DNA from: Stappia sp. WLB 29
GTDB lineage: Bacteria; Pseudomonadota; Alphaproteobacteria; Rhizobiales; Stappiaceae
Direction of reading: 5' to 3'
Length of the DNA: 64,000 nucleotides
Assembly: GCF_023507705.1 (NCBI RefSeq)
Contig: NZ_JALBGD010000014.1
Span: forward strand, 21,325 to 85,324
Shown here: one piece after another, positions 1 through 64,000 of the stretch
How the letters are laid out: each line of letters opens with the position of its first letter
How positions within the stretch are numbered: position 1 is the first letter of the stretch
Translations under genes and position numbers: made by a program
The notes under the pieces: model-generated
Databases searched by the model: none
Told to the model about the DNA's origin: nothing
What the model saw: only the letters and a program-made list of their open reading frames with translations

Positions 1-924
1 GTGACCGGAGGTTTCCCACAGCGAGGTGTCGAGGATCTGCGGCGCGTTAACCTCGTCATAGTCCTCGTCAAGCCGGCGGCGCATATAGGCGACCAGGCTC
101 TGGAACAGGCTCCAGCCCTTGGCGTGCCAAAACACGACGCCCGGCCCCTCTTCCTGGAAATGGAAAAGGTCCATCTCCCGGCCGAGCTTGCGATGATCGC
201 GCTTCTCCGCCTCCTCCAGCATGTGGAGATAGGCCTTGAGCTCGGCCTCGTTGGCCCAGGCGGTGCCGTAGATGCGGGTCAGCATCTCGTTGTTGCTGTC
301 GCCGCGCCAGTAAGCACCGGCCACCTTCATCAGCTTGAAGGCGTCGCCCACCTGGCGGGTCGAGGCCATGTGCGGTCCGCGGCACAGGTCGAGCCACGCG
401 CCCTGGCGATAAATCTTCACGTCCTGGTCGGCAGGAATCGCGTCGACCAGCTCGACCTTGTAGGTCTCGCCCTTTTCCAGGAAGTGGCGCTTCGCCTCGT
501 CGCGCGACCACACCTCGCGGGTGAAGGCATCGCCCCGCTGGATGATCTCGCGCATCTTCTTCTCGATGACCGGCAGGTCGTCGGGCGTGAAGGGTTCGTC
601 GCGCTTGAAGTCGTAGTAGAAACCGTTCTCGATCACCGGACCGATGGTCACCTGCGTCCCCGGCCACAGTTCCTGCACCGCCTCGGCCATGACATGGGCG
701 GCGTCGTGGCGGATCAACTCCAGCGCCCGCGGATCTTCGCGGGTGACGATTTCCAGCCGGGCGTCGCGCTCGATCGGCAGCGACAGGTCCGCGAGCTCTC
801 CGTCGAGCGTCACCGCGACCGCCTTCTTGGCCAGCGACTTGGAAATGCCGGCAGCGATCTCGGCGCCGGTCACGCCGGGCGCAAAGTCGCGAACCGAATT
901 GTCGGGAAAGGTCAGATGGATCAT
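1..924 (-). CDS. thrS: Threonyl-tRNA synthetase, N-terminal part (cut by window edge)
   Basis: Charges tRNA-Thr with threonine in the cytoplasm. The minus-strand frame from the ATG at 924 runs open to the edge for 308 codons, so only the N-terminal half is present. It begins MIHLTFPD, a typical TGS domain (about residues 1-62), followed by the second additional (editing) domain with the HxxxH zinc motif HDAAH near residue 73, and then the beginning of the class II catalytic core. A full bacterial ThrRS is about 640 residues, so roughly 330 residues lie outside the window. A 147-base gap separates it from the upstream ATP-grasp gene on the same strand; I saw no T-box or other leader structure there. 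Confidence 0.95.
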
Positions 925-1071
925 GTCTGTCTCCGGCTCACTCCTGCAAACAGGGCAGGTAAGCGTTTATGGTCGGGCGCACACGCAAAATGCCGGCGCG
1001 AACCGCGCTCCATTTAGGTGATTTGGCCGCAAGGGGCAACCGGCCTGGCCGCCAACACTGCCGGAAAGCCC

Positions 1072-2526
1072 TTACCGCGCCTCGATCCGGCGGACGAACC
1101 AGCGCACCAGCCGCTCCCAGACCGCGTCCTTTTCCATCGAGTCCTCCACACCGTGATCGAGGTTTGGATTGTCGTTGACCTCGATGACGACGACCCGGTC
1201 GCCGAAGGACTTGAGGTCGACGCCATACAGCCCGTCGCCGATCAGGCGGGCGGCGCGAACGGCGGTTTCCACGACGGCGGGCGGCGTCTCGGCGAGCGAG
1301 ATGGAGCGGAAACTTCCCTCCTTCGCCTGCTTGCCGTCCTCGTGCTTGACGATCTGCCAGTGCTTCTTGGCCATCAGATACTGCACGGCGAAGAGCGGCT
1401 CACCGTCCAGCACGCCGATGCGCCAGTCGAACTCGGTCGGGCAGTATTCCTGTGCGATGATGATGTCGCTGTCTTCCAGCAGTTCCTTCGCCTTGGCGGC
1501 GATGGCCGCCTCGCCCGCGACGCGGAACACGCCGCGACTGAACGAGCCGTCCGGGATCTTCAGCACCACCGGCGAGCCGAGCCGCGCCTCCAGTCCCACC
1601 GCTTCCTTGACGCTCGACAGGATCGCCGTCTTCGGGATCGGAATGCCGTGCGTTTCCATCAGCTCGGCGAGATAGACCTTGTTGGTGCAGCGGATCATCG
1701 AGACCGGATCGTCGATCACCGGCATGCGCTCCTGCACGGCCCGGCGCGCGAAGCGGTAGGTGTGGTTGTCGATATTCGTCGTTTCGCGGATGAACAGCGC
1801 ATCGTATTGCGCCAGCCGGTCGAGGTCGCCCTTGCCGATCGGCACGATCTCGACGCCCTGGCGGGCAGCGACCTTGGCCAGATGACGGAGAGACGCCTGG
1901 CTCGATGGCGCTAGCTCTTCCTTGGGGTTGGTGAGAACAGCCAGCGAGTATTTCATCGGCAAGCGCTGCTTGGGCGCCCGCCAGGCACGGTGCGTGTAGC
2001 TTTCCAGGCTGGCGCTCAGGAAGCTGCGCGAGGCCTCGTCGAGATCGGAGATCGGCACAACGCGGATGCGGGTGATCGCCCGCCAGCTGTCCTTGCCGAG
2101 GCTCACCTCCAGGATGGGCGCCCGGTACCAATCGAACAACAGGCGCGCAAACGGTTCGAGCGCGGCGATCTCCGTCTGGCCGAGGCAGACCAGCAGCCTG
2201 TCGCCGACGCCGTCCGCCTTTGCCAGACACCGGTTGAGGCTGTCCTCCAGCTCCGGCAGCGCGTGCCGGTACAACCCTTTGCGCGACAGCTCGATCATCG
2301 TCTCGACATTGGGCAGAACCCGGTGCTGCCGCGCTTCGGCCAGCAGCGAGGCATAGTAACCCGCCCCCTGGTAGGCGAAGGACCGCGACAGGTTGATGAT
2401 GTTGGGGTTGGTGCCGGTGAAGAGCTTGGGGCGCAGCATGTAGTCGCGCACGCTCATCACCTTGTGGGGCGTGTCGGCGTTGGAAAAATCTTTCGGATTG
2501 TCGACGAGAACGACCCATGTAGCCAT
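1072..2526 (-). CDS. RimK-family ATP-grasp ligase with N-terminal RLAN-type domain
   Basis: A 484-residue ATP-grasp protein, longer than E. coli RimK (300 residues). Residues 1-190 form an N-terminal domain (begins MATWVVLVDNPKDF) of the type found in front of RimK-like ligases. The ATP-grasp fold covers about 265-475: substrate/ATP lobe TNKVYLAELMETHGIPIPKT (281-300), nucleotide lysine in VVLKIPDGSFSRG (320-332), and the Mg-binding IEVNDNP (448-454), so catalysis looks intact. Family members join an amino acid or peptide to a carboxylate using ATP; the substrate here is unknown. The ATG at 2526 is 5 bases after the stop of the GNAT/C39 gene, so the two are surely co-transcribed. A longer in-frame extension overlapping that gene is less likely as the start. 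Confidence 0.85.
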   Translation of the reverse strand: MATWVVLVDNPKDFSNADTPHKVMSVRDYMLRPKLFTGTNPNIINLSRSFAYQGAGYYASLLAEARQHRVLPNVETMIELSRKGLYRHALPELEDSLNRCLAKADGVGDRLLVCLGQTEIAALEPFARLLFDWYRAPILEVSLGKDSWRAITRIRVVPISDLDEASRSFLSASLESYTHRAWRAPKQRLPMKYSLAVLTNPKEELAPSSQASLRHLAKVAARQGVEIVPIGKGDLDRLAQYDALFIRETTNIDNHTYRFARRAVQERMPVIDDPVSMIRCTNKVYLAELMETHGIPIPKTAILSSVKEAVGLEARLGSPVVLKIPDGSFSRGVFRVAGEAAIAAKAKELLEDSDIIIAQEYCPTEFDWRIGVLDGEPLFAVQYLMAKKHWQIVKHEDGKQAKEGSFRSISLAETPPAVVETAVRAARLIGDGLYGVDLKSFGDRVVVIEVNDNPNLDHGVEDSMEKDAVWERLVRWFVRRIEAR

Positions 2527-2531
2527 CGGTC

Positions 2532-3818
2532 TCAGCCCTTTCTCAAGATGATCTGCGCGCGCACCGGCGGCTTGCCCCAACGGGCCATGCGGTCGAATTC
2601 GGCATCCGGCACCGGCAGGTTCGAGGCGTCCTGCGGCGTCTCGTACCCCTCGTAGCCGAGCCAGGGGTCGTGAATGAAGAGGTGGCGTGCATCCTCGCCC
2701 TGCACCAGCACCCAGTGGGGGCCGCGCCGGCCGAGCATGCGGTATTCGGAGATCAGCACGATGGCCAGCGCGCCCGCCCGCACCGTCTCTGCCAGCGCCC
2801 GGGCGGGCAACTGCTCCTCCATCACGGGAATGCCGAGCCGCCGCGCCTCGGCGCGATAGTCGTCCTGCACGATCTGCATCACCCGCTGCTTGTCGGGATC
2901 ACGCACGGAGGAGATGAACAGGTGCCCCGGGGGCGACAGGCGAACCTCGGCGGAAAGCCCGCGGCTCGCGGCCGCAACGGCAAGACCGAATGGCCCGCAG
3001 CCGCCATGGCCGGAGGCGAGGTAGATGGTCGTCGATTCCCGCCAGAGCCGCAGCTCGAGCCTTTCGCCCAGGTCGGTGGCCGGGTCGAAATGCTTGAGCG
3101 CCATCATCAGGCAGGCCGGCCCGCAGGTGAACTCGGTCGTCTGCGGGTGGTAGGGCACGGCGGAGCGCGGCGCCGCCTCGTCGTGCAGAAGCTTCTCCAT
3201 CCGCAGCGCGGCGGTGCCGTCCTCGTAGTAGTCGGCGACCCGCCCGTGCACCCGGTATCCTGCCTTGCTGTAGAGCCCGCGCGCGGTGACATTGTCCTCG
3301 CGCACTTCCAGTCGCAGCACGATGCGGTCGCGAGCGAAGGCGTCTGCCTCCGCCGCCGCCAGCAGCGCCCGGCCGTATCCGAAACCGCGCATCTCCTCGC
3401 GCAGAGCAAAGGAGTAAAGCCGCGCAAGCGCCGTCCCGGAACGGAACAGCAACAGGGCATAGCCGATGATCCTGCCCGCCCGCTCGGCAATGACGAAGGA
3501 GGCGCCGGGGCTTTCCAGGAAGCGGCGGAAGGAGCGCCGGGAGATCCGGTCCTGCGAGAAGCAGGCTTCCTCGACCTCGACAAGCGCGGAAAGATCCTCC
3601 GGTCTGGCGGCGCGCAGGGTGGGCCTGTCGCCGCCGGGTCGAGGTTCTGGGTCGGTTTCCGGCGCGCTTTCGCGGCCGGCTTCAGGTGCCGGGGCCGGCC
3701 CTGTCTCGAGAGTGTTCAAGTCCGGATCTCCGGGGGGATCTGCTGGGTCGATCACCGGTTGCCGCCTGTTCGCTCGTGGCGCTTTTCCAATGATGGCCTG
3801 AAAGGCCTCTATCTCCAA
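2532..3818 (-). CDS. GNAT acetyltransferase fused to papain-like C39-family peptidase
   Basis: A two-domain protein of up to 428 residues. After a proline- and acidic-rich leader (1-65) comes a GNAT acyltransferase fold (67-212) with the acetyl-CoA loop RGFGYGRALL (144-153). The C-terminal half (220-425) is a C39-like cysteine peptidase: Cys232 in EFTCGPACL, His368 in GPHWVLV and Asp384 in IHDPW make a complete triad. No signal peptide or membrane segment is seen, so it probably acts in the cytoplasm. It precedes the ATP-grasp ligase by 5 bases. The pair suggests acylation, ligation and cleavage on one peptide substrate, which is inference. The start is unsettled: TTG 3818, GTG 3755 or TTG 3719 (the last has GGAG eight bases upstream). 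Confidence 0.82.
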   Translation of the reverse strand: MEIEAFQAIIGKAPRANRRQPVIDPADPPGDPDLNTLETGPAPAPEAGRESAPETDPEPRPGGDRPTLRAARPEDLSALVEVEEACFSQDRISRRSFRRFLESPGASFVIAERAGRIIGYALLLFRSGTALARLYSFALREEMRGFGYGRALLAAAEADAFARDRIVLRLEVREDNVTARGLYSKAGYRVHGRVADYYEDGTAALRMEKLLHDEAAPRSAVPYHPQTTEFTCGPACLMMALKHFDPATDLGERLELRLWRESTTIYLASGHGGCGPFGLAVAAASRGLSAEVRLSPPGHLFISSVRDPDKQRVMQIVQDDYRAEARRLGIPVMEEQLPARALAETVRAGALAIVLISEYRMLGRRGPHWVLVQGEDARHLFIHDPWLGYEGYETPQDASNLPVPDAEFDRMARWGKPPVRAQIILRKG

Positions 3819-3886
3819 ATTCGCCTTGCGTCTTCAACGGGTTTCGCATGGCTCCAACGGAATTCGCATGGCCGCGGGAAACGCCC

Positions 3887-4240
3887 TTAATCGAGCCGCG
3901 TCGCCGGGTCGATATGGTCCGCCGTCCAACGCCCGTAGCGCCACGGCAGATACCATCGGGCCCTCTCCGGCAAGTCCTCGGGGATCGGGTCGAAGCCGCT
4001 GCCGCCGCCGGGCCGGCAGCGCTGCAGGCGCGCCACGCCCATCCAGCTTCCGGCCCACAATCCGTAGCGAGTGATTGCGTCGGCCGTATATCCCGAGCAG
4101 GTCGGCGCATAGCGGCAGGAACGGCCGATAAAGGCCGACAGGGTCAGCTGGTAGATGCGGATCAGCAGGAGACCGATGCGAGCAGGCACGCCTGGCGCGT
4201 CCTTGCCCTTGCTGTCGTGGGCGGGCCGACCAGTACACAT
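3887..4240 (-). CDS. yidD: Membrane protein insertion efficiency factor YidD
   Basis: A 117-residue protein of the small YidD family, which sits at the inner membrane and aids YidC-dependent insertion. The diagnostic core is present: LLIRIYQLTLSAFIGRSCRY, then APTCSGYTADAI, with an amphipathic N-terminal helix, followed by WMGVARLQRCRPGGGSGFDPIP. The three family cysteines are there. ATG at 4240 is chosen because an upstream extension would run through the coding region of the neighbour. It lies 11 bases after the stop of the IscU-like gene on the same strand. YidD is more often found beside rpmH, rnpA and yidC; here it is away from that cluster. Confidence 0.92.
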   Translation of the reverse strand: MCTGRPAHDSKGKDAPGVPARIGLLLIRIYQLTLSAFIGRSCRYAPTCSGYTADAITRYGLWAGSWMGVARLQRCRPGGGSGFDPIPEDLPERARWYLPWRYGRWTADHIDPATRLD

Positions 4241-4251
4241 GCCCCGATCCT

Positions 4252-4689
4252 TCAGGCAGCGCGCCGCGCCTCGATCTGTTCGGCAGCTTCCACCACCGCC
4301 TCGAAGGCCAGCATGGTGGAGGCATGACGGGCCTTGAAGTCGCGCACCGGCTGCAGCACGGCAGCCTCGGCAAAACGCCCGCTCGGCGGCGGCCCGTTTT
4401 CCTTCAGCATCGCAAGCACCGCGTCGCGCGCTTCGCGCAGATCGCTCAGCGTCGCACCTTTGATATGCCGCGCCACGATAGACGCCGAAGCTTGTCCGAG
4501 CGCGCAGGCTTTGACGTCCTGCGCGAAATCGGTCACAACTCCTTCTTGCATTTTCAGGTCGACAACCACCGTCGAGCCGCACAATTTTGAATGCGCCTTC
4601 GCGGAGGCATCGGGTGCGTCGAGACGGCCGAGGCAGGGGATGTTGCCGGCGAGTTCGAGGATCTTCGAGTTGTAGATGTCGTCGAGCAT
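4252..4689 (-). CDS. Iron-sulfur cluster scaffold, IscU/NifU N-terminal type
   Basis: A 145-residue IscU-like scaffold on which Fe-S clusters are assembled. It begins MLDDIYNSKILELAGNIP and keeps three cysteines in the expected places: Cys19 (NIPCLGRL), Cys37 (KLCGST) and Cys62 (VKACALGQAS). The CALGQAS stretch matches the family's third ligand region. No isc or suf genes adjoin it, so it may be a stand-alone SufU/IscU-like protein common in alphaproteobacteria and not the main scaffold. It is followed by yidD after 11 bases and probably shares its transcript. ATG at 4689 is the natural start. Confidence 0.88.
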   Translation of the reverse strand: MLDDIYNSKILELAGNIPCLGRLDAPDASAKAHSKLCGSTVVVDLKMQEGVVTDFAQDVKACALGQASASIVARHIKGATLSDLREARDAVLAMLKENGPPPSGRFAEAAVLQPVRDFKARHASTMLAFEAVVEAAEQIEARRAA

Positions 4690-4960
4690 AGGCGCCTCAT
4701 CAAGACAGCGTGACGCCGGAGCAACCGGCTTCACAGCCATTTGGCATTTCTTATATAGGGTGGAACGCGGGAAAGAAATGGACACACAGGTCTCAGGTCG
4801 CGGCCGGGCCGGACAGGTCGCGAAGAATTGCCGTAATTCAAACAACATGGCATGCGACCCCTCCGCCGCCCGGGGCCAGCACTTCGAGAAACTCCAGTGG
4901 TCCAAAATCACGGGGGCGGCGTAAGGGATGCGGAATACAGTACAATCGGGAGATCCCGCA

Positions 4961-5596
4961 ATGGATGCCATCTTGAAGCCGGTCACGACCCGCGACGACA
5001 CCGCGGCGGCCACCCGCCCGCGCCCGTCGCGCGAGGAAGTGGAAGCGGCCGTGCGGACGCTGCTTGCCTGGACCGGAGACGATCCCGAGCGAGAGGGCCT
5101 GCTCGACACGCCCAAGCGCGTCGCCAAGGCATATGAAGAAATCTTCTCCGGCTACTTCCAGGACCCGGCAGAACACCTGAAGCGCACCTTCGAGGATGTC
5201 GGCGGCTATGACGACATCGTGCTCGTGCGCGGCATCCCGTTCTTCTCGCATTGCGAACATCACATGCTGCCCTTCGTCGGCGAGGCTCATGTCGCCTACT
5301 ATCCGTCGGAAGGCGTCGTCGGCTTGTCGAAGATCGCGCGCGTGATCGACATCTTCGCCAAGCGCCTGCAGACGCAGGAGAACCTGACGGCCCAGGTCGT
5401 CGATGCGATCGACACGCATCTTGCTCCGCGCGGCATCGCCGTGATGATCGAGGCCGAGCACCAGTGCATGACCATGCGCGGCGTGCAGAAGCAGGGCGTT
5501 TCGACCATCACCACCCAGTTCACCGGCGTGTTCCGGGACGATCCCAGCGAGCAGGTCCGCTTCATGAGCCTGGTTCGCGGCGGCCGTCGCGACTGA
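4961..5596 (+). CDS. folE: GTP cyclohydrolase I
   Basis: Converts GTP to 7,8-dihydroneopterin triphosphate, the first step of folate (and pterin) synthesis. The 211-residue protein has the zinc ligands Cys98 and His101 in HCEHHMLPF and Cys169 in [16 protein letters not shown], plus the substrate-binding [11 protein letters not shown] 4961 is chosen over the ATG at 4928 because GGGAG lies 8 bases upstream of it. A variable 30-residue N-terminus rich in Arg and Pro precedes the fold. hisI follows 48 bases downstream on the same strand; both enzymes open or hydrate purine-derived rings. Confidence 0.97.
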
Positions 5597-5644
5597 TCGG
5601 GCACACGCAAGGACAAGGCGCCGCCCGGCGTCGACGGAAGACAC

Positions 5645-6097
5645 ATGACGGACATTCGCTTCGCCGGGCGCGGCGACAAGAACGAGCTGGAAAACGGCAA
5701 CGTTTTCCAGCCGAAGTTCGATGCCGACGGGCTCATTGCCTGTGTCGTCACCGATGCCGACGACAGCACCGTGCTGATGGTCGGCTACATGAATGCCGAG
5801 GCTCTCGCCCGCACCATCAAGACGGGCGAGGCCTGGTACTGGAGCCGGTCCCGCCAGGAATACTGGAAGAAGGGCGGCACCTCCGGCCAGGTCCAGCAGG
5901 TCGTCGAACTCCTCACCGACTGCGACCAGGATGCCCTGGTCATGAAGGTGCGCGTCGCCGGCAATGGCGCCACCTGCCATGTCGGATACCGGTCGTGCTT
6001 CTATCGCCGCATCGTTTCGGGCGAGGACGGCAGAGTCGGCCTGGAACAGGCCGGCGGCGAGCGGGTCTACGATCCCAAGGACGTCTACGGCGGCTGA
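5645..6097 (+). CDS. hisI: Phosphoribosyl-AMP cyclohydrolase
   Basis: Third step of histidine synthesis: opens the purine ring of phosphoribosyl-AMP. The 150-residue single-domain enzyme has zinc cysteines Cys93 (TDCDQDA), Cys111 (ATCHVGYRS) and Cys118 (SCFYRR), and the Mg-binding aspartates of TDCDQD. It also has [14 protein letters not shown], the family signature. It is a monofunctional HisI, not the HisIE fusion of enterobacteria, as is normal in alphaproteobacteria. It lies 48 bases after folE and probably shares its promoter. Confidence 0.97.
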
Positions 6098-6123
6098 CCG
6101 CGGCATCTCCCCGCAATCCCTCA

Positions 6124-6525
6124 CTACCGCAACAGCGGCAACCTGCCGCAGATTCGGTCGACCGCCTTGCGCGGCCCGGCCAGCAGAACCGCATGCGGCG
6201 TGTGGCCGGCAAGCGGCGCGGCTGCGATACGCTGCGAATAATCCCCGTAGTTGCGGGCCTCGAAAGCCGCGCGCATATAGGCAAGGCGAACCGGCAGGCC
6301 CTCGGCCGCCGCGAAGAGGACGGGCAGTTCTTCTTGCGGGGCACCCAGCACCGGCAGCGCCACCGTCGTGATTCCGGCAAGAACGATACCGTCGCTCGTT
6401 GGCGTGTCCGCTCCGACGAGAGCAGGCTCGAACCGGCCAAGGCTCATCCCCAGCACAGCCGCGAAATTGGCCTTGAGCCCGACCGGCAGGCTGTCGGACA
6501 GAATGATTACAGGCTTGATCGACAT
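6124..6525 (-). CDS. DUF2000 family protein
   Basis: A 133-residue soluble protein beginning MSIKPVIILSDSLPVGLKANFAAVLGMSLG, which fits the DUF2000 family. No biochemical role is established for that family. The LPVGLKANFAAVLG stretch near the N-terminus and the ARNYGDYSQRIAA stretch near residue 90 are the most family-like parts. It is 68 bases downstream of, and on the same strand as, an AraC-type regulator; the pairing of DUF2000 with AraC regulators recurs in proteobacteria as I recall, suggesting the two belong together. No membrane segments or signal peptide. Confidence 0.75.
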   Translation of the reverse strand: MSIKPVIILSDSLPVGLKANFAAVLGMSLGRFEPALVGADTPTSDGIVLAGITTVALPVLGAPQEELPVLFAAAEGLPVRLAYMRAAFEARNYGDYSQRIAAAPLAGHTPHAVLLAGPRKAVDRICGRLPLLR

Positions 6526-6593
6526 GGCATTCCCCTGTTGTCAGGGGCTTGCCCTTGCCACGCCTGATCTGGCGCGGATTGGACGAAATTGAC

Positions 6594-7403
6594 CTAGCTG
6601 TGACGGACCAGGGCACCGGGCGTGACCCCGCAGTGCCGCCGGAACTGACGGATCATGTGGCCCTGGTCGCAAAAACCGGCGGCCACCGCCGCTTCCGCCG
6701 CACGCATTCCATCCAGCAACAGCTGCCGAGCAAAATCGACACGGTGCTGCAAGACATGTGCATGCGGGGTCATGCCGGTCACTTTCGCGACGCTGCGCAC
6801 CAGATAGGACGGCGCAAGACCGGCTTCGGCCGACAATTCCCGAAGGGTCAGGCTCTCCCCCGCCTCCACGCCGGCTGCGATGCGCTCCCTGAGCCTGCGG
6901 ATCGCCGCTGTCTCCCGTCCTGCGGGCCGCAGTTCGGTGCGCCCATGCAGCGAAAAGGCACAGGCGAGCACTCGGTGGATCGCTTCTTCTGCCGCCAATC
7001 GCCAGTCGCGCCCCTTGGCCGCATTCAGCCTTGCGGCCAGCACGCCCAGCGCCTGCGTCAGAACCTGGGCCCGGTCGCGTGGCGCAATCTCCGCAAAGCC
7101 GCGCAACTGCGAAAGACCCAGAATCTCGCGAACCGCATCCTCGCTCGCATAAAGCATGTTGTAGCGAACGCGTCCGGCCGCGGCATGGCCGGTATGCGGC
7201 TCTTCCGGGTTCATCAGCGACAGCGTGCCTGCAGGAAGAATCATGCTCTCGCCGCGACAGACATATCCACCCGCGCCCTCGGCGATGGCGCCGATAGCAA
7301 AGCCGGCATGTGCGTGCCGCGCGAATGTCTGGGTACTGAAGGCGGCCTCGAACAGTTCGATTCCGTGATGCCAGCCGAGATGGTGATAGCGGTTTGCCCG
7401 CAT
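6594..7403 (-). CDS. AraC-family transcriptional regulator
   Basis: A 269-residue AraC-type activator. Residues 1-95 form a cupin-like sensing domain (HAHAGFAIGAIAEGAGGY, then LMNPEEPHTGHA), typical of regulators that bind a small molecule. The C-terminal 100 residues contain two helix-turn-helices: LTLRELSAEAGLAPSYLVRSVAKVTG and AEAAVAAGFCDQGHMIRQFRRHCGVTPGAL. ATG 7403 (MRANRYHHLGW) fits the usual length; a 17-codon upstream extension has no support. It is probably in one transcript with the DUF2000 gene downstream and may control it. The inducer cannot be told from the sequence. Confidence 0.9.
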   Translation of the reverse strand: MRANRYHHLGWHHGIELFEAAFSTQTFARHAHAGFAIGAIAEGAGGYVCRGESMILPAGTLSLMNPEEPHTGHAAAGRVRYNMLYASEDAVREILGLSQLRGFAEIAPRDRAQVLTQALGVLAARLNAAKGRDWRLAAEEAIHRVLACAFSLHGRTELRPAGRETAAIRRLRERIAAGVEAGESLTLRELSAEAGLAPSYLVRSVAKVTGMTPHAHVLQHRVDFARQLLLDGMRAAEAAVAAGFCDQGHMIRQFRRHCGVTPGALVRHS

Positions 7404-7476
7404 GATGCCGCGTCTTCTCCGCTCCAGGTCGCCCCCCGCCGCGTGGTGGCTCAAGCGAGCTCGCCACGCGCCCCTG

Positions 7477-7908
7477 TCACGTCATGGCGATATAGTTGCG
7501 CATGTCCTCCGCCTCGCGCTCGATCTGCGCGATGCGATGCTTGACCACGTCGCCGATGGAGATCAGCCCGTCAAGCTTGCCGTCCTTGACCACCGGCACA
7601 TGGCGGAAGCGCCCTCCGGTCATGCGCGCCATGACGGTGTTCACCGTCTCCGTCGCCTGGCAGGTCACGACCTTGGCGGTCATGTAGGCCGAGGCCGGCT
7701 TGTCGAGCGCATCGGTACCGTCCTGCGAGATTGCCCGGACCACATCGCGCTCGGAGATGATGCCGCGGATGGCACCCTTGCCGTCGGTGATGACGATGGC
7801 GCCGATGCGCTTGGCTCCGAGAATCGCGCAAATCTCGCGCATCGTCGTCTCGGCATGCTCCGTCACCACGTCCCGCCCCTTCTCGTTGAGAATTGATGCG
7901 ACCGTCAT
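7477..7908 (-). CDS. CBS-domain pair protein
   Basis: A 143-residue protein made of two CBS domains (about residues 8-62 and 74-132), which form a Bateman module that usually binds adenine nucleotides or similar ligands. Recognisable segments are MREICAILGAKRIGAIVITD, GIISERDVVRAIS, and FRHVPVVKDGKLDGLISIGD. Stand-alone CBS proteins of this size are common in Rhizobiales, and their partners are mostly unknown. ATG 7908 is preceded by the GGAGGTCGG ribosome site. The next gene on this strand, for a rhomboid protease, begins far upstream and may or may not share the transcript. Confidence 0.9.
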   Translation of the reverse strand: MTVASILNEKGRDVVTEHAETTMREICAILGAKRIGAIVITDGKGAIRGIISERDVVRAISQDGTDALDKPASAYMTAKVVTCQATETVNTVMARMTGGRFRHVPVVKDGKLDGLISIGDVVKHRIAQIEREAEDMRNYIAMT

Positions 7909-8030
7909 GTCCGACCTCCCCGGTGGCTTGTCCTGGCTGCGGGCCGGGAGCATCGCAGCTCCCGATTCCGCTTCCATCATGACAAATCCCTGTCGCCGCG
8001 CAATCGGCAACACTGCGGGGGAGAGACGCT

Positions 8031-8792
8031 CTACCGGCGGCGTGGCACCGGATCGAAAAGGGAAAACAACAGAAAACCGGCAACGAACCCGCCGATATGG
8101 GCCTCCCAGGCGACGCTGCCCCCCTCCCCGGCACCCGGCAGGGAAATGATGCCGAACAGGAAGTTGATGCCGAACCAGACCAGCAGAAACATCATCGCCC
8201 GGGGGTTGGCGAGCGTCGCGGCCATGCCGGAGGCAGGAATTCGGTAAGCGAACTCATCCGTCCGCCGCATCGCGCCGAGCGGCCCGCCCATGTCGAAGAC
8301 AAAGCGCGTCGCAGCCGCCATCTGGCCGGAAATCGCGGCCGAAGCCCCGATCATCGGCACCGTCTCGCCGAAGTGCAGCGCAAGGTGCAGCGCAGCGCCG
8401 GCCACGGCGCAGACGGCGGAGAGCACCAGGAACCGCGCCGTACCGAAGCGCCGGGCGACCGCGGATCCGAAGACCGCCATCCACATCACATTGACGAAGA
8501 GATGCCCCCATCCCCCATGCAGGAATGCGTAGGTGAGAAAGGTCCAGGCCTTTGCCGGCTCGCCGCCCGGCAACTGATACAGGGCGACCGCGTCCGGAAG
8601 GTAGCGTGCCGGCAGGAACGAGAAGGCGAGCAGGACTTCGTATCGCAGGTCTCTCGACAACAGATACGTGTCCGCCAGATGCACGCCGATCAGCACCAGC
8701 GATAGCCAGGTCACCACTTTCGGCAGGTTGAAGACCGGCTCCGACGGCGGCGGGCCCTGATCGTAAATCTCTAAAGGTCTGGGTTCGTGCAT
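8031..8792 (-). CDS. Rhomboid family intramembrane serine protease
   Basis: A 253-residue protein with about six membrane segments that cleaves other membrane proteins inside the bilayer. Catalytic Ser151 sits in MIGASAAISG (a GxS variant with Ala where Gly is usual) and catalytic His232 in AHIGGFVAG. The HxxxN oxyanion element is HLFVN (97-101). So the protease should be active. A short cytoplasmic N-terminus (1-25) precedes the first membrane segment. ATG 8792 is the natural start. The substrate is unknown. The CBS protein gene follows on the same strand after 122 bases. Confidence 0.93.
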   Translation of the reverse strand: MHEPRPLEIYDQGPPPSEPVFNLPKVVTWLSLVLIGVHLADTYLLSRDLRYEVLLAFSFLPARYLPDAVALYQLPGGEPAKAWTFLTYAFLHGGWGHLFVNVMWMAVFGSAVARRFGTARFLVLSAVCAVAGAALHLALHFGETVPMIGASAAISGQMAAATRFVFDMGGPLGAMRRTDEFAYRIPASGMAATLANPRAMMFLLVWFGINFLFGIISLPGAGEGGSVAWEAHIGGFVAGFLLFSLFDPVPRRR

Positions 8793-9320
8793 TGTCTCGC
8801 GCCTGGCGGTGATCGTCAGTCACCAGATCGGCCGCCGAGGACGATCCGTCAAGCCGCCTGCCGACAGTCGGGGCCGGACGAGTGTCAAAGAAAAGCCGCC
8901 CGCCGCGCTTGCACGCGATCCGGGCGGCCAGGAAGTGGTGGAAATCGGCGCCTTGGCCGGATTCCGGCAAACGAGGTCAGTCGTCGCGCGGTGCAGATAA
9001 ACTCGATTTACCAACTGCCTGATCCTGCACATCAAACCGACGCCGCGGCAACCGCTACCCTTCGTTAACCTTAACAAGAGGTAAAGCGAACCGTTCAACT
9101 GCTTGGCATGCGCCCTGCTTCGTAACCGTCAACGCGTGGCACAGGTAGGAAAAACGTCCCGAAACCGGACAGTTTTCCGCTTCCGCAGACAAGAAAGCGC
9201 AGGGCGTCCCACGTTCCGGCACACCTGCCGGTTCCGATGGCCGGCCTTGCGCGAAAACAGGACACACGCTCCCACCGGGCCCGCCGGGAGGAGCGGAAAA
9301 CGGGGGCAAGGTTGGTCGAC
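8793..9320. other. 528-base intergenic region between divergent genes
   Basis: Lies between the rhomboid gene (minus) and the PAS-protein gene (plus), so it must hold both promoters. GTTAACCTTAAC at about 9063-9074 has two TTAAC half sites but with only two bases between them, not the CtrA spacing. I see no coding frame with a good ribosome site and no clear RNA structure. Confidence 0.5.
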
Positions 9321-9977
9321 ATGAAACATCCGGTGACGCAGCAGCTCTATGAATACTGGGACAGTCTGCGCGGCGATCGGCCGGCGCCGGACCGCGGCGA
9401 GATCGAGCCCGGCCGGATCCGTGCCGTGCTCGGCGACACCTTCATCCTGGAACTCGTCGACCGGGACACCTATCGCTACCGGTTGGCCGGAACCCGACTA
9501 TGCGCCCTGCATTGCCGCGAGTTGAAGAACCGCAACATCCTGCGCGGCTGGTCGGACGAGGACCGCGAGGCGCTGTCCACGCTGCTCGCCGCGGTCAACG
9601 AGGACGCGGCCGCTGCGGTGATCGGCATCACCGGCTATACGGAGCGCAAGCAGACGGTCGACATGGAGATGCTGCTGCTGCCGCTTCACATTCCCGGCGA
9701 GGGCTGCAGCCGCGTGCTTGGCGCCTGTGTCGCATTGGAACAGCCCTACTGGGCCGGCATGCATCCGCTCCTGTCGCAGACGATCAAGAGCGTGCGGCTG
9801 ATCTGGCCGGACGAGCGACCCGCCTTCGTGCGCCCGCAGCCGCGCGGTTCCGTCAGCACCGTTCCGCGGTTCGGGCGGCAGCCGTCCCTCCTGCAGGCCG
9901 CCTCTCCCCCCATGCAAGTGTTGGCCGAAGCACGGCGAGTACAGCATCTGATGGTCATCGAGGGCGGCAAAAGCTGA
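9321..9977 (+). CDS. PAS-domain protein (PAS_5-like)
   Basis: A 218-residue protein with a single PAS-like sensory fold in residues 1-140 (begins MKHPVTQQLYEYWDSLRG, core DTYRYRLAGTRLCALHCRELK). This is the arrangement of the PAS_5 family found in many Rhizobiales, where it stands alone without a kinase or cyclase output domain. The C-terminal 80 residues are proline- and arginine-rich and probably disordered. It is followed by a double-PilZ protein on the same strand after 139 bases, which hints at a place in cyclic-di-GMP signalling. The ligand is unknown. Confidence 0.8.
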   Translation: MKHPVTQQLYEYWDSLRGDRPAPDRGEIEPGRIRAVLGDTFILELVDRDTYRYRLAGTRLCALHCRELKNRNILRGWSDEDREALSTLLAAVNEDAAAAVIGITGYTERKQTVDMEMLLLPLHIPGEGCSRVLGACVALEQPYWAGMHPLLSQTIKSVRLIWPDERPAFVRPQPRGSVSTVPRFGRQPSLLQAASPPMQVLAEARRVQHLMVIEGGKS

Positions 9978-10116
9978 GTTGGCGCAGCCGCAAGTATTGA
10001 CATCCGCAGCCCTGCACAGGCCCTTGCTTACCAACTGTTAACTGCCACACCATATCTTCGACCGGCAGTGTTCGCGCGGCCTCCATGTCGTGCGCTCCAG
10101 GGAAGGTCGACGACGC

Positions 10117-10737
10117 ATGGCGCACGCCACGGCACTCACGTATACGACAGCTGCCGCAGCCAAGAATGTCGACCGTCGGCGCCATTCCCGCGTTCCGGTG
10201 AATATTCTCGGTCGCTTCATGCTGGAGGATCGCCAGGAGTATCCCTGCCAGATCGTCGACATGTCTCCCGGGGGCGCCGCCATAATCGCCCCGGTGCCGG
10301 CGCGCGTCGGCGAGCGCATCATCGCCTATATCGACCATATCGGCCGGATCGAGGGCGAGGTGGTGCGCGAGATCGAGGGTGGGTTCGCCATCCGCATCAA
10401 CGCGCCGATGCGCAAGCGCGACAAGCTCGCCAACGTCCTGACCTGGCTTGCCAATCGCGACGTGCTCAACCTGCCGGAAGATCGGCGCCACGACCGCTTC
10501 ACGCCGAAGAACCCGATCACCCAGATCGTCCTGCCGGACGGGCGCAGCTACAAGTCGCGGATCATCGACGTGTCGCTGTCGGGTGCCTCGATCAAGACCG
10601 AGGTGAAGCCGGAGATCGGCATGGCGATCGGCATCGGCAAGATGCGCGCCCGCGTGGTGCGCCACACCGAGGACGGCATCGCCGTCGAGTTTGCCAACAT
10701 CCAGAACCGCGACCTGCTCGAAAAGCACATTTCCTGA
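10117..10737 (+). CDS. Double PilZ-domain protein
   Basis: A 206-residue protein with two PilZ domains, each of the kind that binds cyclic-di-GMP. Domain one (about 18-105) has RRRHSRVPVN and DMSPGGAAI; domain two (about 113-204) has RRHDRFTPKN and DVSLSGASI. Both therefore keep the RxxxR and D/NxSxxG motifs. No membrane segment or enzymatic domain is present. The ATG at 10117 has GGAAGG ten bases upstream; the GTG at 10090 is less likely. A PAS protein precedes it and a LapG-type protease follows, so it may act as a receptor in that pathway. Confidence 0.9.
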   Translation: MAHATALTYTTAAAAKNVDRRRHSRVPVNILGRFMLEDRQEYPCQIVDMSPGGAAIIAPVPARVGERIIAYIDHIGRIEGEVVREIEGGFAIRINAPMRKRDKLANVLTWLANRDVLNLPEDRRHDRFTPKNPITQIVLPDGRSYKSRIIDVSLSGASIKTEVKPEIGMAIGIGKMRARVVRHTEDGIAVEFANIQNRDLLEKHIS

Positions 10738-11060
10738 TCCCGACGGTCTAAAGACCGCAGCACAGGCTCGCCCGGACGCCATGTCCGTGCGGGCCTGATC
10801 GCGTTTTCGCGCCGCTCTCTCGCCTCTTCCGATCACTCGCTTTGCCGACCCGCAATCGCCCATGCGCTTGCGGGGAAAGGCATTTTTGCGCCCGTTTTAC
10901 GGCCCTCCCCAAGGGGCGTTCGATCTCTACAATTTTAATCAAAACAAGTATAAATTATCTTATAAATCTCTTATATTTCAAATAAACTTCCGACGTCGAC
11001 CTTAGACGCAAATAAAAACGAGCATGTCATTGTCTTGTCAGCCTTGGGGAGGGCGAAGAC
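10738..11060. other. 323-base AT-rich leader region
   Basis: Separates the PilZ gene from the LapG-type protease gene. The middle (about 10921-11015) is markedly AT-rich for this genome and probably contains the protease promoter. Two inverted repeats are described separately: a 13-base one spanning 10902-11054 and an 8-base one spanning 11027-11070. No coding frame is supported. Confidence 0.5.
10902..11054 (+). repeat. 13-base inverted repeat flanking the AT-rich leader
   Basis: GCCCTCCCCAAGG at 10902-10914 is the exact reverse complement of 11042-11054. The right arm covers the GGGGAGGG ribosome binding site of the LapG-type protease gene. If both arms are transcribed, pairing would bury that site. 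Confidence 0.6.
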
Positions 11061-11678
11061 ATGACAATGAACGCGAAATATCTGAAGTATACTCTTCTCG
11101 CACTGGCACTGATCGCGACCGGCACGAGCCAAGCCAATGCGCAGGCCGGGCGTTTCATGGAGACCGGCACAATGGCGAAGGCACCTGTCGGCCATGTCGG
11201 CTTCTGTCAGGAAAATCCTGTGGAGTGCGAACCGGACGGCAAGGGCGCCGTGGTCGTCAAGCTCGATCGCGAGCGCTGGAACGAGCTCATCGCCATCAAT
11301 ACGGAAGTGAATGATCGCATCCGGCCGGTGACCGACATCGAGCTTTTCGGCGTCGAGGAATACTGGACCTATCCGGTCGACGGTGCCGGCGACTGTGAGG
11401 AATACGTGCTGGAGAAGAAGCGCGTGCTGCTGAACCGGGGCTGGCCGGCCAGCGCCCTGCTGATCACCGTCGTCAAGGACACCAACAACGCGGGCCATGC
11501 CGTTCTCACGGTCCGCACCGATCAGGGTGACGTCATCCTCGACAACCAGATTGAGGCCGTTCTGCCCTGGTACTCGGCCCCCTATCGGTTTGTGAAGCGG
11601 CAGTCGGTGTCGCATCCGGCGAAGTGGGCCGCCATCTCCGACCTGCGGACCAGCACGCTGGCCAGCATCGGAAACTGA
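11061..11678 (+). CDS. Exported transglutaminase-like cysteine protease (BTLCP, LapG-type)
   Basis: A 205-residue protein with a signal peptide (about 1-27, cleavage near SQANAQA) and a bacterial transglutaminase-like protease domain. The triad is Cys112 (GAGDCEEYV), His146 (NNAGHAVLTV) and Asp161 (VILDNQ). LapG, the best known member, is a periplasmic protease that clips surface adhesins and is controlled by cyclic-di-GMP through LapD; no LapD-like gene is next to it. The ATG at 11061 follows GGGGAGGG by 7 bases. Alphaproteobacteria often carry one or more such genes of untested role. A strong terminator follows at 11799-11835. Confidence 0.9.
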   Translation: MTMNAKYLKYTLLALALIATGTSQANAQAGRFMETGTMAKAPVGHVGFCQENPVECEPDGKGAVVVKLDRERWNELIAINTEVNDRIRPVTDIELFGVEEYWTYPVDGAGDCEEYVLEKKRVLLNRGWPASALLITVVKDTNNAGHAVLTVRTDQGDVILDNQIEAVLPWYSAPYRFVKRQSVSHPAKWAAISDLRTSTLASIGN

Positions 11679-11798
11679 CGGCTGGTCGGCGGGACCGAAC
11701 ACCCGCCACCCGCGCGGCTTGGCAGTACACGAAGCATTGCGCCGTCACTGATGGCAACCAGGCCCATCCCCTCCCCCATACCCCGGGGTCGGGTTGCC

Positions 11799-11835
11799 GG
11801 CCGGTCTCCGCTGATGCGGAGGCCGGCCTTTTTTT
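11799..11835 (+). terminator. Rho-independent terminator
   Basis: A 13-base-pair stem (11799-11811 with 11816-11828, one G-T pair) with a TGAT loop is followed by seven T. It ends the transcript of the LapG-type protease gene and lies just before the convergent carbonic-anhydrase-like gene. Confidence 0.9.
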
Positions 11836-11837
11836 GC

Positions 11838-12374
11838 TCAGCTCTCGGCAACCGGCGACAGGCCGGCGATATAGCGGCGCCACTTGCCGACATAACCTTC
11901 GGCAGAGGCGGCGATGCGCGCCTCGGCGGCCTCGTCGAGCTGGCGCACTACACGCCCCGGCATGCCGACCACCAGCGAATTGTCCGGGATCTCCTTGCCC
12001 TCGGCGATCAGAGCGTTGGCGCCGATGATGCAGTTTCGGCCGATGCGAGCGCCGTTCAGCACGGTCGCGCCCATGCCCACCAGCGTGTTGTCGCCGATGG
12101 TGCAACCATGCAGGATCGCCTTGTGTCCAATCGTGCAGCCGCGGCCGATGTCCAGCGGAAAGCCCATGTCCGTATGCAGCACGCAGCCGTCCTGCACATT
12201 GGAGCCCTCGCCCACGGTGATCGTTTCGTTGTCGCCGCGCAGCACCGCTCCGAACCAAACGCTGGCCCCTCGCATCAGGACGATACGCCCGATCACCGCC
12301 GCATCCGGGGCGATCCAATAAGTTCCGGGTTCGGGCGTGACGGGGCTGTGATCGTCGAGGCGGTAAAGCGGCAT
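11838..12374 (-). CDS. Gamma-class carbonic anhydrase-like hexapeptide protein
   Basis: A 178-residue left-handed beta-helix protein of the gamma carbonic anhydrase/PaaY group. Hexapeptide repeats run from about 25 to 145 ([48 protein letters not shown]). The three zinc histidines are recognisable: His67 (VLHTD), His84 (TIGHKA) and His89 (ILHGC). It is probably a trimeric cytoplasmic enzyme or CoA-linked accessory protein; actual carbonic anhydrase activity varies in this group. ATG 12374 ([11 protein letters not shown]) is chosen; the longer in-frame extension is arginine-rich and unlike the family. It stands 86 bases downstream of a small membrane protein gene on the same strand. Confidence 0.9.
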
Positions 12375-12460
12375 CTGAAACTCCGGCAGGGCTGAGGCGT
12401 CATGCGGGACGGGAGGAGGGAGAAAGGCAGCAAGGAGCAGCACCCGGTGGGCGCCGCGCC

Positions 12461-12778
12461 TTACAGAAGGACAATCAACGCAGTATGCACGACCATGATG
12501 CCGGAGCAAAGGCTCCACATTCCCGCGATCGTGGAGGAGGCCACCAGCCAGCCGAGCGGCCGCTGTTCGACCCTGCGGCCGCGAATCGCGTTACGCATGA
12601 TGATGAAGGGACCTGCGAAGACGCACAGCACACAGGACAGGAGACCCTTTATCCAGGTCTCTACCGAGATGGCAAACCTCAGGGGTTCCCCCGTCACAAG
12701 CTGATAGAAACTGCCGACAATTCCCGAAATGACGAAGCCCGCGCAGCCGAGATAGGCAGCTAGTGCCAGTTCACTCAT
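12461..12778 (-). CDS. Small conserved-type membrane protein, function unknown
   Basis: A 105-residue protein with three hydrophobic segments (about 6-28, 42-64 and 80-104) and a short basic loop [13 protein letters not shown] between the last two. I do not recognise a family with a known function. The codon usage and GC level match the neighbours, and ATG 12778 gives a clean N-terminus ([11 protein letters not shown]). A perfect TTAA-N7-TTAA box lies only 8 bases upstream of the start codon, so this gene may be under CtrA control. The carbonic-anhydrase-like gene lies downstream on the same strand. Confidence 0.75.
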
Positions 12779-12785
12779 GATGCCG

Positions 12786-12801
12786 TTAACCCCTCGTTAA
12801 C
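12786..12801 (-). promoter_or_regulatory. Predicted CtrA box (TTAA-N7-TTAA)
   Basis: TTAA at 12786-12789 and TTAA at 12797-12800 are separated by exactly seven bases and flanked by C/G as in the CtrA consensus. A further half site (TTAACC) is at 12817. The box abuts the start of the three-helix membrane protein gene and is also about 220 bases upstream of the plus-strand gene at 13018. Confidence 0.6.
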
Positions 12802-13017
12802 CAATTCTCTGGGACCTTAACCGGAAACTCGGGTTTCCTTCCAGCAAATAGCATGCCGTTTGCGCGGCCCCATTAACGGACTGGTAACCATAAAGATGGC
12901 GAACGGAGCGCCCCGCGTCCCGGCACAGATCGGGACACCCGTCCCGCATCGGGACAGCCCGACGGGCGCCCTGCCCTGTCCCGGTGCGCCCTCGCGGGCG
13001 GCAACGGGAGCCTGCGG

Positions 13018-13743
13018 ATGATGCCGCTCACTCTTCCCGGCGGAACGGGCATCGAGGCCCGCCACTTCACATCGATGGTCTTTGCGCTGGCCCTCGCCGG
13101 CACCGCGCTGGTGGCCCACACGGTCGGCAGCTGGCTGACCTATACCCGTGGCCCCACGGGTTGGAGCGATAGCCGCGAACGCGTTCCTGTCACCCTCGGC
13201 CCTACCGAGCTGAAAGTGCCGGCCAACATGATGCGGAGGGTCGAGGAGCGGATTGCCGGCGGCCCTGTCGACCGGCTGAGCCTGGCGGTCCTGTGGCCTT
13301 CCATGGACGGCTACAGCGAGCTCAACGCCCGCGCCTTCGCCGACCCGAGCGACACGTCCGCCGTCATTCTCGTGGCACTGGAGCCGACGCTGACGGCCGA
13401 CATCATGGACACAAGCGAGCGCCTGACCCAGGTCTGGCTGTCGCTCGCCTCGGGCAATCCCCTGCCCGGTCCGGCAGGCCTTGCCCTTCTGCCCCTGCCC
13501 GGCGATCCGACCAGCGGCACCGACTTCGTCGCGCATCGCGCCGAGGCGGGACGCCTCTTTGCCGCCCGCTGCTTTACGCCGCGGGACAAGGCACTGGCCG
13601 CCACCTGCGAGCGCAGCATCCGCCTCGGCCACGGCCTCTTCGCCACCTACCGCTTTCGCCAGGCTCAGCTGGAACACTGGCAGAAGCTGGATGACGGCAT
13701 TGCCGCTCTGGTCGCCAGCCTGTCGCCCGGCCCCGCCTCCTGA
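13018..13743 (+). CDS. Hypothetical protein with one N-terminal membrane anchor
   Basis: A 241-residue protein I do not recognise by function. A hydrophobic segment at about 18-40 (MVFALALAGTALVAHTVGSWL) anchors it; the rest is probably periplasmic and contains a block ending FAARCFTPRDKALAATCERSIRLGHGLFATYRF, whose two cysteines could form a disulfide. The LSLASGNPLPGPAGLALLPLPGD stretch resembles no motif known to me. Codon usage is normal for the region. The start may be ATG 13018 or ATG 13021. It ends just before a bidirectional terminator, so it is a single-gene unit. Confidence 0.7.
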   Translation: MMPLTLPGGTGIEARHFTSMVFALALAGTALVAHTVGSWLTYTRGPTGWSDSRERVPVTLGPTELKVPANMMRRVEERIAGGPVDRLSLAVLWPSMDGYSELNARAFADPSDTSAVILVALEPTLTADIMDTSERLTQVWLSLASGNPLPGPAGLALLPLPGDPTSGTDFVAHRAEAGRLFAARCFTPRDKALAATCERSIRLGHGLFATYRFRQAQLEHWQKLDDGIAALVASLSPGPAS

Positions 13744-13766
13744 CGCACATCCTTGCTGCGATACGA

Positions 13767-13802
13767 AAAACGGGCGCCCGCCAAGCGGTGCGCCCGTTTT
13801 CT
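13767..13802 (+). terminator. Bidirectional Rho-independent terminator
   Basis: AAAACGGGCG (13767-13776) pairs with CGCCCGTTTT (13791-13800). A run of A on the left and T on the right allow it to end both the plus-strand gene at 13743 and the minus-strand gene at 13851. Confidence 0.85.
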
Positions 13803-13850
13803 TCAAACTCCGGCCCGATGCCGGAGCCCGGTTGCTTAAATGCGTGCGGC

Positions 13851-14069
13851 TCAGGCCTCGTCGAGATCGTACGACAGGATCGCCATCTGGAAGTTCCAGC
13901 TCAGGTCGTCGTCATCGTCGTCGTCGCGATAGATCACGCCGATGAACTCCTCGCCGATATAGACCTCGGCGGAATCGTCCTTCTTCGGACGCGCGCGGAC
14001 GACAAGCTTCGGAAGCTCGAACTTCTTCTGGAGGTAGGCCTCGAGCTTGCGGATCTCGTCTGGCTTCAC
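13851..14069 (-). CDS. DUF3126-like small acidic protein
   Basis: A 72-residue protein beginning at GTG 14069 (VKPDEIRKLEAYLQKKF), with AGGAG eight bases upstream. It matches my memory of the DUF3126 family, which is restricted to alphaproteobacteria and has no known role. A run of seven aspartates (residues 49-55) follows EEFIGVIYR, and a conserved-looking SWNFQMAILSYDLDEA end follows. A longer form from ATG 14129 is possible but would have no ribosome site. It is monocistronic, between two terminators. Confidence 0.72.
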   Translation of the reverse strand: MKPDEIRKLEAYLQKKFELPKLVVRARPKKDDSAEVYIGEEFIGVIYRDDDDDDDLSWNFQMAILSYDLDEA

Positions 14070-14172
14070 GAAAGGCTCCTTTCTGGGGCGTCGGACATTG
14101 CACCCGCGCCCAAACGGGTTGCCGGCCATGCCGGAATGCGCCCGAACCTACACATTCGGCCGCTCGAACCAA

Positions 14173-14212
14173 GAAAAAAGCGCGCCTTTCCCCCAGCTGG
14201 GGGCGGCGCGCC
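14173..14212 (-). terminator. Rho-independent terminator of cysE
   Basis: On the minus strand a long stem (GGCGCGC with GCGCGCC outside, five G with five C around AGCT inside) is followed by TTTTTT. It lies 40-80 bases past the cysE stop codon. Confidence 0.85.
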
Positions 14213-14250
14213 CTGCTTTCACGCGTCTGAAGCGTCCCGCCTCGGTAGCG

Positions 14251-15084
14251 TCAGCCCTTGTCGCTGTCCGCCGACAGAAGCTGGTCCATGGTGCGCGACG
14301 GTTCGGCGCAGCCGGCCGCCCCCACCACCCGTGCCGGCACGCCGGCAACGGTGGAGTTCGGCGGCACGTCCATCAGCACCACGGAGCCGGACGCCACCTT
14401 CGAGCAATGGCCGATCTCGATATTGCCCAGCACCTTGGCCCCGGCACCGAGCAGCACGCCATTGCGGATCTTCGGATGGCGGTCGCCCTCCTCCTTGCCC
14501 GTACCGCCCAGCGTCACGTTCTGCAGGATCGAAACATTGTCGCCGATCTGCGCCGTGGCGCCCACGACGATGCCGGTGGCGTGGTCGACGAAGACGCCCA
14601 CACCGACCGGGACGGCCGGATGGATGTCCACCTGGAAGGCTTCCGAGCATCGGCTCTGCAGGTAGAGCGCGAAGTCCTTGCGCCCGCGCTTCCAGAGCCA
14701 GTTGGCCAGCCGGTGCGTCTGAAGCGCGTGAAAGCCCTTGAAGTAGAGCAACGGCTCCAGCAACCGGGTGCAGGCCGGGTCGCGGTCGTAGACGGCAACC
14801 AGATCCACCCGGAAAGCTTCGGCAAGCGCCCGCGAGTCCTGCAACGCCTCCAGATAGGTCTGGCGGATCAGGGAGGGCGAGACCACCACGTGACCGAGCC
14901 GGTCGGCCAGACGGTGGACGACGGCCTCTTCCAGCCGGTCATGGTTGAGCACGGTCTCGTAGGCGAAGGATGCCAGCGCCGGCTCGCAGCGCACCATCGC
15001 TTCGGCCTCTTCGCGGAGCTGGCTCCAGACGGGATCGTGGCGCGGCAGGGCCGGCGCCTCGGCAAGGGGGTTGGTTTGCGGCAT
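14251..15084 (-). CDS. cysE: Serine O-acetyltransferase
   Basis: Transfers acetyl from acetyl-CoA to serine, the first step of cysteine synthesis. The 277-residue protein has the N-terminal helical SATase domain (about 15-150, with DRDPACTRLLEPLLYFKGFHALQTHRLANWLW) and the C-terminal hexapeptide beta-helix (IHPAVPVGVGVFVDHATGIVVGATAQIG, then VTLGGTGKEEGDRHPKI). Catalytic His/Asp are in VDHATGIVVG and FHALQTHR. The C-terminal tail ends near ADSDKG and not Ile, so formation of the cysteine synthase complex with CysK, which needs a terminal Ile, is doubtful. ATG 15084 is preceded by AAGGAGGC. Confidence 0.95.
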   Translation of the reverse strand: MPQTNPLAEAPALPRHDPVWSQLREEAEAMVRCEPALASFAYETVLNHDRLEEAVVHRLADRLGHVVVSPSLIRQTYLEALQDSRALAEAFRVDLVAVYDRDPACTRLLEPLLYFKGFHALQTHRLANWLWKRGRKDFALYLQSRCSEAFQVDIHPAVPVGVGVFVDHATGIVVGATAQIGDNVSILQNVTLGGTGKEEGDRHPKIRNGVLLGAGAKVLGNIEIGHCSKVASGSVVLMDVPPNSTVAGVPARVVGAAGCAEPSRTMDQLLSADSDKG

Positions 15085-15336
15085 GTCCGCCTCCTTATGG
15101 AGCCCCGCCGGACAGGCAGGACAGGCTCCCTTCAAGCACAGGTCGTTGGCGTCATCTTACTGCGATGTGTGCAGGCAAGGCCATAGGTCAAGCTTGCCGT
15201 AACGGTCATTTCACGCCGCTCTCGGTACACGGCATACTCTCTGGCACGCATCCAACGCCTTCCTCGAATGGACTGTGTCGCCGCACCTTGCGATAACCAT
15301 GCGCAACCCGTCCCTTTTCGAAGCTTCGGACCCGAC

Positions 15337-16146
15337 ATGACCGACAGTCCCGCCGACACCCGCCCCGCCCGCATCACCACCCGGATCGAGAATGGCATCG
15401 GCTGGCTGGAGGTGAACAACCCCGTTCGCAAGAACGCCATCACGCTCGCCATGTGGCAAGCTATCCCGCAGGCCGTGGCGGAGCTTGCCGCAGCCCCTGG
15501 CGTGCGCGTCATCGTGCTGCGCGGCGCCGGTGAGGAGACCTTCATCGCCGGTGCCGACATTTCCGAGTTCGCAACCTTGCGCAAGGATGCGGCCTCCGCA
15601 CGTGCCTACGAGGCTTCGAACGCCGCCGCCTTCGACGCCTTGCGCAATGCTCCCCTGCCGACCTTGGCAATGATCCGCGGCTTCTGTCTCGGCGGCGGCT
15701 TCGGGCTTGCGGCCGCCTGCGACCTGCGTATCGCCGAGGACGGCGCAAGTTTCGGCATTCCCGCGGCGCGGCTCGGTGTCGGCTATCCGCCGACGGCGAT
15801 TGCCGATGTCGTCCGCCTGCTCGGTCCCTCGCGCGCCAAGCTTCTGTTCTTCACCGCGCGGCGCATCGGCGTGCAGGAGGCCGAGCGGTTCGGCTTCCTC
15901 GATATCGTCGCCTCCGCAGGCACCTTGGAGGCAGAGGCCCGGCGCCTCGCCGGCGAGATCGCGGCCGGCGCGCCCCTCACCCTTCGCGCGGCCCGCGCCG
16001 GCATCGACGCGCTCACCGCGCGCCTGTCGGGCGAGGATCTCGATGCCTGCCAGACGCTGGCCGATGCCTGTTTCGACAGCCGCGATTTCGTGGAAGGGCG
16101 AACCGCCTTCATGGAGAAGCGGTCGCCGGAATTCACCGGCGGTTAA
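15337..16146 (+). CDS. Enoyl-CoA hydratase/isomerase family protein
   Basis: A 269-residue crotonase-fold protein. Oxyanion-hole segments are seen at about 70-82 (EETFIAGADISEF) and 115-130 (RGFCLGGGFGLAAACDL), followed by FGIPAARLGVGYPP. The reaction could be hydration of enoyl-CoA in beta-oxidation or a related step; substrate class cannot be read from the sequence. ATG 15337 (MTDSPADTRPAR) is preferred over the upstream ATG 15268, whose extension lacks family character. It is transcribed divergently from cysE, without other fatty-acid genes nearby. Confidence 0.9.
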   Translation: MTDSPADTRPARITTRIENGIGWLEVNNPVRKNAITLAMWQAIPQAVAELAAAPGVRVIVLRGAGEETFIAGADISEFATLRKDAASARAYEASNAAAFDALRNAPLPTLAMIRGFCLGGGFGLAAACDLRIAEDGASFGIPAARLGVGYPPTAIADVVRLLGPSRAKLLFFTARRIGVQEAERFGFLDIVASAGTLEAEARRLAGEIAAGAPLTLRAARAGIDALTARLSGEDLDACQTLADACFDSRDFVEGRTAFMEKRSPEFTGG

Positions 16147-16247
16147 CCATGACGCGCGATACCCGCCTTCGGCAGAGCGATCCCGCCGCGCGAAGGGCGA
16201 CGGCCGGCGACGCAGAGTCATTTTGTTAACCGACTCCTTGCAGCGTC

Positions 16248-16292
16248 AAAAAAAAGAGCCGAGCACGCACCGACTTTGCGGACCGGGCTCTT
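16248..16292 (-). terminator. Minus-strand terminator without an obvious gene
   Basis: AAGAGCC (16254-16260) pairs with GGCTCTT (16286-16292); on the minus strand eight T follow. The nearest minus-strand gene ends 400 bases upstream of it, so it may end an unannotated RNA. Confidence 0.5.
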
Positions 16293-16423
16293 GACCGGCG
16301 GAATCCGGGATGATTCTCTGACGCCCGATCCAGCTTGATTCTGTCTGCGAAGATCTTGAATCGGATCCTCAGCAAGCTGACATGTCACTTTAAGATAGAC
16401 TGAAAATTCGTTCTTGATCAGAA

Positions 16424-16445
16424 GCTTGAGAGAAAACTCTCAAGC
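16424..16445. repeat. Perfect 9-base-pair hairpin
   Basis: GCTTGAGAG pairs with CTCTCAAGC around an AAAA loop. There is no T run on either side, so a terminator role is unlikely. It could be a protein operator or part of a structured RNA. Confidence 0.6.
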
Positions 16446-16474
16446 CGTTCGTTTACTTGAACCAAATTTCTGCA

Positions 16475-16490
16475 TTAACCTTCAATTAAC
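16475..16490 (+). promoter_or_regulatory. Predicted CtrA box (TTAA-N7-TTAAC)
   Basis: TTAA at 16475-16478 and TTAAC at 16486-16490 with exactly seven bases between them match the full CtrA consensus. No clear gene starts within 200 bases on either strand. Confidence 0.6.
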
Positions 16491-16693
16491 CATACAAGAT
16501 TTTGATATCTTTGTAAAAATTTGAACCATCGCCACCTTGAATCGGCAAGTGAGAACCGCGGCGGCTCCGAGCGCGCGAAAGCATGCCAAGACCGCCACGC
16601 GCACGGCAGCGCTCCAGGGCACCTCAAAGCCACCCGGTACCCCGGTTCAAACGCTGAAAAGATCGCTCGAAAAGCCGTGGGCGACTGACCTGC

Positions 16694-17578
16694 TCAGGCG
16701 GCGCGCAACCGGTCGAGGAAGGTAACCACCGCGCCCGCGAAGGCGTCGTTGCGGTCGCCGGCGACCATGTGCCCCGCCCCTGCGACATCGGTGTACTCGG
16801 CATGCGGAACCAAGGTCAGGAACTCGTCCACCTGCGCTTCGGTGACCAGTTCCGAGCGCGCGCCGCGCACCAGCAGGACGGGCACCTTCAGCGCCTGCGC
16901 CGCACGCACGAGCTCGTCCTCGACGCGTTCCTCGATACCCTCGCCGGGCTCGACCGGCCGGCCGCGCCGGTCGCCGAGGAAGCGCGGGTCCCAGTGCCAG
17001 CGGTAGCGCCCGTCGTCGTGAAGACGCAGGTTCTTGGCCAGCCCGTCGAGCCGCTCCGGGCGCTTGCGATGCGGCAGATAGCGGGCGATGGCATCGGCCG
17101 CCTCCTCCACAGTGCCGAAGCCTGCCTCCGCCCGGTCGGCCATGAAGGAAATCACCTTGTGCACGCCTGCCGGATCCATCCGCGGCGTCACATCGACCAG
17201 CACCAGCGCCGACAGCGTGCCGGGCTGGAACGCCCCCTCGGCCAGCAGGCTCGCCATGCCGCCGAGCGAGGCGCCGATGCCGATGGGCCGCGCGCCCGAG
17301 CGCTCGGCGATCTGGTCCGACACCGCCACCACGTCGCGGCCGAAGTCGCGGAACTCGTAGGCGCCGCTGTCGACCCAGTCGCTGTCGCCGTGGCCACGCT
17401 GGTCGAGGCACCACGCGGAGAGCCCGCGTGCGGCCAGCCGTTCGCCGGTCCCCTCCCAGGCATGGCGCGTCTGCCCGCCGCCATGCAGCAGCAGCACGGG
17501 CTGCCCGCCGGCGCCATGGACATCGGCGACGAGGCGGTTGTTCTCCGCCCCGGTCAGCGTGATGGTTTCGCGGCTCAC
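16694..17578 (-). CDS. Alpha/beta-hydrolase
   Basis: A 294-residue alpha/beta-hydrolase with nucleophile Ser104 in GIGASLGG, the oxyanion strand VLLLHGGGQTRHAW (28-41), and the catalytic His in GAGHMVAGDRNDAF near the C-terminus. DQRGHGDSD follows the second strand, as in haloalkane dehalogenase- or esterase-like members. The substrate is unknown. It starts with a GTG whose bases overlap the stop codon of the upstream hydrolase gene (GTGA), so the two are translationally coupled and probably act on related esters. Confidence 0.9.
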   Translation of the reverse strand: MSRETITLTGAENNRLVADVHGAGGQPVLLLHGGGQTRHAWEGTGERLAARGLSAWCLDQRGHGDSDWVDSGAYEFRDFGRDVVAVSDQIAERSGARPIGIGASLGGMASLLAEGAFQPGTLSALVLVDVTPRMDPAGVHKVISFMADRAEAGFGTVEEAADAIARYLPHRKRPERLDGLAKNLRLHDDGRYRWHWDPRFLGDRRGRPVEPGEGIEERVEDELVRAAQALKVPVLLVRGARSELVTEAQVDEFLTLVPHAEYTDVAGAGHMVAGDRNDAFAGAVVTFLDRLRAA

Positions 17579-18342
17579 GCAACGCCCTCCCGCGCCAGGC
17601 TCTCAAGAAAATCGATCACGCCCGCCTTGTAGACCTTGTCGCCCACGGCGATCATGTGATCTCGGCCGGGGATCTCCAGCACCCTGGCTCTTGGCATCAG
17701 CCGGGCGAGCTTCTCCGGCGAACCGGCGATCTCGTCCTTGGTCCCAACGGCAACCAGAACCGGCTGGGTGATGCGGGAGACCTCGTCCTCGCTGATCTTC
17801 TGCCGTGAGGAGCGCATGCAGGCGGCAAGCGCGAGACGGTCGGAATTGGTCTGCTCGGCAAAGGCCCGGAAGGCGCGCGCTCCCCGATCCGTCACGTCGG
17901 ACAGCTTCTCGGCCTCGAGACCCGCCGCGATCGGCTCGGGATCGCCGACGCCGGTAATCATGCCATAGCCCAGCCCTCCGAAGACGGCGCTGCGTACCCG
18001 CTGCGGATGGTTCAACGTCAGGAAAGCGGAGATCCGCGCGCCCATCGAGTAGCCCATTACGTCAGTCCGTTCGATGCCGAGATGGTCCAGCAGGCGCCTT
18101 GCATCCTCTGCCATCGCCGGCGCGCCGTAGTCGTCGGGATTGTGGCTGCCGGCGCTCTCGCCGTGCCCGCGGTTGTCGATGGCGATCACCCGCCGGCCGG
18201 CCTCGGTGAGCAGCTTCACCCAGCCGGGATAGACCCAGTTCACATGCTTGTTGGAGGCAAAGCCGTGGATGAGAAGGATCGGCTCGCCCCGTCCCTCGTC
18301 CAGATAGGCGAGGCGGAGACCGGCGGAATCGAAATGGGGCAT
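17575..18342 (-). CDS. Alpha/beta-hydrolase
   Basis: A 255-residue alpha/beta-hydrolase: HGFASNKHVNW (26-36) at the oxyanion hole, DNRGHGES (56-63), nucleophile Ser99 in VMGYSMGAR, and catalytic His229 in GRDHMIAVG. It is shorter than its coupled neighbour and only distantly similar to it. ATG 18342 (MPHFDSAGLRLAYLDEG) is the natural start. It is the first gene of a two-gene unit. No polyhydroxyalkanoate or aromatic-ring-cleavage genes lie next to it that would reveal its substrate. Confidence 0.9.
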   Translation of the reverse strand: MPHFDSAGLRLAYLDEGRGEPILLIHGFASNKHVNWVYPGWVKLLTEAGRRVIAIDNRGHGESAGSHNPDDYGAPAMAEDARRLLDHLGIERTDVMGYSMGARISAFLTLNHPQRVRSAVFGGLGYGMITGVGDPEPIAAGLEAEKLSDVTDRGARAFRAFAEQTNSDRLALAACMRSSRQKISEDEVSRITQPVLVAVGTKDEIAGSPEKLARLMPRARVLEIPGRDHMIAVGDKVYKAGVIDFLESLAREGVA

Positions 18343-18559
18343 CGGAGCCTTTACCTTGACGTAAACGTAAAAACACGGAGTCCCACGATAATGCGCATGG
18401 CTGCCGATGAAAAGCCTGCAGCCCCCGGGCCGCCCGCCCCTTGTTCGTGCTCCCTGCTTCCGGTCGCCGCAGTTGTGGCGAAACCGCCACTTCCCCCTGT
18501 TCAAACCGCTCCTTCCTGCGTATGGTCCGGCAAATCCTGCAGGACATGCTGAACGACGG

Positions 18560-18814
18560 ATGGATGCGATGGCGCATGCTGTAATTCCCCATTTCCAGAA
18601 CGACCGCGGCCTGGAGTCGATCGAGATCGGCGCGAAGGAGTTCCAGTGCGTGGGGGCCCGCCCGCCCTTCGACCATCCGCACGTCTTCCTGGACATGGGC
18701 GACGACAATGAGATCATCTGTCCCTACTGCTCGACGCTCTACCGCTACAACCCGGCCCTGAGTGCTCATCAGGCGGAGCCGGCCGACTGCGTCTGGACCC
18801 CGGAAGCCGCCTGA
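18560..18814 (+). CDS. Zinc-finger protein of the NDUFS6 (zf-CHCC) type
   Basis: An 84-residue (or 81, from ATG 18569) protein with the C-x-H-x-C-x-x-C pattern of zf-CHCC: Cys in EFQCVGARPPFDHPHVFLDM and Cys-x-x-Cys in IICPYCSTLYRYNP. Mitochondrial complex I subunit NDUFS6 carries the same domain, and alphaproteobacteria have this as a separate small protein, thought to be a complex I accessory; here it is away from nuo genes. It ends 25 bases before an FAD monooxygenase gene on the same strand. Confidence 0.85.
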   Translation: MDAMAHAVIPHFQNDRGLESIEIGAKEFQCVGARPPFDHPHVFLDMGDDNEIICPYCSTLYRYNPALSAHQAEPADCVWTPEAA

Positions 18815-18839
18815 CCGACGGCTGTCGCAAGGCTCGCGC

Positions 18840-20063
18840 ATGGCGCAGTCCCACTCCGACGCGAACCGCATCTTCATCGCCGGCGCAGGCATCGGCGGTC
18901 TGACGGCCGCCCTGTGCCTGTCGCGCCGCTCGCGAGCCGTAACGGTGATCGAGCAGGCGAGCGAGTTGCGCCCCGTCGGCTCCGGCTTGCAGCTCCCCCC
19001 CAATACGATGCAGGTGCTGCGCGCCCTCGGCCTTGAAGACGCATTGCTGCCCCATGTGGTGGCTCCCCGCGCCATTCAGGTCATGACGTCCCGCAGCGAC
19101 ACCCTGGTCGCCGAAATCCCGCTCGGGAAGATCGCCGAGAAGCGCTACGGCGCGCCTTATCTGGTCATTCACCGCGCAGACCTGCAGGAAGTGCTGCTCA
19201 AGGCGGCCCGCGCGTCCGCCGGCATTACCCTGCGCCTCGGCACGCGGCTGCGCGCAGCCGCGCAAAGCGCCGACGCCATCAAGCTGGAACTCGCGCACGC
19301 AGCCGGGGACACGGATCCACATACCCCGCTCGATCACGATACGGGCGCGGCACTGATCGGCGCCGACGGCGTCTGGTCGACCGTGCGCCGCCGCGTCATG
19401 GGCCTGCGTGCCGCCGCCTTCTCCGGGCGCACCGCCTACCGGGCCGTCATCCCGGCGAGCGAGGTGCCCGAGCGCTGGCGCAACGTCACGGGCCTGTGGC
19501 TCGGCCCGCGCGCCCATGTCGTGCACTACCCCGTTGCCGGCGGCGAAAGCTTCAATCTTGTCGCCCTGGTGGAAGAGGACTGGCAGGAAGAGGCCTGGTC
19601 CGCCCCTGCCGACCGGGATCCCCTGCTCGCCCGCTTTCGCGACTGGCCGGGCAACTGCCGCGAACTGCTTTCCCTCCCCTCCTCGTGGCTGAAATGGGCG
19701 CTTTGCTCGATGGATCCAGGCACCAGCTGGGTCGACGGGCGCTTTGCCCTGCTCGGCGATGCAGCCCATGCGATGCTGCCCTTTGCCGCCCAGGGCGCGG
19801 CCATGGCGATCGAGGACGCGGAGGCGCTGGCACGTCATCTCGACCGGGGCGCGAGCGATGTCCCGCGCGCCATGCGCGCCTATGAGACGGAACGGCAGGA
19901 CCGGGCCGAGCGGGTGATGCGCCTGGCACGCTCCAACGACCGCATCTACCACATGAGCGGGCCGCTGGCGCTTGCCCGCGACCTGGTGATGCGATCCCTG
20001 CCGTCGGAACGTCTTCTCGCGCGGCTCGATTGGCTATATGGATGGCGGCCTCCGGGCGCCTGA
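18840..20063 (+). CDS. FAD-dependent monooxygenase (salicylate hydroxylase-like)
   Basis: A 407-residue flavoprotein hydroxylase of the UbiH/PHBH type. It has the Rossmann motif GAGIGGLTAALCL (15-27), then the second FAD motif FALLGDAAHAMLPFAAQGAAMAIEDAEAL (about 300-328), and the DG-type motif LIGADGVWSTVRRRV (about 174-188). Family members hydroxylate aromatic rings with NAD(P)H and oxygen; the precise substrate is not given by the context. ATG 18840 is chosen. Its C-terminus LARLDWLYGWRPPG is typical of this subgroup. Confidence 0.92.
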   Translation: MAQSHSDANRIFIAGAGIGGLTAALCLSRRSRAVTVIEQASELRPVGSGLQLPPNTMQVLRALGLEDALLPHVVAPRAIQVMTSRSDTLVAEIPLGKIAEKRYGAPYLVIHRADLQEVLLKAARASAGITLRLGTRLRAAAQSADAIKLELAHAAGDTDPHTPLDHDTGAALIGADGVWSTVRRRVMGLRAAAFSGRTAYRAVIPASEVPERWRNVTGLWLGPRAHVVHYPVAGGESFNLVALVEEDWQEEAWSAPADRDPLLARFRDWPGNCRELLSLPSSWLKWALCSMDPGTSWVDGRFALLGDAAHAMLPFAAQGAAMAIEDAEALARHLDRGASDVPRAMRAYETERQDRAERVMRLARSNDRIYHMSGPLALARDLVMRSLPSERLLARLDWLYGWRPPGA

Positions 20064-20144
20064 TCATGCCCGCGAGCGCACCGCCCCGCATCCCGACGGC
20101 GCGGCGAAAGGGGCGACAGGGACTGATCCGGGAGTGTGATGGGC

Positions 20145-20882
20145 ATGTCGGCTGACCAGGACATCGTAACCGCAGGCTTCCTCGTCATCGGCGACGAGAT
20201 CCTGTCGGGGCGCACCAAGGACAAGAATATCGGCTATCTCGCCGAATATCTCACGGCCATCGGCGTCGACCTGTCCGAGGTGCGCGTGGTGCCGGATGTG
20301 GAAGACCGCATCGTCGAGGCGGTGCGGGAGCTGAGCGCCCGCTACACCTATGTCTTCACCTCCGGCGGCATCGGCCCCACCCATGACGACATCACCGCCG
20401 ATTCGATGGCCAAGGCCTTCGGCGTGCCGATCGACCACGACCCGCGCGCCGTCGAGATCCTTCGCAACTTCTATCCCGAGGGCCAGCTGACCGAGGCGCG
20501 CCTGCGCATGGCGCGCATTCCGCAAGGGGCGGACCTCATCGAGAATTCCGTCTCGAAGGCGCCCGGCTTCCGTATCGGCAACGTCCATGTCATGGCCGGT
20601 GTCCCCTCGATCATGCAGGCCATGCTCGACGCCGTCGCCCCGACGTTGAAGACCGGCAAGCGCATGCTGTCGGAGGCGGTGGATGCCGACCTGCCGGAAA
20701 GCCGGATCGCAGCGAGCCTGCGCGAGATCCAGGAGGCGCATCCCGGCGTCATGATCGGCTCCTACCCGCGCTCCGTCGACGGGCGCTTCTCGACCCAGAT
20801 CGTCGTGCGCTCGCGCGACGGCGACTTGCTGCAACGGGCGGCCGAGGCGGTGCGCGCCGCCGTCGCCGCCACCACCCGCTGA
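20145..20882 (+). CDS. CinA-type molybdopterin-binding-domain protein
   Basis: A 245-residue protein made of the MoCF/MogA-like domain (residues 1-175) found at the N-terminus of Cin[40 protein letters not shown] and [17 protein letters not shown]. It lacks the C-terminal CinA deamidase domain; instead there is a 70-residue tail. Stand-alone versions are usually called competence/damage-inducible protein A or FAD synthase-like and have ADP-ribose pyrophosphatase activity in some relatives. ATG 20145 or ATG 20139 could be the start, both near GGGAG at 20130. Confidence 0.85.
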
Positions 20883-20920
20883 CCTTTCACGTATCTGCCG
20901 AACGACAGGACCCGACCCGC

Positions 20921-21430
20921 ATGGAAAACCCGCAAGCCCCCAAAGCCTTTCCCGTTTCCTGGGACCAGTTCCACCGCGATTGCCGTGCCCTCGCGTGGCG
21001 CCTGTCGGGACAGGGCAAGTGGGAAGCGATCGTCTGCATCACCCGCGGCGGCCTGGTTCCGGCGGCCATCGTCGCGCGTGAGCTCGGCATCCGGCTCATC
21101 GAGACGGTGTGCGTCGCCTCCTATCACGACTACGAGAATCAGGGCGAGCTGCAGGTCCTGAAGACCATCGACAAGAAGGTGGTCGATCTGAACGGCGGCA
21201 AGGGATCCGGCGTGCTGGTCATCGACGACCTGGTCGATACCGGCAAGACCGCGCGTGTCGTTCGCGAGATGCTGCCCGAAGCGCATTTCGCCACCGTCTA
21301 TGCCAAGCCGATGGGCCGTCCGCTGGTCGATACCTTCGTCACCGAAGTCTCGCAGGACACCTGGATCTATTTCCCTTGGGACATGGGCTGGCAATTTCAA
21401 CCGCCGATCGCCACCAGCACGCAGGGCTGA
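20921..21430 (+). CDS. gpt: Xanthine(-guanine) phosphoribosyltransferase
   Basis: Salvages xanthine and guanine by transferring phosphoribose from PRPP. The 169-residue protein has the PRPP-binding loop [17 protein letters not shown] (about 99-115) and ends with YIYFPWD-type aromatic stacking region [12 protein letters not shown], as in E. coli Gpt (152 residues). A short N-terminal extension [16 protein letters not shown] is usual in alphaproteobacterial forms. It follows the CinA-like gene by 38 bases. Confidence 0.93.
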
Positions 21431-21549
21431 AGAACCCTGCGTCAACTCTGCCGCACAGCTCCCCGGCGGGTGCAGGCCAGCCCTGCACTCGCGGGAAAGT
21501 TATTGCCCTGCCCATATTTCGGCGCAATTTCTCAGCCTATAACCGCGTT

Positions 21550-22287
21550 ATGACACACGAGATTCTCCCGCGCGCCGGTTCCCTTCCCGCTTCCGGCAAC
21601 ACCCTCATGTCGCGTCGCACCGCTCTGGTCGGTCTCGGCGCGATGGCGCTTGCCGGCTGCCAGAGCACGGGCAACAACCCGCGCATCCAGGCGGCATCGG
21701 CGGCGGCACCGGCTCCGGTGATCGACCCGTACTACCTGCAGATGTACGCGGCGATGCCGAACGAGAAATTCCCGATCCCGGCCGTGGACTTGCGCCGCGT
21801 CGATCCGGTCTACTTCCGCCAGGTGGTGCCTTACCGTACCCAGGAACGCGCCGGCACGCTCGTGGTCGACACGCCGAACCGGTTCCTTTACCTGGTGATG
21901 GAAAACGGACAGGCCCTGCGCTATGGCGTCGGCATCGGCCGCGCCGGCTTCGACTGGGGCGGGCGTGCCCGCATTGCCTACAAGCGCGCCTGGCCGCGCT
22001 GGACGCCGCCGGCCGAGATGATCGCCCGGCAGCCGGAGTTGGAGCCTTATCGCAACGGCATGGAGCCGGGGCTGGACAACCCGCTCGGCGCCCGTGCTCT
22101 CTATATTTTCGAGGGCAATCGCGACACGATCTACCGCATCCACGGCACGATGGAATACTGGACCATCGGCAAGGCGGTCTCTTCCGGTTGCGTGCGCTTG
22201 ATGAATCAGGACGTCATCGACCTCGCTGCAAGGGTGCCGAACGATACTCCGATCGTCGTCCTGCAGGACAATAGCGGCCTCGCCTGA
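21550..22287 (+). CDS. L,D-transpeptidase (YkuD), probable lipoprotein
   Basis: A 245-residue exported enzyme that cross-links peptidoglycan or attaches proteins to it. A twin-arginine-like segment SRRTALVGLGAMALAG leads to a lipobox cysteine (LAGC, residue 37), so it is probably lipid-anchored. The YkuD domain (about 102-238) has the catalytic HGTMEYWTIGKAVSSGCVRL, with His199 and Cys214. ATG 21550 is the first candidate; ATG 21607, just before the SRR, gives a better signal peptide and may be the true start. A terminator follows at 22335-22360. Confidence 0.88.
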   Translation: MTHEILPRAGSLPASGNTLMSRRTALVGLGAMALAGCQSTGNNPRIQAASAAAPAPVIDPYYLQMYAAMPNEKFPIPAVDLRRVDPVYFRQVVPYRTQERAGTLVVDTPNRFLYLVMENGQALRYGVGIGRAGFDWGGRARIAYKRAWPRWTPPAEMIARQPELEPYRNGMEPGLDNPLGARALYIFEGNRDTIYRIHGTMEYWTIGKAVSSGCVRLMNQDVIDLAARVPNDTPIVVLQDNSGLA

Positions 22288-22334
22288 CGGCAGCGCCCGC
22301 ATTTCCTCCGCATCCGACAGGCGCAAGATTCCGG

Positions 22335-22360
22335 CGGGCCCGTTGCAACGGGCCCGTTTT
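22335..22360 (+). terminator. Rho-independent terminator
   Basis: A 22-base perfect palindrome of GC-rich sequence (22335-22356) followed by TTTT. It ends the L,D-transpeptidase transcript and meets the convergent sfsA gene. Confidence 0.88.
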
Positions 22361-22362
22361 AG

Positions 22363-23064
22363 TTATGGCAGCAAGGTTATCCGCTGCTCGGCGATGATTT
22401 CCTCCGGCGTGATCCGGCAACCGATCGCATAGGCCTCGACGCCTCGCTCCCGCGCCGCCGCAAAGGCGGCTGCATAGGCCGGATCGAGATCGCCGGCAAA
22501 GGAGAGGCGGTCGCAGTCCGGTCGCTGCACGAGATAGACCATCGCCGCGCGCGAACCTTCCGCCACCATGTCTCCCATCTCGACCAGATGCTTGGCACCG
22601 CGCGCAGTCACCGAGTCCGGGAACTCGGCGAGGCCCGCCTGCCGCATCAGGTGAACGTTCTTCACCTCGACATAGACCGGACGGCCGTCGGTCCCCTCAA
22701 GCAGAATGTCGATGCGCGAGTTGCGGCCGTATTTCACTTCGCGGCGCAGCCCGGTGAAGCCGGCCAGTTCCTCGATCAACCCGGCACGCAGCGCCTCCTC
22801 GACCAGGCCGTTGGGATGCGCGGTGTTGATGCCGACCAGCGCTCCGTCGGCCTCCACGATCTCCCAGGAATATTTCAGCTTGCGCGCCGGATTGTCGGAG
22901 ACCGACAGATAGACCCGCGCGCCGGGCTCGCGCAGTCCCAGCATCGAGCCGGGATTGGCACAGTGGGCCGTCACCTCCTCGCCGCTGTCGAGAACGACAT
23001 CGGCAAGGAATCGCTTGTAGCGCTTGACGAGACGGCCGGGCACGAGGGGAGTGGCGAAGCGCAA
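22363..23064 (-). CDS. sfsA: SfsA family DNA/RNA-binding protein (nuclease)
   Basis: A 233-residue SfsA-family protein, a nucleic acid-binding protein with a PD-(D/E)XK-like nuclease fold. Clear markers are [26 protein letters not shown]-like [15 protein letters not shown], and the catalytic segment [32 protein letters not shown]. coli SfsA was first seen as a stimulator of maltose genes, but its general role is not settled. It sits downstream of trkH on the same strand with 27 bases between them. Confidence 0.95.
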
Positions 23065-23091
23065 GGGGAAACTCCGGACAGTTGAACGGGC

Positions 23092-24537
23092 TCAGCGCGA
23101 CCAGAAGTCGGGATCGAGCAGTACCAGCACGGTGAACAGCTCGAGCCGGCCCATCAGCATGGCAAAGGACAGGATCCACTTCGCCCCATCGGGCAGCGGT
23201 GCGAAGTTGCCCGCCGGGCCGATGATCGGGCCGAGACCGGGGCCGACATTGGAGATCGCCGTTGCCGCCGCCGACAGGGCGGTGACGAGGTCGAGACCGA
23301 AGCCGGACAACGCCAGCGTGATCGCACCCACTGAGCCCATGTAGACGACGAGAAAGGCCAGGACCGAGAAGGACAGCTCCGGCGTCAGGCGGGCATTGGC
23401 GTATTGCTCGGACATCACCCGGTTCGGCCGGACCATCCGCCGCACATGCGCCCGCACGGTGCCGAAGAACACCAGAAAGCGGAAGATCTTGATACCGCCG
23501 GACGTGGAGCCCGTGCAGCCGCCGACAAAGGTCAGCAGCAGGGCGAGGCCGATCACCGGCGGACCCCAGGTGGTGTAGTCGCCCATGGCGAAACCCGTCG
23601 TCGTGATGATCGAGACGATGTTGAAGGTCGAGGCCAGCAGCGCTTCGGAGAAGTTCATCTCCAGCGCCGCCCCGAGATAGACCGTCACCGCCAGCGAGGT
23701 CAGAACCACGAGGCCGAGCAGCGCCCGCACCTGCGGGTCGTTCCACAGCAGCAGCGGCCGGCCGCGCAAGGCCTGGATGATCAGCACGAAAGGCATGGCA
23801 CCGATCAGCATGAAGACCACGGCGACCCAACCGGCAGCAGGATTGGCGAAAAAACCGAAAGACGCATCGTGCGTGGAATAGCCGCCGGTCGCGATCGTCG
23901 CCATCGCATGGTTGATCGCATCAAACACCGTCATGCCGGTCAGCAGGAAGGCGAGCACGCAGACGAAGGTCAGGAACAGGTAGGTGATGCCGAACAGACG
24001 GATCAGTTCGACCGAGCGCGCGACGATCTTCTCGCTGCGGTCCGAGCTCTCGCTCTGGAAGAGCTGCATGCCGCCGATCCGCAGGAACGGCAGCAGAACG
24101 ATGGCCATGACGACGATGCCGACGCCGCCCATCCATTGCATCAGGGAGCGCCACACCAGCAAACCGGGAGGCAGGCTGTCGAGGCCGGAAAGGACTGTCG
24201 ATCCCGTCGTCGTGAAGCCGGATACCGCCTCGAACACCGCATCCGCATACCCGATGCCGAGCCACAGGAACGGCAGCGCCCCGAAGGCCGGCAGCGTCAG
24301 CCAGGACAGCGTCGTCAGGATGAAGGTCTGGCGAATGTCGAGCCCCTCGGTCAGCGCACCGCCGACGGCGACGGACAGCAGCAGGCCGATCAGGCCGGTG
24401 ATCAGCGCCGACATGACGAAGGCCTGCCAGTCGGCATTGCGCGCGGCGACGTCGACCATTGCCGGGATGAGCATGGCTGTCGCCAGGCCCACGTAGAGAA
24501 AACCGAGGACGTTGAGCACGGGGCGAAGCGAAATCAC
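23092..24537 (-). CDS. trkH: TrkH-type potassium uptake protein
   Basis: A 481-residue integral membrane protein, the K+-translocating subunit of the Trk system. About ten to twelve membrane segments are seen with four P-loop selectivity-filter regions: SGFTTTGSTVLSGLDS, ATIATGGYSTHDASF, IITTTGFAMGDYTTW and AISNVGPGLGPIIGP. SGGIKIFR is the usual post-filter motif. GTG 24537 gives the usual length; it has only a weak ribosome site. No trkA is next to it. The sfsA gene lies downstream. Confidence 0.95.
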   Translation of the reverse strand: MISLRPVLNVLGFLYVGLATAMLIPAMVDVAARNADWQAFVMSALITGLIGLLLSVAVGGALTEGLDIRQTFILTTLSWLTLPAFGALPFLWLGIGYADAVFEAVSGFTTTGSTVLSGLDSLPPGLLVWRSLMQWMGGVGIVVMAIVLLPFLRIGGMQLFQSESSDRSEKIVARSVELIRLFGITYLFLTFVCVLAFLLTGMTVFDAINHAMATIATGGYSTHDASFGFFANPAAGWVAVVFMLIGAMPFVLIIQALRGRPLLLWNDPQVRALLGLVVLTSLAVTVYLGAALEMNFSEALLASTFNIVSIITTTGFAMGDYTTWGPPVIGLALLLTFVGGCTGSTSGGIKIFRFLVFFGTVRAHVRRMVRPNRVMSEQYANARLTPELSFSVLAFLVVYMGSVGAITLALSGFGLDLVTALSAAATAISNVGPGLGPIIGPAGNFAPLPDGAKWILSFAMLMGRLELFTVLVLLDPDFWSR

Positions 24538-25005
24538 GGAATGGCGTCTTTCGTCGTCTGGCGTCGTCCGGGATCTGCGATCGTCGTCCCGTCTTGCGAT
24601 GCGTGGCGGCAATCCTGGTACGGACGGTAGGGCTCGACCCCGCATGGCCTAGACCGAGGGACCGGTAACTCTGGAGACCGTACCTGTCGTTCTGTATCTG
24701 AAGCGAGTTTTCCGGCTTATCCGGGAGCGCGCAGGATAGTGCGCACGAATCCTGCTGATTTTGCGGGCATCTCGGACCTCATCCGCCTGCTGCCTTGCGG
24801 CACCGACTGCATGTGGCTGCCAACCTACCATTTTCCCCGGCCGAGCCAAGTACAAGGCTGAACGGACATGGTCAAGGCTTCGCCCGCAAGCCCTGCCTCC
24901 CGGTGCCGCCTCCCACCTCGCTGCGGCGTTGTCGTTTGCATTCCCTGCTGCCGGCGCCGGAACAATGTCTCCGATCAGGCCGTTTGCAAGGAATGGAGTG
25001 GTCGC
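24538..25005. other. 468-base intergenic region between trkH and an mgtC-like gene
   Basis: Carries the promoters of two divergent genes, both for ion homeostasis. I looked for an M-box, a yybP-ykoY-like manganese element and a K+-sensing riboswitch upstream of both and could not establish any of them. Several short GC-rich inverted segments occur, none compelling. Confidence 0.4.
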
Positions 25006-25533
25006 ATGCTTGAAACGGATATCGTCCTGAGGCTGTCGCTCGCAGTTGCCGGCGGCCTCGTGCTGGGCCTCGACCGCGAACTGCGCGGCATTTCCGCCGG
25101 CATTCGCACGCATGGCATCGTGTCGCTAAGCTCGGCGGCGATCACGGTGTCCGCGCTTCTGCTCTACGACGCGATGAGATTCGATGCCGGCCCGCAAAGC
25201 ATGGATCCCTTGCGGGTAATCCAGGGACTGGCGCAAGCCATCGGCTTCATCGCGGCCGGGACCATCTTCTTCTCCCGCGGCGACGTCCACAACCTGACAT
25301 CGGCCGCCAATCTGTGGCTTGCCGCCGCGCTGGGAATCGCCGCAGGCGCGGGCCAGTTCGTCCTGTTCTTCACCGCGCTCGTCCTGGGTGCGGTTCTGCT
25401 CACCGGCGTCCGTGTTCTGGAACGCTTCCTGCCCGGACGCGGCCAGCCCGAGCAAACGCAGTCTACCGGGCGACAAGTCTCGCGGGACGCACATTCCAAC
25501 GCTCCGAACCACGCGGTCACCAGCCAAGACTGA
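25006..25533 (+). CDS. MgtC/SapB family membrane protein
   Basis: A 175-residue membrane protein of the MgtC family. About four hydrophobic segments lie in residues 8-140, and the family motif GLVLGLDRELRGISAGIRTHGIVSLSSAA (18-46) is present. MgtC proteins support growth under low magnesium or acid and modulate ATP synthase in Salmonella; many family members are untested. The C-terminal tail (145-175) is hydrophilic and unusual. ATG 25006 has GGAG about 9 bases upstream. It is convergent with a cation exchanger-like gene. Confidence 0.85.
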   Translation: MLETDIVLRLSLAVAGGLVLGLDRELRGISAGIRTHGIVSLSSAAITVSALLLYDAMRFDAGPQSMDPLRVIQGLAQAIGFIAAGTIFFSRGDVHNLTSAANLWLAAALGIAAGAGQFVLFFTALVLGAVLLTGVRVLERFLPGRGQPEQTQSTGRQVSRDAHSNAPNHAVTSQD

Positions 25534-25566
25534 AGGGCTGCTGCAGCAGGTCCCTGCTGCAGGGTA

Positions 25567-26586
25567 CTAGCTCCCCTGCGTGACGAAGATTTGGAGCGCG
25601 ACAGCGCCCGCATAGATGGCAAGCAGCGCTGCGCTTTCCGTTCCGATGCGGATAGGCCCGGAGCGCTCGCGCAAAATGAGCCCCGCCAGGAGGACCGCCG
25701 TCATCATGGCGGCGATGACCACCCAGAAGAAATCCGAAGGGCCGGCCGCGTGATAGAGCGAACCGTCCCGATACGAAATGTCCGCGGCCGTCAGGAACAG
25801 GGTGTCGAACGTGTTCCCTCCGATGATCCCGCCGATGGCCAGCTGCAACGACCCGCGCCGGACGGCGACCAGCGTGGTCACGAGTTCCGGCATCGAGGTG
25901 ATCGTCGCCGTCGCCAACGCTCCGACCAGCGAGGCCGAGAGCCCGAACCTGTCCACCAGCACTGAGGCGCTCGAGGCGATGGCCCAGCCGGCAATCCCCA
26001 TGACCACCATCAACCCGGCGAAGCTCGCGATGAGCGCGGCAGTGGAGCGTTCGCCTTCACCGCCGCCTTCCGCCTCCGGCCGATCTTCCCGGGTATCGGA
26101 GGTCGCAACGGGGCGCCACATGGGCTCTGCGCGAATGGAGCGGCTGGCGACCAGCGACGCGATATAAATGACCGGTATCGCCAGGGAGACCGGATGGACC
26201 GACCATAAGGTGAACTCCGGCAGGGTCACCGCGAGGAACGGCAGCATCAGCAAGCCGAACAGCACCACCGCCTGAAACACGTTCACCAGTTCGGCGCCGG
26301 CGTGTTCGAGATTGGCCCGCCGGTATGTCAGGTCGGCAATGGCCAGGAACGCCGTCTGGGCGGCGATACCACCGATGCTGTTGGAGAACGCCAGCGAAGC
26401 CTGCCCCTCCAGTGCCGCCGTAATCGAGACGATGGTGCCGCTGAGCGAGGTGGACGCCCCCAGAAGCACCGCCCCGGCAATCGCTTCTCCCAGGCCCGTG
26501 CGATCGGCAAGCGTGTCGGCCAGCCTGGTGAGACGGGTGCCGCTGATGAACACCGCAAGGCCCGCCGCGATGAAGACAAGAAGCAC
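25567..26586 (-). CDS. Na/Ca exchanger-like (CaCA) cation transporter
   Basis: A 339-residue protein of the CaCA exchanger family with about ten membrane segments arranged as two alpha-repeats. Repeat two is normal (ATATITSMPELVTTLVAVRRGSLQLAIGGIIGGNTFD), but repeat one reads LLGASTSLSGTIVSITAALEG, in which the conserved acidic residue of the usual SLPE is Ser-Gly. Ion transport is therefore doubtful or altered. Between the repeats is a cytoplasmic loop with EDRPEAEGGGEGERS. GTG 26586 is taken as start, although the best ribosome site (AAGGAG, about 26622-26627) lies 36 bases further upstream (see findings). Confidence 0.82.
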   Translation of the reverse strand: MLLVFIAAGLAVFISGTRLTRLADTLADRTGLGEAIAGAVLLGASTSLSGTIVSITAALEGQASLAFSNSIGGIAAQTAFLAIADLTYRRANLEHAGAELVNVFQAVVLFGLLMLPFLAVTLPEFTLWSVHPVSLAIPVIYIASLVASRSIRAEPMWRPVATSDTREDRPEAEGGGEGERSTAALIASFAGLMVVMGIAGWAIASSASVLVDRFGLSASLVGALATATITSMPELVTTLVAVRRGSLQLAIGGIIGGNTFDTLFLTAADISYRDGSLYHAAGPSDFFWVVIAAMMTAVLLAGLILRERSGPIRIGTESAALLAIYAGAVALQIFVTQGS

Positions 26587-26668
26587 AGTGGTCGTGGAGG
26601 CGCTGACTAGGATGGCAAAATCTCCTTTTTTCTGGTCGGTTACGACCGGGCTCGGCTCGAAGGGGCGT

Positions 26669-27973
26669 CTAGGCCAGAGCCTTGACGGCCTCGATCGCCG
26701 TGTCGACCTCCGACTCCATATTCCGGATAGATGGCGTCAGGCGGATATGCGCCTGGGCATACGGCGCGACCGATGCGACGATCCCGCGCTCCCTGAGTGC
26801 CGCCACCGCCGCGCCGGCCGAGCGACCGTCGATGTCGAACGAGACGATGCCCGCCGAGAGATCCGGATCCATCGGGGTGATCACCGCGACCCCGTCGATG
26901 GCGGCAAGCCCGCGCTTGAGACGGGTTGCAAGCCCGTGCGTTCGCTCTTGAACCGCCGCCTTGCCGATTTGAGCGTGAAGCTCGAAAGCCTCCTTCACCG
27001 CCCACAGATGCTCGAAGGCCTTAAAGCCTCCAGGTGTCATGCGGCGCCCGTTGTTCCGGCCTCTCGGCGCGTTTCGCCTCCTGACCCAGGCATTGAAAGT
27101 CGGATCGTCGGTGAAACTGGGCACCGTCGGTGCCAATGCGTCCAGCGCCTTGCCGCTGAAAACCGCGATGCCGGTGCCGCGCGGACCGAAGAGCCACTTG
27201 TGGCATCCGGCCATCAGCATGTCGCACCCGAGGTCGGCGAAGGAGACGTCTTCGATGCCGAAGCCATGGACACCGTCGACGCCCAGTAGAATATGGTCCT
27301 GCGGGTCGCGGCCCGCATTGTGGTCGCGAAGTCCCCTGGCGATGGCACGAATGGGCATCTTGAGCCCGGTGCTGGAATGGACCCAGGTCAGCGCCACCAG
27401 ACGCGTTTTGGGGCCGACTCCATTCAGGACGGCGGCGGCGATGGCCTCGGCCGTAGCATCGGAGGCCCGCTCGTAGAGCGGTATCGAGCGCAGGCGAGCA
27501 CCGGATTCCAGCGCCTTGAGGCGCAGCGCCTCATGGGTGACGAAATAGTCCTCGTCGGTGGTGAGCATCTCCTGATCCGCGCGAATCTGGAGCCCGCCAT
27601 AGGCCAGTCCCACAGCCATCGTCGTGCTGTCGGCGAACGCCACATGCGAGGAATGGATGTCGAGATAGGTGCCCGCAGCACGCCGGCTCGCCTCGGTGAG
27701 TTCCTCCATATGGGCTTCGAGATAGGCGACCGTGTCGCGGTCCAGTCCTGCACGATGGCGCGCGATCGCTTGCGCCACGGGACGGGGATGCGACGACAGC
27801 AGCATCGCGCTCATGTGGACCTTGTCGCGGGTCAGCTCGAAGAGATCGCGGACCGCCTCCCAGTCTTCCAGCGACGACGGGCTAAGCGTTTCCGCCTCCG
27901 AAATCCTCGAGATGCCAAGCGCAGCCGGAAACGCCGCCATGAGGTGAAGCAGATGACGGCGCGAAAACGCCAT
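26669..27973 (-). CDS. Tat-exported class V aminotransferase (isopenicillin N epimerase-like)
   Basis: A 434-residue PLP-dependent fold-type I enzyme of the class V aminotransferase/cysteine desulfurase group. The PLP lysine lies in MAGCHKWLFGPRGTG (about 250-264), and the PLP-phosphate and aspartate segments (DGVHGFG, HSSTGLK) are present. The N-terminus MAFSRRHLLHLMAAFPAALG carries an SRRxxL twin-arginine motif and hydrophobic core, so the folded enzyme is probably exported. ATG 27973 has GGAGG upstream. It is followed by the CaCA carrier gene after 82 bases. The substrate is unknown; other class V enzymes remove sulfur or epimerise beta-lactam precursors. Confidence 0.85.
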   Translation of the reverse strand: MAFSRRHLLHLMAAFPAALGISRISEAETLSPSSLEDWEAVRDLFELTRDKVHMSAMLLSSHPRPVAQAIARHRAGLDRDTVAYLEAHMEELTEASRRAAGTYLDIHSSHVAFADSTTMAVGLAYGGLQIRADQEMLTTDEDYFVTHEALRLKALESGARLRSIPLYERASDATAEAIAAAVLNGVGPKTRLVALTWVHSSTGLKMPIRAIARGLRDHNAGRDPQDHILLGVDGVHGFGIEDVSFADLGCDMLMAGCHKWLFGPRGTGIAVFSGKALDALAPTVPSFTDDPTFNAWVRRRNAPRGRNNGRRMTPGGFKAFEHLWAVKEAFELHAQIGKAAVQERTHGLATRLKRGLAAIDGVAVITPMDPDLSAGIVSFDIDGRSAGAAVAALRERGIVASVAPYAQAHIRLTPSIRNMESEVDTAIEAVKALA

Positions 27974-28103
27974 GGGGAGGCCTCCGTGTCTGTCTTGAGA
28001 TTCAACGCAAGACGTAGCACATGGTTGCCTGAGCGAGGGACCATGTCGGCAGCTCAGTTCCAGGTTGAGCATTGGTCGGCGCTTTGCTAGCAGAGAGGCC
28101 AGT

Positions 28104-28395
28104 GCGGACGTGGTGGAATTGGTAGACACAAGGGACTTGGGGCAAACTTGAGTGCGCCGGCGGAAACGCGGGACGTAGAACTGCTCAAATTCGGGGAACC
28201 CTGTCACATGGCGATCCCGAGCCAAGCCCGAGAAATCGGGAAGGTGTAGAGACTAGACGGGCAGCACCTAAGGCTTTCGCTACGGTGAAGGTATAGTCCA
28301 GACCACAAACGCCGAAAGGCGGCGGCGAAAGCCGTAGCTGGTACGAAAATCCCTCAGCCTCGGCTATGCGGGTTCGAGTCCCGCCGTCCGTACCA
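28104..28395 (+). tRNA. tRNA-Leu(UAA), split by a group I intron
   Basis: Exon 1 is 28104-28138 and exon 2 is 28346-28395; joined they give an 85-nt class II tRNA with CCA encoded. The acceptor stem is GCGGACG/CGTCCGT, the anticodon stem is AGGGA/TCCCT with loop CTTAAAA (anticodon UAA), the long variable arm is GCCTCGGC, and the T arm is GCGGG/CCCGC around TTCGAGT. The intron falls between U34 and A35 of the anticodon. If no other tRNA-Leu(UAA) exists, splicing is essential for reading UUA (and UUG by wobble). Confidence 0.96.
28139..28345 (+). ncRNA. Group I intron (subgroup IC3-like), 207 nt
   Basis: A self-splicing-type RNA. The last exon base is U and the last intron base is G (28345), as required. 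P1 forms from ACUU (28135-28138) with the internal guide GAGU (28150-28153), giving the U-G pair at the 5' splice site, and extends with GGG/CUU. P7 is GACUA (28251-28255) with UAGUC (28294-28298), and P8 is CACC (28265-28268) with GGUG (28284-28287). Stretches such as CCGAGCCAAGC, AAGGUGUAGAGACUAGACGG and CACCUAAGGC match, as I remember it, the Azoarcus tRNA-Ile intron. There is no open reading frame, so no homing endonuclease. Confidence 0.93.
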
Positions 28396-28645
28396 GACAG
28401 ACCGGCGCCCCTACGGCCGGTCGCGCCTGCTGTGCCGGCCCTGCGTCCAGCGCCACTCGCCCTTGCGGCGAAAGCGGATTGCGCCCCACGCCCTCGCGTT
28501 TTAAGGCTATTGGAAATCCCGGCGGAGCCAGTCCCGCCCGACCCTTGCGCCCCGCATGCCTCCCGCATCGCGCGGCGACCGCAGACACTGCGGCGCGGGG
28601 GGGCGGCAGTCCCGCGACACGAACAGCCCGGACGAGCATCTCGCA

Positions 28646-29479
28646 ATGGTCACCTATATCGACGCCACCACGGCCCCTCTCAAGAATACCGGCCAGATCC
28701 GCCTCTACGGGCCGGAGGACTTCGCCGGCATGCACAAGGCGGGACAGCTGACGGCGCGCTGCCTCGATGCGCTGGTGGAAAAGATCGTGCCCGGCGTCAC
28801 CACTCAGGAGATCGACGATTTCGTCTACCGCTTCGGTGTGGAAAACGGCGCCCTGCCGGCGACGCTGAACTACCGCGGCTACACCAAGTCGACCTGCACC
28901 TCGATCAACCATGTCGTCTGCCACGGCATCCCGAACGACAAGCCGCTCAAGGAAGGCGACATCGTCAATATCGACGTGACCTACATCCTCGAAGGCTGGC
29001 ACGGCGATTCCAGCCGCATGTATGCGGTCGGCAAGCTGAAGCGCGCCGCCGAGCGGCTGGTGGAGGTTACTTACGAATCGCTGCTGCGCGGCATCGAGAT
29101 GGCCCGGCCCGGCAAGACCACCGGCGACATCGGCCACGCGATCCAGAGCTTCGTGGAAGCAGAGCGCTGCTCGGTGGTGCGCGACTTCTGCGGCCACGGC
29201 GTCGGCCGTCTGTTCCACGACATGCCGAACATCCTGCATTACGGCCGTCCGGGCGAAGGCATCGAGCTGAAGCCGGGGATGATCTTTACCATCGAACCGA
29301 TGGTCAATCTCGGCCGGCCGCATGTGAAGGTGCTCGGCGACGGCTGGACCGCCGTCACTCGCGACCGCTCGCTGTCGGCCCAGTTCGAGCACTCGGTCGG
29401 CATCACCGCGACGGGGTGCGAGATCTTCACCCTGTCGCCCGCCGGCCTCGACAATCCGCTGACCTTCGGTCGCGCCTGA
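28646..29479 (+). CDS. map: Methionine aminopeptidase, type I
   Basis: Removes the initiator methionine from new proteins. The 277-residue enzyme has all five metal ligands in the usual contexts: two aspartates in VNIDVTYIL and WHGDSSRM, His in [11 protein letters not shown], Glu in FTIEPM and Glu in QFEHSVGI. The substrate-binding His-containing segment [10 protein letters not shown] is also present. ATG 28646 ([11 protein letters not shown]) is chosen because the upstream in-frame sequence is compositionally odd and arginine-rich. radC follows 25 bases downstream. Confidence 0.96.
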
Positions 29480-29504
29480 CGACGGCACCACGGGAGGGGG
29501 CGGC

Positions 29505-30215
29505 ATGAACGGCACCGACGACGGCTTCTCCGACGCTGGCGTCGCTCCGCATTTCCATGGGCACCGCGACCGGCTGCGCCAGCGCTTCCGTGAAGGCGGC
29601 CACGCCGCGCTGCAGGATTACGAATTGCTCGAGCTGCTGCTGTTCTCGCCGATCCGCCGCGCCGACACCAAGCCCGTGGCCAAGGCGCTCATCGACCGCT
29701 TCGGCTCCTTCGCCGAGGTGCTGGCCGCCCCGCCGGCCCGCCTCAAGGAAGTGCGCGGCGTCGGTGACCGGGTGGTCGATGAGCTAAAGCTCGCCCATGC
29801 GGTGGCCGAGCGCTTCCTGCGCGGTCAGGTGCGCGAGCGCACCGTCCTGTCGTCCTGGTCGCAGGTCATCGACTATGTGCGCACCGCCATGGCCTTCTCC
29901 GACCGCGAGGAGTTCCGCATCCTCTTCCTCGACAAGAAGAACGCGCTGATCGCCGACGAGGTGCAGCAGCGCGGCACGGTCGATCACACACCGGTCTATC
30001 CGCGCGAGGTGATGAAGCGGGCGCTGGAGCTTTCCGCCAGCGCGCTGATCCTGGTGCACAACCACCCGTCCGGCGACCCGACCCCCTCGCGCGCCGACAT
30101 CGAGATGACCAAGCAGATCGCCGCCATCGCCGGCACGCTCGGCATCGTCCTGCACGACCACATCATCGTCGGGCGCGACGGCCATGCGAGTTTCCGCGGC
30201 CTGCAGCTGATCTGA
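29505..30215 (+). CDS. radC: RadC-family JAMM-domain protein
   Basis: A 236-residue RadC-family protein. The N-terminal helix-hairpin-helix part ([13 protein letters not shown], then [10 protein letters not shown]) precedes an MPN/JAMM domain with the metal motif [14 protein letters not shown] (residues 182-195). It is annotated as a DNA repair protein, but its role in repair is disputed in E. coli. GGGAGGGGG precedes ATG 29505. It lies 25 bases after map and probably shares its transcript. A phasin gene follows. Confidence 0.94.
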
Positions 30216-30383
30216 AGCCCCATAGCGCCTCTCAAACGGCTGCCCGGCAGCGACACCCCGTCGCAGCCGTGCTTGACGTTTATCAACGTTCTGCCACACG
30301 CCGGCGCTAGGATTGGCCTTGCGGTCGTGGACGGCCGCAACACCCCTGTCCCGCAAGGGACCCATAACGGGAGGTCCGCATCG

Positions 30384-30782
30384 ATGGCAAATACTCGCAA
30401 GACCGTTTCCGGGGACGGCGTCAACGCCTCCCTTACGCCGTTCGAAATGGCCTATTGCAACCCGCTGGTTCTGATCGGGCGTATGCAATCCGAGGCGCTG
30501 CGCGCGACGCTGGACCGACAGGTCGAGATGGTCGACTTCCTGCGCCTGCGGGTGGAAAAGGACGTTCGTCTCGCCGAGCGCCTGCTGCAGGCGCGCCAGC
30601 CCGTCGACGTTGTTGCGGCCTGCACCGAGTTCTGCAGCGATGCGCTCGAGGATTATACCCGCGAGGGCTACCGCGCTGCCAATCTTGTGCCCGAGGTCGC
30701 GGCAGAGACGGCCGAACAGGTCGCCCGTGACGCGGAAGAGATCTCCGACGAGTTGAAGGCGGCCTCTCTCGTCGTCGCCTGA
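30384..30782 (+). CDS. Phasin family protein
   Basis: A 132-residue helical protein of the phasin type that coats polyhydroxyalkanoate granules. The region LIGRMQSEALRATLDRQVEMVDFLRLRVEKDVRLAERLLQ is the amphipathic, heptad-rich core, followed by CSDALEDYTREGYRAANL. ATG 30384 has GGGAGG eleven bases upstream. It is one of several phasins expected in this kind of genome. It lies head to head with nothing and is convergent with ackA. Confidence 0.8.
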   Translation: MANTRKTVSGDGVNASLTPFEMAYCNPLVLIGRMQSEALRATLDRQVEMVDFLRLRVEKDVRLAERLLQARQPVDVVAACTEFCSDALEDYTREGYRAANLVPEVAAETAEQVARDAEEISDELKAASLVVA

Positions 30783-30796
30783 CGGCACCGCATGCC

Positions 30797-31987
30797 TCAC
30801 GAAGCCGGCAGATCGCGGACATGCTCCGCGATCATCGCCTCTTCGTCGGTGGGTATCACCCGCACCTCGACGACGCTGTCCGCCGCCGAAATGACCTGTG
30901 CTCCCGCCGCATTTGCCGCCGGATCCAGCCGCACGCCCAGCCAGCCGAGCCGGGCGCAAATGCGCTCGCGGATCTCGGGCGCATTCTCGCCGATGCCCGC
31001 GGTAAAGACGAACCCGTCCAGCCCGCCGAGCACACTGGCCAGCGCACCTGTCTCGCGCACGATGCGATGCACGAAGACCTCGACCGCCTCGGCCGCCGCC
31101 GGCTCCGCACGTTCCAGCAGTACCCGCATGTCGTTGGAAATGCCGGACAGCCCCAGCAGTCCTGCGCGCGTGTAGAGCAGCCGCTCCGTCTCGTCGATGG
31201 ACAGCCCTTCCCAGCGCATCAGATGCAGCAGGGCGCCGGGATCGAGCGCGCCGCAGCGCGTGCCCATCACCAGCCCGTCCAGCGCCGTGAAGCCCATGGT
31301 CGTGTCGAGGCTTTCGCCGCCCCTCAAACCGCACATGCTGGCGCCGTTGCCCAGATGCGCCGCGATCACCCGCCCGCCATGCACCTGCGGCGAGACGACC
31401 GCCAGCCGCCGGGACACATATTCGTAGGAGAGGCCATGAAAGCCGTAGCGGCGGATACCGCGCCGCTCGAACTCGCGCGGCAGGGCGAAGCGCGTCGCCA
31501 CCGCCGGCATCGTGCGATGAAAAGCCGTGTCGAAGCACACGACCTGCCGGATGCCGGGTCGCGTGCGGGCGATCTCGCGGATCGGTGCGAGATTGTGCGG
31601 TACGTGCAGCGGCGCCAGTTCCGCCAGGCTGCCGAGCAGGTCCAGGAGCTCCGGCGTCACCTCCTCGGGTGTCCTGTGGCCCGCCCCGCCATGCACCACA
31701 CGGTGGCCGATGCCGGCAAGATGCCGCCCGTGGAGTTCGCCGTCGAGCCGGGCGAGAAGATGCTCGAGCGAGGCCTCGAAACCGGACTGTGCCCAGGCCT
31801 CATCGGCCAGCAACTCACCGTCCGCGCCCTTCACCCGGAAGCGCTGGCCGGCCCCGTCCTCACGCAGTTCGCCGCGCCGCCACGCCCGCAGGGCGCCGTC
31901 CGTCGCAACGTCGAAGATCGCGAACTTGATGCTCGATGAGCCCGCATTGAGCGTCAGGATCGCGCCCGTCTCGCCTGCCCCGCTCAC
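30797..31987 (-). CDS. ackA: Acetate kinase
   Basis: Interconverts acetate plus ATP and acetyl phosphate plus ADP. The 396-residue enzyme has the ASKHA-fold motifs: ILTLNAGSSSIKFAIFD (N-terminal phosphate loop), HRVVHGGAGHRTPEEVTPELL, VCFDTAFH, HLGNGASMCGLRGG and FTAGIGENAPEIRERIC. GTG 31987 overlaps the stop codon of the upstream phosphotransacetylase gene (GTGA), so translation is coupled. The two enzymes run acetyl-CoA to acetate with ATP gain, or in reverse for acetate use. Confidence 0.95.
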   Translation of the reverse strand: MSGAGETGAILTLNAGSSSIKFAIFDVATDGALRAWRRGELREDGAGQRFRVKGADGELLADEAWAQSGFEASLEHLLARLDGELHGRHLAGIGHRVVHGGAGHRTPEEVTPELLDLLGSLAELAPLHVPHNLAPIREIARTRPGIRQVVCFDTAFHRTMPAVATRFALPREFERRGIRRYGFHGLSYEYVSRRLAVVSPQVHGGRVIAAHLGNGASMCGLRGGESLDTTMGFTALDGLVMGTRCGALDPGALLHLMRWEGLSIDETERLLYTRAGLLGLSGISNDMRVLLERAEPAAAEAVEVFVHRIVRETGALASVLGGLDGFVFTAGIGENAPEIRERICARLGWLGVRLDPAANAAGAQVISAADSVVEVRVIPTDEEAMIAEHVRDLPAS

Positions 31988-33381
31988 GCCGTGCCCTCCC
32001 CGCCGGAGGCCGCGGCGAGACGGACGCGCGCGAGTTTCGCGGCGACCGCGCAGGAGGCGAGCCGGGTGCGCTCCGCATCCGCGCGGCTGGTCAGGATGAT
32101 CGGCACCCGCGCGCCCAGCACCACGCCGGCGGCATCCGCGCCGGCAAGGAAGGTCAGTTGCTTGGCGAGGATGTTGCCGGCCTCCAGATCCGGCACCACG
32201 AGAATGTCCGCCTCCCCCGCGACCGGCGAGACGATGCCCTTTTCCCTGGCGGCCCATGGATCGACCGCATTGTCGAAGGCCAGCGGCCCGTCGACGAGCC
32301 CGCCGGTGATCTGGCCCCGGTCCGCCATCTTGCACAGGGCGGCGGCGTCCAGCGTCGAGGCGAGCTTCGGATTGATCGTCTCCACCGCAGAGAGGATCGC
32401 CACCTTCGGCAGGGCGAGACCCATCGCATGCGCCAGATCGATGGCGTTCTGGATGATGTCGCGCTTGATCGCGAGATCGGGCGCGATGTTGACCGCCGCA
32501 TCGGTCACCAGCAGCGGCCGGGGGTAGCCCGGCACGTCCATCAGGTAGACATGCGACAGCCGCCGCTCGGTCCGCAGTCCCTTCGCCCGGTCGAGCACGG
32601 CACGCAGCAGCTCGTCCGTGTGCAGCGAGCCCTTCATCAGCAGCGAGGCCTCGCCCCGTCGCACCAACGCCACCGCCTCCTCGGCCGCCGCGTGACTGTG
32701 CGGCGTCTCGACCAGGCGGAATCGGTCGAGGGCAACGCCCGCCTCCGCTGCCGCCCGCTCGATCTTGCCGCGCGGCCCCACCAGGATCGGGACGACGATG
32801 CCGGCCTGCGCGGCCTCCGCGGCCGCGGCGATCGCCGGTGCGCTGCAAGGATGGGCGACGGCTGCGACAGGAGGCTTGGAGGACGCTGCCTCCGCCATCA
32901 GCGCGCGGAACCTCTCGTGCCGGCTCATGCGGATATCGGGCAGCTCGGCCCTCGGCCGGCGGATCTTCTCGTCCGGCGCGCGCACGCGGATGGTACCGGA
33001 AGCCACCTCCCTGCCCGCCTCCGTGCGACAGTCGCAGGACAGGGTCAGCTCCCGTGTCTCGGTTTCCCGTCTGGTGACGGTGAGCGTCAGCACAAGGGCA
33101 TCGCCGGCGGATACTGTGCCGCGAAAGGCAAGCTCCTGCCCCAGCATCACCACGCCGGGTCCCGGCAGCTCGGTCGCAACCAGCAGCGACACCAGTCCGG
33201 TCACCACCGAGCCGGCGCCGGCGCCTTCTCCGGCGCTGCCGCCGCCCGAGATCACCGCCAGCAGGTCGATATCCTGCTGGGCAAGCGTCCGGCGCAACAC
33301 TGCGCTGTCGCCGGCCGCGATCTCGTCGAAGGTCCGGTTCTCCACCATGTTCTGGCCGGTGGCGCCCGTGCGAATGTCCAT
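31984..33381 (-). CDS. Phosphate acetyl/butyryltransferase with degenerate MaoC-like domain
   Basis: A 465-residue fusion. Residues 10-135 are a MaoC-like hotdog domain; residues 145-460 are a phosphate acetyl/butyryltransferase (VYLMDVPGYPRPLLVTDAAVNIAPDL, VPDLEAGNILAKQLTF). In related fusions the hotdog domain carries an NPAHxD hydratase motif followed by a histidine. Here the equivalent stretch is SGGGSAGEGAGAGSVVTG and both catalytic residues are gone, together with about 20 residues. The hydratase part is probably inactive. The enzyme makes acyl phosphate from acyl-CoA for ackA, which follows with a 4-base overlap. ATG 33381 is taken as the start. Confidence 0.88.
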   Translation of the reverse strand: MDIRTGATGQNMVENRTFDEIAAGDSAVLRRTLAQQDIDLLAVISGGGSAGEGAGAGSVVTGLVSLLVATELPGPGVVMLGQELAFRGTVSAGDALVLTLTVTRRETETRELTLSCDCRTEAGREVASGTIRVRAPDEKIRRPRAELPDIRMSRHERFRALMAEAASSKPPVAAVAHPCSAPAIAAAAEAAQAGIVVPILVGPRGKIERAAAEAGVALDRFRLVETPHSHAAAEEAVALVRRGEASLLMKGSLHTDELLRAVLDRAKGLRTERRLSHVYLMDVPGYPRPLLVTDAAVNIAPDLAIKRDIIQNAIDLAHAMGLALPKVAILSAVETINPKLASTLDAAALCKMADRGQITGGLVDGPLAFDNAVDPWAAREKGIVSPVAGEADILVVPDLEAGNILAKQLTFLAGADAAGVVLGARVPIILTSRADAERTRLASCAVAAKLARVRLAAASGGEGTA

Positions 33382-33569
33382 GAAAGATCGGTTCCGGCTT
33401 GTCGTTGGGTGTCAGTCGGTCGCGCGGGAGCATGCATGCCCCCCGCCCCGGCATGCAATCCGTCAATATCCGGACCCCTCGGCCGCCCATCGCCGCACTG
33501 CGCGCAAACCGCTGCGGCAATCCGCCGGCCTTTTTGCAGCGTAGCACAAGCTGAACGTGAGGAGCCGCC

Positions 33570-33692
33570 ATGAACCGCCTGTTTGCACGTCTTGCCTGCG
33601 CATTGCTCGCCCTTGGCGATGGCACGGACAGCAGCTCCGGCGCCTACCAGCTTTCCCTCTCGCTCGACATCGGCGGAGAGGACAAGTCATGA
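33570..33692 (+). CDS. Candidate 40-residue small protein upstream of DUF2256
   Basis: ATG 33570 follows GAGGAG by 7 bases and runs 40 codons to a TGA that overlaps the ATG of the next gene (ATGA at 33689-33692). The protein begins [18 protein letters not shown], weakly hydrophobic, and ends in an acidic DIGGEDKS. I do not recognise it. The ribosome site and the coupled stop/start favour a real translated leader or small protein; nothing else supports it. Confidence 0.45.
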
Positions 33693-33856
33693 AGATGCGC
33701 AGACGCCAGGACCTGCCGCAAAAGGTCTGCGCGACCTGTGGTCGGCCCTTCGCCTGGCGGCGCAAATGGCGCCTGAACTGGGAGGAGGTCCGCCACTGCT
33801 CGCAGCGCTGCCGGGAGAACCGTCTCCGGTCCGGCCCGAGCGGAAAGTCACGCTAA
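33689..33856 (+). CDS. DUF2256 family zinc-ribbon-like protein
   Basis: A 55-residue basic protein beginning [25 protein letters not shown], with Cys-x-x-Cys (14 and 17) and a second pair in RHCSQRC (37 and 41), which together would bind zinc. This fits DUF2256, a small family often next to photolyase-like genes in other bacteria; no such gene is here. Its ATG overlaps the stop of a 40-codon reading frame that has a good ribosome site, so translation may be coupled. A GGDEF/EAL gene follows after 115 bases. Confidence 0.8.
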
Positions 33857-33971
33857 ACCATTGCGGATGATGAGGTTTCGCAAACAGGTATTTACGCGGA
33901 TTAACCAAGCATTGATGGTCATTTGTTAACAGCCGCCATGCCACCTTCGCCTCGTTGTTAAGGGGCTCGCA

Positions 33972-36221
33972 ATGGTAGCGACACGAACCGACACAGGCGC
34001 ACGTCTGGCAAATGCCATCCTGTTTCCCGTTGTGGGACTGGTGCTGCTCGCAATCGCGTTCTCGGTGGCGCTGATCGCCTATACGTCGCGGTCCGCCGAC
34101 ATCGCCGCTCTCAACAGCGAGCGCTCCCTGCTGCGCGGCAGCATCAATCTCCAGCTGGAGTTGCTGGCCAAGGAGCAGGAAGGCGTCGCGGTCTGGGACC
34201 AGTCGTTCTTCTACGCCCGGCCGGAGACCTTGAGCGTCGACTGGCTCGACAGCAATGTCGGCCTGTGGCTCTTTGCCAATTACGGCCACGACCAGACCAT
34301 CATCCTCGATGTCGACGGCAAGCCGGTCTACAATTCGATCCGCGGCAAGCGCATGCCGGTGGACGATGCCGCGGCGCTGCTCGACGACATCAAACCGCTT
34401 GTGGCCCGTGCGCGAGCCCGCTTCATCGCCAGTTTCGACCGGCTGCCGTCGGGCCTCTTCTATATCGAGCGCCCGCCGAGCGGCTTCACCCGTTCGCTGC
34501 ACGAAACCGGCATGACCTCGTTCGAGGGCGAGCCGGCGCTGGTCGCGGCGACGGCGATCAGCCCGGAGCTGAAGCAGTTCCTGTCCAAGCGCCGCGCCCC
34601 CGCCGTGGTCGTCAGCCTGAAGAAGCTGGATCCCGCCCGCCTGCAGGCTCTGGCCGAACGTTCGGGCATCACGGGCCTGCGCTCTATCGCAAGGCCCGCC
34701 GGCCAGGCCGCCACCTTCGAACTGCGCAACCCGCGCGCCCAGCATATCGGCTATCTCGCCTGGCAGGCTGAGAACCCGGGCTCCTCGATCCTGTCGGGCG
34801 TGGGGCCGATCCTGTTCTTTCTTGCCGCGACCATCGCCGGCCTCACCGGCCTGGTGCTGTTCTACACCCGCCAGAACACGCGCAGGCTCGCCGAAAGCGA
34901 GGCCCGCGCCCAGCATGCCGCGCTGCATGACAGCCTGACGGGCCTCGCCAATCGCGACTATTTCGCCAGCAGCTTCCGCGAAGAGCTGGCCGAATGGCAG
35001 GCCGCAAAGGGCCTGCTCGGCGTGATTTATATCGACCTCGACCACTTCAAGGACATCAACGATACGCTGGGACACGCCGCCGGCGACGAGGTGATCCGCG
35101 AGGCGGCGCGCCGGTTGCGCGTTCTGGTGCCGGAAGAGGCGACGCTCGCGCGCATCAGCGGCGACGAGTTCGCCCTGCTGCTGCCCGGCTGCGACTCCCG
35201 CGAACGCATCGAGCAGGTGCTGAAGCGCATGCAGGATCGCTTCGCCGTGCCGATGTATATCGGCGGCAACCACCTGCATGTCAGTCTGAGCGTGGGTGCG
35301 GCCATTGCGCCGGAAGACAGCCTGTCGATGGGCGAGCTGCTGCGCAAGGCGGACATCGCGCTCTACTCGGCCAAGGCGAGCGGCCGCGGCCGCTGGGCCT
35401 TCTTCGAGGCCTGCATGGAAGAGCATGTGCGCACCCGCGAGAGCCTTGCCCATGCCCTGCGCGATGCCATTGCCCGCGGGAAGCTCGACGTCGTCTACCA
35501 GCCGCAGACCACGATCGACGGAACCAAAGTCCTGTCGGTGGAGGCACTGCTGCGCTGGACCGATCCCGACATGGGCGCAATCAGCCCGGCGACCTTCGTG
35601 CCGATTGCCGAGGAAACCGGCCTGATCAACGATCTCGGCCTCTACGTGCTGCGCCGCGCCTGCCAGGACGCCGCCGCCTGGCCGCATCTGGGCCTTGCGG
35701 TCAATGTCTCGCCGACCCAGTTCCGCCATCCGCGCTTCATCGAGGACCTGCGCGACACGCTGGAGGCCTGCAACTTCGAGCCCTCGCGGCTGGAGATCGA
35801 GGTGACCGAGTCGGTCTTCGCCGACAACGACAACGACATCCTCAAGATCCTCACCCAGGTGCAGGAAATGGGCGTGCGGGTCGCCCTCGACGATTTCGGC
35901 GTCGGCTATTCGAGCCTCAGCTACCTGCGCCGCTTCCCGTTCGACACGCTGAAAATCGACCGCTCCTTCATTGCCGACCTGGAGATCGCGCCGCATGCCC
36001 ATGCGATCCTGTCGACGATCATCGACCTTGGCGAGGCACTGGGGATGAAGGTGGTGGCGGAAGGCATAGAGACCCGCCAGCAGGCGGTGATCCTTCAGCG
36101 GACGAATTGCGACCGCCTGCAGGGTTTCTACCTGTCGCGGCCCGTGCCGCCGGGCCGCATCGCCGAAGCAGAGGCCCGTCTGTCGGACGAGGATCAGCAG
36201 GCCATGCCGCTCAGGGCGTGA
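33972..36221 (+). CDS. Membrane GGDEF/EAL protein with CHASE4-like sensor
   Basis: A 749-residue cyclic-di-GMP enzyme with two membrane segments (about 14-36 and 276-298) around a periplasmic CHASE4-like domain (LNSERSLLRGSINLQLELLAKEQEGVAVWDQSFF). The GGDEF domain (about 310-480) reads RISGDEFALLL, an accepted active variant. The EAL domain (about 495-740) has VEALLRW, NVSPTQF, EVTES, ALDDFGVGYSSLSYL and VVAEGIET, all expected catalytic contexts. Either or both activities are possible; CHASE4 ligand unknown. A near-CtrA site (TTAA-N7-TTGA at 33901) lies upstream. It is convergent with meaB. Confidence 0.95.
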   Translation: MVATRTDTGARLANAILFPVVGLVLLAIAFSVALIAYTSRSADIAALNSERSLLRGSINLQLELLAKEQEGVAVWDQSFFYARPETLSVDWLDSNVGLWLFANYGHDQTIILDVDGKPVYNSIRGKRMPVDDAAALLDDIKPLVARARARFIASFDRLPSGLFYIERPPSGFTRSLHETGMTSFEGEPALVAATAISPELKQFLSKRRAPAVVVSLKKLDPARLQALAERSGITGLRSIARPAGQAATFELRNPRAQHIGYLAWQAENPGSSILSGVGPILFFLAATIAGLTGLVLFYTRQNTRRLAESEARAQHAALHDSLTGLANRDYFASSFREELAEWQAAKGLLGVIYIDLDHFKDINDTLGHAAGDEVIREAARRLRVLVPEEATLARISGDEFALLLPGCDSRERIEQVLKRMQDRFAVPMYIGGNHLHVSLSVGAAIAPEDSLSMGELLRKADIALYSAKASGRGRWAFFEACMEEHVRTRESLAHALRDAIARGKLDVVYQPQTTIDGTKVLSVEALLRWTDPDMGAISPATFVPIAEETGLINDLGLYVLRRACQDAAAWPHLGLAVNVSPTQFRHPRFIEDLRDTLEACNFEPSRLEIEVTESVFADNDNDILKILTQVQEMGVRVALDDFGVGYSSLSYLRRFPFDTLKIDRSFIADLEIAPHAHAILSTIIDLGEALGMKVVAEGIETRQQAVILQRTNCDRLQGFYLSRPVPPGRIAEAEARLSDEDQQAMPLRA

Positions 36222-37166
36222 TCAGAGGGCAAGTCGGGCCCGAAGCTCGCCGTCCAGCCGGGCGACGGCGCCGAACGGCCCACCTGCCCCGGCAAGCGCC
36301 GCATCAATGTCGCAGACCTCCCGTCCCGCCGTGCCGAAGCGCCGGGTGACGGCATCCACCACCCAGTGCCGCTGCTGCCGCGCGCGCCGCCCGGCAAGCT
36401 CGCCGTCCGCCTCCAGCCGCGCTGCATGGGCATCGCAGGCCGCAACCGCCTCCGCGATTCCCTGCTCTGCCGTCGCCGAGACCATCAGCACCTCGGGCAG
36501 GGCGGCTCCGGCCGGGCGGGCCAGCGACAGCGCACCCTGCACATCGGCCGCCGCGCGCCGGGCCAGAGCGCCCATGTCCGACTTGGTGACCAGCACCAGG
36601 TCGGGCAGCTCCATCACCCCAGCTTTCATGAATTGCAGGCTGTCGCCCGAGCCCGGCTGGATGCACAGGGCGAGCGTGTCGGCGACATGGGCAACGTCCG
36701 CCTCCGACTGGCCGATGCCGACCGATTCGACGATCACCCGGTCCATCACCGCGCGCATCAGGACGACGGCGGCGATGGCATGGTCGGAGAGCCCGCCGAG
36801 CCGGTCGCGCGCCGCCATCGAACGCACGAAGACGCCCCCATCTTCCGGATCGGTGGAAAGCCGCGTGCGGTCGCCGAGCAGCGCACCGCCGGTGATCTGC
36901 GAGGACGGATCGACGGCAATGACGCCAACGCTCTCGCCCCGCGCACGGTAGGCACGGATCAGGGCGTTGGTCAGCGTCGACTTGCCGACGCCCGGCGGGC
37001 CGGTCAGTCCCAGGACGCGGCCGCCACCTGCCCCTGCAGCTTCATCGAGCAGCTGCAGGAAGGCGGGCTCGGCCGCCGCCGTCTCGATGGCCGACAGCGT
37101 ACGGGCGAGCGCCGGCTTGCCGCCGGCGGCAAGCTCCGCGATGGTCGCCGGCCGCCGGACCGCCAT
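36222..37166 (-). CDS. meaB: Methylmalonyl-CoA mutase-associated GTPase MeaB
   Basis: A 314-residue G3E-family GTPase that loads and protects the B12-dependent methylmalonyl-CoA mutase. Walker A is GLTGPPGVGKSTLTNAL (53-69), followed by VIAVDPSSQITGGALLGDRTRL, then ESVGIGQSE (Walker B region), and the base motif TKSDMGALARRAAAD. The C-terminal part is the helical dimerisation region. No mutase gene is in the window. It lies 4 bases after the ppdK stop, so it is transcribed from the ppdK side or shares its message. Confidence 0.93.
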   Translation of the reverse strand: MAVRRPATIAELAAGGKPALARTLSAIETAAAEPAFLQLLDEAAGAGGGRVLGLTGPPGVGKSTLTNALIRAYRARGESVGVIAVDPSSQITGGALLGDRTRLSTDPEDGGVFVRSMAARDRLGGLSDHAIAAVVLMRAVMDRVIVESVGIGQSEADVAHVADTLALCIQPGSGDSLQFMKAGVMELPDLVLVTKSDMGALARRAAADVQGALSLARPAGAALPEVLMVSATAEQGIAEAVAACDAHAARLEADGELAGRRARQQRHWVVDAVTRRFGTAGREVCDIDAALAGAGGPFGAVARLDGELRARLAL

Positions 37167-37170
37167 AGCC

Positions 37171-39843
37171 TCAGGCCGCTTTCTTCGCCTTCAGCGCCGC
37201 CTGCGCGGCCGCCAGCCGGGCGATCGGCACACGGAACGGCGAGCAGGACACGTAGTCGAGCCCGACGCTCTCGCAGAAGGCGATCGAGGCCGGGTCGCCG
37301 CCATGCTCGCCGCAGATGCCGAGCTTGAGGCCCGGGCGGGCCGCCCGGCCGCGCTCGGCGCCGATGCGGATCAGCTCGCCGACGCCCTCCTGGTCGAGCG
37401 ACACGAACGGATCGCGCTCGACCACGCCCATGCGCTGGTACGGACCGAGGAAGGAAGCCGCATCGTCGCGCGAGATGCCGAAGGTGGTCTGGGTCAGGTC
37501 GTTGGTGCCGAAGGAGAAGAACTCCGCCGTCTCCGCGATCTCGCCGGCGCGCAGGCACGCCCGCGGCAGCTCGATCATCGTGCCGACCTGATAGTCGATG
37601 GTGACGCCCGTCTCCTGCGCCACCGCCTTCGCCATCGCGTCGATGCGCGCACGCACCAGGTCGAGCTCCGCCTTGACGCCGACCAGCGGCACCATGATCT
37701 CCGGGGTCACCGGCGATCCGGTGGTCTTGCCGGCCGCCACGGCCCCCTCGAAGATGGCTCGCGCCTGCATCTCGGCGATCTCCGGATAGGTGACGAGCAG
37801 CCGGCAGCCGCGATGGCCCAACATGGGGTTGAATTCGTTGAGATCGTGCGCCCTCTGCCGCAGCACCTCGCTGTCGACGCCCATCACCGCCGCCACCTCG
37901 GCGATTTCCTCCTCGCTATGCGGCAGGAATTCGTGCAGCGGCGGATCGAGCAGACGGATCGTCACGGGCAGACCCTGCATGATCTCGAACAGCTCGGTGA
38001 AGTCGCCGCGCTGCATCGGCAGCAGCTTGTCGAGCGCGGCGCGCCGGCCCTGCTCGGTCTCCGACAGGATCATCTCGCGCACCGCGACGATGCGCTCACC
38101 CTCGAAGAACATGTGTTCGGTGCGGCACAAGCCGATGCCTTCGGCGCCGAAGCCACGCGCCGCGCGTGCATCCGCCGGCGTCTCGGCATTGGTACGCACC
38201 GCCATCCGCCGGTGGGCGTCGGCCCATTCCATCAGCCGGGCGAACTCGCCGGACATTTCCGGCTGCAGCATCGCCACCTCGCCGACGAGGACCTGGCCGG
38301 TGGTGCCGTCGATGGTGATCACATCGCCCTTGGTGAGCTTGCGGCCCGAGACCGTCAGCGTCGCCGTGCGATAGTCGATCCGCAACGCGCCGGCGCCGGA
38401 AACGCAGGGCTTGCCCATGCCGCGCGCCACCACGGCCGCGTGGCTGGTCATGCCGCCGCGCGTCGTCAGGATACCTTCGGCCGCATGCATGCCGTGGATG
38501 TCTTCCGGGCTCGTCTCGACGCGCACCAGGATGACCTTGCGGCCCGCGGCCTTCGCCTCTTCTGCCTCGTCGGAGGAGAAGACGATGGCACCGGACGCGG
38601 CGCCCGGCGAAGCCGGCAGACCGGTGGCGATCACGTCGCGCTTCGCCGCCGGGTCGATCATCGGGTGCAGCAGCTGGTCGAGGGCGGCCGGATCCACCCG
38701 CATCACCGCTTCCTCGGTGGTGATCAGGCCCTCGTCGGCCATCTCGACGGCGATCTTCAGCGCAGCGCGCGCGGTACGCTTGCCCGAGCGCGTCTGCAGC
38801 ATCCACAGGCGGCCGCGCTCGATGGTGAATTCGAGATCCTGCATATCGCGATAATGGCCTTCCAGCCGGTCGCAGATCTCGGTGAACTCGGCAAAGGCCT
38901 CCGGCATCGCCTTTTCCAGCGACAGGGCATCGGAGCCGGCGGCGATGCGCGCGGCCTCCGTGATGTCCTGCGGCGTGCGGATGCCGGCGACCACGTCCTC
39001 GCCCTGGGCGTTGATCAGGAACTCGCCGTAGAGCGCCTTCTCGCCGGTGGACGGATTGCGGGTGAAGGCGACGCCGGTGGCCGAGTCCTCGCCCATGTTG
39101 CCGAAGACCATCGCCTGCACGTTGACCGCCGTGCCCCAGTCGTTGGGGATGTCGTGCAGCCGGCGATAGGTGATGGCGCGCGCGCTTTCCCAGGACAGGA
39201 ACACCGCCCCGATGGCGCCCCAGAGCTGCTCGTGCGGATCCTGCGGGAACGGCGTGCCGAGCTCGTCCTCCACCAGCGCCTTGTAGCTGGCGATGACCTG
39301 CTGCCAGTCCTCGGCCGTCAGGTCGGTGTCGAGGTCGCGGCCGTGTTCGTTCTTGAACTCCTCGAGGATCTCCTCGAAGGCGTGGTGATCGAGGCCCATC
39401 ACCACGTCGGAATACATCTGGATGAAGCGGCGGTAGCTGTCATAGGCGAAGCGCGGATCGCCTGCGGCCGCGGCAAGCGCGGGCACCGTCTCGTCGTTGA
39501 GGCCGAGGTTCAGCACCGTGTCCATCATGCCCGGCATAGAGACGCGGGCGCCTGAGCGCACGGAGACCAGCAGCGGGTTGGTGGTGTCGCCGAAGCGCCG
39601 CCCGGTGATCCGGCCGACTTCCTCGAGCGCGGCATCGACCTGGCCGCGCAGCTCGTCCGGATAGGTCTTGTCGTGGCTGTCGAACCAGGTGCAGACCTCG
39701 GTGGTGATGGTGAAGCCCGGCGGCACCGGAAGCCCCAGATTGCTCATTTCGGCAAGGTTGGCTCCCTTGCCGCCGAGCAGGTTCCTCATTCCGGCAGTGC
39801 CCTCGGCCTTGCCGTCACCGAAACCGTACACCCATTTGGTCAT
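37171..39843 (-). CDS. ppdK: Pyruvate, phosphate dikinase
   Basis: An 890-residue enzyme converting pyruvate, ATP and phosphate to phosphoenolpyruvate, AMP and pyrophosphate, or the reverse. It begins MTKWVYGFGDGKAEGTAGMRNLLGGKGANLAEM, the nucleotide-binding domain. The phosphohistidine domain has TRGGMTSHAAVVARGMGKPC with catalytic His, and the C-terminal PEP-binding barrel has GFGAEGIGLCRTEHMF and FSFGTNDLTQTTFGISRDD. Length matches the family. A longer in-frame reading frame continues upstream, but the ATG at 39843 is the clear start. meaB follows after 4 bases. Confidence 0.97.
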   Translation of the reverse strand: MTKWVYGFGDGKAEGTAGMRNLLGGKGANLAEMSNLGLPVPPGFTITTEVCTWFDSHDKTYPDELRGQVDAALEEVGRITGRRFGDTTNPLLVSVRSGARVSMPGMMDTVLNLGLNDETVPALAAAAGDPRFAYDSYRRFIQMYSDVVMGLDHHAFEEILEEFKNEHGRDLDTDLTAEDWQQVIASYKALVEDELGTPFPQDPHEQLWGAIGAVFLSWESARAITYRRLHDIPNDWGTAVNVQAMVFGNMGEDSATGVAFTRNPSTGEKALYGEFLINAQGEDVVAGIRTPQDITEAARIAAGSDALSLEKAMPEAFAEFTEICDRLEGHYRDMQDLEFTIERGRLWMLQTRSGKRTARAALKIAVEMADEGLITTEEAVMRVDPAALDQLLHPMIDPAAKRDVIATGLPASPGAASGAIVFSSDEAEEAKAAGRKVILVRVETSPEDIHGMHAAEGILTTRGGMTSHAAVVARGMGKPCVSGAGALRIDYRTATLTVSGRKLTKGDVITIDGTTGQVLVGEVAMLQPEMSGEFARLMEWADAHRRMAVRTNAETPADARAARGFGAEGIGLCRTEHMFFEGERIVAVREMILSETEQGRRAALDKLLPMQRGDFTELFEIMQGLPVTIRLLDPPLHEFLPHSEEEIAEVAAVMGVDSEVLRQRAHDLNEFNPMLGHRGCRLLVTYPEIAEMQARAIFEGAVAAGKTTGSPVTPEIMVPLVGVKAELDLVRARIDAMAKAVAQETGVTIDYQVGTMIELPRACLRAGEIAETAEFFSFGTNDLTQTTFGISRDDAASFLGPYQRMGVVERDPFVSLDQEGVGELIRIGAERGRAARPGLKLGICGEHGGDPASIAFCESVGLDYVSCSPFRVPIARLAAAQAALKAKKAA

Positions 39844-40260
39844 GCCGCCTGCATCCTCTCGCTTCGGGGCTTGCGGTCGCGCACCCCGGAGGCGCCGGGC
39901 CCTGCGCTTGGGCTCGCACGCGCCTCCCTCCCCGGATGCCCACCCCCATAAATGATGCAGTGCACGAAACAAAGGTTTTTTGCGCGACCGTCCGCTCCGT
40001 TGTTGACGCAAGACATCGGCGGACGCCGTAAAACCCTGCGATTCCAGCCCTTGCCGCCTTGCCGGACATGCCGCACCGCCCCATATCGCGAAAACAGGCA
40101 GGATCGATACGCAACAGATCGCTCCACGTGTGAGCCGGCTCAACGGGCAGCAAGGCCGCCCATGCTTGCAGGCGGGACATATTGCGGCCATCCTCGCACG
40201 CAAACTCAGGCGGATGACTCGCCGCATTCGCGCCAAAGCAGGGGCATTGAGACAATCCGG
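39844..40260. other. 417-base divergent intergenic region
   Basis: Lies between ppdK (minus) and a tetratricopeptide-repeat gene (plus) and must contain both promoters. It is open in frame on both strands, which is due to GC-rich codon shadow, not to genes. I see no operator or structured RNA that stands out. Confidence 0.4.
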
Positions 40261-42063
40261 ATGACAACACGCCGCCTCACCCGAACCGCCCGCCGCGGCA
40301 GCCTTGCCTGCAGCGTCGCACTTCTGGCCTCGCTTGCGGCCCTTTCGTCCGCCCCTCTGGCTTTCGCCGAAACGCTGGCGCAAGCGACCGATATCGCCCC
40401 GGACTTCAGCGCAGGTACTCCGGAAGGCCTGCCGATCACCCTGAGCGGCAGCTATCTCTCCGGGCGGCTGGCCGGCCAGAGCAACGATCTAGACAATGCC
40501 GCCACCTTCTTCGGCGAGGCGCTGCTGGTCGACCCGGGCAACCCCTTCCTGCTCGACCGCACCTTCGTGCTGAAACTGGCGAACGGCGACCTCGCCGAGG
40601 CGCTGGAACTGGCCGAACGCCTCAAGGGCGAGCAGGACGACCACTTTCTCGCCGGGCTGATGCTGGCAGTGGAGGAGATGCGCGCAGGCAACAACGCCAA
40701 GGCCGGAGAGTACCTCTCCGACGGCGGTCGAGGCCCGCTGGCGGAGCTCGCCGCCGGGCTGCTGTCGGCCTGGGCCCTGGCCGGCGACGGCAAGACCGAC
40801 GAGGCGCTGGAGCGAATCTCGCGGCTGAACGGGCCGAGCTGGTACACCGTCTTCGTCGCCTACCACACCGGGCTGATCCAGGACTTTGCGGGCCGGGCCA
40901 AGGATGCGGAGGCGAACTTCCGCGATGCCTACAGCGCCGACCGGGGTGCGCTGCGCGTCGTCAACGCCTACGCGCTGTCGCTCTACCGCAACGGCGACAA
41001 GGACGCTGCGCTCAAGGTGCTGGCCGAGTTCGACGCGATGCTGCCCGACCATCCGGTGCTGGTGGCCACCCGCGAGCGGATCGAGAGCGGCGAGACCATC
41101 GAGCGCATCGCCGCAACCCCGCAAGTGGGTGCCGCCGAGGTGCTGTACGGCCTTGGCGCGGCCATCGGCCGGGACGGCGGCGAGGAGCTGTCGGCGACCT
41201 TGCTGCAGCTCGCCCTGCATCTCGACGAGGAGGCCGATGTCGCCGCCATCGCGCTGGCCGGCCTCTTCGACCGCATGGGGCGCTTCCAGCGCTCCATCGA
41301 GGTTCTTTCCGGCGTTCCCGACAGCTCGCCGCTGAAGCGCGATGCCGAGATCCAGGTCGGCATCAACTACAACGCCATCGACAATCTCGACGAGGCGCGC
41401 GCGCATCTCTCCGCCCTGGTGGAAAGTGATCCGAGCGATCTCGACGCGGTGATGGCACTCGGTAACGTCTTGAGATCCCACAAGCTTTTCAAGGAGGCCG
41501 AGGAAGCCTACTCCAAGGGCATCGACACCATCGCCGAGCCGGACAGCCGCCACTGGACGATCTTCTACTATCGCGGCATCTGCCGCGAGCGGCTGAAGAC
41601 CTGGGGAGCGGCCGAAGCCGACTTCCGCCTGTCGCTGAAGCTGTCGCCCGAGCAGCCCCTGGTGCTCAATTACCTCGGATATTCGCTGGTGGATCAAGGG
41701 CTTAAGCTGCCAGAGGCGTTGGACATGATCCGCAAGGCGGTGGAGCTGCGTCCCCGCGATGGCTACATCGTCGACAGTCTCGGCTGGGCCTATTACAAGC
41801 TGCAGCGCTACGAGGAGGCGGTGACCGAACTGGAGCGCGCCGTCGAACTGCGGCCGCAGGATTCGGTGATCAACGACCATCTGGGCGATGCCTATTGGAA
41901 GGTCGGGCGCCGGCTGGAGGCACAGTTCCAGTGGAACCACGCCCGCGACCTCGATCCGGAGCCGGAAGAGTTGCCGAAGATCCTGGAGAAGATCGAGAAG
42001 GGCCTGCCTGAGGCCGGCGAGCCGCCGGCGGCCAAGGTCGAACCGAAGCAGAACGGCGGCTGA
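40261..42063 (+). CDS. Exported tetratricopeptide-repeat protein
   Basis: A 600-residue protein with a signal peptide (about 1-36; RRGSLACSVALLASLAALSSAPLAFA-ET) and TPR helices along most of its length (for instance LTTARELAE-like LANGDLAEALELAERL at about 100 and DGYIVDSLGWAYYKLQRYEEAVTELERAVELRP near 500-535). It is probably periplasmic or surface-tethered and acts as a scaffold. The C-terminus ends GEPPAAKVEPKQNGG. No partner is evident; ispE follows closely, so the two may share a transcript. ATG 40261 is clear. Confidence 0.88.
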   Translation: MTTRRLTRTARRGSLACSVALLASLAALSSAPLAFAETLAQATDIAPDFSAGTPEGLPITLSGSYLSGRLAGQSNDLDNAATFFGEALLVDPGNPFLLDRTFVLKLANGDLAEALELAERLKGEQDDHFLAGLMLAVEEMRAGNNAKAGEYLSDGGRGPLAELAAGLLSAWALAGDGKTDEALERISRLNGPSWYTVFVAYHTGLIQDFAGRAKDAEANFRDAYSADRGALRVVNAYALSLYRNGDKDAALKVLAEFDAMLPDHPVLVATRERIESGETIERIAATPQVGAAEVLYGLGAAIGRDGGEELSATLLQLALHLDEEADVAAIALAGLFDRMGRFQRSIEVLSGVPDSSPLKRDAEIQVGINYNAIDNLDEARAHLSALVESDPSDLDAVMALGNVLRSHKLFKEAEEAYSKGIDTIAEPDSRHWTIFYYRGICRERLKTWGAAEADFRLSLKLSPEQPLVLNYLGYSLVDQGLKLPEALDMIRKAVELRPRDGYIVDSLGWAYYKLQRYEEAVTELERAVELRPQDSVINDHLGDAYWKVGRRLEAQFQWNHARDLDPEPEELPKILEKIEKGLPEAGEPPAAKVEPKQNGG

Positions 42064-42070
42064 CACCGCC

Positions 42071-43054
42071 GTGCGCCCTGCCGCGCGGGGACAAAGCCCG
42101 CAAGACGACCGATCCGGAGCGGGGATATCTGCCGGCGGGAACGCCCCTGCCCCGCTGCTCGCCCGCGCCAAGATTAACTATGCCCTGCATGTGACCGGCC
42201 GGCGCGCCGACGGCTACCACCTGCTGCAAAGCCTTGTCGCCTTTGCCGAATTCGGCGATCTCCTGTCGGCAAAACCGGCCGGGACCGGACAAGGCTCGAC
42301 GCTTGCGCTCACCGGTCCCTTCGCCGATGCGCTGGCGTCTGACACCGAGGATAGGCCGCAGGGCGACAACCTCGTGCTGCGTGCGCTTGCCGCGCTCGCC
42401 CAGGCCCTCGAAACGGCGCCCCCGCCCCTCGCCCTGACCTTGGAAAAGCGCCTGCCGGTCGCCTCCGGCATCGGCGGCGGCTCGGCCGATGCGGCCGCAG
42501 CGCTGCGGCTCGGCTTCGCCGCGATGGCCGGCCGCGCAGCGAACGAAAGCGAGATGGCACGGCTTGCGAAAATTGCGGAAACGATTGGCGCCGACGTGCC
42601 GATGTGCCTTGCCTCGCAGCCGGCGCTGGTCTCGGGTACCGGCACCGAGGTCGCACCTCTTCCCCGCTTTCCGGGCCATGCGGTGCTGCTGGCAAATCCG
42701 GGCTTACCTATTGCAACACCTCAGGTTTTCGCGCAGCTGGAGCGCCGCGAGAACCCGCTGCTATCCCCGCTCGGCGAGAGCGATCTCGCCTCCTTCGACG
42801 CGCTCGTCGCCTGGCTCGAGGCCGCGCGCAACGACCTCGAAGCACCGGCGCTGAAGCTTGCGCCGCAGATCGCCGAGGTGCTGGCCGCGCTGCGCTCGGC
42901 GCCCGGCGCGCGCCTTGCCCGCATGTCCGGATCGGGCGCGACATGCTTCGCGCTGTTCGCGGGGATAGAGGAGGCCGAGCGGGAGGCCCGCCGGCTCGCC
43001 GCGCTGCATCCCGGCTGGTGGATCCAGGCCGCGCCGGTCGCTGCAGTGGGTTGA
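42071..43054 (+). CDS. ispE: 4-diphosphocytidyl-2-C-methyl-D-erythritol kinase
   Basis: Phosphorylates CDP-methylerythritol in the non-mevalonate isoprenoid pathway. The GHMP-kinase fold is clear: ARAKINYALHVTGRRADGYHLLQSLVAF, the phosphate loop LPVASGIGGGSADAAAALRL, and ARMSGSGATCFALF near the C-terminus. The start is uncertain: the GTG at 42071 gives 327 residues, and nothing nearer to the AKIN motif has a start codon. The first 35 residues are a poorly conserved leader. It is 7 bases downstream of the TPR gene. Confidence 0.92.
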   Translation: MRPAARGQSPQDDRSGAGISAGGNAPAPLLARAKINYALHVTGRRADGYHLLQSLVAFAEFGDLLSAKPAGTGQGSTLALTGPFADALASDTEDRPQGDNLVLRALAALAQALETAPPPLALTLEKRLPVASGIGGGSADAAAALRLGFAAMAGRAANESEMARLAKIAETIGADVPMCLASQPALVSGTGTEVAPLPRFPGHAVLLANPGLPIATPQVFAQLERRENPLLSPLGESDLASFDALVAWLEAARNDLEAPALKLAPQIAEVLAALRSAPGARLARMSGSGATCFALFAGIEEAEREARRLAALHPGWWIQAAPVAAVG

Positions 43055-43206
43055 GTCCGGATCGGCACGGCTCTGCCGTCGCAAATCTTCTCCCGCGCGC
43101 CGTTTTTCGAAATGTCCCCGGCGCGCGAACGCGACAACACTTGGACAACCCGCGACACTCCGCTATCGCGTGGGCCTGTTGTCCTCTCGCCCGGGAATCA
43201 TCGCCG

Positions 43207-44091
43207 ATGAGCGCCTTCGCCCTGACCGTCACCTGCCGCTCGACCCGCGGCATCGTCGCCGCCATCTCCACCTATCTGGCGGAGCACGGTTGCAACATCA
43301 CCGACAGCGCCCAGTTCGACGACCGCGAGACCGGGAATTTCTTCATGCGCGTCAGCTTCAACAGCGAGACCGGCGCGAGCCTGGACGAGCTGTCGGGCGG
43401 CTTTGCGGCCCATGCCGAGGCCTTCGGAATGGACTTCGCGTTCCACGACGAGAAGGCGCAAATGAAGGTTTTAATTATGGTTTCTCGGTTCGGGCACTGC
43501 CTGAACGACATTTTGTACCGGTGGCGGATCGGGGCGCTGCCGATCGATATCGTCGGCGTGATCTCCAACCACCTCGACTACCAGAAGCTGGTGGTGAACC
43601 ACGATATCCCCTTCCACTACATAAAGGTGACGAAGGACAACAAGGCCGAGGCCGAGGCGCGCCAGATGGCGATCGTCGAGGAAACCGGCGCGGAACTGGT
43701 GGTTCTGGCCCGCTACATGCAGGTGCTGTCGACGCGCATGTGCGAGGAAATGGCCGGGCGGATCATCAACATCCACCACTCTTTCCTCCCCAGCTTCAAG
43801 GGTGCCAACCCCTACAAGCAGGCCTTCGCGCGCGGCGTGAAGCTGATCGGCGCAACCTCCCACTACGTCACCAGCGACCTCGACGAGGGGCCGATCATCG
43901 AGCAGGATACGGTGCGCGTCACCCACGCCCAGTCGCCCGAGGATTACGTCTCGCTGGGCCGCGACGTGGAGAGCCAGGTGCTCGCCCGCGCCATCCACGC
44001 GCATATCCACCGCCGCGTTTTCCTCAACGGAAACAAGACGGTGGTCTTCCCCGCGAGCCCGGGCAGCTATGCGTCGGAGCGCATGGGCTGA
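43207..44091 (+). CDS. purU: Formyltetrahydrofolate deformylase
   Basis: Hydrolyses 10-formyl-tetrahydrofolate to tetrahydrofolate and formate, balancing one-carbon pools. The 294-residue protein has an N-terminal ACT-like regulatory domain (LTVTCRSTRGIVAAISTYLAEHGCNITDSAQF) and a formyltransferase-fold catalytic domain with INIHHSFLPSFKGANPYKQAFARGVKLIGATSHYVTSDLDEGPII, including the catalytic Asn, His and Asp. ATG 43207 is the start. It is convergent with a polyprenyl synthase gene. Confidence 0.95.
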   Translation: MSAFALTVTCRSTRGIVAAISTYLAEHGCNITDSAQFDDRETGNFFMRVSFNSETGASLDELSGGFAAHAEAFGMDFAFHDEKAQMKVLIMVSRFGHCLNDILYRWRIGALPIDIVGVISNHLDYQKLVVNHDIPFHYIKVTKDNKAEAEARQMAIVEETGAELVVLARYMQVLSTRMCEEMAGRIINIHHSFLPSFKGANPYKQAFARGVKLIGATSHYVTSDLDEGPIIEQDTVRVTHAQSPEDYVSLGRDVESQVLARAIHAHIHRRVFLNGNKTVVFPASPGSYASERMG

Positions 44092-44178
44092 GGGGATAAA
44101 CGGTCCCATCGGGGGCGGTCCAGGGCGGTGCCGCCACGGGGACAACCCGCCCCGCCAAGGGCAGCGGAGCGTTTGCAA

Positions 44179-44215
44179 ATTTCGAGACGGATTTTGCAAA
44201 AACCCGTCTCGAAAT
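44179..44215. repeat. 12-base inverted repeat between convergent genes
   Basis: ATTTCGAGACGG (44179-44190) pairs perfectly with 44204-44215 across a 13-base loop. It sits between purU (plus) and the polyprenyl synthase gene (minus), where a terminator is expected, though no clear T run follows. Confidence 0.6.
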
Positions 44216-44247
44216 CGCTCAAATTCGATAATTGCGTCTCAAAAAGC

Positions 44248-45264
44248 TCAGCTGACGCGGGCGATGCAGAATTCGACCGCCTCGGCCAGCGCCTCGCGCT
44301 GTTCGGTGGCAGGTAATCCCCGCAGCGCGTCCAGCGCCTCGGCCCCGAAAGCGCGCGCCCGCTCGATGGTCTCGGTGAGCGCCCCGGTCTCCTGCATGAT
44401 CGCGATGGCGCGGTCGAGATCGCCGTCGCGCACGTCGCGCTCCTCCAGGCAGCGGACCCAGAACGCGCGGTCCTCCGGCTTGCCCCGGCGGATGGCGAGG
44501 ATAACCGGCAGGGTGATCTTGCCTTCGCGCAGGTCGTCGCCGGTGTCCTTGCCGAGATCGGCGGCCGAGCCGCCATAGTCGAGCGCATCGTCGACGAGCT
44601 GGAAGGCGAGGCCGAGGGCCATGCCATAGGCGCGGGCGTGGGCCCGATCGGTATCGGAGGCCTCGGCGATGACCGGGCCGACCTCGGCGGCGGCGGCGAA
44701 CAGGGCCGCCGTCTTCGCCTCGATGACCTGCATGTAGCGCTCTTCGGTGGTCTCCAGGTCCTGCGCCGCGCCGAGCTGCATGACCTCGCCCTCGGCGATG
44801 ACGGCAGAGGCGCTGGCCAGGATCTGCAGCGCCTCGAGCGAGCCGACATCGACCATCATCTTGAAGGCCTGGCCGAGCAGGTAGTCGCCGACCAGCACGC
44901 TTGCCTGATTGCCCCACAACTTGCGCGCAGCCAGCTTGCCGCGCCGCATGTCGCTCTCGTCGACGACGTCGTCGTGCAGGAGCGTCGCCGTGTGCATGAA
45001 CTCGACGCTGGCGGCAAGGCCCACATGGCCCTCGCCCGAATAGCCGAACATGTCGGCCATGGCGAGGGTCAGCATCGGCCGCAGCCGCTTGCCGCCCGAC
45101 GAGATCAGGTGGCGGGCGATCTCCGGGATCAGCTCGACATTCGATCCCGCCTTGGACAGGATGAGCTGGTTGACGGCCTCCATGCCGCCGGCGGTGAGGT
45201 CGACCAGGTTCTGGATGCTGGCCGGTTCTGACCGGGTTTCGCGCAAGGGAACCACCACGCCCAC
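44248..45264 (-). CDS. Long-chain polyprenyl diphosphate synthase (ubiquinone side chain)
   Basis: An all-trans polyprenyl synthase of about 338 residues that elongates farnesyl diphosphate with isopentenyl units, most likely to make the ubiquinone tail. Both aspartate-rich motifs are present: LLHDDVVDESDMRRG (first DDxxD) and QLVDDALDYGGSAADLGKD (second). GGKRLRPMLTL precedes the first motif. GTG 45264 (VGVVVPLRETRSEP) is the likely start because it fits family length; a TTG/ATG further upstream at 45303 would give 351 residues. No other ubi gene is nearby. Confidence 0.9.
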   Translation of the reverse strand: MGVVVPLRETRSEPASIQNLVDLTAGGMEAVNQLILSKAGSNVELIPEIARHLISSGGKRLRPMLTLAMADMFGYSGEGHVGLAASVEFMHTATLLHDDVVDESDMRRGKLAARKLWGNQASVLVGDYLLGQAFKMMVDVGSLEALQILASASAVIAEGEVMQLGAAQDLETTEERYMQVIEAKTAALFAAAAEVGPVIAEASDTDRAHARAYGMALGLAFQLVDDALDYGGSAADLGKDTGDDLREGKITLPVILAIRRGKPEDRAFWVRCLEERDVRDGDLDRAIAIMQETGALTETIERARAFGAEALDALRGLPATEQREALAEAVEFCIARVS

Positions 45265-45457
45265 GTTGAACAACCTCGTTTCGAGTAAGAGACGGGCGGA
45301 CAATAGGTCCGCCCCATGCCCACGGCAAGCCGTCTTTCGCGAGACGCACCGTTGACCAAACCGCGCGGATGCCGCACAGGCACGTCAGGGAATGTCGCCT
45401 CGGCCGCCCTGGTCTTGTAAGGTGCCCCACCCGAACGACCGAATGGACAAGGACTAC

Positions 45458-45724
45458 ATGGTTCCTCTGCTCAAGACCAACGATATGGTCCTGATTTCCT
45501 ATGTCGAGACGCTTCTAGACGAAGCCGGCATCGGCCATCTGGTGCTCGACGGCAACATGAGCATCCTGGAAGGCTCGCTCGGCATCATCCCGCGCCGGGT
45601 GATGGTGATCGAGGACGAGCTCGGCGCGGCCATTCGTCTCATGCGCAAGATGGAACTCGCGCACGAGCTCGATGCCGACACGCTGGCCCGCTACGAGAAA
45701 GCCGGCGGGAGCGACGCGCCGTGA
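45458..45724 (+). CDS. DUF2007 family protein
   Basis: An 88-residue protein beginning MVPLLKTNDMVLISYVETLLDEAGIGHLVLDGNMSILEGSLGIIPRRVMV, the core of the DUF2007 fold (a ferredoxin-like putative signal-transducing domain). ATG 45458 gives the usual N-terminus; an alternative ATG 45443 is also present. Its stop codon overlaps the GTG start of a methyltransferase gene (GTGA at 45721), so the two are translationally coupled. The partner is the TrmN6-like methyltransferase, and this gene pair is common in alphaproteobacteria. Confidence 0.88.
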   Translation: MVPLLKTNDMVLISYVETLLDEAGIGHLVLDGNMSILEGSLGIIPRRVMVIEDELGAAIRLMRKMELAHELDADTLARYEKAGGSDAP

Positions 45725-46593
45725 GCGGCGACCCGCAGGACGCGGCCCAGGTCGTCCCTCCGGTCGCACCGGACCCGATCGAGGCGGGACCTGTCGGGCA
45801 GGCCTTGCAGGAGAGCGCTGAGATCACCAAGGACGCCTTTCTCGGCGGGCTGGTGCAGGTGCTGCAGCCGGCGCGCGGCGCCCACCGCGCCGGACTGGAC
45901 GCGGTCTATCTGGCGGCCGCCGTGCCCGCCGGAACGCGCGGGCGGGTGGTCGACCTCGGCTCGGGCGTCGGCACCGCCGGCTTCTGCCTGGCCGCGCGCC
46001 TGCCCCAGGTGGAGGTGCTGCTGGTCGACCGCGACCGGGCGGCGCTCGATCTCGCCGAGAGGGCGCTGGCCCTCCCCGACAATGCCGCCTTCGCGCCGCG
46101 GGTTACCATCCTGGAGGCGGACATCGCCGCCCGCGGGCGCGAGCGCCACGCCGCCGGCCTGACGCCGGGCCTTGCCGACCACGCCATCGTCAACCCGCCC
46201 TACTATGCCGACGGGCGCTTTCGCGCCTCGCCCGCCGCCCCGCGCGCCGGGGCGCATGTGCTGGACACGCGCGGGTTGGAGCCCTGGGTGCGGGTCGCCA
46301 CCGACATCGTGCGCGAGGGCGGCACGCTGACCATGATCTTTCGCGCCGACGGATTGGGCGAGATCCTGCAGCTGCTGCCCGGACGCTTCGGCGCCATCGA
46401 CGTCATTCCGCTGCGCCCGCGCCCTGAGGCCGCGGCAACGCGCATCCTGGTGCGCTGCGTGCGGGCGAGCCGCGCGCCGATGCGCCTGCTGCCGGGCTTC
46501 GTGCTGCACGAGGGCGCCGGCTCCGACTTCACCCCCGAGGCGCGCGCGATCATGCGCGACGGCGCCGGCCTGCCGCCGCCCCCGCCGCGCTGA
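45721..46593 (+). CDS. tRNA1(Val) A37 N6-methyltransferase-like protein
   Basis: A 290-residue class I methyltransferase of the TrmN6/YfiC type. The SAM loop is VVDLGSGVGTAGFCLAARL (75-93) and the catalytic amino-methylation motif is NPPYYADGRF (158-167), which marks N6-adenine or N5-glutamine methylation. TrmN6 methylates A37 of tRNA-Val; relatives act on other nucleic acids or on proteins, so the substrate is provisional. GTG 45721 overlaps the end of the DUF2007 gene. A perfect palindrome and an AT-rich gene follow. Confidence 0.85.
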   Translation: MSGDPQDAAQVVPPVAPDPIEAGPVGQALQESAEITKDAFLGGLVQVLQPARGAHRAGLDAVYLAAAVPAGTRGRVVDLGSGVGTAGFCLAARLPQVEVLLVDRDRAALDLAERALALPDNAAFAPRVTILEADIAARGRERHAAGLTPGLADHAIVNPPYYADGRFRASPAAPRAGAHVLDTRGLEPWVRVATDIVREGGTLTMIFRADGLGEILQLLPGRFGAIDVIPLRPRPEAAATRILVRCVRASRAPMRLLPGFVLHEGAGSDFTPEARAIMRDGAGLPPPPPR

Positions 46594-46660
46594 GACGCGG
46601 CGCAGGCGGCAGTCCGGGATGCAGGGGTTCGCGATTTTGGGGAACCAGGACCGCGCGCCC

Positions 46661-46689
46661 TAAAACATGATTGAGAGACTCATGTTTTA
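46661..46689. repeat. Perfect 10-base palindrome with 9-base spacer
   Basis: TAAAACATGA (46661-46670) and TCATGTTTTA (46680-46689) are exact reverse complements. The pair sits 25 bases before the AT-rich membrane protein gene and after the last gene of the DUF2007 unit. It could be a protein operator or a hairpin at the edge of an inserted segment. Confidence 0.7.
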
Positions 46690-46713
46690 TGCCTACCCTC
46701 CTCGCAATCGAGG

Positions 46714-47091
46714 ATGGGGGTTTTCATGGAGTGGCGTCTCTCTCAAACGGCACAGAGCAACATCAAGTCGGTGTTGCTGATTTTATGCCTAGCTGTTGCG
46801 TCTTATCTCATTTTCACCCCAGGAAAGTACCTGCCAATTACACCCATAGCCATCTATACATCATCATACCTCGTATTAAGATGGATTGGTCTGTGTAAAA
46901 TAGAATTTAAATATATGAAATACAATTTTTACTATTCTTTATTTCAATTAATAGTTGCAGTTTACGGCTTTCACATTTTGCGAATTGACAATTATCCGAT
47001 GCTGAATTTTCTGTATTTTTTACTCGGTATTGGCCTGTTTATTCCGTTTTCACTTGAAATGTCTTTAGGCTTCTATCGGCGCCGCAGGTAG
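46714..47091 (+). CDS. AT-rich orphan membrane protein
   Basis: A 125-residue protein with about four hydrophobic segments (about 19-36, 40-57, 72-90, 96-112) and a basic C-terminus FYRRRR. It is strikingly AT-rich compared with all neighbours, with frequent AAA, ATT and TTT codons, which suggests recent transfer. The start is ATG 46714 or ATG 46726 (MEWRLSQTAQ). No family is recognised. It stands alone between the methyltransferase gene and the usg gene, with no integrase, transposase or target duplication that I can see. Confidence 0.7.
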   Translation: MGVFMEWRLSQTAQSNIKSVLLILCLAVASYLIFTPGKYLPITPIAIYTSSYLVLRWIGLCKIEFKYMKYNFYYSLFQLIVAVYGFHILRIDNYPMLNFLYFLLGIGLFIPFSLEMSLGFYRRRR

Positions 47092-47199
47092 CCGACAGCC
47101 GAAGACGGCCGTCCCAGCTCGGCTGAAACAGTCACCCCATCGGCGGGGCATGGCGATGCGCCACGCCCCGCGCAGTGGGACGCTGACGAGACCGATCCG

Positions 47200-47469
47200 T
47201 CAGTGGATCGGGAACTCCGCGTCGAGGATGCGCCAGTCGCTCGGCCCGATCAGGTCGCGATGGGAAATGCGCACCGAATGCAGCCTGCCCTCGATGTCGC
47301 GCTCCCAGAACTGCAGGAAGCGGCTGAGCTCGGGGAAGGTCGGCGCCTTGTCGAGCGTCTGCCAGAGGAAGGTCTGCAGCAGCCGCGGATGGTCGGGCAT
47401 GTGGTAGAGGATATGGGCCGTGAGCAGGCCGTAGCCCTCGAGCTGGCGGGAAAAATCCGATGATCTCAT
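47200..47469 (-). CDS. usg: Usg family protein
   Basis: An 89-residue protein of the Usg family, found almost only in alphaproteobacteria and of unknown role. It begins MRSSDFSRQLEGYGLLTAHILYHMPDHPRLLQTFLWQ, which is diagnostic, and has HSVRISHRDLIGPSDWR near its end. ATG 47469 is preferred over the in-frame GTG-like starts upstream. A perfect CtrA-type box (TTAA-N7-TTAA at 47523-47537) lies about 55 bases upstream. In Caulobacter, usg lies near trpF genes; here it does not. Confidence 0.92.
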   Translation of the reverse strand: MRSSDFSRQLEGYGLLTAHILYHMPDHPRLLQTFLWQTLDKAPTFPELSRFLQFWERDIEGRLHSVRISHRDLIGPSDWRILDAEFPIH

Positions 47470-47522
47470 GATCCGAACCTTTCGAAGTCCCTCACCCAAC
47501 GTCAAGTTTCCAGACAACACGG

Positions 47523-47537
47523 TTAACGACAGGTTAA
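47523..47537 (-). promoter_or_regulatory. Predicted CtrA box upstream of usg
   Basis: TTAA (47523-47526) and TTAA (47534-47537) with seven bases between them; read on the minus strand it is TTAACC-type at its 3' end, matching the CtrA consensus. It is placed about 55 bases ahead of the usg start codon. Confidence 0.6.
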
Positions 47538-47673
47538 TCAGGCTGTTCCCGTGCGCAAGTCCGCCTTGGCCCTAAGGACACCTGACAAGCCCCGCCTGCC
47601 CGCACTATGTTGCAGGGAAAGAGCCCGACGCCTTGAGACGGCAGCGCGGGCGAGCCAAGCAGCAGGAGCCCAG

Positions 47674-48609
47674 ATGACCGCGCAGCCTCTCCCGGACACG
47701 ATCGACGCGACGAGCGCCCTGCTGGACGGGCAGGGCTATGTGGGCGACCGCTCGCTGGCCACGGTGCTGCTGCTGGCGCTGAAGCTGAAGCGGCCGCTGT
47801 TCCTGGAAGGCGAGGCCGGCGTCGGCAAGACCGAGATCGCCAAGGTGCTGTCGCAGGCGCTGGGGCGCGAGCTGATCCGCCTGCAATGCTACGAGGGGCT
47901 GGACGTTTCCACCGCCGTCTACGAATGGAACTACGCCGCGCAGATGGTCGAGATCCGCGTCTCGGAAGCGGCTGGCGACACCGACCACAGCGAATTGTCG
48001 AAGTCGGTCTTCGCCGAGCGCTTCCTGATCAAGCGCCCCGTGCTGCAGGCGCTGGAGCCCTCGCTGTCCGGCCCGCCGGTGTTCCTGATCGACGAGCTGG
48101 ACCGGGCCGACGAGGCGTTCGAGGCCTTCCTGCTGGAAGTGCTGTCGGACAACCAGGTGACGATCCCGGAACTGGGCACGATCCGCGCCGAGGAGCCGCC
48201 CATCGTCATCATCACCACCAACCGCACCCGCGAGATCCACGACGCCTTGAAGCGGCGCTGCCTCTATCACTGGGTCGACTATCCGGATGCCGAGCGCGAG
48301 CTGGAGATCGTCCGCCGCAAGGTGCCGGGCGCCGGTGACCGGCTGGCGCGCGAACTCGTCGCCTTCGTGCAGGCGCTGCGCGCCGAGGAGGACCTGTTCA
48401 AGCAGCCGGGCGTCGCCGAGACGCTGGACTGGGCGACCGCGCTGACCGAGCTGGACCAGATCGCCCTCGACCCGAACATGGTGTCGGACACGCTGGGCGT
48501 GCTGCTGAAATACCAGGACGACATCGAGCGCGTGCGCGGCTCGCGCGCCCGCAAGATCATCGAGGAGATCCAGCGCGACCGCGACCGCACGGAAAGCGGA
48601 GCGGCTTGA
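47674..48609 (+). CDS. MoxR-family AAA ATPase
   Basis: A 311-residue AAA+ ATPase of the MoxR/CoxD type that acts as a chaperone for a metal or membrane enzyme complex. Walker A is LFLEGEAGVGKTEIAKVLS (47-65), Walker B is VFLIDELDRADEAF (about 131-144), and sensor 1 is IVIITTNRTREIHDALKRRC. It is followed directly by a von Willebrand factor A-domain gene, the usual MoxR-VWA pairing; the target enzyme is not encoded nearby. ATG 47674 has AGGAG just upstream. Confidence 0.93.
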   Translation: MTAQPLPDTIDATSALLDGQGYVGDRSLATVLLLALKLKRPLFLEGEAGVGKTEIAKVLSQALGRELIRLQCYEGLDVSTAVYEWNYAAQMVEIRVSEAAGDTDHSELSKSVFAERFLIKRPVLQALEPSLSGPPVFLIDELDRADEAFEAFLLEVLSDNQVTIPELGTIRAEEPPIVIITTNRTREIHDALKRRCLYHWVDYPDAERELEIVRRKVPGAGDRLARELVAFVQALRAEEDLFKQPGVAETLDWATALTELDQIALDPNMVSDTLGVLLKYQDDIERVRGSRARKIIEEIQRDRDRTESGAA

Positions 48610-48614
48610 CACCG

Positions 48615-49892
48615 ATGACGGACGAGCTCGCGACGCTGCAGGAGCAGGCCGGCGGACGCATTGCCGACAATATCGTGCATTTCGCCCGGACCCTGCGCCG
48701 TGCCGGCCTGCCGGTCGGCCCGGCCAGCGTCGTCGACGCGGTGCGCGCGGTCGAGGTCGCCGGCATCCGCAACCGCGAGGACCTGTACTGGACGCTGCAT
48801 GCGGTCTTCGTGCGCAAACGCGAGCAGCGCGCCGTCTTCGACGAGGCCTTCCGCATCTACTGGCGCTCGCGCGGACTGATCGAGAAGCTGCTGTCGATCC
48901 TCTCGCCGGTGGCGCCCGCGCGCGGCGAGCCGGACAAGCCCAAGGCCGGCCAGACCCGCGTCGCCCAGGCCTTCCAGGCGACGCGCGAACGCCAGCAGCA
49001 GCACGAGCGCGAGGAAGTGGTGGTGGACGCCCGCTTCACCGTGTCGGGCCGCGAACTGCTGCAGCGCAAGGACTTCGCCCAGATGAACGCGGAGGAGATC
49101 CGCCGGGCCAAGGCGGCGCTCCGGCGCATGGTGCTGCCGATGGAGAAGGTGCGCCTGCGCCGGCTGGTCGCCGCCACGCGCGGGCGCATCGACCCGCGCC
49201 GGACCTTACGCGCCTCGCTGCGCACCGGCGGCGACATGATCGAGCTGCGCCACCGGCGCCACGACGTCAAGCGCCCGCCCATCGTGGCGCTCTGCGACAT
49301 TTCCGGCTCGATGAGCCAGTACACCCGCATCCTGCTGCATTTCATGCATGCGCTGACCGAGGAGCGGCGCAACGTCCACACCTTCCTGTTCGGCACACGG
49401 CTGACCAACGTCACGCGGCAGCTGCGGATGAAGGACCCGGACGAAGCGCTCCTCGCCTGCACGCAAGGGGTGGAGGACTGGTCCGGCGGCACGCGGATCG
49501 CCACGGCGCTCGCCGCCTTCAACCGGCAATGGTCGCGCCGGGTGCTGTCCGGCGGGCCAATCGTGCTGCTGGTCACCGACGGGCTGGAGCGCGACACGGA
49601 CGAGGACCTGGAGCGCGAGATCGACCGGCTGCACCGCTCGTGCCGGCGGCTGATCTGGCTGAACCCGTTGCTGCGCTTCGAGGGGTTCGAGGCGCGCGCC
49701 AGGGGCGTGCGCGCGATGCTGCCGCATGTCGACGAGTTCCGCGCCGTGCATTCGCTGGACGCGGTCGCCGACCTTTGCACCGCACTCAGCGGCGAGCGCG
49801 ACCGCGGCAGCCAGCTGACCGACCCGCGCGCCTGGCTGCGCCGGGCAGACGCCCATGCGGCGCAGGACGCGGCGCGCCTCGCGGCAAGCTGA
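48615..49892 (+). CDS. VWA-domain protein of the CoxE type
   Basis: A 425-residue protein with a C-terminal von Willebrand factor A domain (about 225-400). Its MIDAS metal site is DISGSMSQYT with the Thr/Asp ligands later in LLVTDGLERDTDEDL. The N-terminal helical half is rich in charged residues. CoxE and relatives work with MoxR ATPases in maturation of carbon monoxide dehydrogenase or other enzymes, but no cox genes are here. ATG 48615 is chosen over the TTG at 48606, and the gene starts 5 bases after the MoxR stop. Confidence 0.92.
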   Translation: MTDELATLQEQAGGRIADNIVHFARTLRRAGLPVGPASVVDAVRAVEVAGIRNREDLYWTLHAVFVRKREQRAVFDEAFRIYWRSRGLIEKLLSILSPVAPARGEPDKPKAGQTRVAQAFQATRERQQQHEREEVVVDARFTVSGRELLQRKDFAQMNAEEIRRAKAALRRMVLPMEKVRLRRLVAATRGRIDPRRTLRASLRTGGDMIELRHRRHDVKRPPIVALCDISGSMSQYTRILLHFMHALTEERRNVHTFLFGTRLTNVTRQLRMKDPDEALLACTQGVEDWSGGTRIATALAAFNRQWSRRVLSGGPIVLLVTDGLERDTDEDLEREIDRLHRSCRRLIWLNPLLRFEGFEARARGVRAMLPHVDEFRAVHSLDAVADLCTALSGERDRGSQLTDPRAWLRRADAHAAQDAARLAAS

Positions 49893-50161
49893 CACCCGAC
49901 GTCGGGCAAGCGCCCTGCCTGTGGAGCAGCCTGTTCTTGCCGCAGGTACCCCATGATACCGGTCCCGTGATATCGGCGTCATGATACCGGCAGAACGGTT
50001 TTTGCACGCCATAAGGGAACCGGAAGACTCGCGCGAGAGTTACACGGATGTGATCAGTAGTCGGGAAGGAACATCGGCCGGCGACTTGAAATCGCCAAGA
50101 TCGTTGCCATTTCTTTCTGTACGAAAGCAAGGGAGCCGCGAGAAAGAGCGGCGGATGATCG

Positions 50162-50353
50162 ATGATGCGACTGACCGAGCCCCACGACCCTGCCGCGCCG
50201 CGCCGCGGCCGGATGCTGCTTCCCGCGCTGATCGTCTTCGTGCTGGGAACCGCGACTTTGATGGTGCTGGGCGCCGGCCTTGCCGATGTCAGCCGCAAGG
50301 ATGCGACGCTGGCCCGGCCGGCGGAAACCGCCGCCCCGGCACAGTTCGGCTAA
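50162..50353 (+). CDS. Hypothetical single-pass membrane protein
   Basis: A 63-residue reading frame (MMRLTEPHDPAAPRRGRMLLPALIVFVLGTATLMVLGAGLADV) with one strong membrane helix at about 18-40 and a short charged tail. It has ATG at 50162 or 50165. No family is recognised. GC content and codon use match the region, and it ends 7 bases before the stop of a convergent L,D-transpeptidase gene. Its status is uncertain because of its length and lack of clear ribosome site. Confidence 0.45.
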   Translation: MMRLTEPHDPAAPRRGRMLLPALIVFVLGTATLMVLGAGLADVSRKDATLARPAETAAPAQFG

Positions 50354-50360
50354 AAACCCG

Positions 50361-50879
50361 TCAATTGACCGCGATGACCGGCGTGTTGACGCCGACCCGG
50401 CGGAACAGGTCGGCAATGTCGCGATTGTGCATGCGGATGCAGCCGTAGGAGACCGGCCGGCCGATGGAGTCCGGCCGGTTGGTGCCGTGGATGGCATATT
50501 CGCCCCCGGCCAGCGTCATCGCCGCGACCCCCATCGGATTGTTCGGCGCCCCGCCCGCGATCACCGCCGGCAGATGCGGCAGGTCGCGCTTGACGTCGGC
50601 GGGCGGTGCCCAGGCCGGACGCACATGCATGCCGGTGATGTAGGTGCGGCCCGCCCAGGCCTTGCCGCGCTTGCCCACGGCAACCGTATAGCGCAGGGCC
50701 GTGCCGCCGCGCTGCACCAGGTAAAGACGCTTTTCGCTGTTGCGGATGACGATGGTGCCCGGAGCGACGCGGGTATCGGCAAAGGCGACGAGCTCGGGCG
50801 CGGCGAGCGCCGAATGGCTCCACAGCGCCACCCCGATTGCCAGATAGATCGCAACGATACCCCAGACGACCTTGCCCAT
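50361..50879 (-). CDS. L,D-transpeptidase (YkuD family)
   Basis: A 172-residue exported enzyme that forms 3-3 peptidoglycan cross-links or attaches proteins to the wall. A signal peptide (MGKVVWGIVAIYLAIGVALWSHSALA, about 1-26) is followed by the YkuD domain (about 35-170) with IHGTNRPDSIGRPVSYGCIRM: His134 and Cys148 form the catalytic pair. It is the second L,D-transpeptidase of the window; the first (at 21.5 kb) is a longer lipoprotein. ATG 50879 is taken as start. It lies downstream of the liv terminator and is therefore a separate unit. Confidence 0.93.
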   Translation of the reverse strand: MGKVVWGIVAIYLAIGVALWSHSALAAPELVAFADTRVAPGTIVIRNSEKRLYLVQRGGTALRYTVAVGKRGKAWAGRTYITGMHVRPAWAPPADVKRDLPHLPAVIAGGAPNNPMGVAAMTLAGGEYAIHGTNRPDSIGRPVSYGCIRMHNRDIADLFRRVGVNTPVIAVN

Positions 50880-51011
50880 CGCACGCTCCGGTATTGGTTT
50901 ACCGAAAGTTTACGCAAGAGCGGACGCGAGGAAAGCGCTTGCACGCCCGCCCGCCGGGAATCGATTCGCATGGTTACGCATTAAGGTTTACGCAGGCACC
51001 GGCGGGCAAAG

Positions 51012-51041
51012 AAAAACCCCGCCCGGACGAACCGGGCGGGG
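51012..51041 (-). terminator. Rho-independent terminator of the liv operon
   Basis: CCCCGCCCGG (51017-51026) pairs with CCGGGCGGGG (51032-51041) around ACGAA. Read on the minus strand, five T follow the stem. It ends the transcript of the livK gene. Confidence 0.9.
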
Positions 51042-51066
51042 CGAGAAATCCAGTCGGCCGAACGGC

Positions 51067-52170
51067 TTACTGCATGTAGTCGTAGGTGCCGTCCTTCCAC
51101 TCGTAGAAGACGTAGCCCGGCAGGGTCACGTCGCCCACGTCGTTGAAGGCCAGGTTGCCGAGCACGGTGGAGAACTCCATCTCGTTCAGCTTGCCGACGA
51201 CCGCGTCGAAGTCGGTCGAACCGGCGGCCTTGACGGCCTCGGCCCAGGCCTGGATCGCGGCGTAGGTGTAGAGCGAGTAGCCCTCGGCGGTACGGCCGGC
51301 GGCCTCGAGCGCCTCCACGACCGGCTTGGCGACCTCGTTCTTGCGCGGATCCGGCGAGAAGGTCATGAGCGTGCCGGCACCGACGTCGCCGGTGATCGAC
51401 CAGTACTCGTCGGTGACGAGCGCGTCGCCCGAGACGAGGATGGTGCTCATGCCCTGCTCGGCCATCTGGCGCTTGATGAGGCCGGCTTCCGTGTGGTAGC
51501 CGCCGACATAGAGCACGTCGATGTTCTCGGACTTCAGCTTGGAGACGAGCGCGGTGTAGTCCTTCTCGCCGGCCGTATAGGCCTCGTAGAGGGCTTCCTG
51601 CTTGCCGGCCTCGTTCATGTACTTCTTGGTCTCGTCGGCGAGACCTTTGCCGTAGGCGGTCTTGTCGTGGATGATGGCGATGTTCTTGTCGCCGAACTTC
51701 TCGGCGAGGAAGGCACCGGCCACCTGGCCCTGCTGGTCGTCACGGCCGCAGGTCCGGAAGATGCCCGGGCCCGGACGCGCGTCGGTGAAGGTCGGGTTGG
51801 TCGAGGCCGGAGAGATCTGGATGATGCCCTCCTCCGAATAAACCTGGCTGGCCGGGATCGACGACCCCGAGCAGAAGTGGCCGGCGACGAAGACGACGCC
51901 CGAACCGACGAACTGGTTGGCGACCGCCACGGCCTGCTTGGGATCGCAGGCATCGTCGCCGATCTGCAGCACCAGCTTCTCGCCGTTGATGCCGCCGGCG
52001 GCGTTGATGTCCTCGACGGCCTGCTCGGCACCGGCCTTCATCTGCGCGCCGAACGAGGCGTACTGGCCGGTCATCGGACCTGCGGTCGCGATGATGATGT
52101 CGGCCATGGCCGCGGTCGACAGGCCCATGCCGACGACGGTGGCGACGCTCGCCATAAGAAGCTTCTTCAT
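51067..52170 (-). CDS. Branched-chain amino acid ABC transporter, periplasmic binding protein
   Basis: A 367-residue periplasmic binding protein of the LivJ/LivK type. A signal peptide (MKKLLMASVATVVGMGLSTAAMA, 1-23) precedes ADIIIATAGPMTGQYASFGAQMKAGAEQAVEDINAAGG, which is diagnostic. It delivers leucine, isoleucine or valine (or a related amino acid) to the membrane complex. It is the last gene of the livH-M-G-F unit. A 201-base gap before it contains a GCGGGC hairpin (52242-52258) that may stabilise its message, as often seen for the abundantly made binding proteins. Confidence 0.94.
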   Translation of the reverse strand: MKKLLMASVATVVGMGLSTAAMADIIIATAGPMTGQYASFGAQMKAGAEQAVEDINAAGGINGEKLVLQIGDDACDPKQAVAVANQFVGSGVVFVAGHFCSGSSIPASQVYSEEGIIQISPASTNPTFTDARPGPGIFRTCGRDDQQGQVAGAFLAEKFGDKNIAIIHDKTAYGKGLADETKKYMNEAGKQEALYEAYTAGEKDYTALVSKLKSENIDVLYVGGYHTEAGLIKRQMAEQGMSTILVSGDALVTDEYWSITGDVGAGTLMTFSPDPRKNEVAKPVVEALEAAGRTAEGYSLYTYAAIQAWAEAVKAAGSTDFDAVVGKLNEMEFSTVLGNLAFNDVGDVTLPGYVFYEWKDGTYDYMQ

Positions 52171-52371
52171 AAGGTAGTCTCCCCTTGCTCCAGATGCATT
52201 CCCGACCCACCCCGGGCCGGGAGCTGAACCACTCTGGTTGTGCGGGCTTTTTGCCCGCGGGCCGTCCCTTCCGGATCGGCCATCTACCGAAACACTATCG
52301 CCTTTTTCGGCAAAGTCGAGCGTTTCGGATCAGGTGGCAGGAAGGCGGACCTTCCCGCAATACGCGTAATG

Positions 52372-52734
52372 TCAGGCGATGCTGTCGTCCGCTCCCGGAC
52401 GCAGCCGCCAGCCGAACGGGCTCGTCTTCTCGTAGAGCCAGCGGTACTGGCTGGTCATCTGGTTGGTGCGCGTCACCCGCCAGCCGGCAAGCGCCAGCGC
52501 GACCAGGTAGGCGAAGGCGATCAGCCAGTGCTGCACCGACAGCAGCGTGCCGCCGTAGAGCGCGAAGCTGAGGAAGCGCACCGCCAGCGACAGCAGGAAG
52601 ATGAACCACACCAGCACGAAGAGCGGGCGCCAGGTCAGGGCGCAGGCGCGGCCCGTGGACCAGGCCGCAGCCCCGCCCAGCACCAGCGTCACGATGATGA
52701 AGCCCGCAAGGCTCGTGTCATAGAGGAATCCCAT
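52372..52734 (-). CDS. Conserved-type membrane protein within the liv operon
   Basis: A 120-residue protein with three or four membrane segments (about 10-27, 37-60, 65-88). I do not know a function for it. A small protein of this type is repeatedly found in liv operons of Rhizobiales as I recall, and here it lies between livF and livK on the same strand. It may therefore aid the transporter. The C-terminus TNQMTSQYRWLYEKTSPFGWRLRPGADDS is well ordered and hydrophilic. ATG 52734 is the start. Confidence 0.7.
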   Translation of the reverse strand: MGFLYDTSLAGFIIVTLVLGGAAAWSTGRACALTWRPLFVLVWFIFLLSLAVRFLSFALYGGTLLSVQHWLIAFAYLVALALAGWRVTRTNQMTSQYRWLYEKTSPFGWRLRPGADDSIA

Positions 52735-52840
52735 CAGGACCTCCCGTTGTGCCGCCGGCCGGCCCTGTCGGGCCCTGGTGCCGGCGAGAATGAGAACACG
52801 GGTTCCGGCCGCCGCAGCTCAAGGCCCGGCGGCCGCCGGA

Positions 52841-53568
<728 letters not shown>

Positions 53569-53572
<4 letters not shown>

Positions 53573-54410
53573 AGGCCCACCTCTTCTTCCACCTGTTCGA
53601 CCTCGTCATCGGCAACGCCCAGATAGGCGGCGATGACCTTCGGGTCGTTCTTCACCTCGTGCGGCGTGCCGTCGGAGATCTTCTCGCCGTAGTCCAGAAC
53701 CACCACGTGGTCGGAGATTTCCATGACCACCGACATGTCGTGTTCGATCAGGAGCACCGAGGTCTTGTGCTCGTCGCGGATGTAGTGGAGCAGCGTGTTG
53801 AGCTCCGCGCTCTCGCGCGGGTTCAGGCCCGCCGCCGGCTCGTCCAGGCACAGGAGTTCCGGCATGGTGCACATGGCGCGGGCGATCTCGAGCCGCCGCT
53901 GGTCGCCATAGGGCAGGTCCGCCGCCGGCGCGTCGGCCCGGTCGATCAGGTTGGTGCGCTCCAGCCAGTATCTGGCCCGATCCACCGCGCCGGCCTCCGC
54001 CTTGCGGAAACCGCCGATGCCCAGCAGGCCGCCGACCGTGTAGCCGGAGGCCACCATCAGCGGGTTGTGCTGCGCCACCATCAGGTTTTCCAGCAGGGTC
54101 ATGCCGCCGAACAGGCGGATGTTCTGGAAGGTGCGCGCGACCCCGGCCTTGGCCGAGATCTTGAAGTCGGGCATGCGCTCCAGCAGGTAGTGCTCACCGG
54201 TGCGCCGCTTCATGGTGATGCGGCCCTCGGTCGGCTTGTAGAAGCCTGTGGCGCAGTTGAAGACCGTGGTCTTGCCGGCGCCGTTGGGGCCGATCAGGGC
54301 GGTGATGTCGCCGCGCCCGACATTGAACGACAGGTCGTTCACCGCGACCAGGCCGCCGAAGCGCATGGTCACATGTTCGATGCGAAGGACGGGATCGTCG
54401 TTCCAGCGGC

Positions 54411-54414
<4 letters not shown>
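53569..54414 (-). CDS. livG: Branched-chain amino acid ABC transporter ATP-binding protein LivG
   Basis: A 281-residue ATPase of the LivG type. Walker A is GPNGAGKTTVFNCATGFYKP, the signature region is DLPYGDQRRLEIARAM, Walker B is LLCLDEPAAGLNP, and the LivG-specific C-terminal extension runs to AYLGVADDEVEQVEEEVGL. Its ATG overlaps the livM stop (ATGA at 54411-54414), and its own stop overlaps livF. Confidence 0.95.
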
Positions 54415-55736
<1,322 letters not shown>

Positions 55737-55740
55737 GGTG

Positions 55741-56676
55741 TCAGACCTTCTCGACTTCGGGTTTGCCCAGGAGGCCCTCGGGCATGAAGATCAGCACGAT
55801 GGCGAGGATCGAGAACGCGGCCACGTCCTTGTATTCAAGGGAGAAGTAGCCGGACCAGAAGGTCTCGATGAGGCCGATCAGAAGGCCGCCGAGCATGGCG
55901 CCGGGCAGCGAACCGATGCCCCCGAGCACGGCCGCGGTGAAGGCCTTAACGCCGGCCAGGAAGCCGATGTAGAAGTCGATGACGCCATAGTAGAGCAGGA
56001 ACATCAGGCCGGCGACGGCGGCCAGCGCCGCACCCATGACGAAAGTCAACGAGATGGTGCGGTCGACATTGATGCCGAGCAGCGCGGCCATCTTGCGGTC
56101 CTGCTCGCAGGCGCGCTGGGCGCGCCCCAACGGCGTCTTGGTGATGAGGAAGGTGAAACCGGCCATCAGCAGCAGCGTCGCGACGATGATCAGGATCTGC
56201 ATGTAGCTGATCTGGACGACGAAGCTGCCCTCCGGACCGACCGTCTCCCAGAGCTTGATATTGCCACCCAGCAGCGGCTGCAGCGGCTTGGTGCGCGCGC
56301 CCTGCGAGATCTGCACGAAGTTCTGCAGCGCGATGGAGGCGCCGATGGCGGTGATCAGCGGCGCCAGGCGGAACGAACCGCGCAGCGGCCGGTAGGCGAT
56401 CCGCTCCACCGTCCAGCCCCAGACGGCGGTCAGCGCCATGGCGATGACCAGCACGAGGCAGAGCGCCAGGATGAGCAGCAGCAACGGCGTCGCCGCGGTG
56501 ATGCCCAGCGCGATGATCACGATGAGCGCGATAAAGGCTCCGACCATGAAGATATCTCCATGGGCGAAGTTGATCATGCCGATGATCCCGTAGACCATCG
56601 TGTAGCCAATGGCGATCAGGCCGTAGATCGACCCGAGCGTAACGCCATTGATCAACTGTTGGATGAAGTAGTCCAT
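55741..56676 (-). CDS. livH: Branched-chain amino acid ABC transporter permease LivH
   Basis: A 311-residue permease, first gene of the liv operon. It begins MDYFIQQLINGVTLGSIYGLIAIGYTMVYGIIGMINFAHGDIFMVGAFIAL, the hallmark of LivH, with about eight membrane segments and the ATPase coupling loop TPLGRAQRACEQDRKMAALLGI. ATG 56676 is the start. The 405-base region upstream separates it from the divergent LysR gene. Confidence 0.95.
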   Translation of the reverse strand: MDYFIQQLINGVTLGSIYGLIAIGYTMVYGIIGMINFAHGDIFMVGAFIALIVIIALGITAATPLLLLILALCLVLVIAMALTAVWGWTVERIAYRPLRGSFRLAPLITAIGASIALQNFVQISQGARTKPLQPLLGGNIKLWETVGPEGSFVVQISYMQILIIVATLLLMAGFTFLITKTPLGRAQRACEQDRKMAALLGINVDRTISLTFVMGAALAAVAGLMFLLYYGVIDFYIGFLAGVKAFTAAVLGGIGSLPGAMLGGLLIGLIETFWSGYFSLEYKDVAAFSILAIVLIFMPEGLLGKPEVEKV

Positions 56677-57081
56677 AGGCCCTGTGGTCCCCCTGAAGGA
56701 CTGGCGGCTTCGCCGTTCTCAGTCCGCAGCACCGCCGACCTGGCAGCGGTGCATGATCATATGTACTTACCAAGCCCCTGTGGGCGGCACAATTCCCCTC
56801 TAAAACCGGCATTTAGAAAAGAACATCTTTCCCCTTCGCCGGCAAACGGTACGCGATTGTTCCTCCGCTGCGCCCCGATGGCCCTCCCCTGTCCGCAGAT
56901 GCCGTCCGGCGGCCCCGCAGGGCGCGCAATGCACCCGGCGATTTCCGGACAGACCTGGGGCGGGGAATCGAAGCGGCGACGTGGCTCCTCCCGATCGCGC
57001 CGTTAACGTAGGGGAAAAAAGTCACAAGGAAACGCCAGTTTCAATTGAAACTTCCCGACGTGATGGTTAGAAAATCTAACG
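56677..57081. other. 405-base divergent intergenic region (liv operon / LysR gene)
   Basis: Holds the promoter of the liv operon (minus) and of the LysR-type gene (plus). Two small palindromes lie close to the LysR start (57037-57052 and 57066-57080). For liv, a weak minus-strand pattern (TTGTGC, 17 bases, TAAGTA, about 56760-56795) is a possible promoter only. I see no open reading frame here. Confidence 0.5.
57037..57080 (+). promoter_or_regulatory. Two palindromic operator candidates before the LysR gene
   Basis: AGTTTCAATTGAAACT (57037-57052) is a perfect 16-base palindrome. GTTAGA (57066-57071) and TCTAAC (57075-57080) form a second, 6-base inverted repeat with a 3-base centre, ending just before the ATG at 57082. 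Both are placed as autoregulatory sites of a LysR-type protein would be. Confidence 0.5.
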
Positions 57082-58017
57082 ATGAGCACCGGCAACCTGC
57101 CTCCCCTCAATGCGCTCAGGGCCTTGGCCGCCCTCGCCCAGACCGGCCGCGTCGGCCTGGCCGCCGACGAACTCGGCGTCACCCATGCCGCGGTCAGCCA
57201 TCATCTGCGCAATCTGGAGGACTGGTTCGGCGTCGCATTGGTGCGGCGAGTCGGGCGCCGCGTTGAGCTGACGCCGGAAGCCGAGCGCATCGCCGACGTG
57301 ACCCGCGCCTCGCTGCAGCGGATCGGCGACGTGTGCCACGACGTGCTGGAAACGGTGCGACGGCCGGAGCTGTCCATCGCCTGTGTGCCCTCCTTCGGCA
57401 CGCGCTACCTCATTCCCCGCCTCGTCGACTTCGCGGAAGTGGCGCCGAACCTGCGGCTCAGCCTGCTCTACGCCCAGCACGGGCTGGCGCAGGACACCGA
57501 CATTTCCATCGACTGGTTCGACACCCCGCCGATGGCCGAGCGCTATGCGGTGCGTCTGCGGCTGCTGTCCGGCCACACGCGGCCGGTGTGCAGCCCGGCG
57601 CATCTGGCCGCCAACGGCCCCTTCGACACGCCGGAAAAGCTCGCCGGCGCGCGCCTGCTGCACGACGAGACGCGCAAGGACTGGCGCGACTGGCTGGCGG
57701 AAAACGGCCTGCCTCCGGACCTTGCCGGCAACGGCCCGGTGTTCAGCGACTTCAATCTCTTGGTCAGCGCCGTCGTCGCCGGCCACGGGGTGGCGCTCTG
57801 CGTGGAAACGATGATCGAGGCGGAGTTGCAGCGCGGCGACCTGATCCCGCTCACCGACACGCTGGGCAGCCGCGACCGCGGCTACTGGCTGACCGCAGCG
57901 CAGCCCCCCGGCCCGGCCGCCCAGCGCTTCATCGCGTGGATCACCGAGCGCATGCCGGGCAGCGTCGCCGACACGCCGGACCTCGGCCCGGCGCGAAATC
58001 CGCGCACCGCCCCGTGA
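57082..58017 (+). CDS. LysR-family regulator (GcvA-like)
   Basis: A 311-residue LysR-type transcription regulator. The N-terminal winged helix is MSTGNLPPLNALRALAALAQTGRVGLAADELGVTHAAVSHHLRNLEDWFGVALVRR, close in pattern to GcvA-type members. The effector domain (about 90-295) begins LSIACVPSFGTRYLIPRL. The effector is unknown. It is divergent from the liv operon, which it may control, and it may also control itself through palindromes just upstream. ATG 57082 is the start. Confidence 0.9.
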   Translation: MSTGNLPPLNALRALAALAQTGRVGLAADELGVTHAAVSHHLRNLEDWFGVALVRRVGRRVELTPEAERIADVTRASLQRIGDVCHDVLETVRRPELSIACVPSFGTRYLIPRLVDFAEVAPNLRLSLLYAQHGLAQDTDISIDWFDTPPMAERYAVRLRLLSGHTRPVCSPAHLAANGPFDTPEKLAGARLLHDETRKDWRDWLAENGLPPDLAGNGPVFSDFNLLVSAVVAGHGVALCVETMIEAELQRGDLIPLTDTLGSRDRGYWLTAAQPPGPAAQRFIAWITERMPGSVADTPDLGPARNPRTAP

Positions 58018-58119
58018 AACCACTTCGAAACCGCCCTAGGTTAGGATCGACGCTCGAAATGCGGACGAAACAGGGACGGGCACGGTCGGGCCATCGACAT
58101 GGCCGCTAGAGGGGACCAC

Positions 58120-58653
58120 ATGACGAACAGCTCAGCCTTCAGGACGGGAGGCCTCGGCGGCGAGGGCACGCAGTCCGTCGACCGCTTCGCCTTCCGCGAG
58201 GCGATGAGCCGGCTGGGCACCGCCGTCCACATCGCCACGACCGACGGCGTCGCCGGGCGCGGCGGCACCACCGTCTCGGCTGTCGCCTCCGTCTCCGACG
58301 CACCGCCCACGGTGCTGGTCTGCGTCAACCGCCAGGCCCGCATCAACGCCGCGATCAAGGCCAACGGCCAGTTCGCCATCAACACGCTGCCGGCCGAGGC
58401 GCAGGACCTGTCCGATGCCTTCGCCGGCAAGGGCGAGCTCACCTTCGACGACCGCTTCGCGCTGGCCGACTGGCATCGGCTCGCGACCGGATCGCCGATC
58501 CTGCGCGGGGCGCGCGTCGCGCTCGACTGCCGGGTGACCGGCATTTCCGAAATCGGCACCCATTCGGTGATCTTCGGCGAGATCCTCGGCATCGAACTCG
58601 GCGAGCGCGGCCCGGCGCTAATCTATCTCGACCGCGCCTATCACCGCATCTGA
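58120..58653 (+). CDS. Flavin reductase-like protein
   Basis: A 177-residue member of the flavin reductase (HpaC/RutF-like) family. The FMN-binding stretch is FREAMSRLGTAVHIATTDG and GGTTVSAVASVSDAPPTVLVCVNRQARINAAIKANGQFAINTL. Such proteins reduce free FMN or FAD for a partner oxygenase; no two-component oxygenase is in the window, although a single-component FAD monooxygenase lies at 18.8 kb. ATG 58120 is preceded by GAGGGGACC. Confidence 0.88.
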   Translation: MTNSSAFRTGGLGGEGTQSVDRFAFREAMSRLGTAVHIATTDGVAGRGGTTVSAVASVSDAPPTVLVCVNRQARINAAIKANGQFAINTLPAEAQDLSDAFAGKGELTFDDRFALADWHRLATGSPILRGARVALDCRVTGISEIGTHSVIFGEILGIELGERGPALIYLDRAYHRI

Positions 58654-58693
58654 TCGTCCCAGCCCTCATTTGCAACGATCCGACGAGGCCGCC

Positions 58694-59695
58694 TTGCGCA
58701 ACCTGATCACCGACGTCCCTGGCCTTTCGGTCGGCAATGCCTCCTGCGAGCGCCTGAAGTCCGGCGTCACCGTGCTGACCGCAGATCGGCCGCTGCGCGC
58801 CTCCGTGGCGATCCATGGCGGGGCGCCGGGCACCCGCGAGGCGGCGCTGCTCGATCCGCGCTTCACGGTGGAAAGCGTCGATGCCTTGGTGCTGTCGGGC
58901 GGCTCGGCCTTCGGGCTGGATGCGGCCTCCGGGGTGCAGATGGCACTGGCAGCGCAAGGGCGCGGCTTTGCGGTGGGCACCGCGCGCGTGCCCATCGTGC
59001 CGGGGGCGATCCTCTTCGACCTGCTCAACGGCGGCGACAAGGACTGGGGCGACGCCAACCCCTATGGCGCGCTCGGCCGCACGGCGCTGGCCGCAGCCGC
59101 GCCCGACTTCCAGATCGGCAGCTTTGGGGCGGGCACCGGCGCGACGACGGCAACGCTGAAAGGCGGCCTCGGATCGGCCTCGGCGACGCTGTCGTCGGGT
59201 GCGACCGTCGGCGCGCTGGTCGCGGTCAATGCGCTCGGCAGCGCGGTGCTGGGCGAGGGCCCGCATTTCTGGGCCGCGCCCTTCGAGAAGGGGGACGAGT
59301 TCGGCGGCCTCGGCTGGCCGGCGGCACAGCCCGCCCTGCCCGACAGGCCGCGCACCAAGCTCGACGGCCTCACCGAGGGCGCCAACACCACCATCGCCAT
59401 CGTCGCGACGGACCTTTCGCTCTCCAAGGCGGAGCTGCAGCGGCTGGCGGTGGCGACCCATGACGGCTTCGCCCGCGCCCTGTGGCCGGCGCATACCCCG
59501 CTCGACGGCGACCTGATCTTCGCGGCCTCGACGGCGGCGCGCGAGATGCGCGATCCCCTGGCCGAGACGGTGGAGATCGGCGCGGTCGCCGCTGCCGTGA
59601 TGAGCCGGGCGATCGCCCGCGCCGTCCATGCCGCCAGCCCCGCCCCCGGCGACACGCTGCCGACTTGGGCTGAGCGCTTCGGCGGGAAAAGCTAG
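58694..59695 (+). CDS. P1-family aminopeptidase (DmpA-like)
   Basis: A protein of about 333 residues of the P1 family, in which a precursor cleaves itself to release an N-terminal nucleophile. It contains the family-like stretches VDALVLSGGSAFGLDAASGVQMAL, NPYGALGRTALAAAAPDF and GAVGALVAVNALGS-like ATVGALVAVNALGS. Substrates of relatives are N-terminal D- or beta-amino acid peptides. The start is uncertain: TTG 58694 (LRNLITDVPGLSVGNA) fits the fold, while TTG 58670 would add 8 residues. It is the last plus-strand gene before the convergent ferredoxin oxidoreductase gene. Confidence 0.85.
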   Translation: MRNLITDVPGLSVGNASCERLKSGVTVLTADRPLRASVAIHGGAPGTREAALLDPRFTVESVDALVLSGGSAFGLDAASGVQMALAAQGRGFAVGTARVPIVPGAILFDLLNGGDKDWGDANPYGALGRTALAAAAPDFQIGSFGAGTGATTATLKGGLGSASATLSSGATVGALVAVNALGSAVLGEGPHFWAAPFEKGDEFGGLGWPAAQPALPDRPRTKLDGLTEGANTTIAIVATDLSLSKAELQRLAVATHDGFARALWPAHTPLDGDLIFAASTAAREMRDPLAETVEIGAVAAAVMSRAIARAVHAASPAPGDTLPTWAERFGGKS

Positions 59696-59708
59696 GAACG
59701 GCGGCGGA

Positions 59709-62700
59709 TTACTCCGCCGCCTCCATCGCCGGCGTGCCCTCGCCCTGCGGCGCGAGCTGGGCCAGCAGCGCCTCGCGCCGGGCCATCGCCTTGGCGTGGT
59801 TCGCCTCCTTCACCGGACCGAAGCCGCGCACCGTGTCGGCAGTGCGGGCAAGCTCGACGAGCAGGCCGTAATTCGCCGTGCCGACAAGACCGGCGATGCG
59901 CTCGGCATCGGCAAGGCAGAGGCTCGCGAAGTCCCGCTCCATGCGCCGCTCTTCGGTGCGGCCGAACGGATCGAACGCGGTGCCGCGCAGGCGCTTGGCC
60001 CTCGCCAGCAGGCGGAAGGCGGTGAAGATCCACGGGCCGAAGGCGATCTTGCGCGGACGCCCCGTGCGCGCATCGAGCGTGCGGGAGATCAGCGGCGGCG
60101 CCAAGAGCACCTTGAGCTTGCGTGGGCTGTCGAACTGCGCCTCCAGCCGGGCGCGGAAGTCGGGCTGCGAATAAAGCCGCGCGACCTCGTACTCGTCCTT
60201 GTAGGCCATCGCCCGGTAGAGACCCTCGGCGAGCGTGCGCGTCAGCCGCAGGGTGCCGTTGCCGGCGCGCTCGTCGGCGGCACGCACGGACGCCACCGCA
60301 TCGCGAAAGCGGCGCGCGTAAGCTTCGTCCTGGTAGGCGGCGAGTTCGTTGCCCAGGAACGCGATCCGCGTGTCGAGATCCATCTCCGCCGCCGGGTCGA
60401 CGGCATTCGCCGCAGGCAGGCCCGCAAGGATCTTGTCGGGCGCGGCGAACAGCACCCGGCCGGCGTGGAAGGCGGCAAGGTTCTTGTCGACCGCCGCGCC
60501 GTTGAGGCGGATCGCGGTGTCGAGCGCGGTGGTCGTCAGCGGCAGGCGGCCGGCCTGATGTGCCATGCCGACCAGCATCATATTGGCGTAGATCGCATCG
60601 CCGAACAGCGCCTCGGCGATGCGGGCGATGTCGTGGCCGGCAAAGAGCGGACAGGCCTCGTCCAGGGTCTTCAGCATCCGCGCCTCGTCGAAGGAGAGCG
60701 TCTGCTTCATCACGAATTCGGCCGTCGGCGCGACGCGCGAATTGGCAAAGCCCGCCGTGCGCTGCCGGTCGATCAGCGCCAGCTGCTCGGCATTGGTCGC
60801 CACCACCATGTCGGAGGCGAGCAGCACGTCGAGGCTGGCGGTCGGTATGCGCGGCCCCTCGATGGCCCGGTCCGCGGTGGAAAAGCGCAGATGCGAGGTC
60901 ACCGGGCCGCCCTTCTGGGCAAGGCCGGTCATGTCCAGCGTCGAGGCCTGCTTGCCGTCGACATGGGCGGCCATGGCCAGCACCGCCGCCGTGGTGGTGA
61001 CGCCGGCCCCGCCGATGCCGGCGATCAGCAGGTTGAGCGTCGTCTCCAGTCCCGCAACTTCCGCCTCGGGCAGCTCGGCGACGAGCGCTGCGAGATCGAG
61101 CCCCGCCGCCTCGGCCCGGCGCAGCGAGGCGCCCTCCACCTCCACGAAGGACGGACAGAAGCCCTTGGCGCAGGAAAAGTCCTTGTTGCAGGACGACTGG
61201 TTGATCCGCCGCTTCTCGCCGAAGGGCGTCGCCAGCGGCTCGACGGAGATGCAGTTCGACTGCACCGAACAGTCGCCGCAGCCCTCGCAGACGCGCTCGT
61301 TGATGAAGAGGCGCATGTCGGGATCGGCGAAGCTGCCGCGCTTGCGGCGGCGGCGCTTTTCCGCCGCGCAGGTCTGGTCGTAGATCAGCACGGTGACGCC
61401 GGCGACCTGCTGCAGCTCCTCCTGCACGCGCATCAGCTCGTCGCGGTGGAAGACATCGGTGCCCGGCGCAAGGTCGCGGCGGCCGAGATAGGCGTCCGGC
61501 TCCTCGCTGACGACGACGATCCGCTCGACGCCCTCGGCCTCCAGCTGGCGGGTGAGCTGCGGCACGGTCAGGATGCCGTCGACCGGCTGGCCGCCGGTCA
61601 TCGCCACCGCGTCGTTGTAGAGGATCTTGTAGGTGATCGGCACCTTGGAGGCGACGGCCTGGCGGATCGCCAGGATGCCGGAATGGAAATAGGTGCCGTC
61701 GCCCACATTGGCGAAAACGTGCCTGTCGCGGGCGAAATCGGCCTGGCCGACCCACAACACGCCCTCGCCGCCCATGGCGATCTGGCCGTCGGTGGTGCGC
61801 CCCGGAATCTCCGTCATGGCATGGCAGCCGATGCCGGGCATGGCGCGGGCGCCCTCCGGCACCACGGTGGACGACGAATGCGGGCAGCCGGAACAGAAAT
61901 AGGGCACCCGCGCGGCGCGCTCGGCATGACCCTGCGACCACATCACCTGCCGGTTCATCCGCTCGGCGACGGCGCGCATCTCGGCGGTGACGAAATCGGC
62001 CGGCAGGAAGGCGAGCAGCGCCGGGATGATCTCGGCAACAGCCAGTTCCAAAAGGTCGGAGAGGAAGGGATTGCCCTGCGGGGTCATCTTGCCCCAGATC
62101 GCCGGGCGGGCATGGTCCGGCCAGCCATAGGCGATTTCCTTGATCTGCGGCTCGAGGAAGGCGCGCTTGTGCTCGACGACGAGCAGCCGCTCCAGCCCAC
62201 GGGCGAAATTCGACAGGCCGATGGGCTCCAGCGGCCAGGGCATCGCCACCTTGTAGATGGCAAGGCCGATGTCGCGGGCGCGCTCCTCGGTGAGGCCGAT
62301 CAGCTCGAACGCCTGGCGCAGGTCGCGATAGGCCTTGCCGGTGGCGACGATGCCGATGCGCGGCCGGCTGGCACCGAAGGCGACGCGGTCGAGCCCGTTG
62401 GCCCGCACATAGGCGCGCGCGGCGGGAATGCGCACGTCGCGCAGCAGCCGCTCGGTCTCCAGCCGGTTGCCGAGCAGCATCACCCGGTTGAGATCGTCGT
62501 GCCGGCGCGGGTCGCGGTCCTGCGGGAAGGCGAAATCGAGCCGCGCCGGATCGACGGAGATGGTCGCGGAGGCATCCATCGTGTCGGCAAGGCAGATCAG
62601 CCCGCTCCACAGCCCGCTGAAGCGCGACATGGCGAAGCCGTGCAATCCGTAGTCCAGCACTTCCTGGATGTCGGACGGGTTGAGCACCGGCATCTCGACA

Positions 62701-63203
62701 TGCTGGAAGAAGAATTCCGACTGGGCCGGCAGGATCGAGGACTTGGCGAGGTGATCGTCGCCGGCTAGCGCCAGCACGCCGCCATTGGCCGCCGTACCGC
62801 TGGCATTGGCCTGGCGCAGCACGTCGCCGGCCCGGTCGACGCCCGGCGCCTTGCCGTACCAGATGCCGAAGACGCCGTCGTAATCGCTGCCCTTGCCGTG
62901 ATGGGCGACCTTCTGGCTGCCCCAGACGGCGGTGGCGCCGAGCTCCTCGTTGACGCCGGGCTTGAAGACGATGTCGGCCGGCGCAAGATGGCGCCTGGCG
63001 CGGACCAGCTCGGTGTCGAAGCCGGCGAGCGGCGACCCGCGATAGCCGGAGATGAAACCGCCGGTCTTCAGCCCGCTCGCCCGGTCGAGCCGGCTGCGGT
63101 CGAGGGCGAGGCGCACGAGCGCCTGAATGCCGGTCAGGTAGACACGGCCGTCGTTGGACACATATTTGTCGTCGAGGGAGACAGAGCGCGTGATGGCGTT
63201 CAT
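59709..63203 (-). CDS. Indolepyruvate ferredoxin oxidoreductase, fused alpha/beta form
   Basis: A 1164-residue enzyme that oxidatively decarboxylates 2-oxo acids such as indolepyruvate or branched-chain ketoacids using ferredoxin, forming acyl-CoA. It combines an IorA-like part (TPP-binding core with MGGEGVLWVGQADFARDRHVFANVGDGTYFHSG near 480), a short 4Fe-4S segment CEGCGDCSVQSNC (about 650), and an IorB-like gamma part (IAGIGGAGVTTTAAVLAMAAHVDGKQ near 720). This fused form is widespread in aerobic proteobacteria, where its electron acceptor is not clear. ATG 63203 is the start. The divergent Lrp-type gene probably regulates it. Confidence 0.93.
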   Translation of the reverse strand: MNAITRSVSLDDKYVSNDGRVYLTGIQALVRLALDRSRLDRASGLKTGGFISGYRGSPLAGFDTELVRARRHLAPADIVFKPGVNEELGATAVWGSQKVAHHGKGSDYDGVFGIWYGKAPGVDRAGDVLRQANASGTAANGGVLALAGDDHLAKSSILPAQSEFFFQHVEMPVLNPSDIQEVLDYGLHGFAMSRFSGLWSGLICLADTMDASATISVDPARLDFAFPQDRDPRRHDDLNRVMLLGNRLETERLLRDVRIPAARAYVRANGLDRVAFGASRPRIGIVATGKAYRDLRQAFELIGLTEERARDIGLAIYKVAMPWPLEPIGLSNFARGLERLLVVEHKRAFLEPQIKEIAYGWPDHARPAIWGKMTPQGNPFLSDLLELAVAEIIPALLAFLPADFVTAEMRAVAERMNRQVMWSQGHAERAARVPYFCSGCPHSSSTVVPEGARAMPGIGCHAMTEIPGRTTDGQIAMGGEGVLWVGQADFARDRHVFANVGDGTYFHSGILAIRQAVASKVPITYKILYNDAVAMTGGQPVDGILTVPQLTRQLEAEGVERIVVVSEEPDAYLGRRDLAPGTDVFHRDELMRVQEELQQVAGVTVLIYDQTCAAEKRRRRKRGSFADPDMRLFINERVCEGCGDCSVQSNCISVEPLATPFGEKRRINQSSCNKDFSCAKGFCPSFVEVEGASLRRAEAAGLDLAALVAELPEAEVAGLETTLNLLIAGIGGAGVTTTAAVLAMAAHVDGKQASTLDMTGLAQKGGPVTSHLRFSTADRAIEGPRIPTASLDVLLASDMVVATNAEQLALIDRQRTAGFANSRVAPTAEFVMKQTLSFDEARMLKTLDEACPLFAGHDIARIAEALFGDAIYANMMLVGMAHQAGRLPLTTTALDTAIRLNGAAVDKNLAAFHAGRVLFAAPDKILAGLPAANAVDPAAEMDLDTRIAFLGNELAAYQDEAYARRFRDAVASVRAADERAGNGTLRLTRTLAEGLYRAMAYKDEYEVARLYSQPDFRARLEAQFDSPRKLKVLLAPPLISRTLDARTGRPRKIAFGPWIFTAFRLLARAKRLRGTAFDPFGRTEERRMERDFASLCLADAERIAGLVGTANYGLLVELARTADTVRGFGPVKEANHAKAMARREALLAQLAPQGEGTPAMEAAE

Positions 63204-63369
63204 GAGACGGCCTCCTCATCCGTCGTATGGGTCGCGCGCGAGGGGGCGTGAAGCGCCCGCACCCCGCGCAATCTTCTGGGACCCAATATGCTCCTTCTTT
63301 GCGTGAAATTCTGTGCTATCGTGCCCGAAACAGACCCTAAAACCGCACGGAATTTCCCCTCGACACGTC

Positions 63370-63849
63370 ATGAGCGAAAAAAACCTTCTGGATCCCTCCG
63401 ATATCCGCGTGCTGCAGATCATGCAGCGGGATGCCTCCCTCTCCATCGCCGAAATCGCCCGCGAGGCAGGCATGAGCCAGACCCCGTGCTGGCGCCGCAT
63501 CAAGAAGCTCAAGGAGACCGGCGTGATCCGCCAGGTCGTCGCCGTCGTCGACCGGGAAGCGGTCGGGCTCGGCTTCGTCGCCTATGCCTTTGTCAAGCTG
63601 GCCGTGCCCAGCCGCGAGAACATGGAGACCTTCGACAAGCTGCTGCAGCGCTGGCCGGAAGTGGTGATCTGTGAGCGCATCACCGGCGCGGTCGACTACC
63701 TGATCAAGGTCGTCGCCAGCGACATCAAGGCCTATGACGACTTCCTGCGGCTGAAGCTGCTCGACAACACGCTGGTCTCCGACGTGCAGTCGCGCATCGT
63801 CGTCAGCACGGTGAAGCACACGGTGGCGCTGCCGATTCGCGAGACGTGA
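63370..63849 (+). CDS. Lrp/AsnC-family regulator
   Basis: A 159-residue Lrp-type regulator. The N-terminal helix-turn-helix is SIAEIAREAGMSQTPCWRRIKKLKETGVIRQ, followed by the RAM ligand domain (about 70-150). It is divergent from the indolepyruvate oxidoreductase gene, so an amino acid ligand is likely and local control is likely. ATG 63370 is chosen over the upstream in-frame ATG at 63313, which lacks a ribosome site and family similarity. Confidence 0.93.
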   Translation: MSEKNLLDPSDIRVLQIMQRDASLSIAEIAREAGMSQTPCWRRIKKLKETGVIRQVVAVVDREAVGLGFVAYAFVKLAVPSRENMETFDKLLQRWPEVVICERITGAVDYLIKVVASDIKAYDDFLRLKLLDNTLVSDVQSRIVVSTVKHTVALPIRET

Positions 63850-64000
63850 GGGGGCGGAGTTCATCGCGGGCATTGCTCACCCCCCTTTCGTCGGCTGCGC
63901 CGACATCTCCTCCTCATCCCTTCTTTTTGGGGGGGGAGGGGAGAGGGCGCGGTCGGCTCCTGCCTCTCCTCGCGTCTTCCCGGTCGCGCGCAAGCGCGAA
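63850..64000. other. 151-base end region with poly-G tract
   Basis: After the Lrp gene there is a run of mostly C, then a G-rich stretch (GGGGGGGGAGGGG at about 63930-63943). No gene or clear terminator hairpin is seen before the window ends. Confidence 0.4.

Follow-up and report, generated by a model that had tools for sequence, protein, structure and literature searches.

An intron-split tRNA-Leu(UAA) gene and its predicted ribozyme

The window, i.e., the whole analysed stretch of 64,000 nucleotides from Stappia sp. WLB 29, carries on its forward strand a tRNA-Leu(UAA) gene (28104-28395) whose anticodon is interrupted by a group I intron of 207 bases (28139-28345) lying between U34 and A35, as identified by ARAGORN with introns allowed and as read from the sequence. 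Exon 1 (28104..28138) ends in AGGGACTT, with U33 and U34, and exon 2 (28346..28395) runs from AAAATCCCT through CCA. In the sequence, U28138 at the 5' splice site lies opposite G28150 in P1 (ACUU/GAGU), and the last intron base is G28345. A covariance search of a 701-base stretch with the Rfam model Intron_gpI gives a match of 45.5 bits (E = 2.4e-10), and the core helices pair. An earlier sequence-only reading, which had proposed a group I intron with these ends at this site, a U-G splice pair and a terminal G, and had named a covariance search as a check, is therefore borne out. The intron is predicted to self-splice. The 49 bp upstream of the gene (28055..28103, forward strand), probably a promoter, are kept in the intron-bearing genes of G003, G012 and G017, with differing DNA beyond.

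Because 45.5 bits falls under the 50-bit gathering score of Intron_gpI, which is a curated annotation threshold and not a biological property, a default Rfam scan is silent; default ARAGORN does not report the tRNA-Leu(UAA) either, so that the genome would seem to lack an essential tRNA. Related introns score above the threshold (55.3 bits in G003, 53.8 in G087 and 51.8 in G017). At E <= 0.001 the genome has no Intron_gpI match other than the window intron. The possibility of a second tRNA-Leu(UAA) gene, also raised by the sequence-only reading, came to nothing beyond a fragment: a tRNA family search, a D-arm pattern and whole-gene BLAST found no second intact copy in the genome (37 contigs, completeness rating 99.91%), the BLAST returning the intron-bearing gene and one 3' half-gene relic. 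The inventory comprises 43 tRNAs from the tRNA family model, typed with ARAGORN; its sensitivity is incomplete, since it overlooked a Leu(CAA) gene that the D-arm pattern recovered. Among the genes found in the genome, the intron-bearing gene is the only source of tRNA-Leu(UAA).

A structure alignment of 37 introns of this family (the window intron and 36 of 42 others collected) places P3 at 28181-28186/28259-28264, P7 at 28251-28255/28294-28298 and P8 at 28265-28268/28284-28287. The RNAalifold consensus has 47 pairs, 20 of them with at least one compensatory change. All 20 pairs of P3, P4, P7 and P8 form in 37/37 aligned introns, which agrees with the earlier proposal of P7 and P8, and pairing falls to 21-45% in a shifted-partner control; compensatory changes affect one pair each in P3, P7 and P8, P4 being invariant. 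In a tree of 68 introns, which includes the tRNA-Arg(CCU) and tRNA-Thr introns of the order and leaves out those of Azoarcus and cyanobacteria, the window intron belongs to a group of 13 (support 94/86, bootstrap not settled). The other members are those of G002, G012, G003, G059, G087 and G262 together with six introns linked to elements or integrases, namely E316 (Breoghania), E317 (Rhizobium pisi), E318, E319, E329 and E330. Several intron-bearing tRNAs are misnamed by ARAGORN (Phe, Ser, Stop, Tyr) through a shifted splice site, and their exons read as Leu(UAA).

Two further observations concern other group I introns. In genomes of family f18 (L128, L130, L132, L133, L136-L138), tRNA-Thr(GGU) is interrupted after U36; we know of no printed report of this tRNA as a host. 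At G250:C36:10660-12405 (L116), where ARAGORN recognised no tRNA, there are strong matches to two group I introns (82 and 89 bits), about 1.5 kb from each other.

A broken resident gene beside the intron-bearing copy

The whole intron-bearing gene, used as query in 61 genomes, has full-length matches in the window genome (G000), in three others of the genus (G002, G003, G012), in a member of another genus (G017, 95% identical) and in a member of another family (G059, 89%). The genus is thus split, with the intron in 4/14 genomes and an uninterrupted tRNA-Leu(UAA) gene, containing GGACTTAAAATCC in every case, in the other 10/14. In two of these intronless congeners (G008, G004), the intact minus-strand gene lies between the stretch that ends at window position 24661 and the gene that we call map, i.e., a Peptidase M24 gene (28646..29479, forward strand, PF00557) which probably encodes methionine aminopeptidase and, by synteny, forms the conserved far flank of the resident tRNA locus. 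At the corresponding place, BLAST and synteny with the intact congener genes reveal, on the reverse strand (24615..24661), what is left of the resident intronless tRNA-Leu(UAA), a decayed 3' half. The sequence-only reading had stopped short of this broken gene, 3.4 kb away, and of the link to mobile elements.

Between relic and map gene lies a segment of about 3.8 kb (24662..28446) that includes the intron-bearing tRNA and, by synteny, is absent from 9/10 intronless congeners, in which its flanks adjoin; the tenth (G001) aligned on the map side only. It also encodes an MgtC family protein (24868..25533, forward strand, PF02308), a Na+/Ca2+ exchanger family protein (25567..26586, reverse strand, PF01699) and a class V aminotransferase (26669..27973, reverse strand, PF00266), and may represent the remains of an old element insertion or DNA gathered at one.

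The intron-bearing gene of the window is oriented opposite to the relic. The arrangement is similar in G002 and G012, with local differences. In G003 the relic is more decayed, its intronless anticodon loop is still visible, and the intron-bearing gene lies nearby in native orientation. The core of the resident gene, clearer in G003, is decayed in the window, which keeps the 3' half only. On alignment, all four genomes (G000, G002, G012, G003) match the native gene as far as the core and share non-native sequence past it. A single insertion at the core in a common ancestor, with later rearrangement, fits this pattern best. The resident tRNA, of the same isotype as the intron-bearing one, would accordingly have been broken at its anticodon core, as expected if the latter is a rescue tRNA. 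No integrase of the family described below and no second att half are left in the window, and no integrase was found in G002, G003 or G012; the locus was therefore filed as a likely remnant and not as an active member, the element origin of its copy being an inference for the same reason. The intron-bearing genes have a unit of about 342 bp in common, the flanks of which are unrelated in G003, G017 and G059.

Related intron-bearing tRNAs lie within elements that split tRNA-Leu(UAA)

In G017 (Breoghania, Stappiaceae), the resident tRNA-Leu(UAA) gene is split at the anticodon into halves 31.6 kb apart, which have GGACTTAAAATCC in common; the 5' half is joined to a foreign tRNA-like end. The intervening DNA encodes an integrase, adjoining the 5' half, as well as a relaxase and a coupling protein, and it carries the intron-bearing tRNA-Leu, 95% identical to that of the window. 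The integrase matches PF00589 weakly (20 bits, cut-off 27.1). With it as tblastn query, relatives were found in G134 (76%) and G243 (69%), as well as two fragments beside the intron-bearing tRNA of G087. Broken tRNA, integrase and intron-bearing tRNA follow each other within 1.8 kb in G134, and the broken 5' half lies directly upstream in G354 and G243. All four genomes (G017, G134, G243, G354) have tRNA-Leu(UAA) broken at the same point. G022, of the same genus as G017, also has a split resident gene; the halves, only about 1.1 kb apart (L106 10001-11210), enclose a spare that lacks an intron and whose anticodon stem is changed.

The G017 element additionally carries, beside its intron-bearing tRNA (L103 10687-14753), genes for a DUF4917 protein, an OLD-like ATPase and a UvrD-like helicase, the latter two presumably resembling a Gabija-type defence pair.

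Twenty genomes of the order have an intron typed as Leu(UAA), this typing leaving out 10 without a retrieved locus among the 41 with an intron match. In the stretches examined, a broken resident gene accompanies the intron in eight of them (four being one event), integrase fragments alone in one, and neither relic nor integrase in 11. Across 397 genomes of the order, co-occurrence of the integrase (21 genomes) with any group I intron (41) is weak, both being present in 4; most integrases of the family in the order rebuild other tRNAs, and many introns sit in tRNA-Arg or tRNA-Thr.

Distribution of spare tRNAs across the integrase family

A scan for relatives of the G017 integrase in one genome per species (84,980 species) gave 235, of which the best 80 were analysed and sorted by what lies on either side of the integrase. 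Among these best 80 of 235, 37 break tRNA-Leu(UAA). An intron-bearing Leu tRNA accompanies 31 of the 37, within 650 bp after the integrase in 28 and at 3.4-6.2 kb on the other strand in three; as for the remaining six, two end at a contig edge just inside a split spare, one is cut too early and three show none. Eleven of the best 80 rebuild an intact target (Met, Phe, Arg, Thr) and have no tRNA in the scanned stretch after the integrase. In another 12 the spare is a plain Leu(CAA), nine of these loci also having a broken Leu(CAA) half that can be recognised, and a further 12, all Acidobacteria (L347, L358, L367, L368, L372, L381, L384-L386, L388-L390), break Leu(CAA) without a visible spare; in these, the host Leu(UAA) perhaps covers UUG. 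The other eight of the best 80 are single cases: an intron-bearing Leu(CAA) spare (L364), a broken CAA target with an intron-bearing UAA spare (L393), a plain Leu(UAA) spare with altered stem (L342), an intron-bearing spare at a contig start (L330), plain Leu(UAG) spares (L353, L391), and two that fall in no class (L336, L361).

Draws from the order, class and phylum to which the window belongs add six Leu(UAA)-breaking loci outside the 80, with a visible intron core in G243, L426, L428, L430 and L434 (the last cut by the contig end) and no visible spare in L431. A scan of viral contigs for the integrase gave three loci, of which L417 breaks Leu(UAA) without a spare in the stretch, one has a plain Leu(CAA) spare and one a tRNA 3' half. 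Over the best 80 of 235, the draws and the viral contigs together, an intron core is present at 36/44 Leu(UAA)-breaking loci; the other eight comprise two cut just inside a split spare, one cut too early and five without a visible spare. At the 22 order loci, 16 rebuild their target (four also among the best 80 of 235) and four are unclassified. None of the target-rebuilding loci, i.e., the 11 named above and these 16 (four shared), has an intron-bearing tRNA after the integrase in the scanned stretch.

G1050:C46 (L442 and L445) has a tandem of two integrases of the family; a broken Leu(CAA) half accompanies the first and a plain Leu(CAA) spare the second.

Intron-bearing spares keep the integrase core

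Native targets of the integrase family read N-GACTTAAAA. The joined exons of intron-bearing spares read GGACTTAAAA in 25/27 parsed cases and AGACTTAAAA in the other two; as they match the native target sequence, such spares would, without the interruption, be targets. In intronless spares the stem is usually altered, whereas intron-bearing spares keep the core. When the loop and three stem bases of each spare were compared with the att site of its own element, the core was identical in 18/27 intron-bearing and 1/13 plain spares (p = 5.7e-4), a comparison confounded by isotype and kinship, as plain spares are nearly all Leu(CAA) and the elements are related. Restricting the plain class to the nine cases with a clear tRNA half gives 1/9 identical (p = 0.006). 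Loci with unparsed att or exons (L316-L318, L330, L351, L364, L387) and those cut by contig ends stand outside the test. In L337, a plain spare has kept the core unshielded. Within Leu(UAA) there are two plain spares only (L342, G022), and the altered stem of the latter is still similar to att sites of other family members. Among the loci surveyed, no Leu(UAA)-breaking element was seen with an uninterrupted, unaltered Leu(UAA) spare.

Introns in phages, viral contigs and plasmids

The Gordonia phage Daredevil (NC_048021, L192 5840-6151) has an unannotated tRNA-Lys(UUU) beside its integrase, split by a 238-base intron of the same family as that of the window. The joined exons have CGGACTTTTAATCCGC in common with a nearby uninterrupted core (16 bp), whereas the plain tRNAs beside related integrases of seven phages share only 0-11 bp with the core; four of the seven are listed as tRNA-dependent in PMC10865867 and three are their relatives. 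Against the full Rfam model the Daredevil intron has a poor score (15.4 bits, E 0.43), and its identity therefore rests on its exons and on 81% identity to the window intron over 48% of the latter. Daredevil is described as having clear plaques and no rescue tRNA of its own (PMC10865867); the plaque phenotype argues against its spare working in that host. With a tRNA-Lys and unrelated to the cases above, Daredevil would be an independent parallel, which points in the same direction as a role of the intron in shielding the integrase core.

The intron core motif occurs in at least 120 stretches of viral contigs, of which 80 loci were analysed (L193-L272). An intron-bearing tRNA, mostly Leu(UAA) and in some cases with Lys, Met or Arg-like exons, is present in 62 of these 80. 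A simple integrase motif lies near two of the 62, the other 60 having no recognised integrase, which means that the persistence of such introns needs no use as a shield; a rule by which every tRNA group I intron marks an integrase is therefore unsupported. A search of the 62 loci for an uninterrupted core gave 0-10 bp, inside the cross-contig control, save for Daredevil (16 bp) and L235 (13 bp); the L235 match turned out to be an adjacent intact tRNA-Leu. An intron-bearing tRNA-Lys(CUU) in L202 lies about 115 bp from an integrase motif.

Plasmids harbour the family as well: 1276 plasmid records, 1243 of which cover at least 80% of the query, contain at about 73% identity an unannotated tRNA-Leu(UAA) gene with an intron of the window's family, e.g., L143 6001-6299 (NC_004464.2, pCTX-M3) and L144 6001-6300. 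In both the gene is near aac(3)-IId, and no link to an integrase was seen.

A likely rescue tRNA and its competing explanations

Taken together, these data make it probable that the intron-split tRNA-Leu(UAA) is the rescue tRNA of an element that broke the resident gene, and that its intron hides the anticodon-loop target from the integrase. What carries this reading at the level of sequence is the intron itself, the intronless gene of the congeners, the relic at the old place and the closely related intron-bearing tRNAs in elements that split tRNA-Leu(UAA) at the core GGACTTAAAATCC. A tyrosine integrase would have used the anticodon loop of the resident tRNA-Leu(UAA) as its crossover site, and the element's own tRNA would have kept the cell alive once that gene was broken. 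RNA splicing is predicted to restore a normal tRNA; in DNA, the intron is predicted to cut the integrase core mid-way, so that the spare can keep a standard anticodon stem without being a target. The element would then have decayed and lost its integrase, leaving an intron-bearing tRNA with which the cell, its resident gene being dead, could no longer dispense. More tentatively, the same may hold for anticodon-loop group I introns of bacteria at large, which would act as integrase shields in the spares of elements and phages that break a host tRNA, by splitting the core in DNA and vanishing in RNA, decay of the elements leaving essential tRNAs with introns.

A rescue tRNA could also have worked without any shielding, if the intron were a neutral hitchhiker, often present in phage tRNA-Leu(UAA), and its overlap with the core a coincidence of position. 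That tRNA group I introns sit in the anticodon loop anyway, that so many of the analysed viral loci have intron-bearing tRNAs with so few integrase motifs, and that the plain spare of L337 retains an unshielded core would all be compatible with this. We nevertheless regard it as unlikely, as plain spares are usually changed in the stem and intron-bearing spares true to the core, with the same contrast in actinophages, and as the combination of a broken Leu(UAA) gene with an uninterrupted, unaltered Leu(UAA) spare was not seen.

Less probable still is a transfer free of any element, in which the tRNA with its intron and 49 upstream bp moved as a short piece of DNA and the resident gene, no longer needed, decayed later. 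The short common unit with unrelated flanks in G003, G017 and G059 would suit such a transfer, as would the lack of an integrase in the window, G002, G003 and G012, but the non-native sequence common to the four congeners begins at the integrase core of the resident gene, and G017, G134, G243 and G354 have Leu(UAA) broken at that same point.

Finally, vertical descent of the ancient tRNA-Leu intron with repeated loss in the genus, to which the sequence-only reading had pointed through the insertion site at U34/A35, which is also that of the cyanobacterial and plastid intron, is scarcely credible and was rejected because an intronless relic lies at the ancestral place (with an intronless loop in G003) and the intron-bearing gene at a new one, because the intron is sporadic in the genus and 95% identical in another genus in which neighbouring genes are near 79%, and because its close relatives include element-borne introns.

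If the rescue reading is right, a passing mobile element can permanently replace an essential tRNA gene by one with an intron, and the cell would then need a ribozyme to decode UUA. The finding would offer a concrete, testable reason for the scattered occurrence of bacterial tRNA introns, as well as a natural setting in which to test a long-standing proposal, namely that such introns guard against integration. Should the shield reading also hold, it would explain both the scatter of such introns among bacteria and their recurrence in favourite integration targets.

Comparison with known systems

Group I introns are known in bacterial tRNA genes from cyanobacterial tRNA-Leu, Azoarcus tRNA-Ile, Agrobacterium tRNA-Arg and a gammaproteobacterial tRNA-Leu. 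Like the window intron they are small and lie in the anticodon loop, tRNA-Leu(UAA) being a known host; to our knowledge, they have not been described as parts of integration modules. In the literature searched, mostly outside subscription journals, no earlier report of a rescue tRNA with an intron was found.

Close counterparts are spare tRNAs of integrating phages. In Sinorhizobium meliloti, prophage integration inactivates tRNA-Leu(UAG) and a prophage tRNA substitutes for it (PMC11476347); as in the proposal made here, a leucine tRNA is inactivated and the element's tRNA takes over, but the isotype is different and the word 'intron' is absent from the main text of that report. In the tRNA-dependent lysogeny of actinobacteriophages, the spare tRNAs described are intronless (Guerrero-Bustamante and Hatfull 2024, PMC10865867), the word 'intron' appearing in that paper a single time, within a reference. 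In the window, by contrast, a group I intron interrupts the spare at the core, and the locus appears to be a remnant that outlived its element. The present data also bear on a published case, as the same report has Daredevil without a rescue tRNA, whereas an intron-split tRNA-Lys is present in the phage sequence.

A related idea comes from Archaea. A protection hypothesis has been put forward for disrupted archaeal tRNA genes (Randau and Soll, cited in PMC4390854), and Sugahara et al. 2012 (PMC3293823) suggest that an integrated element could benefit from an added intron when faced with further invaders. The logic is alike, in that interruption removes an integration target and splicing preserves the tRNA (PMC4390854, PMC3293823). 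However, while the archaeal introns are cut by a protein endonuclease and lie in or at the resident gene, the case described here involves a bacterial group I intron in an element's own spare, at many loci.
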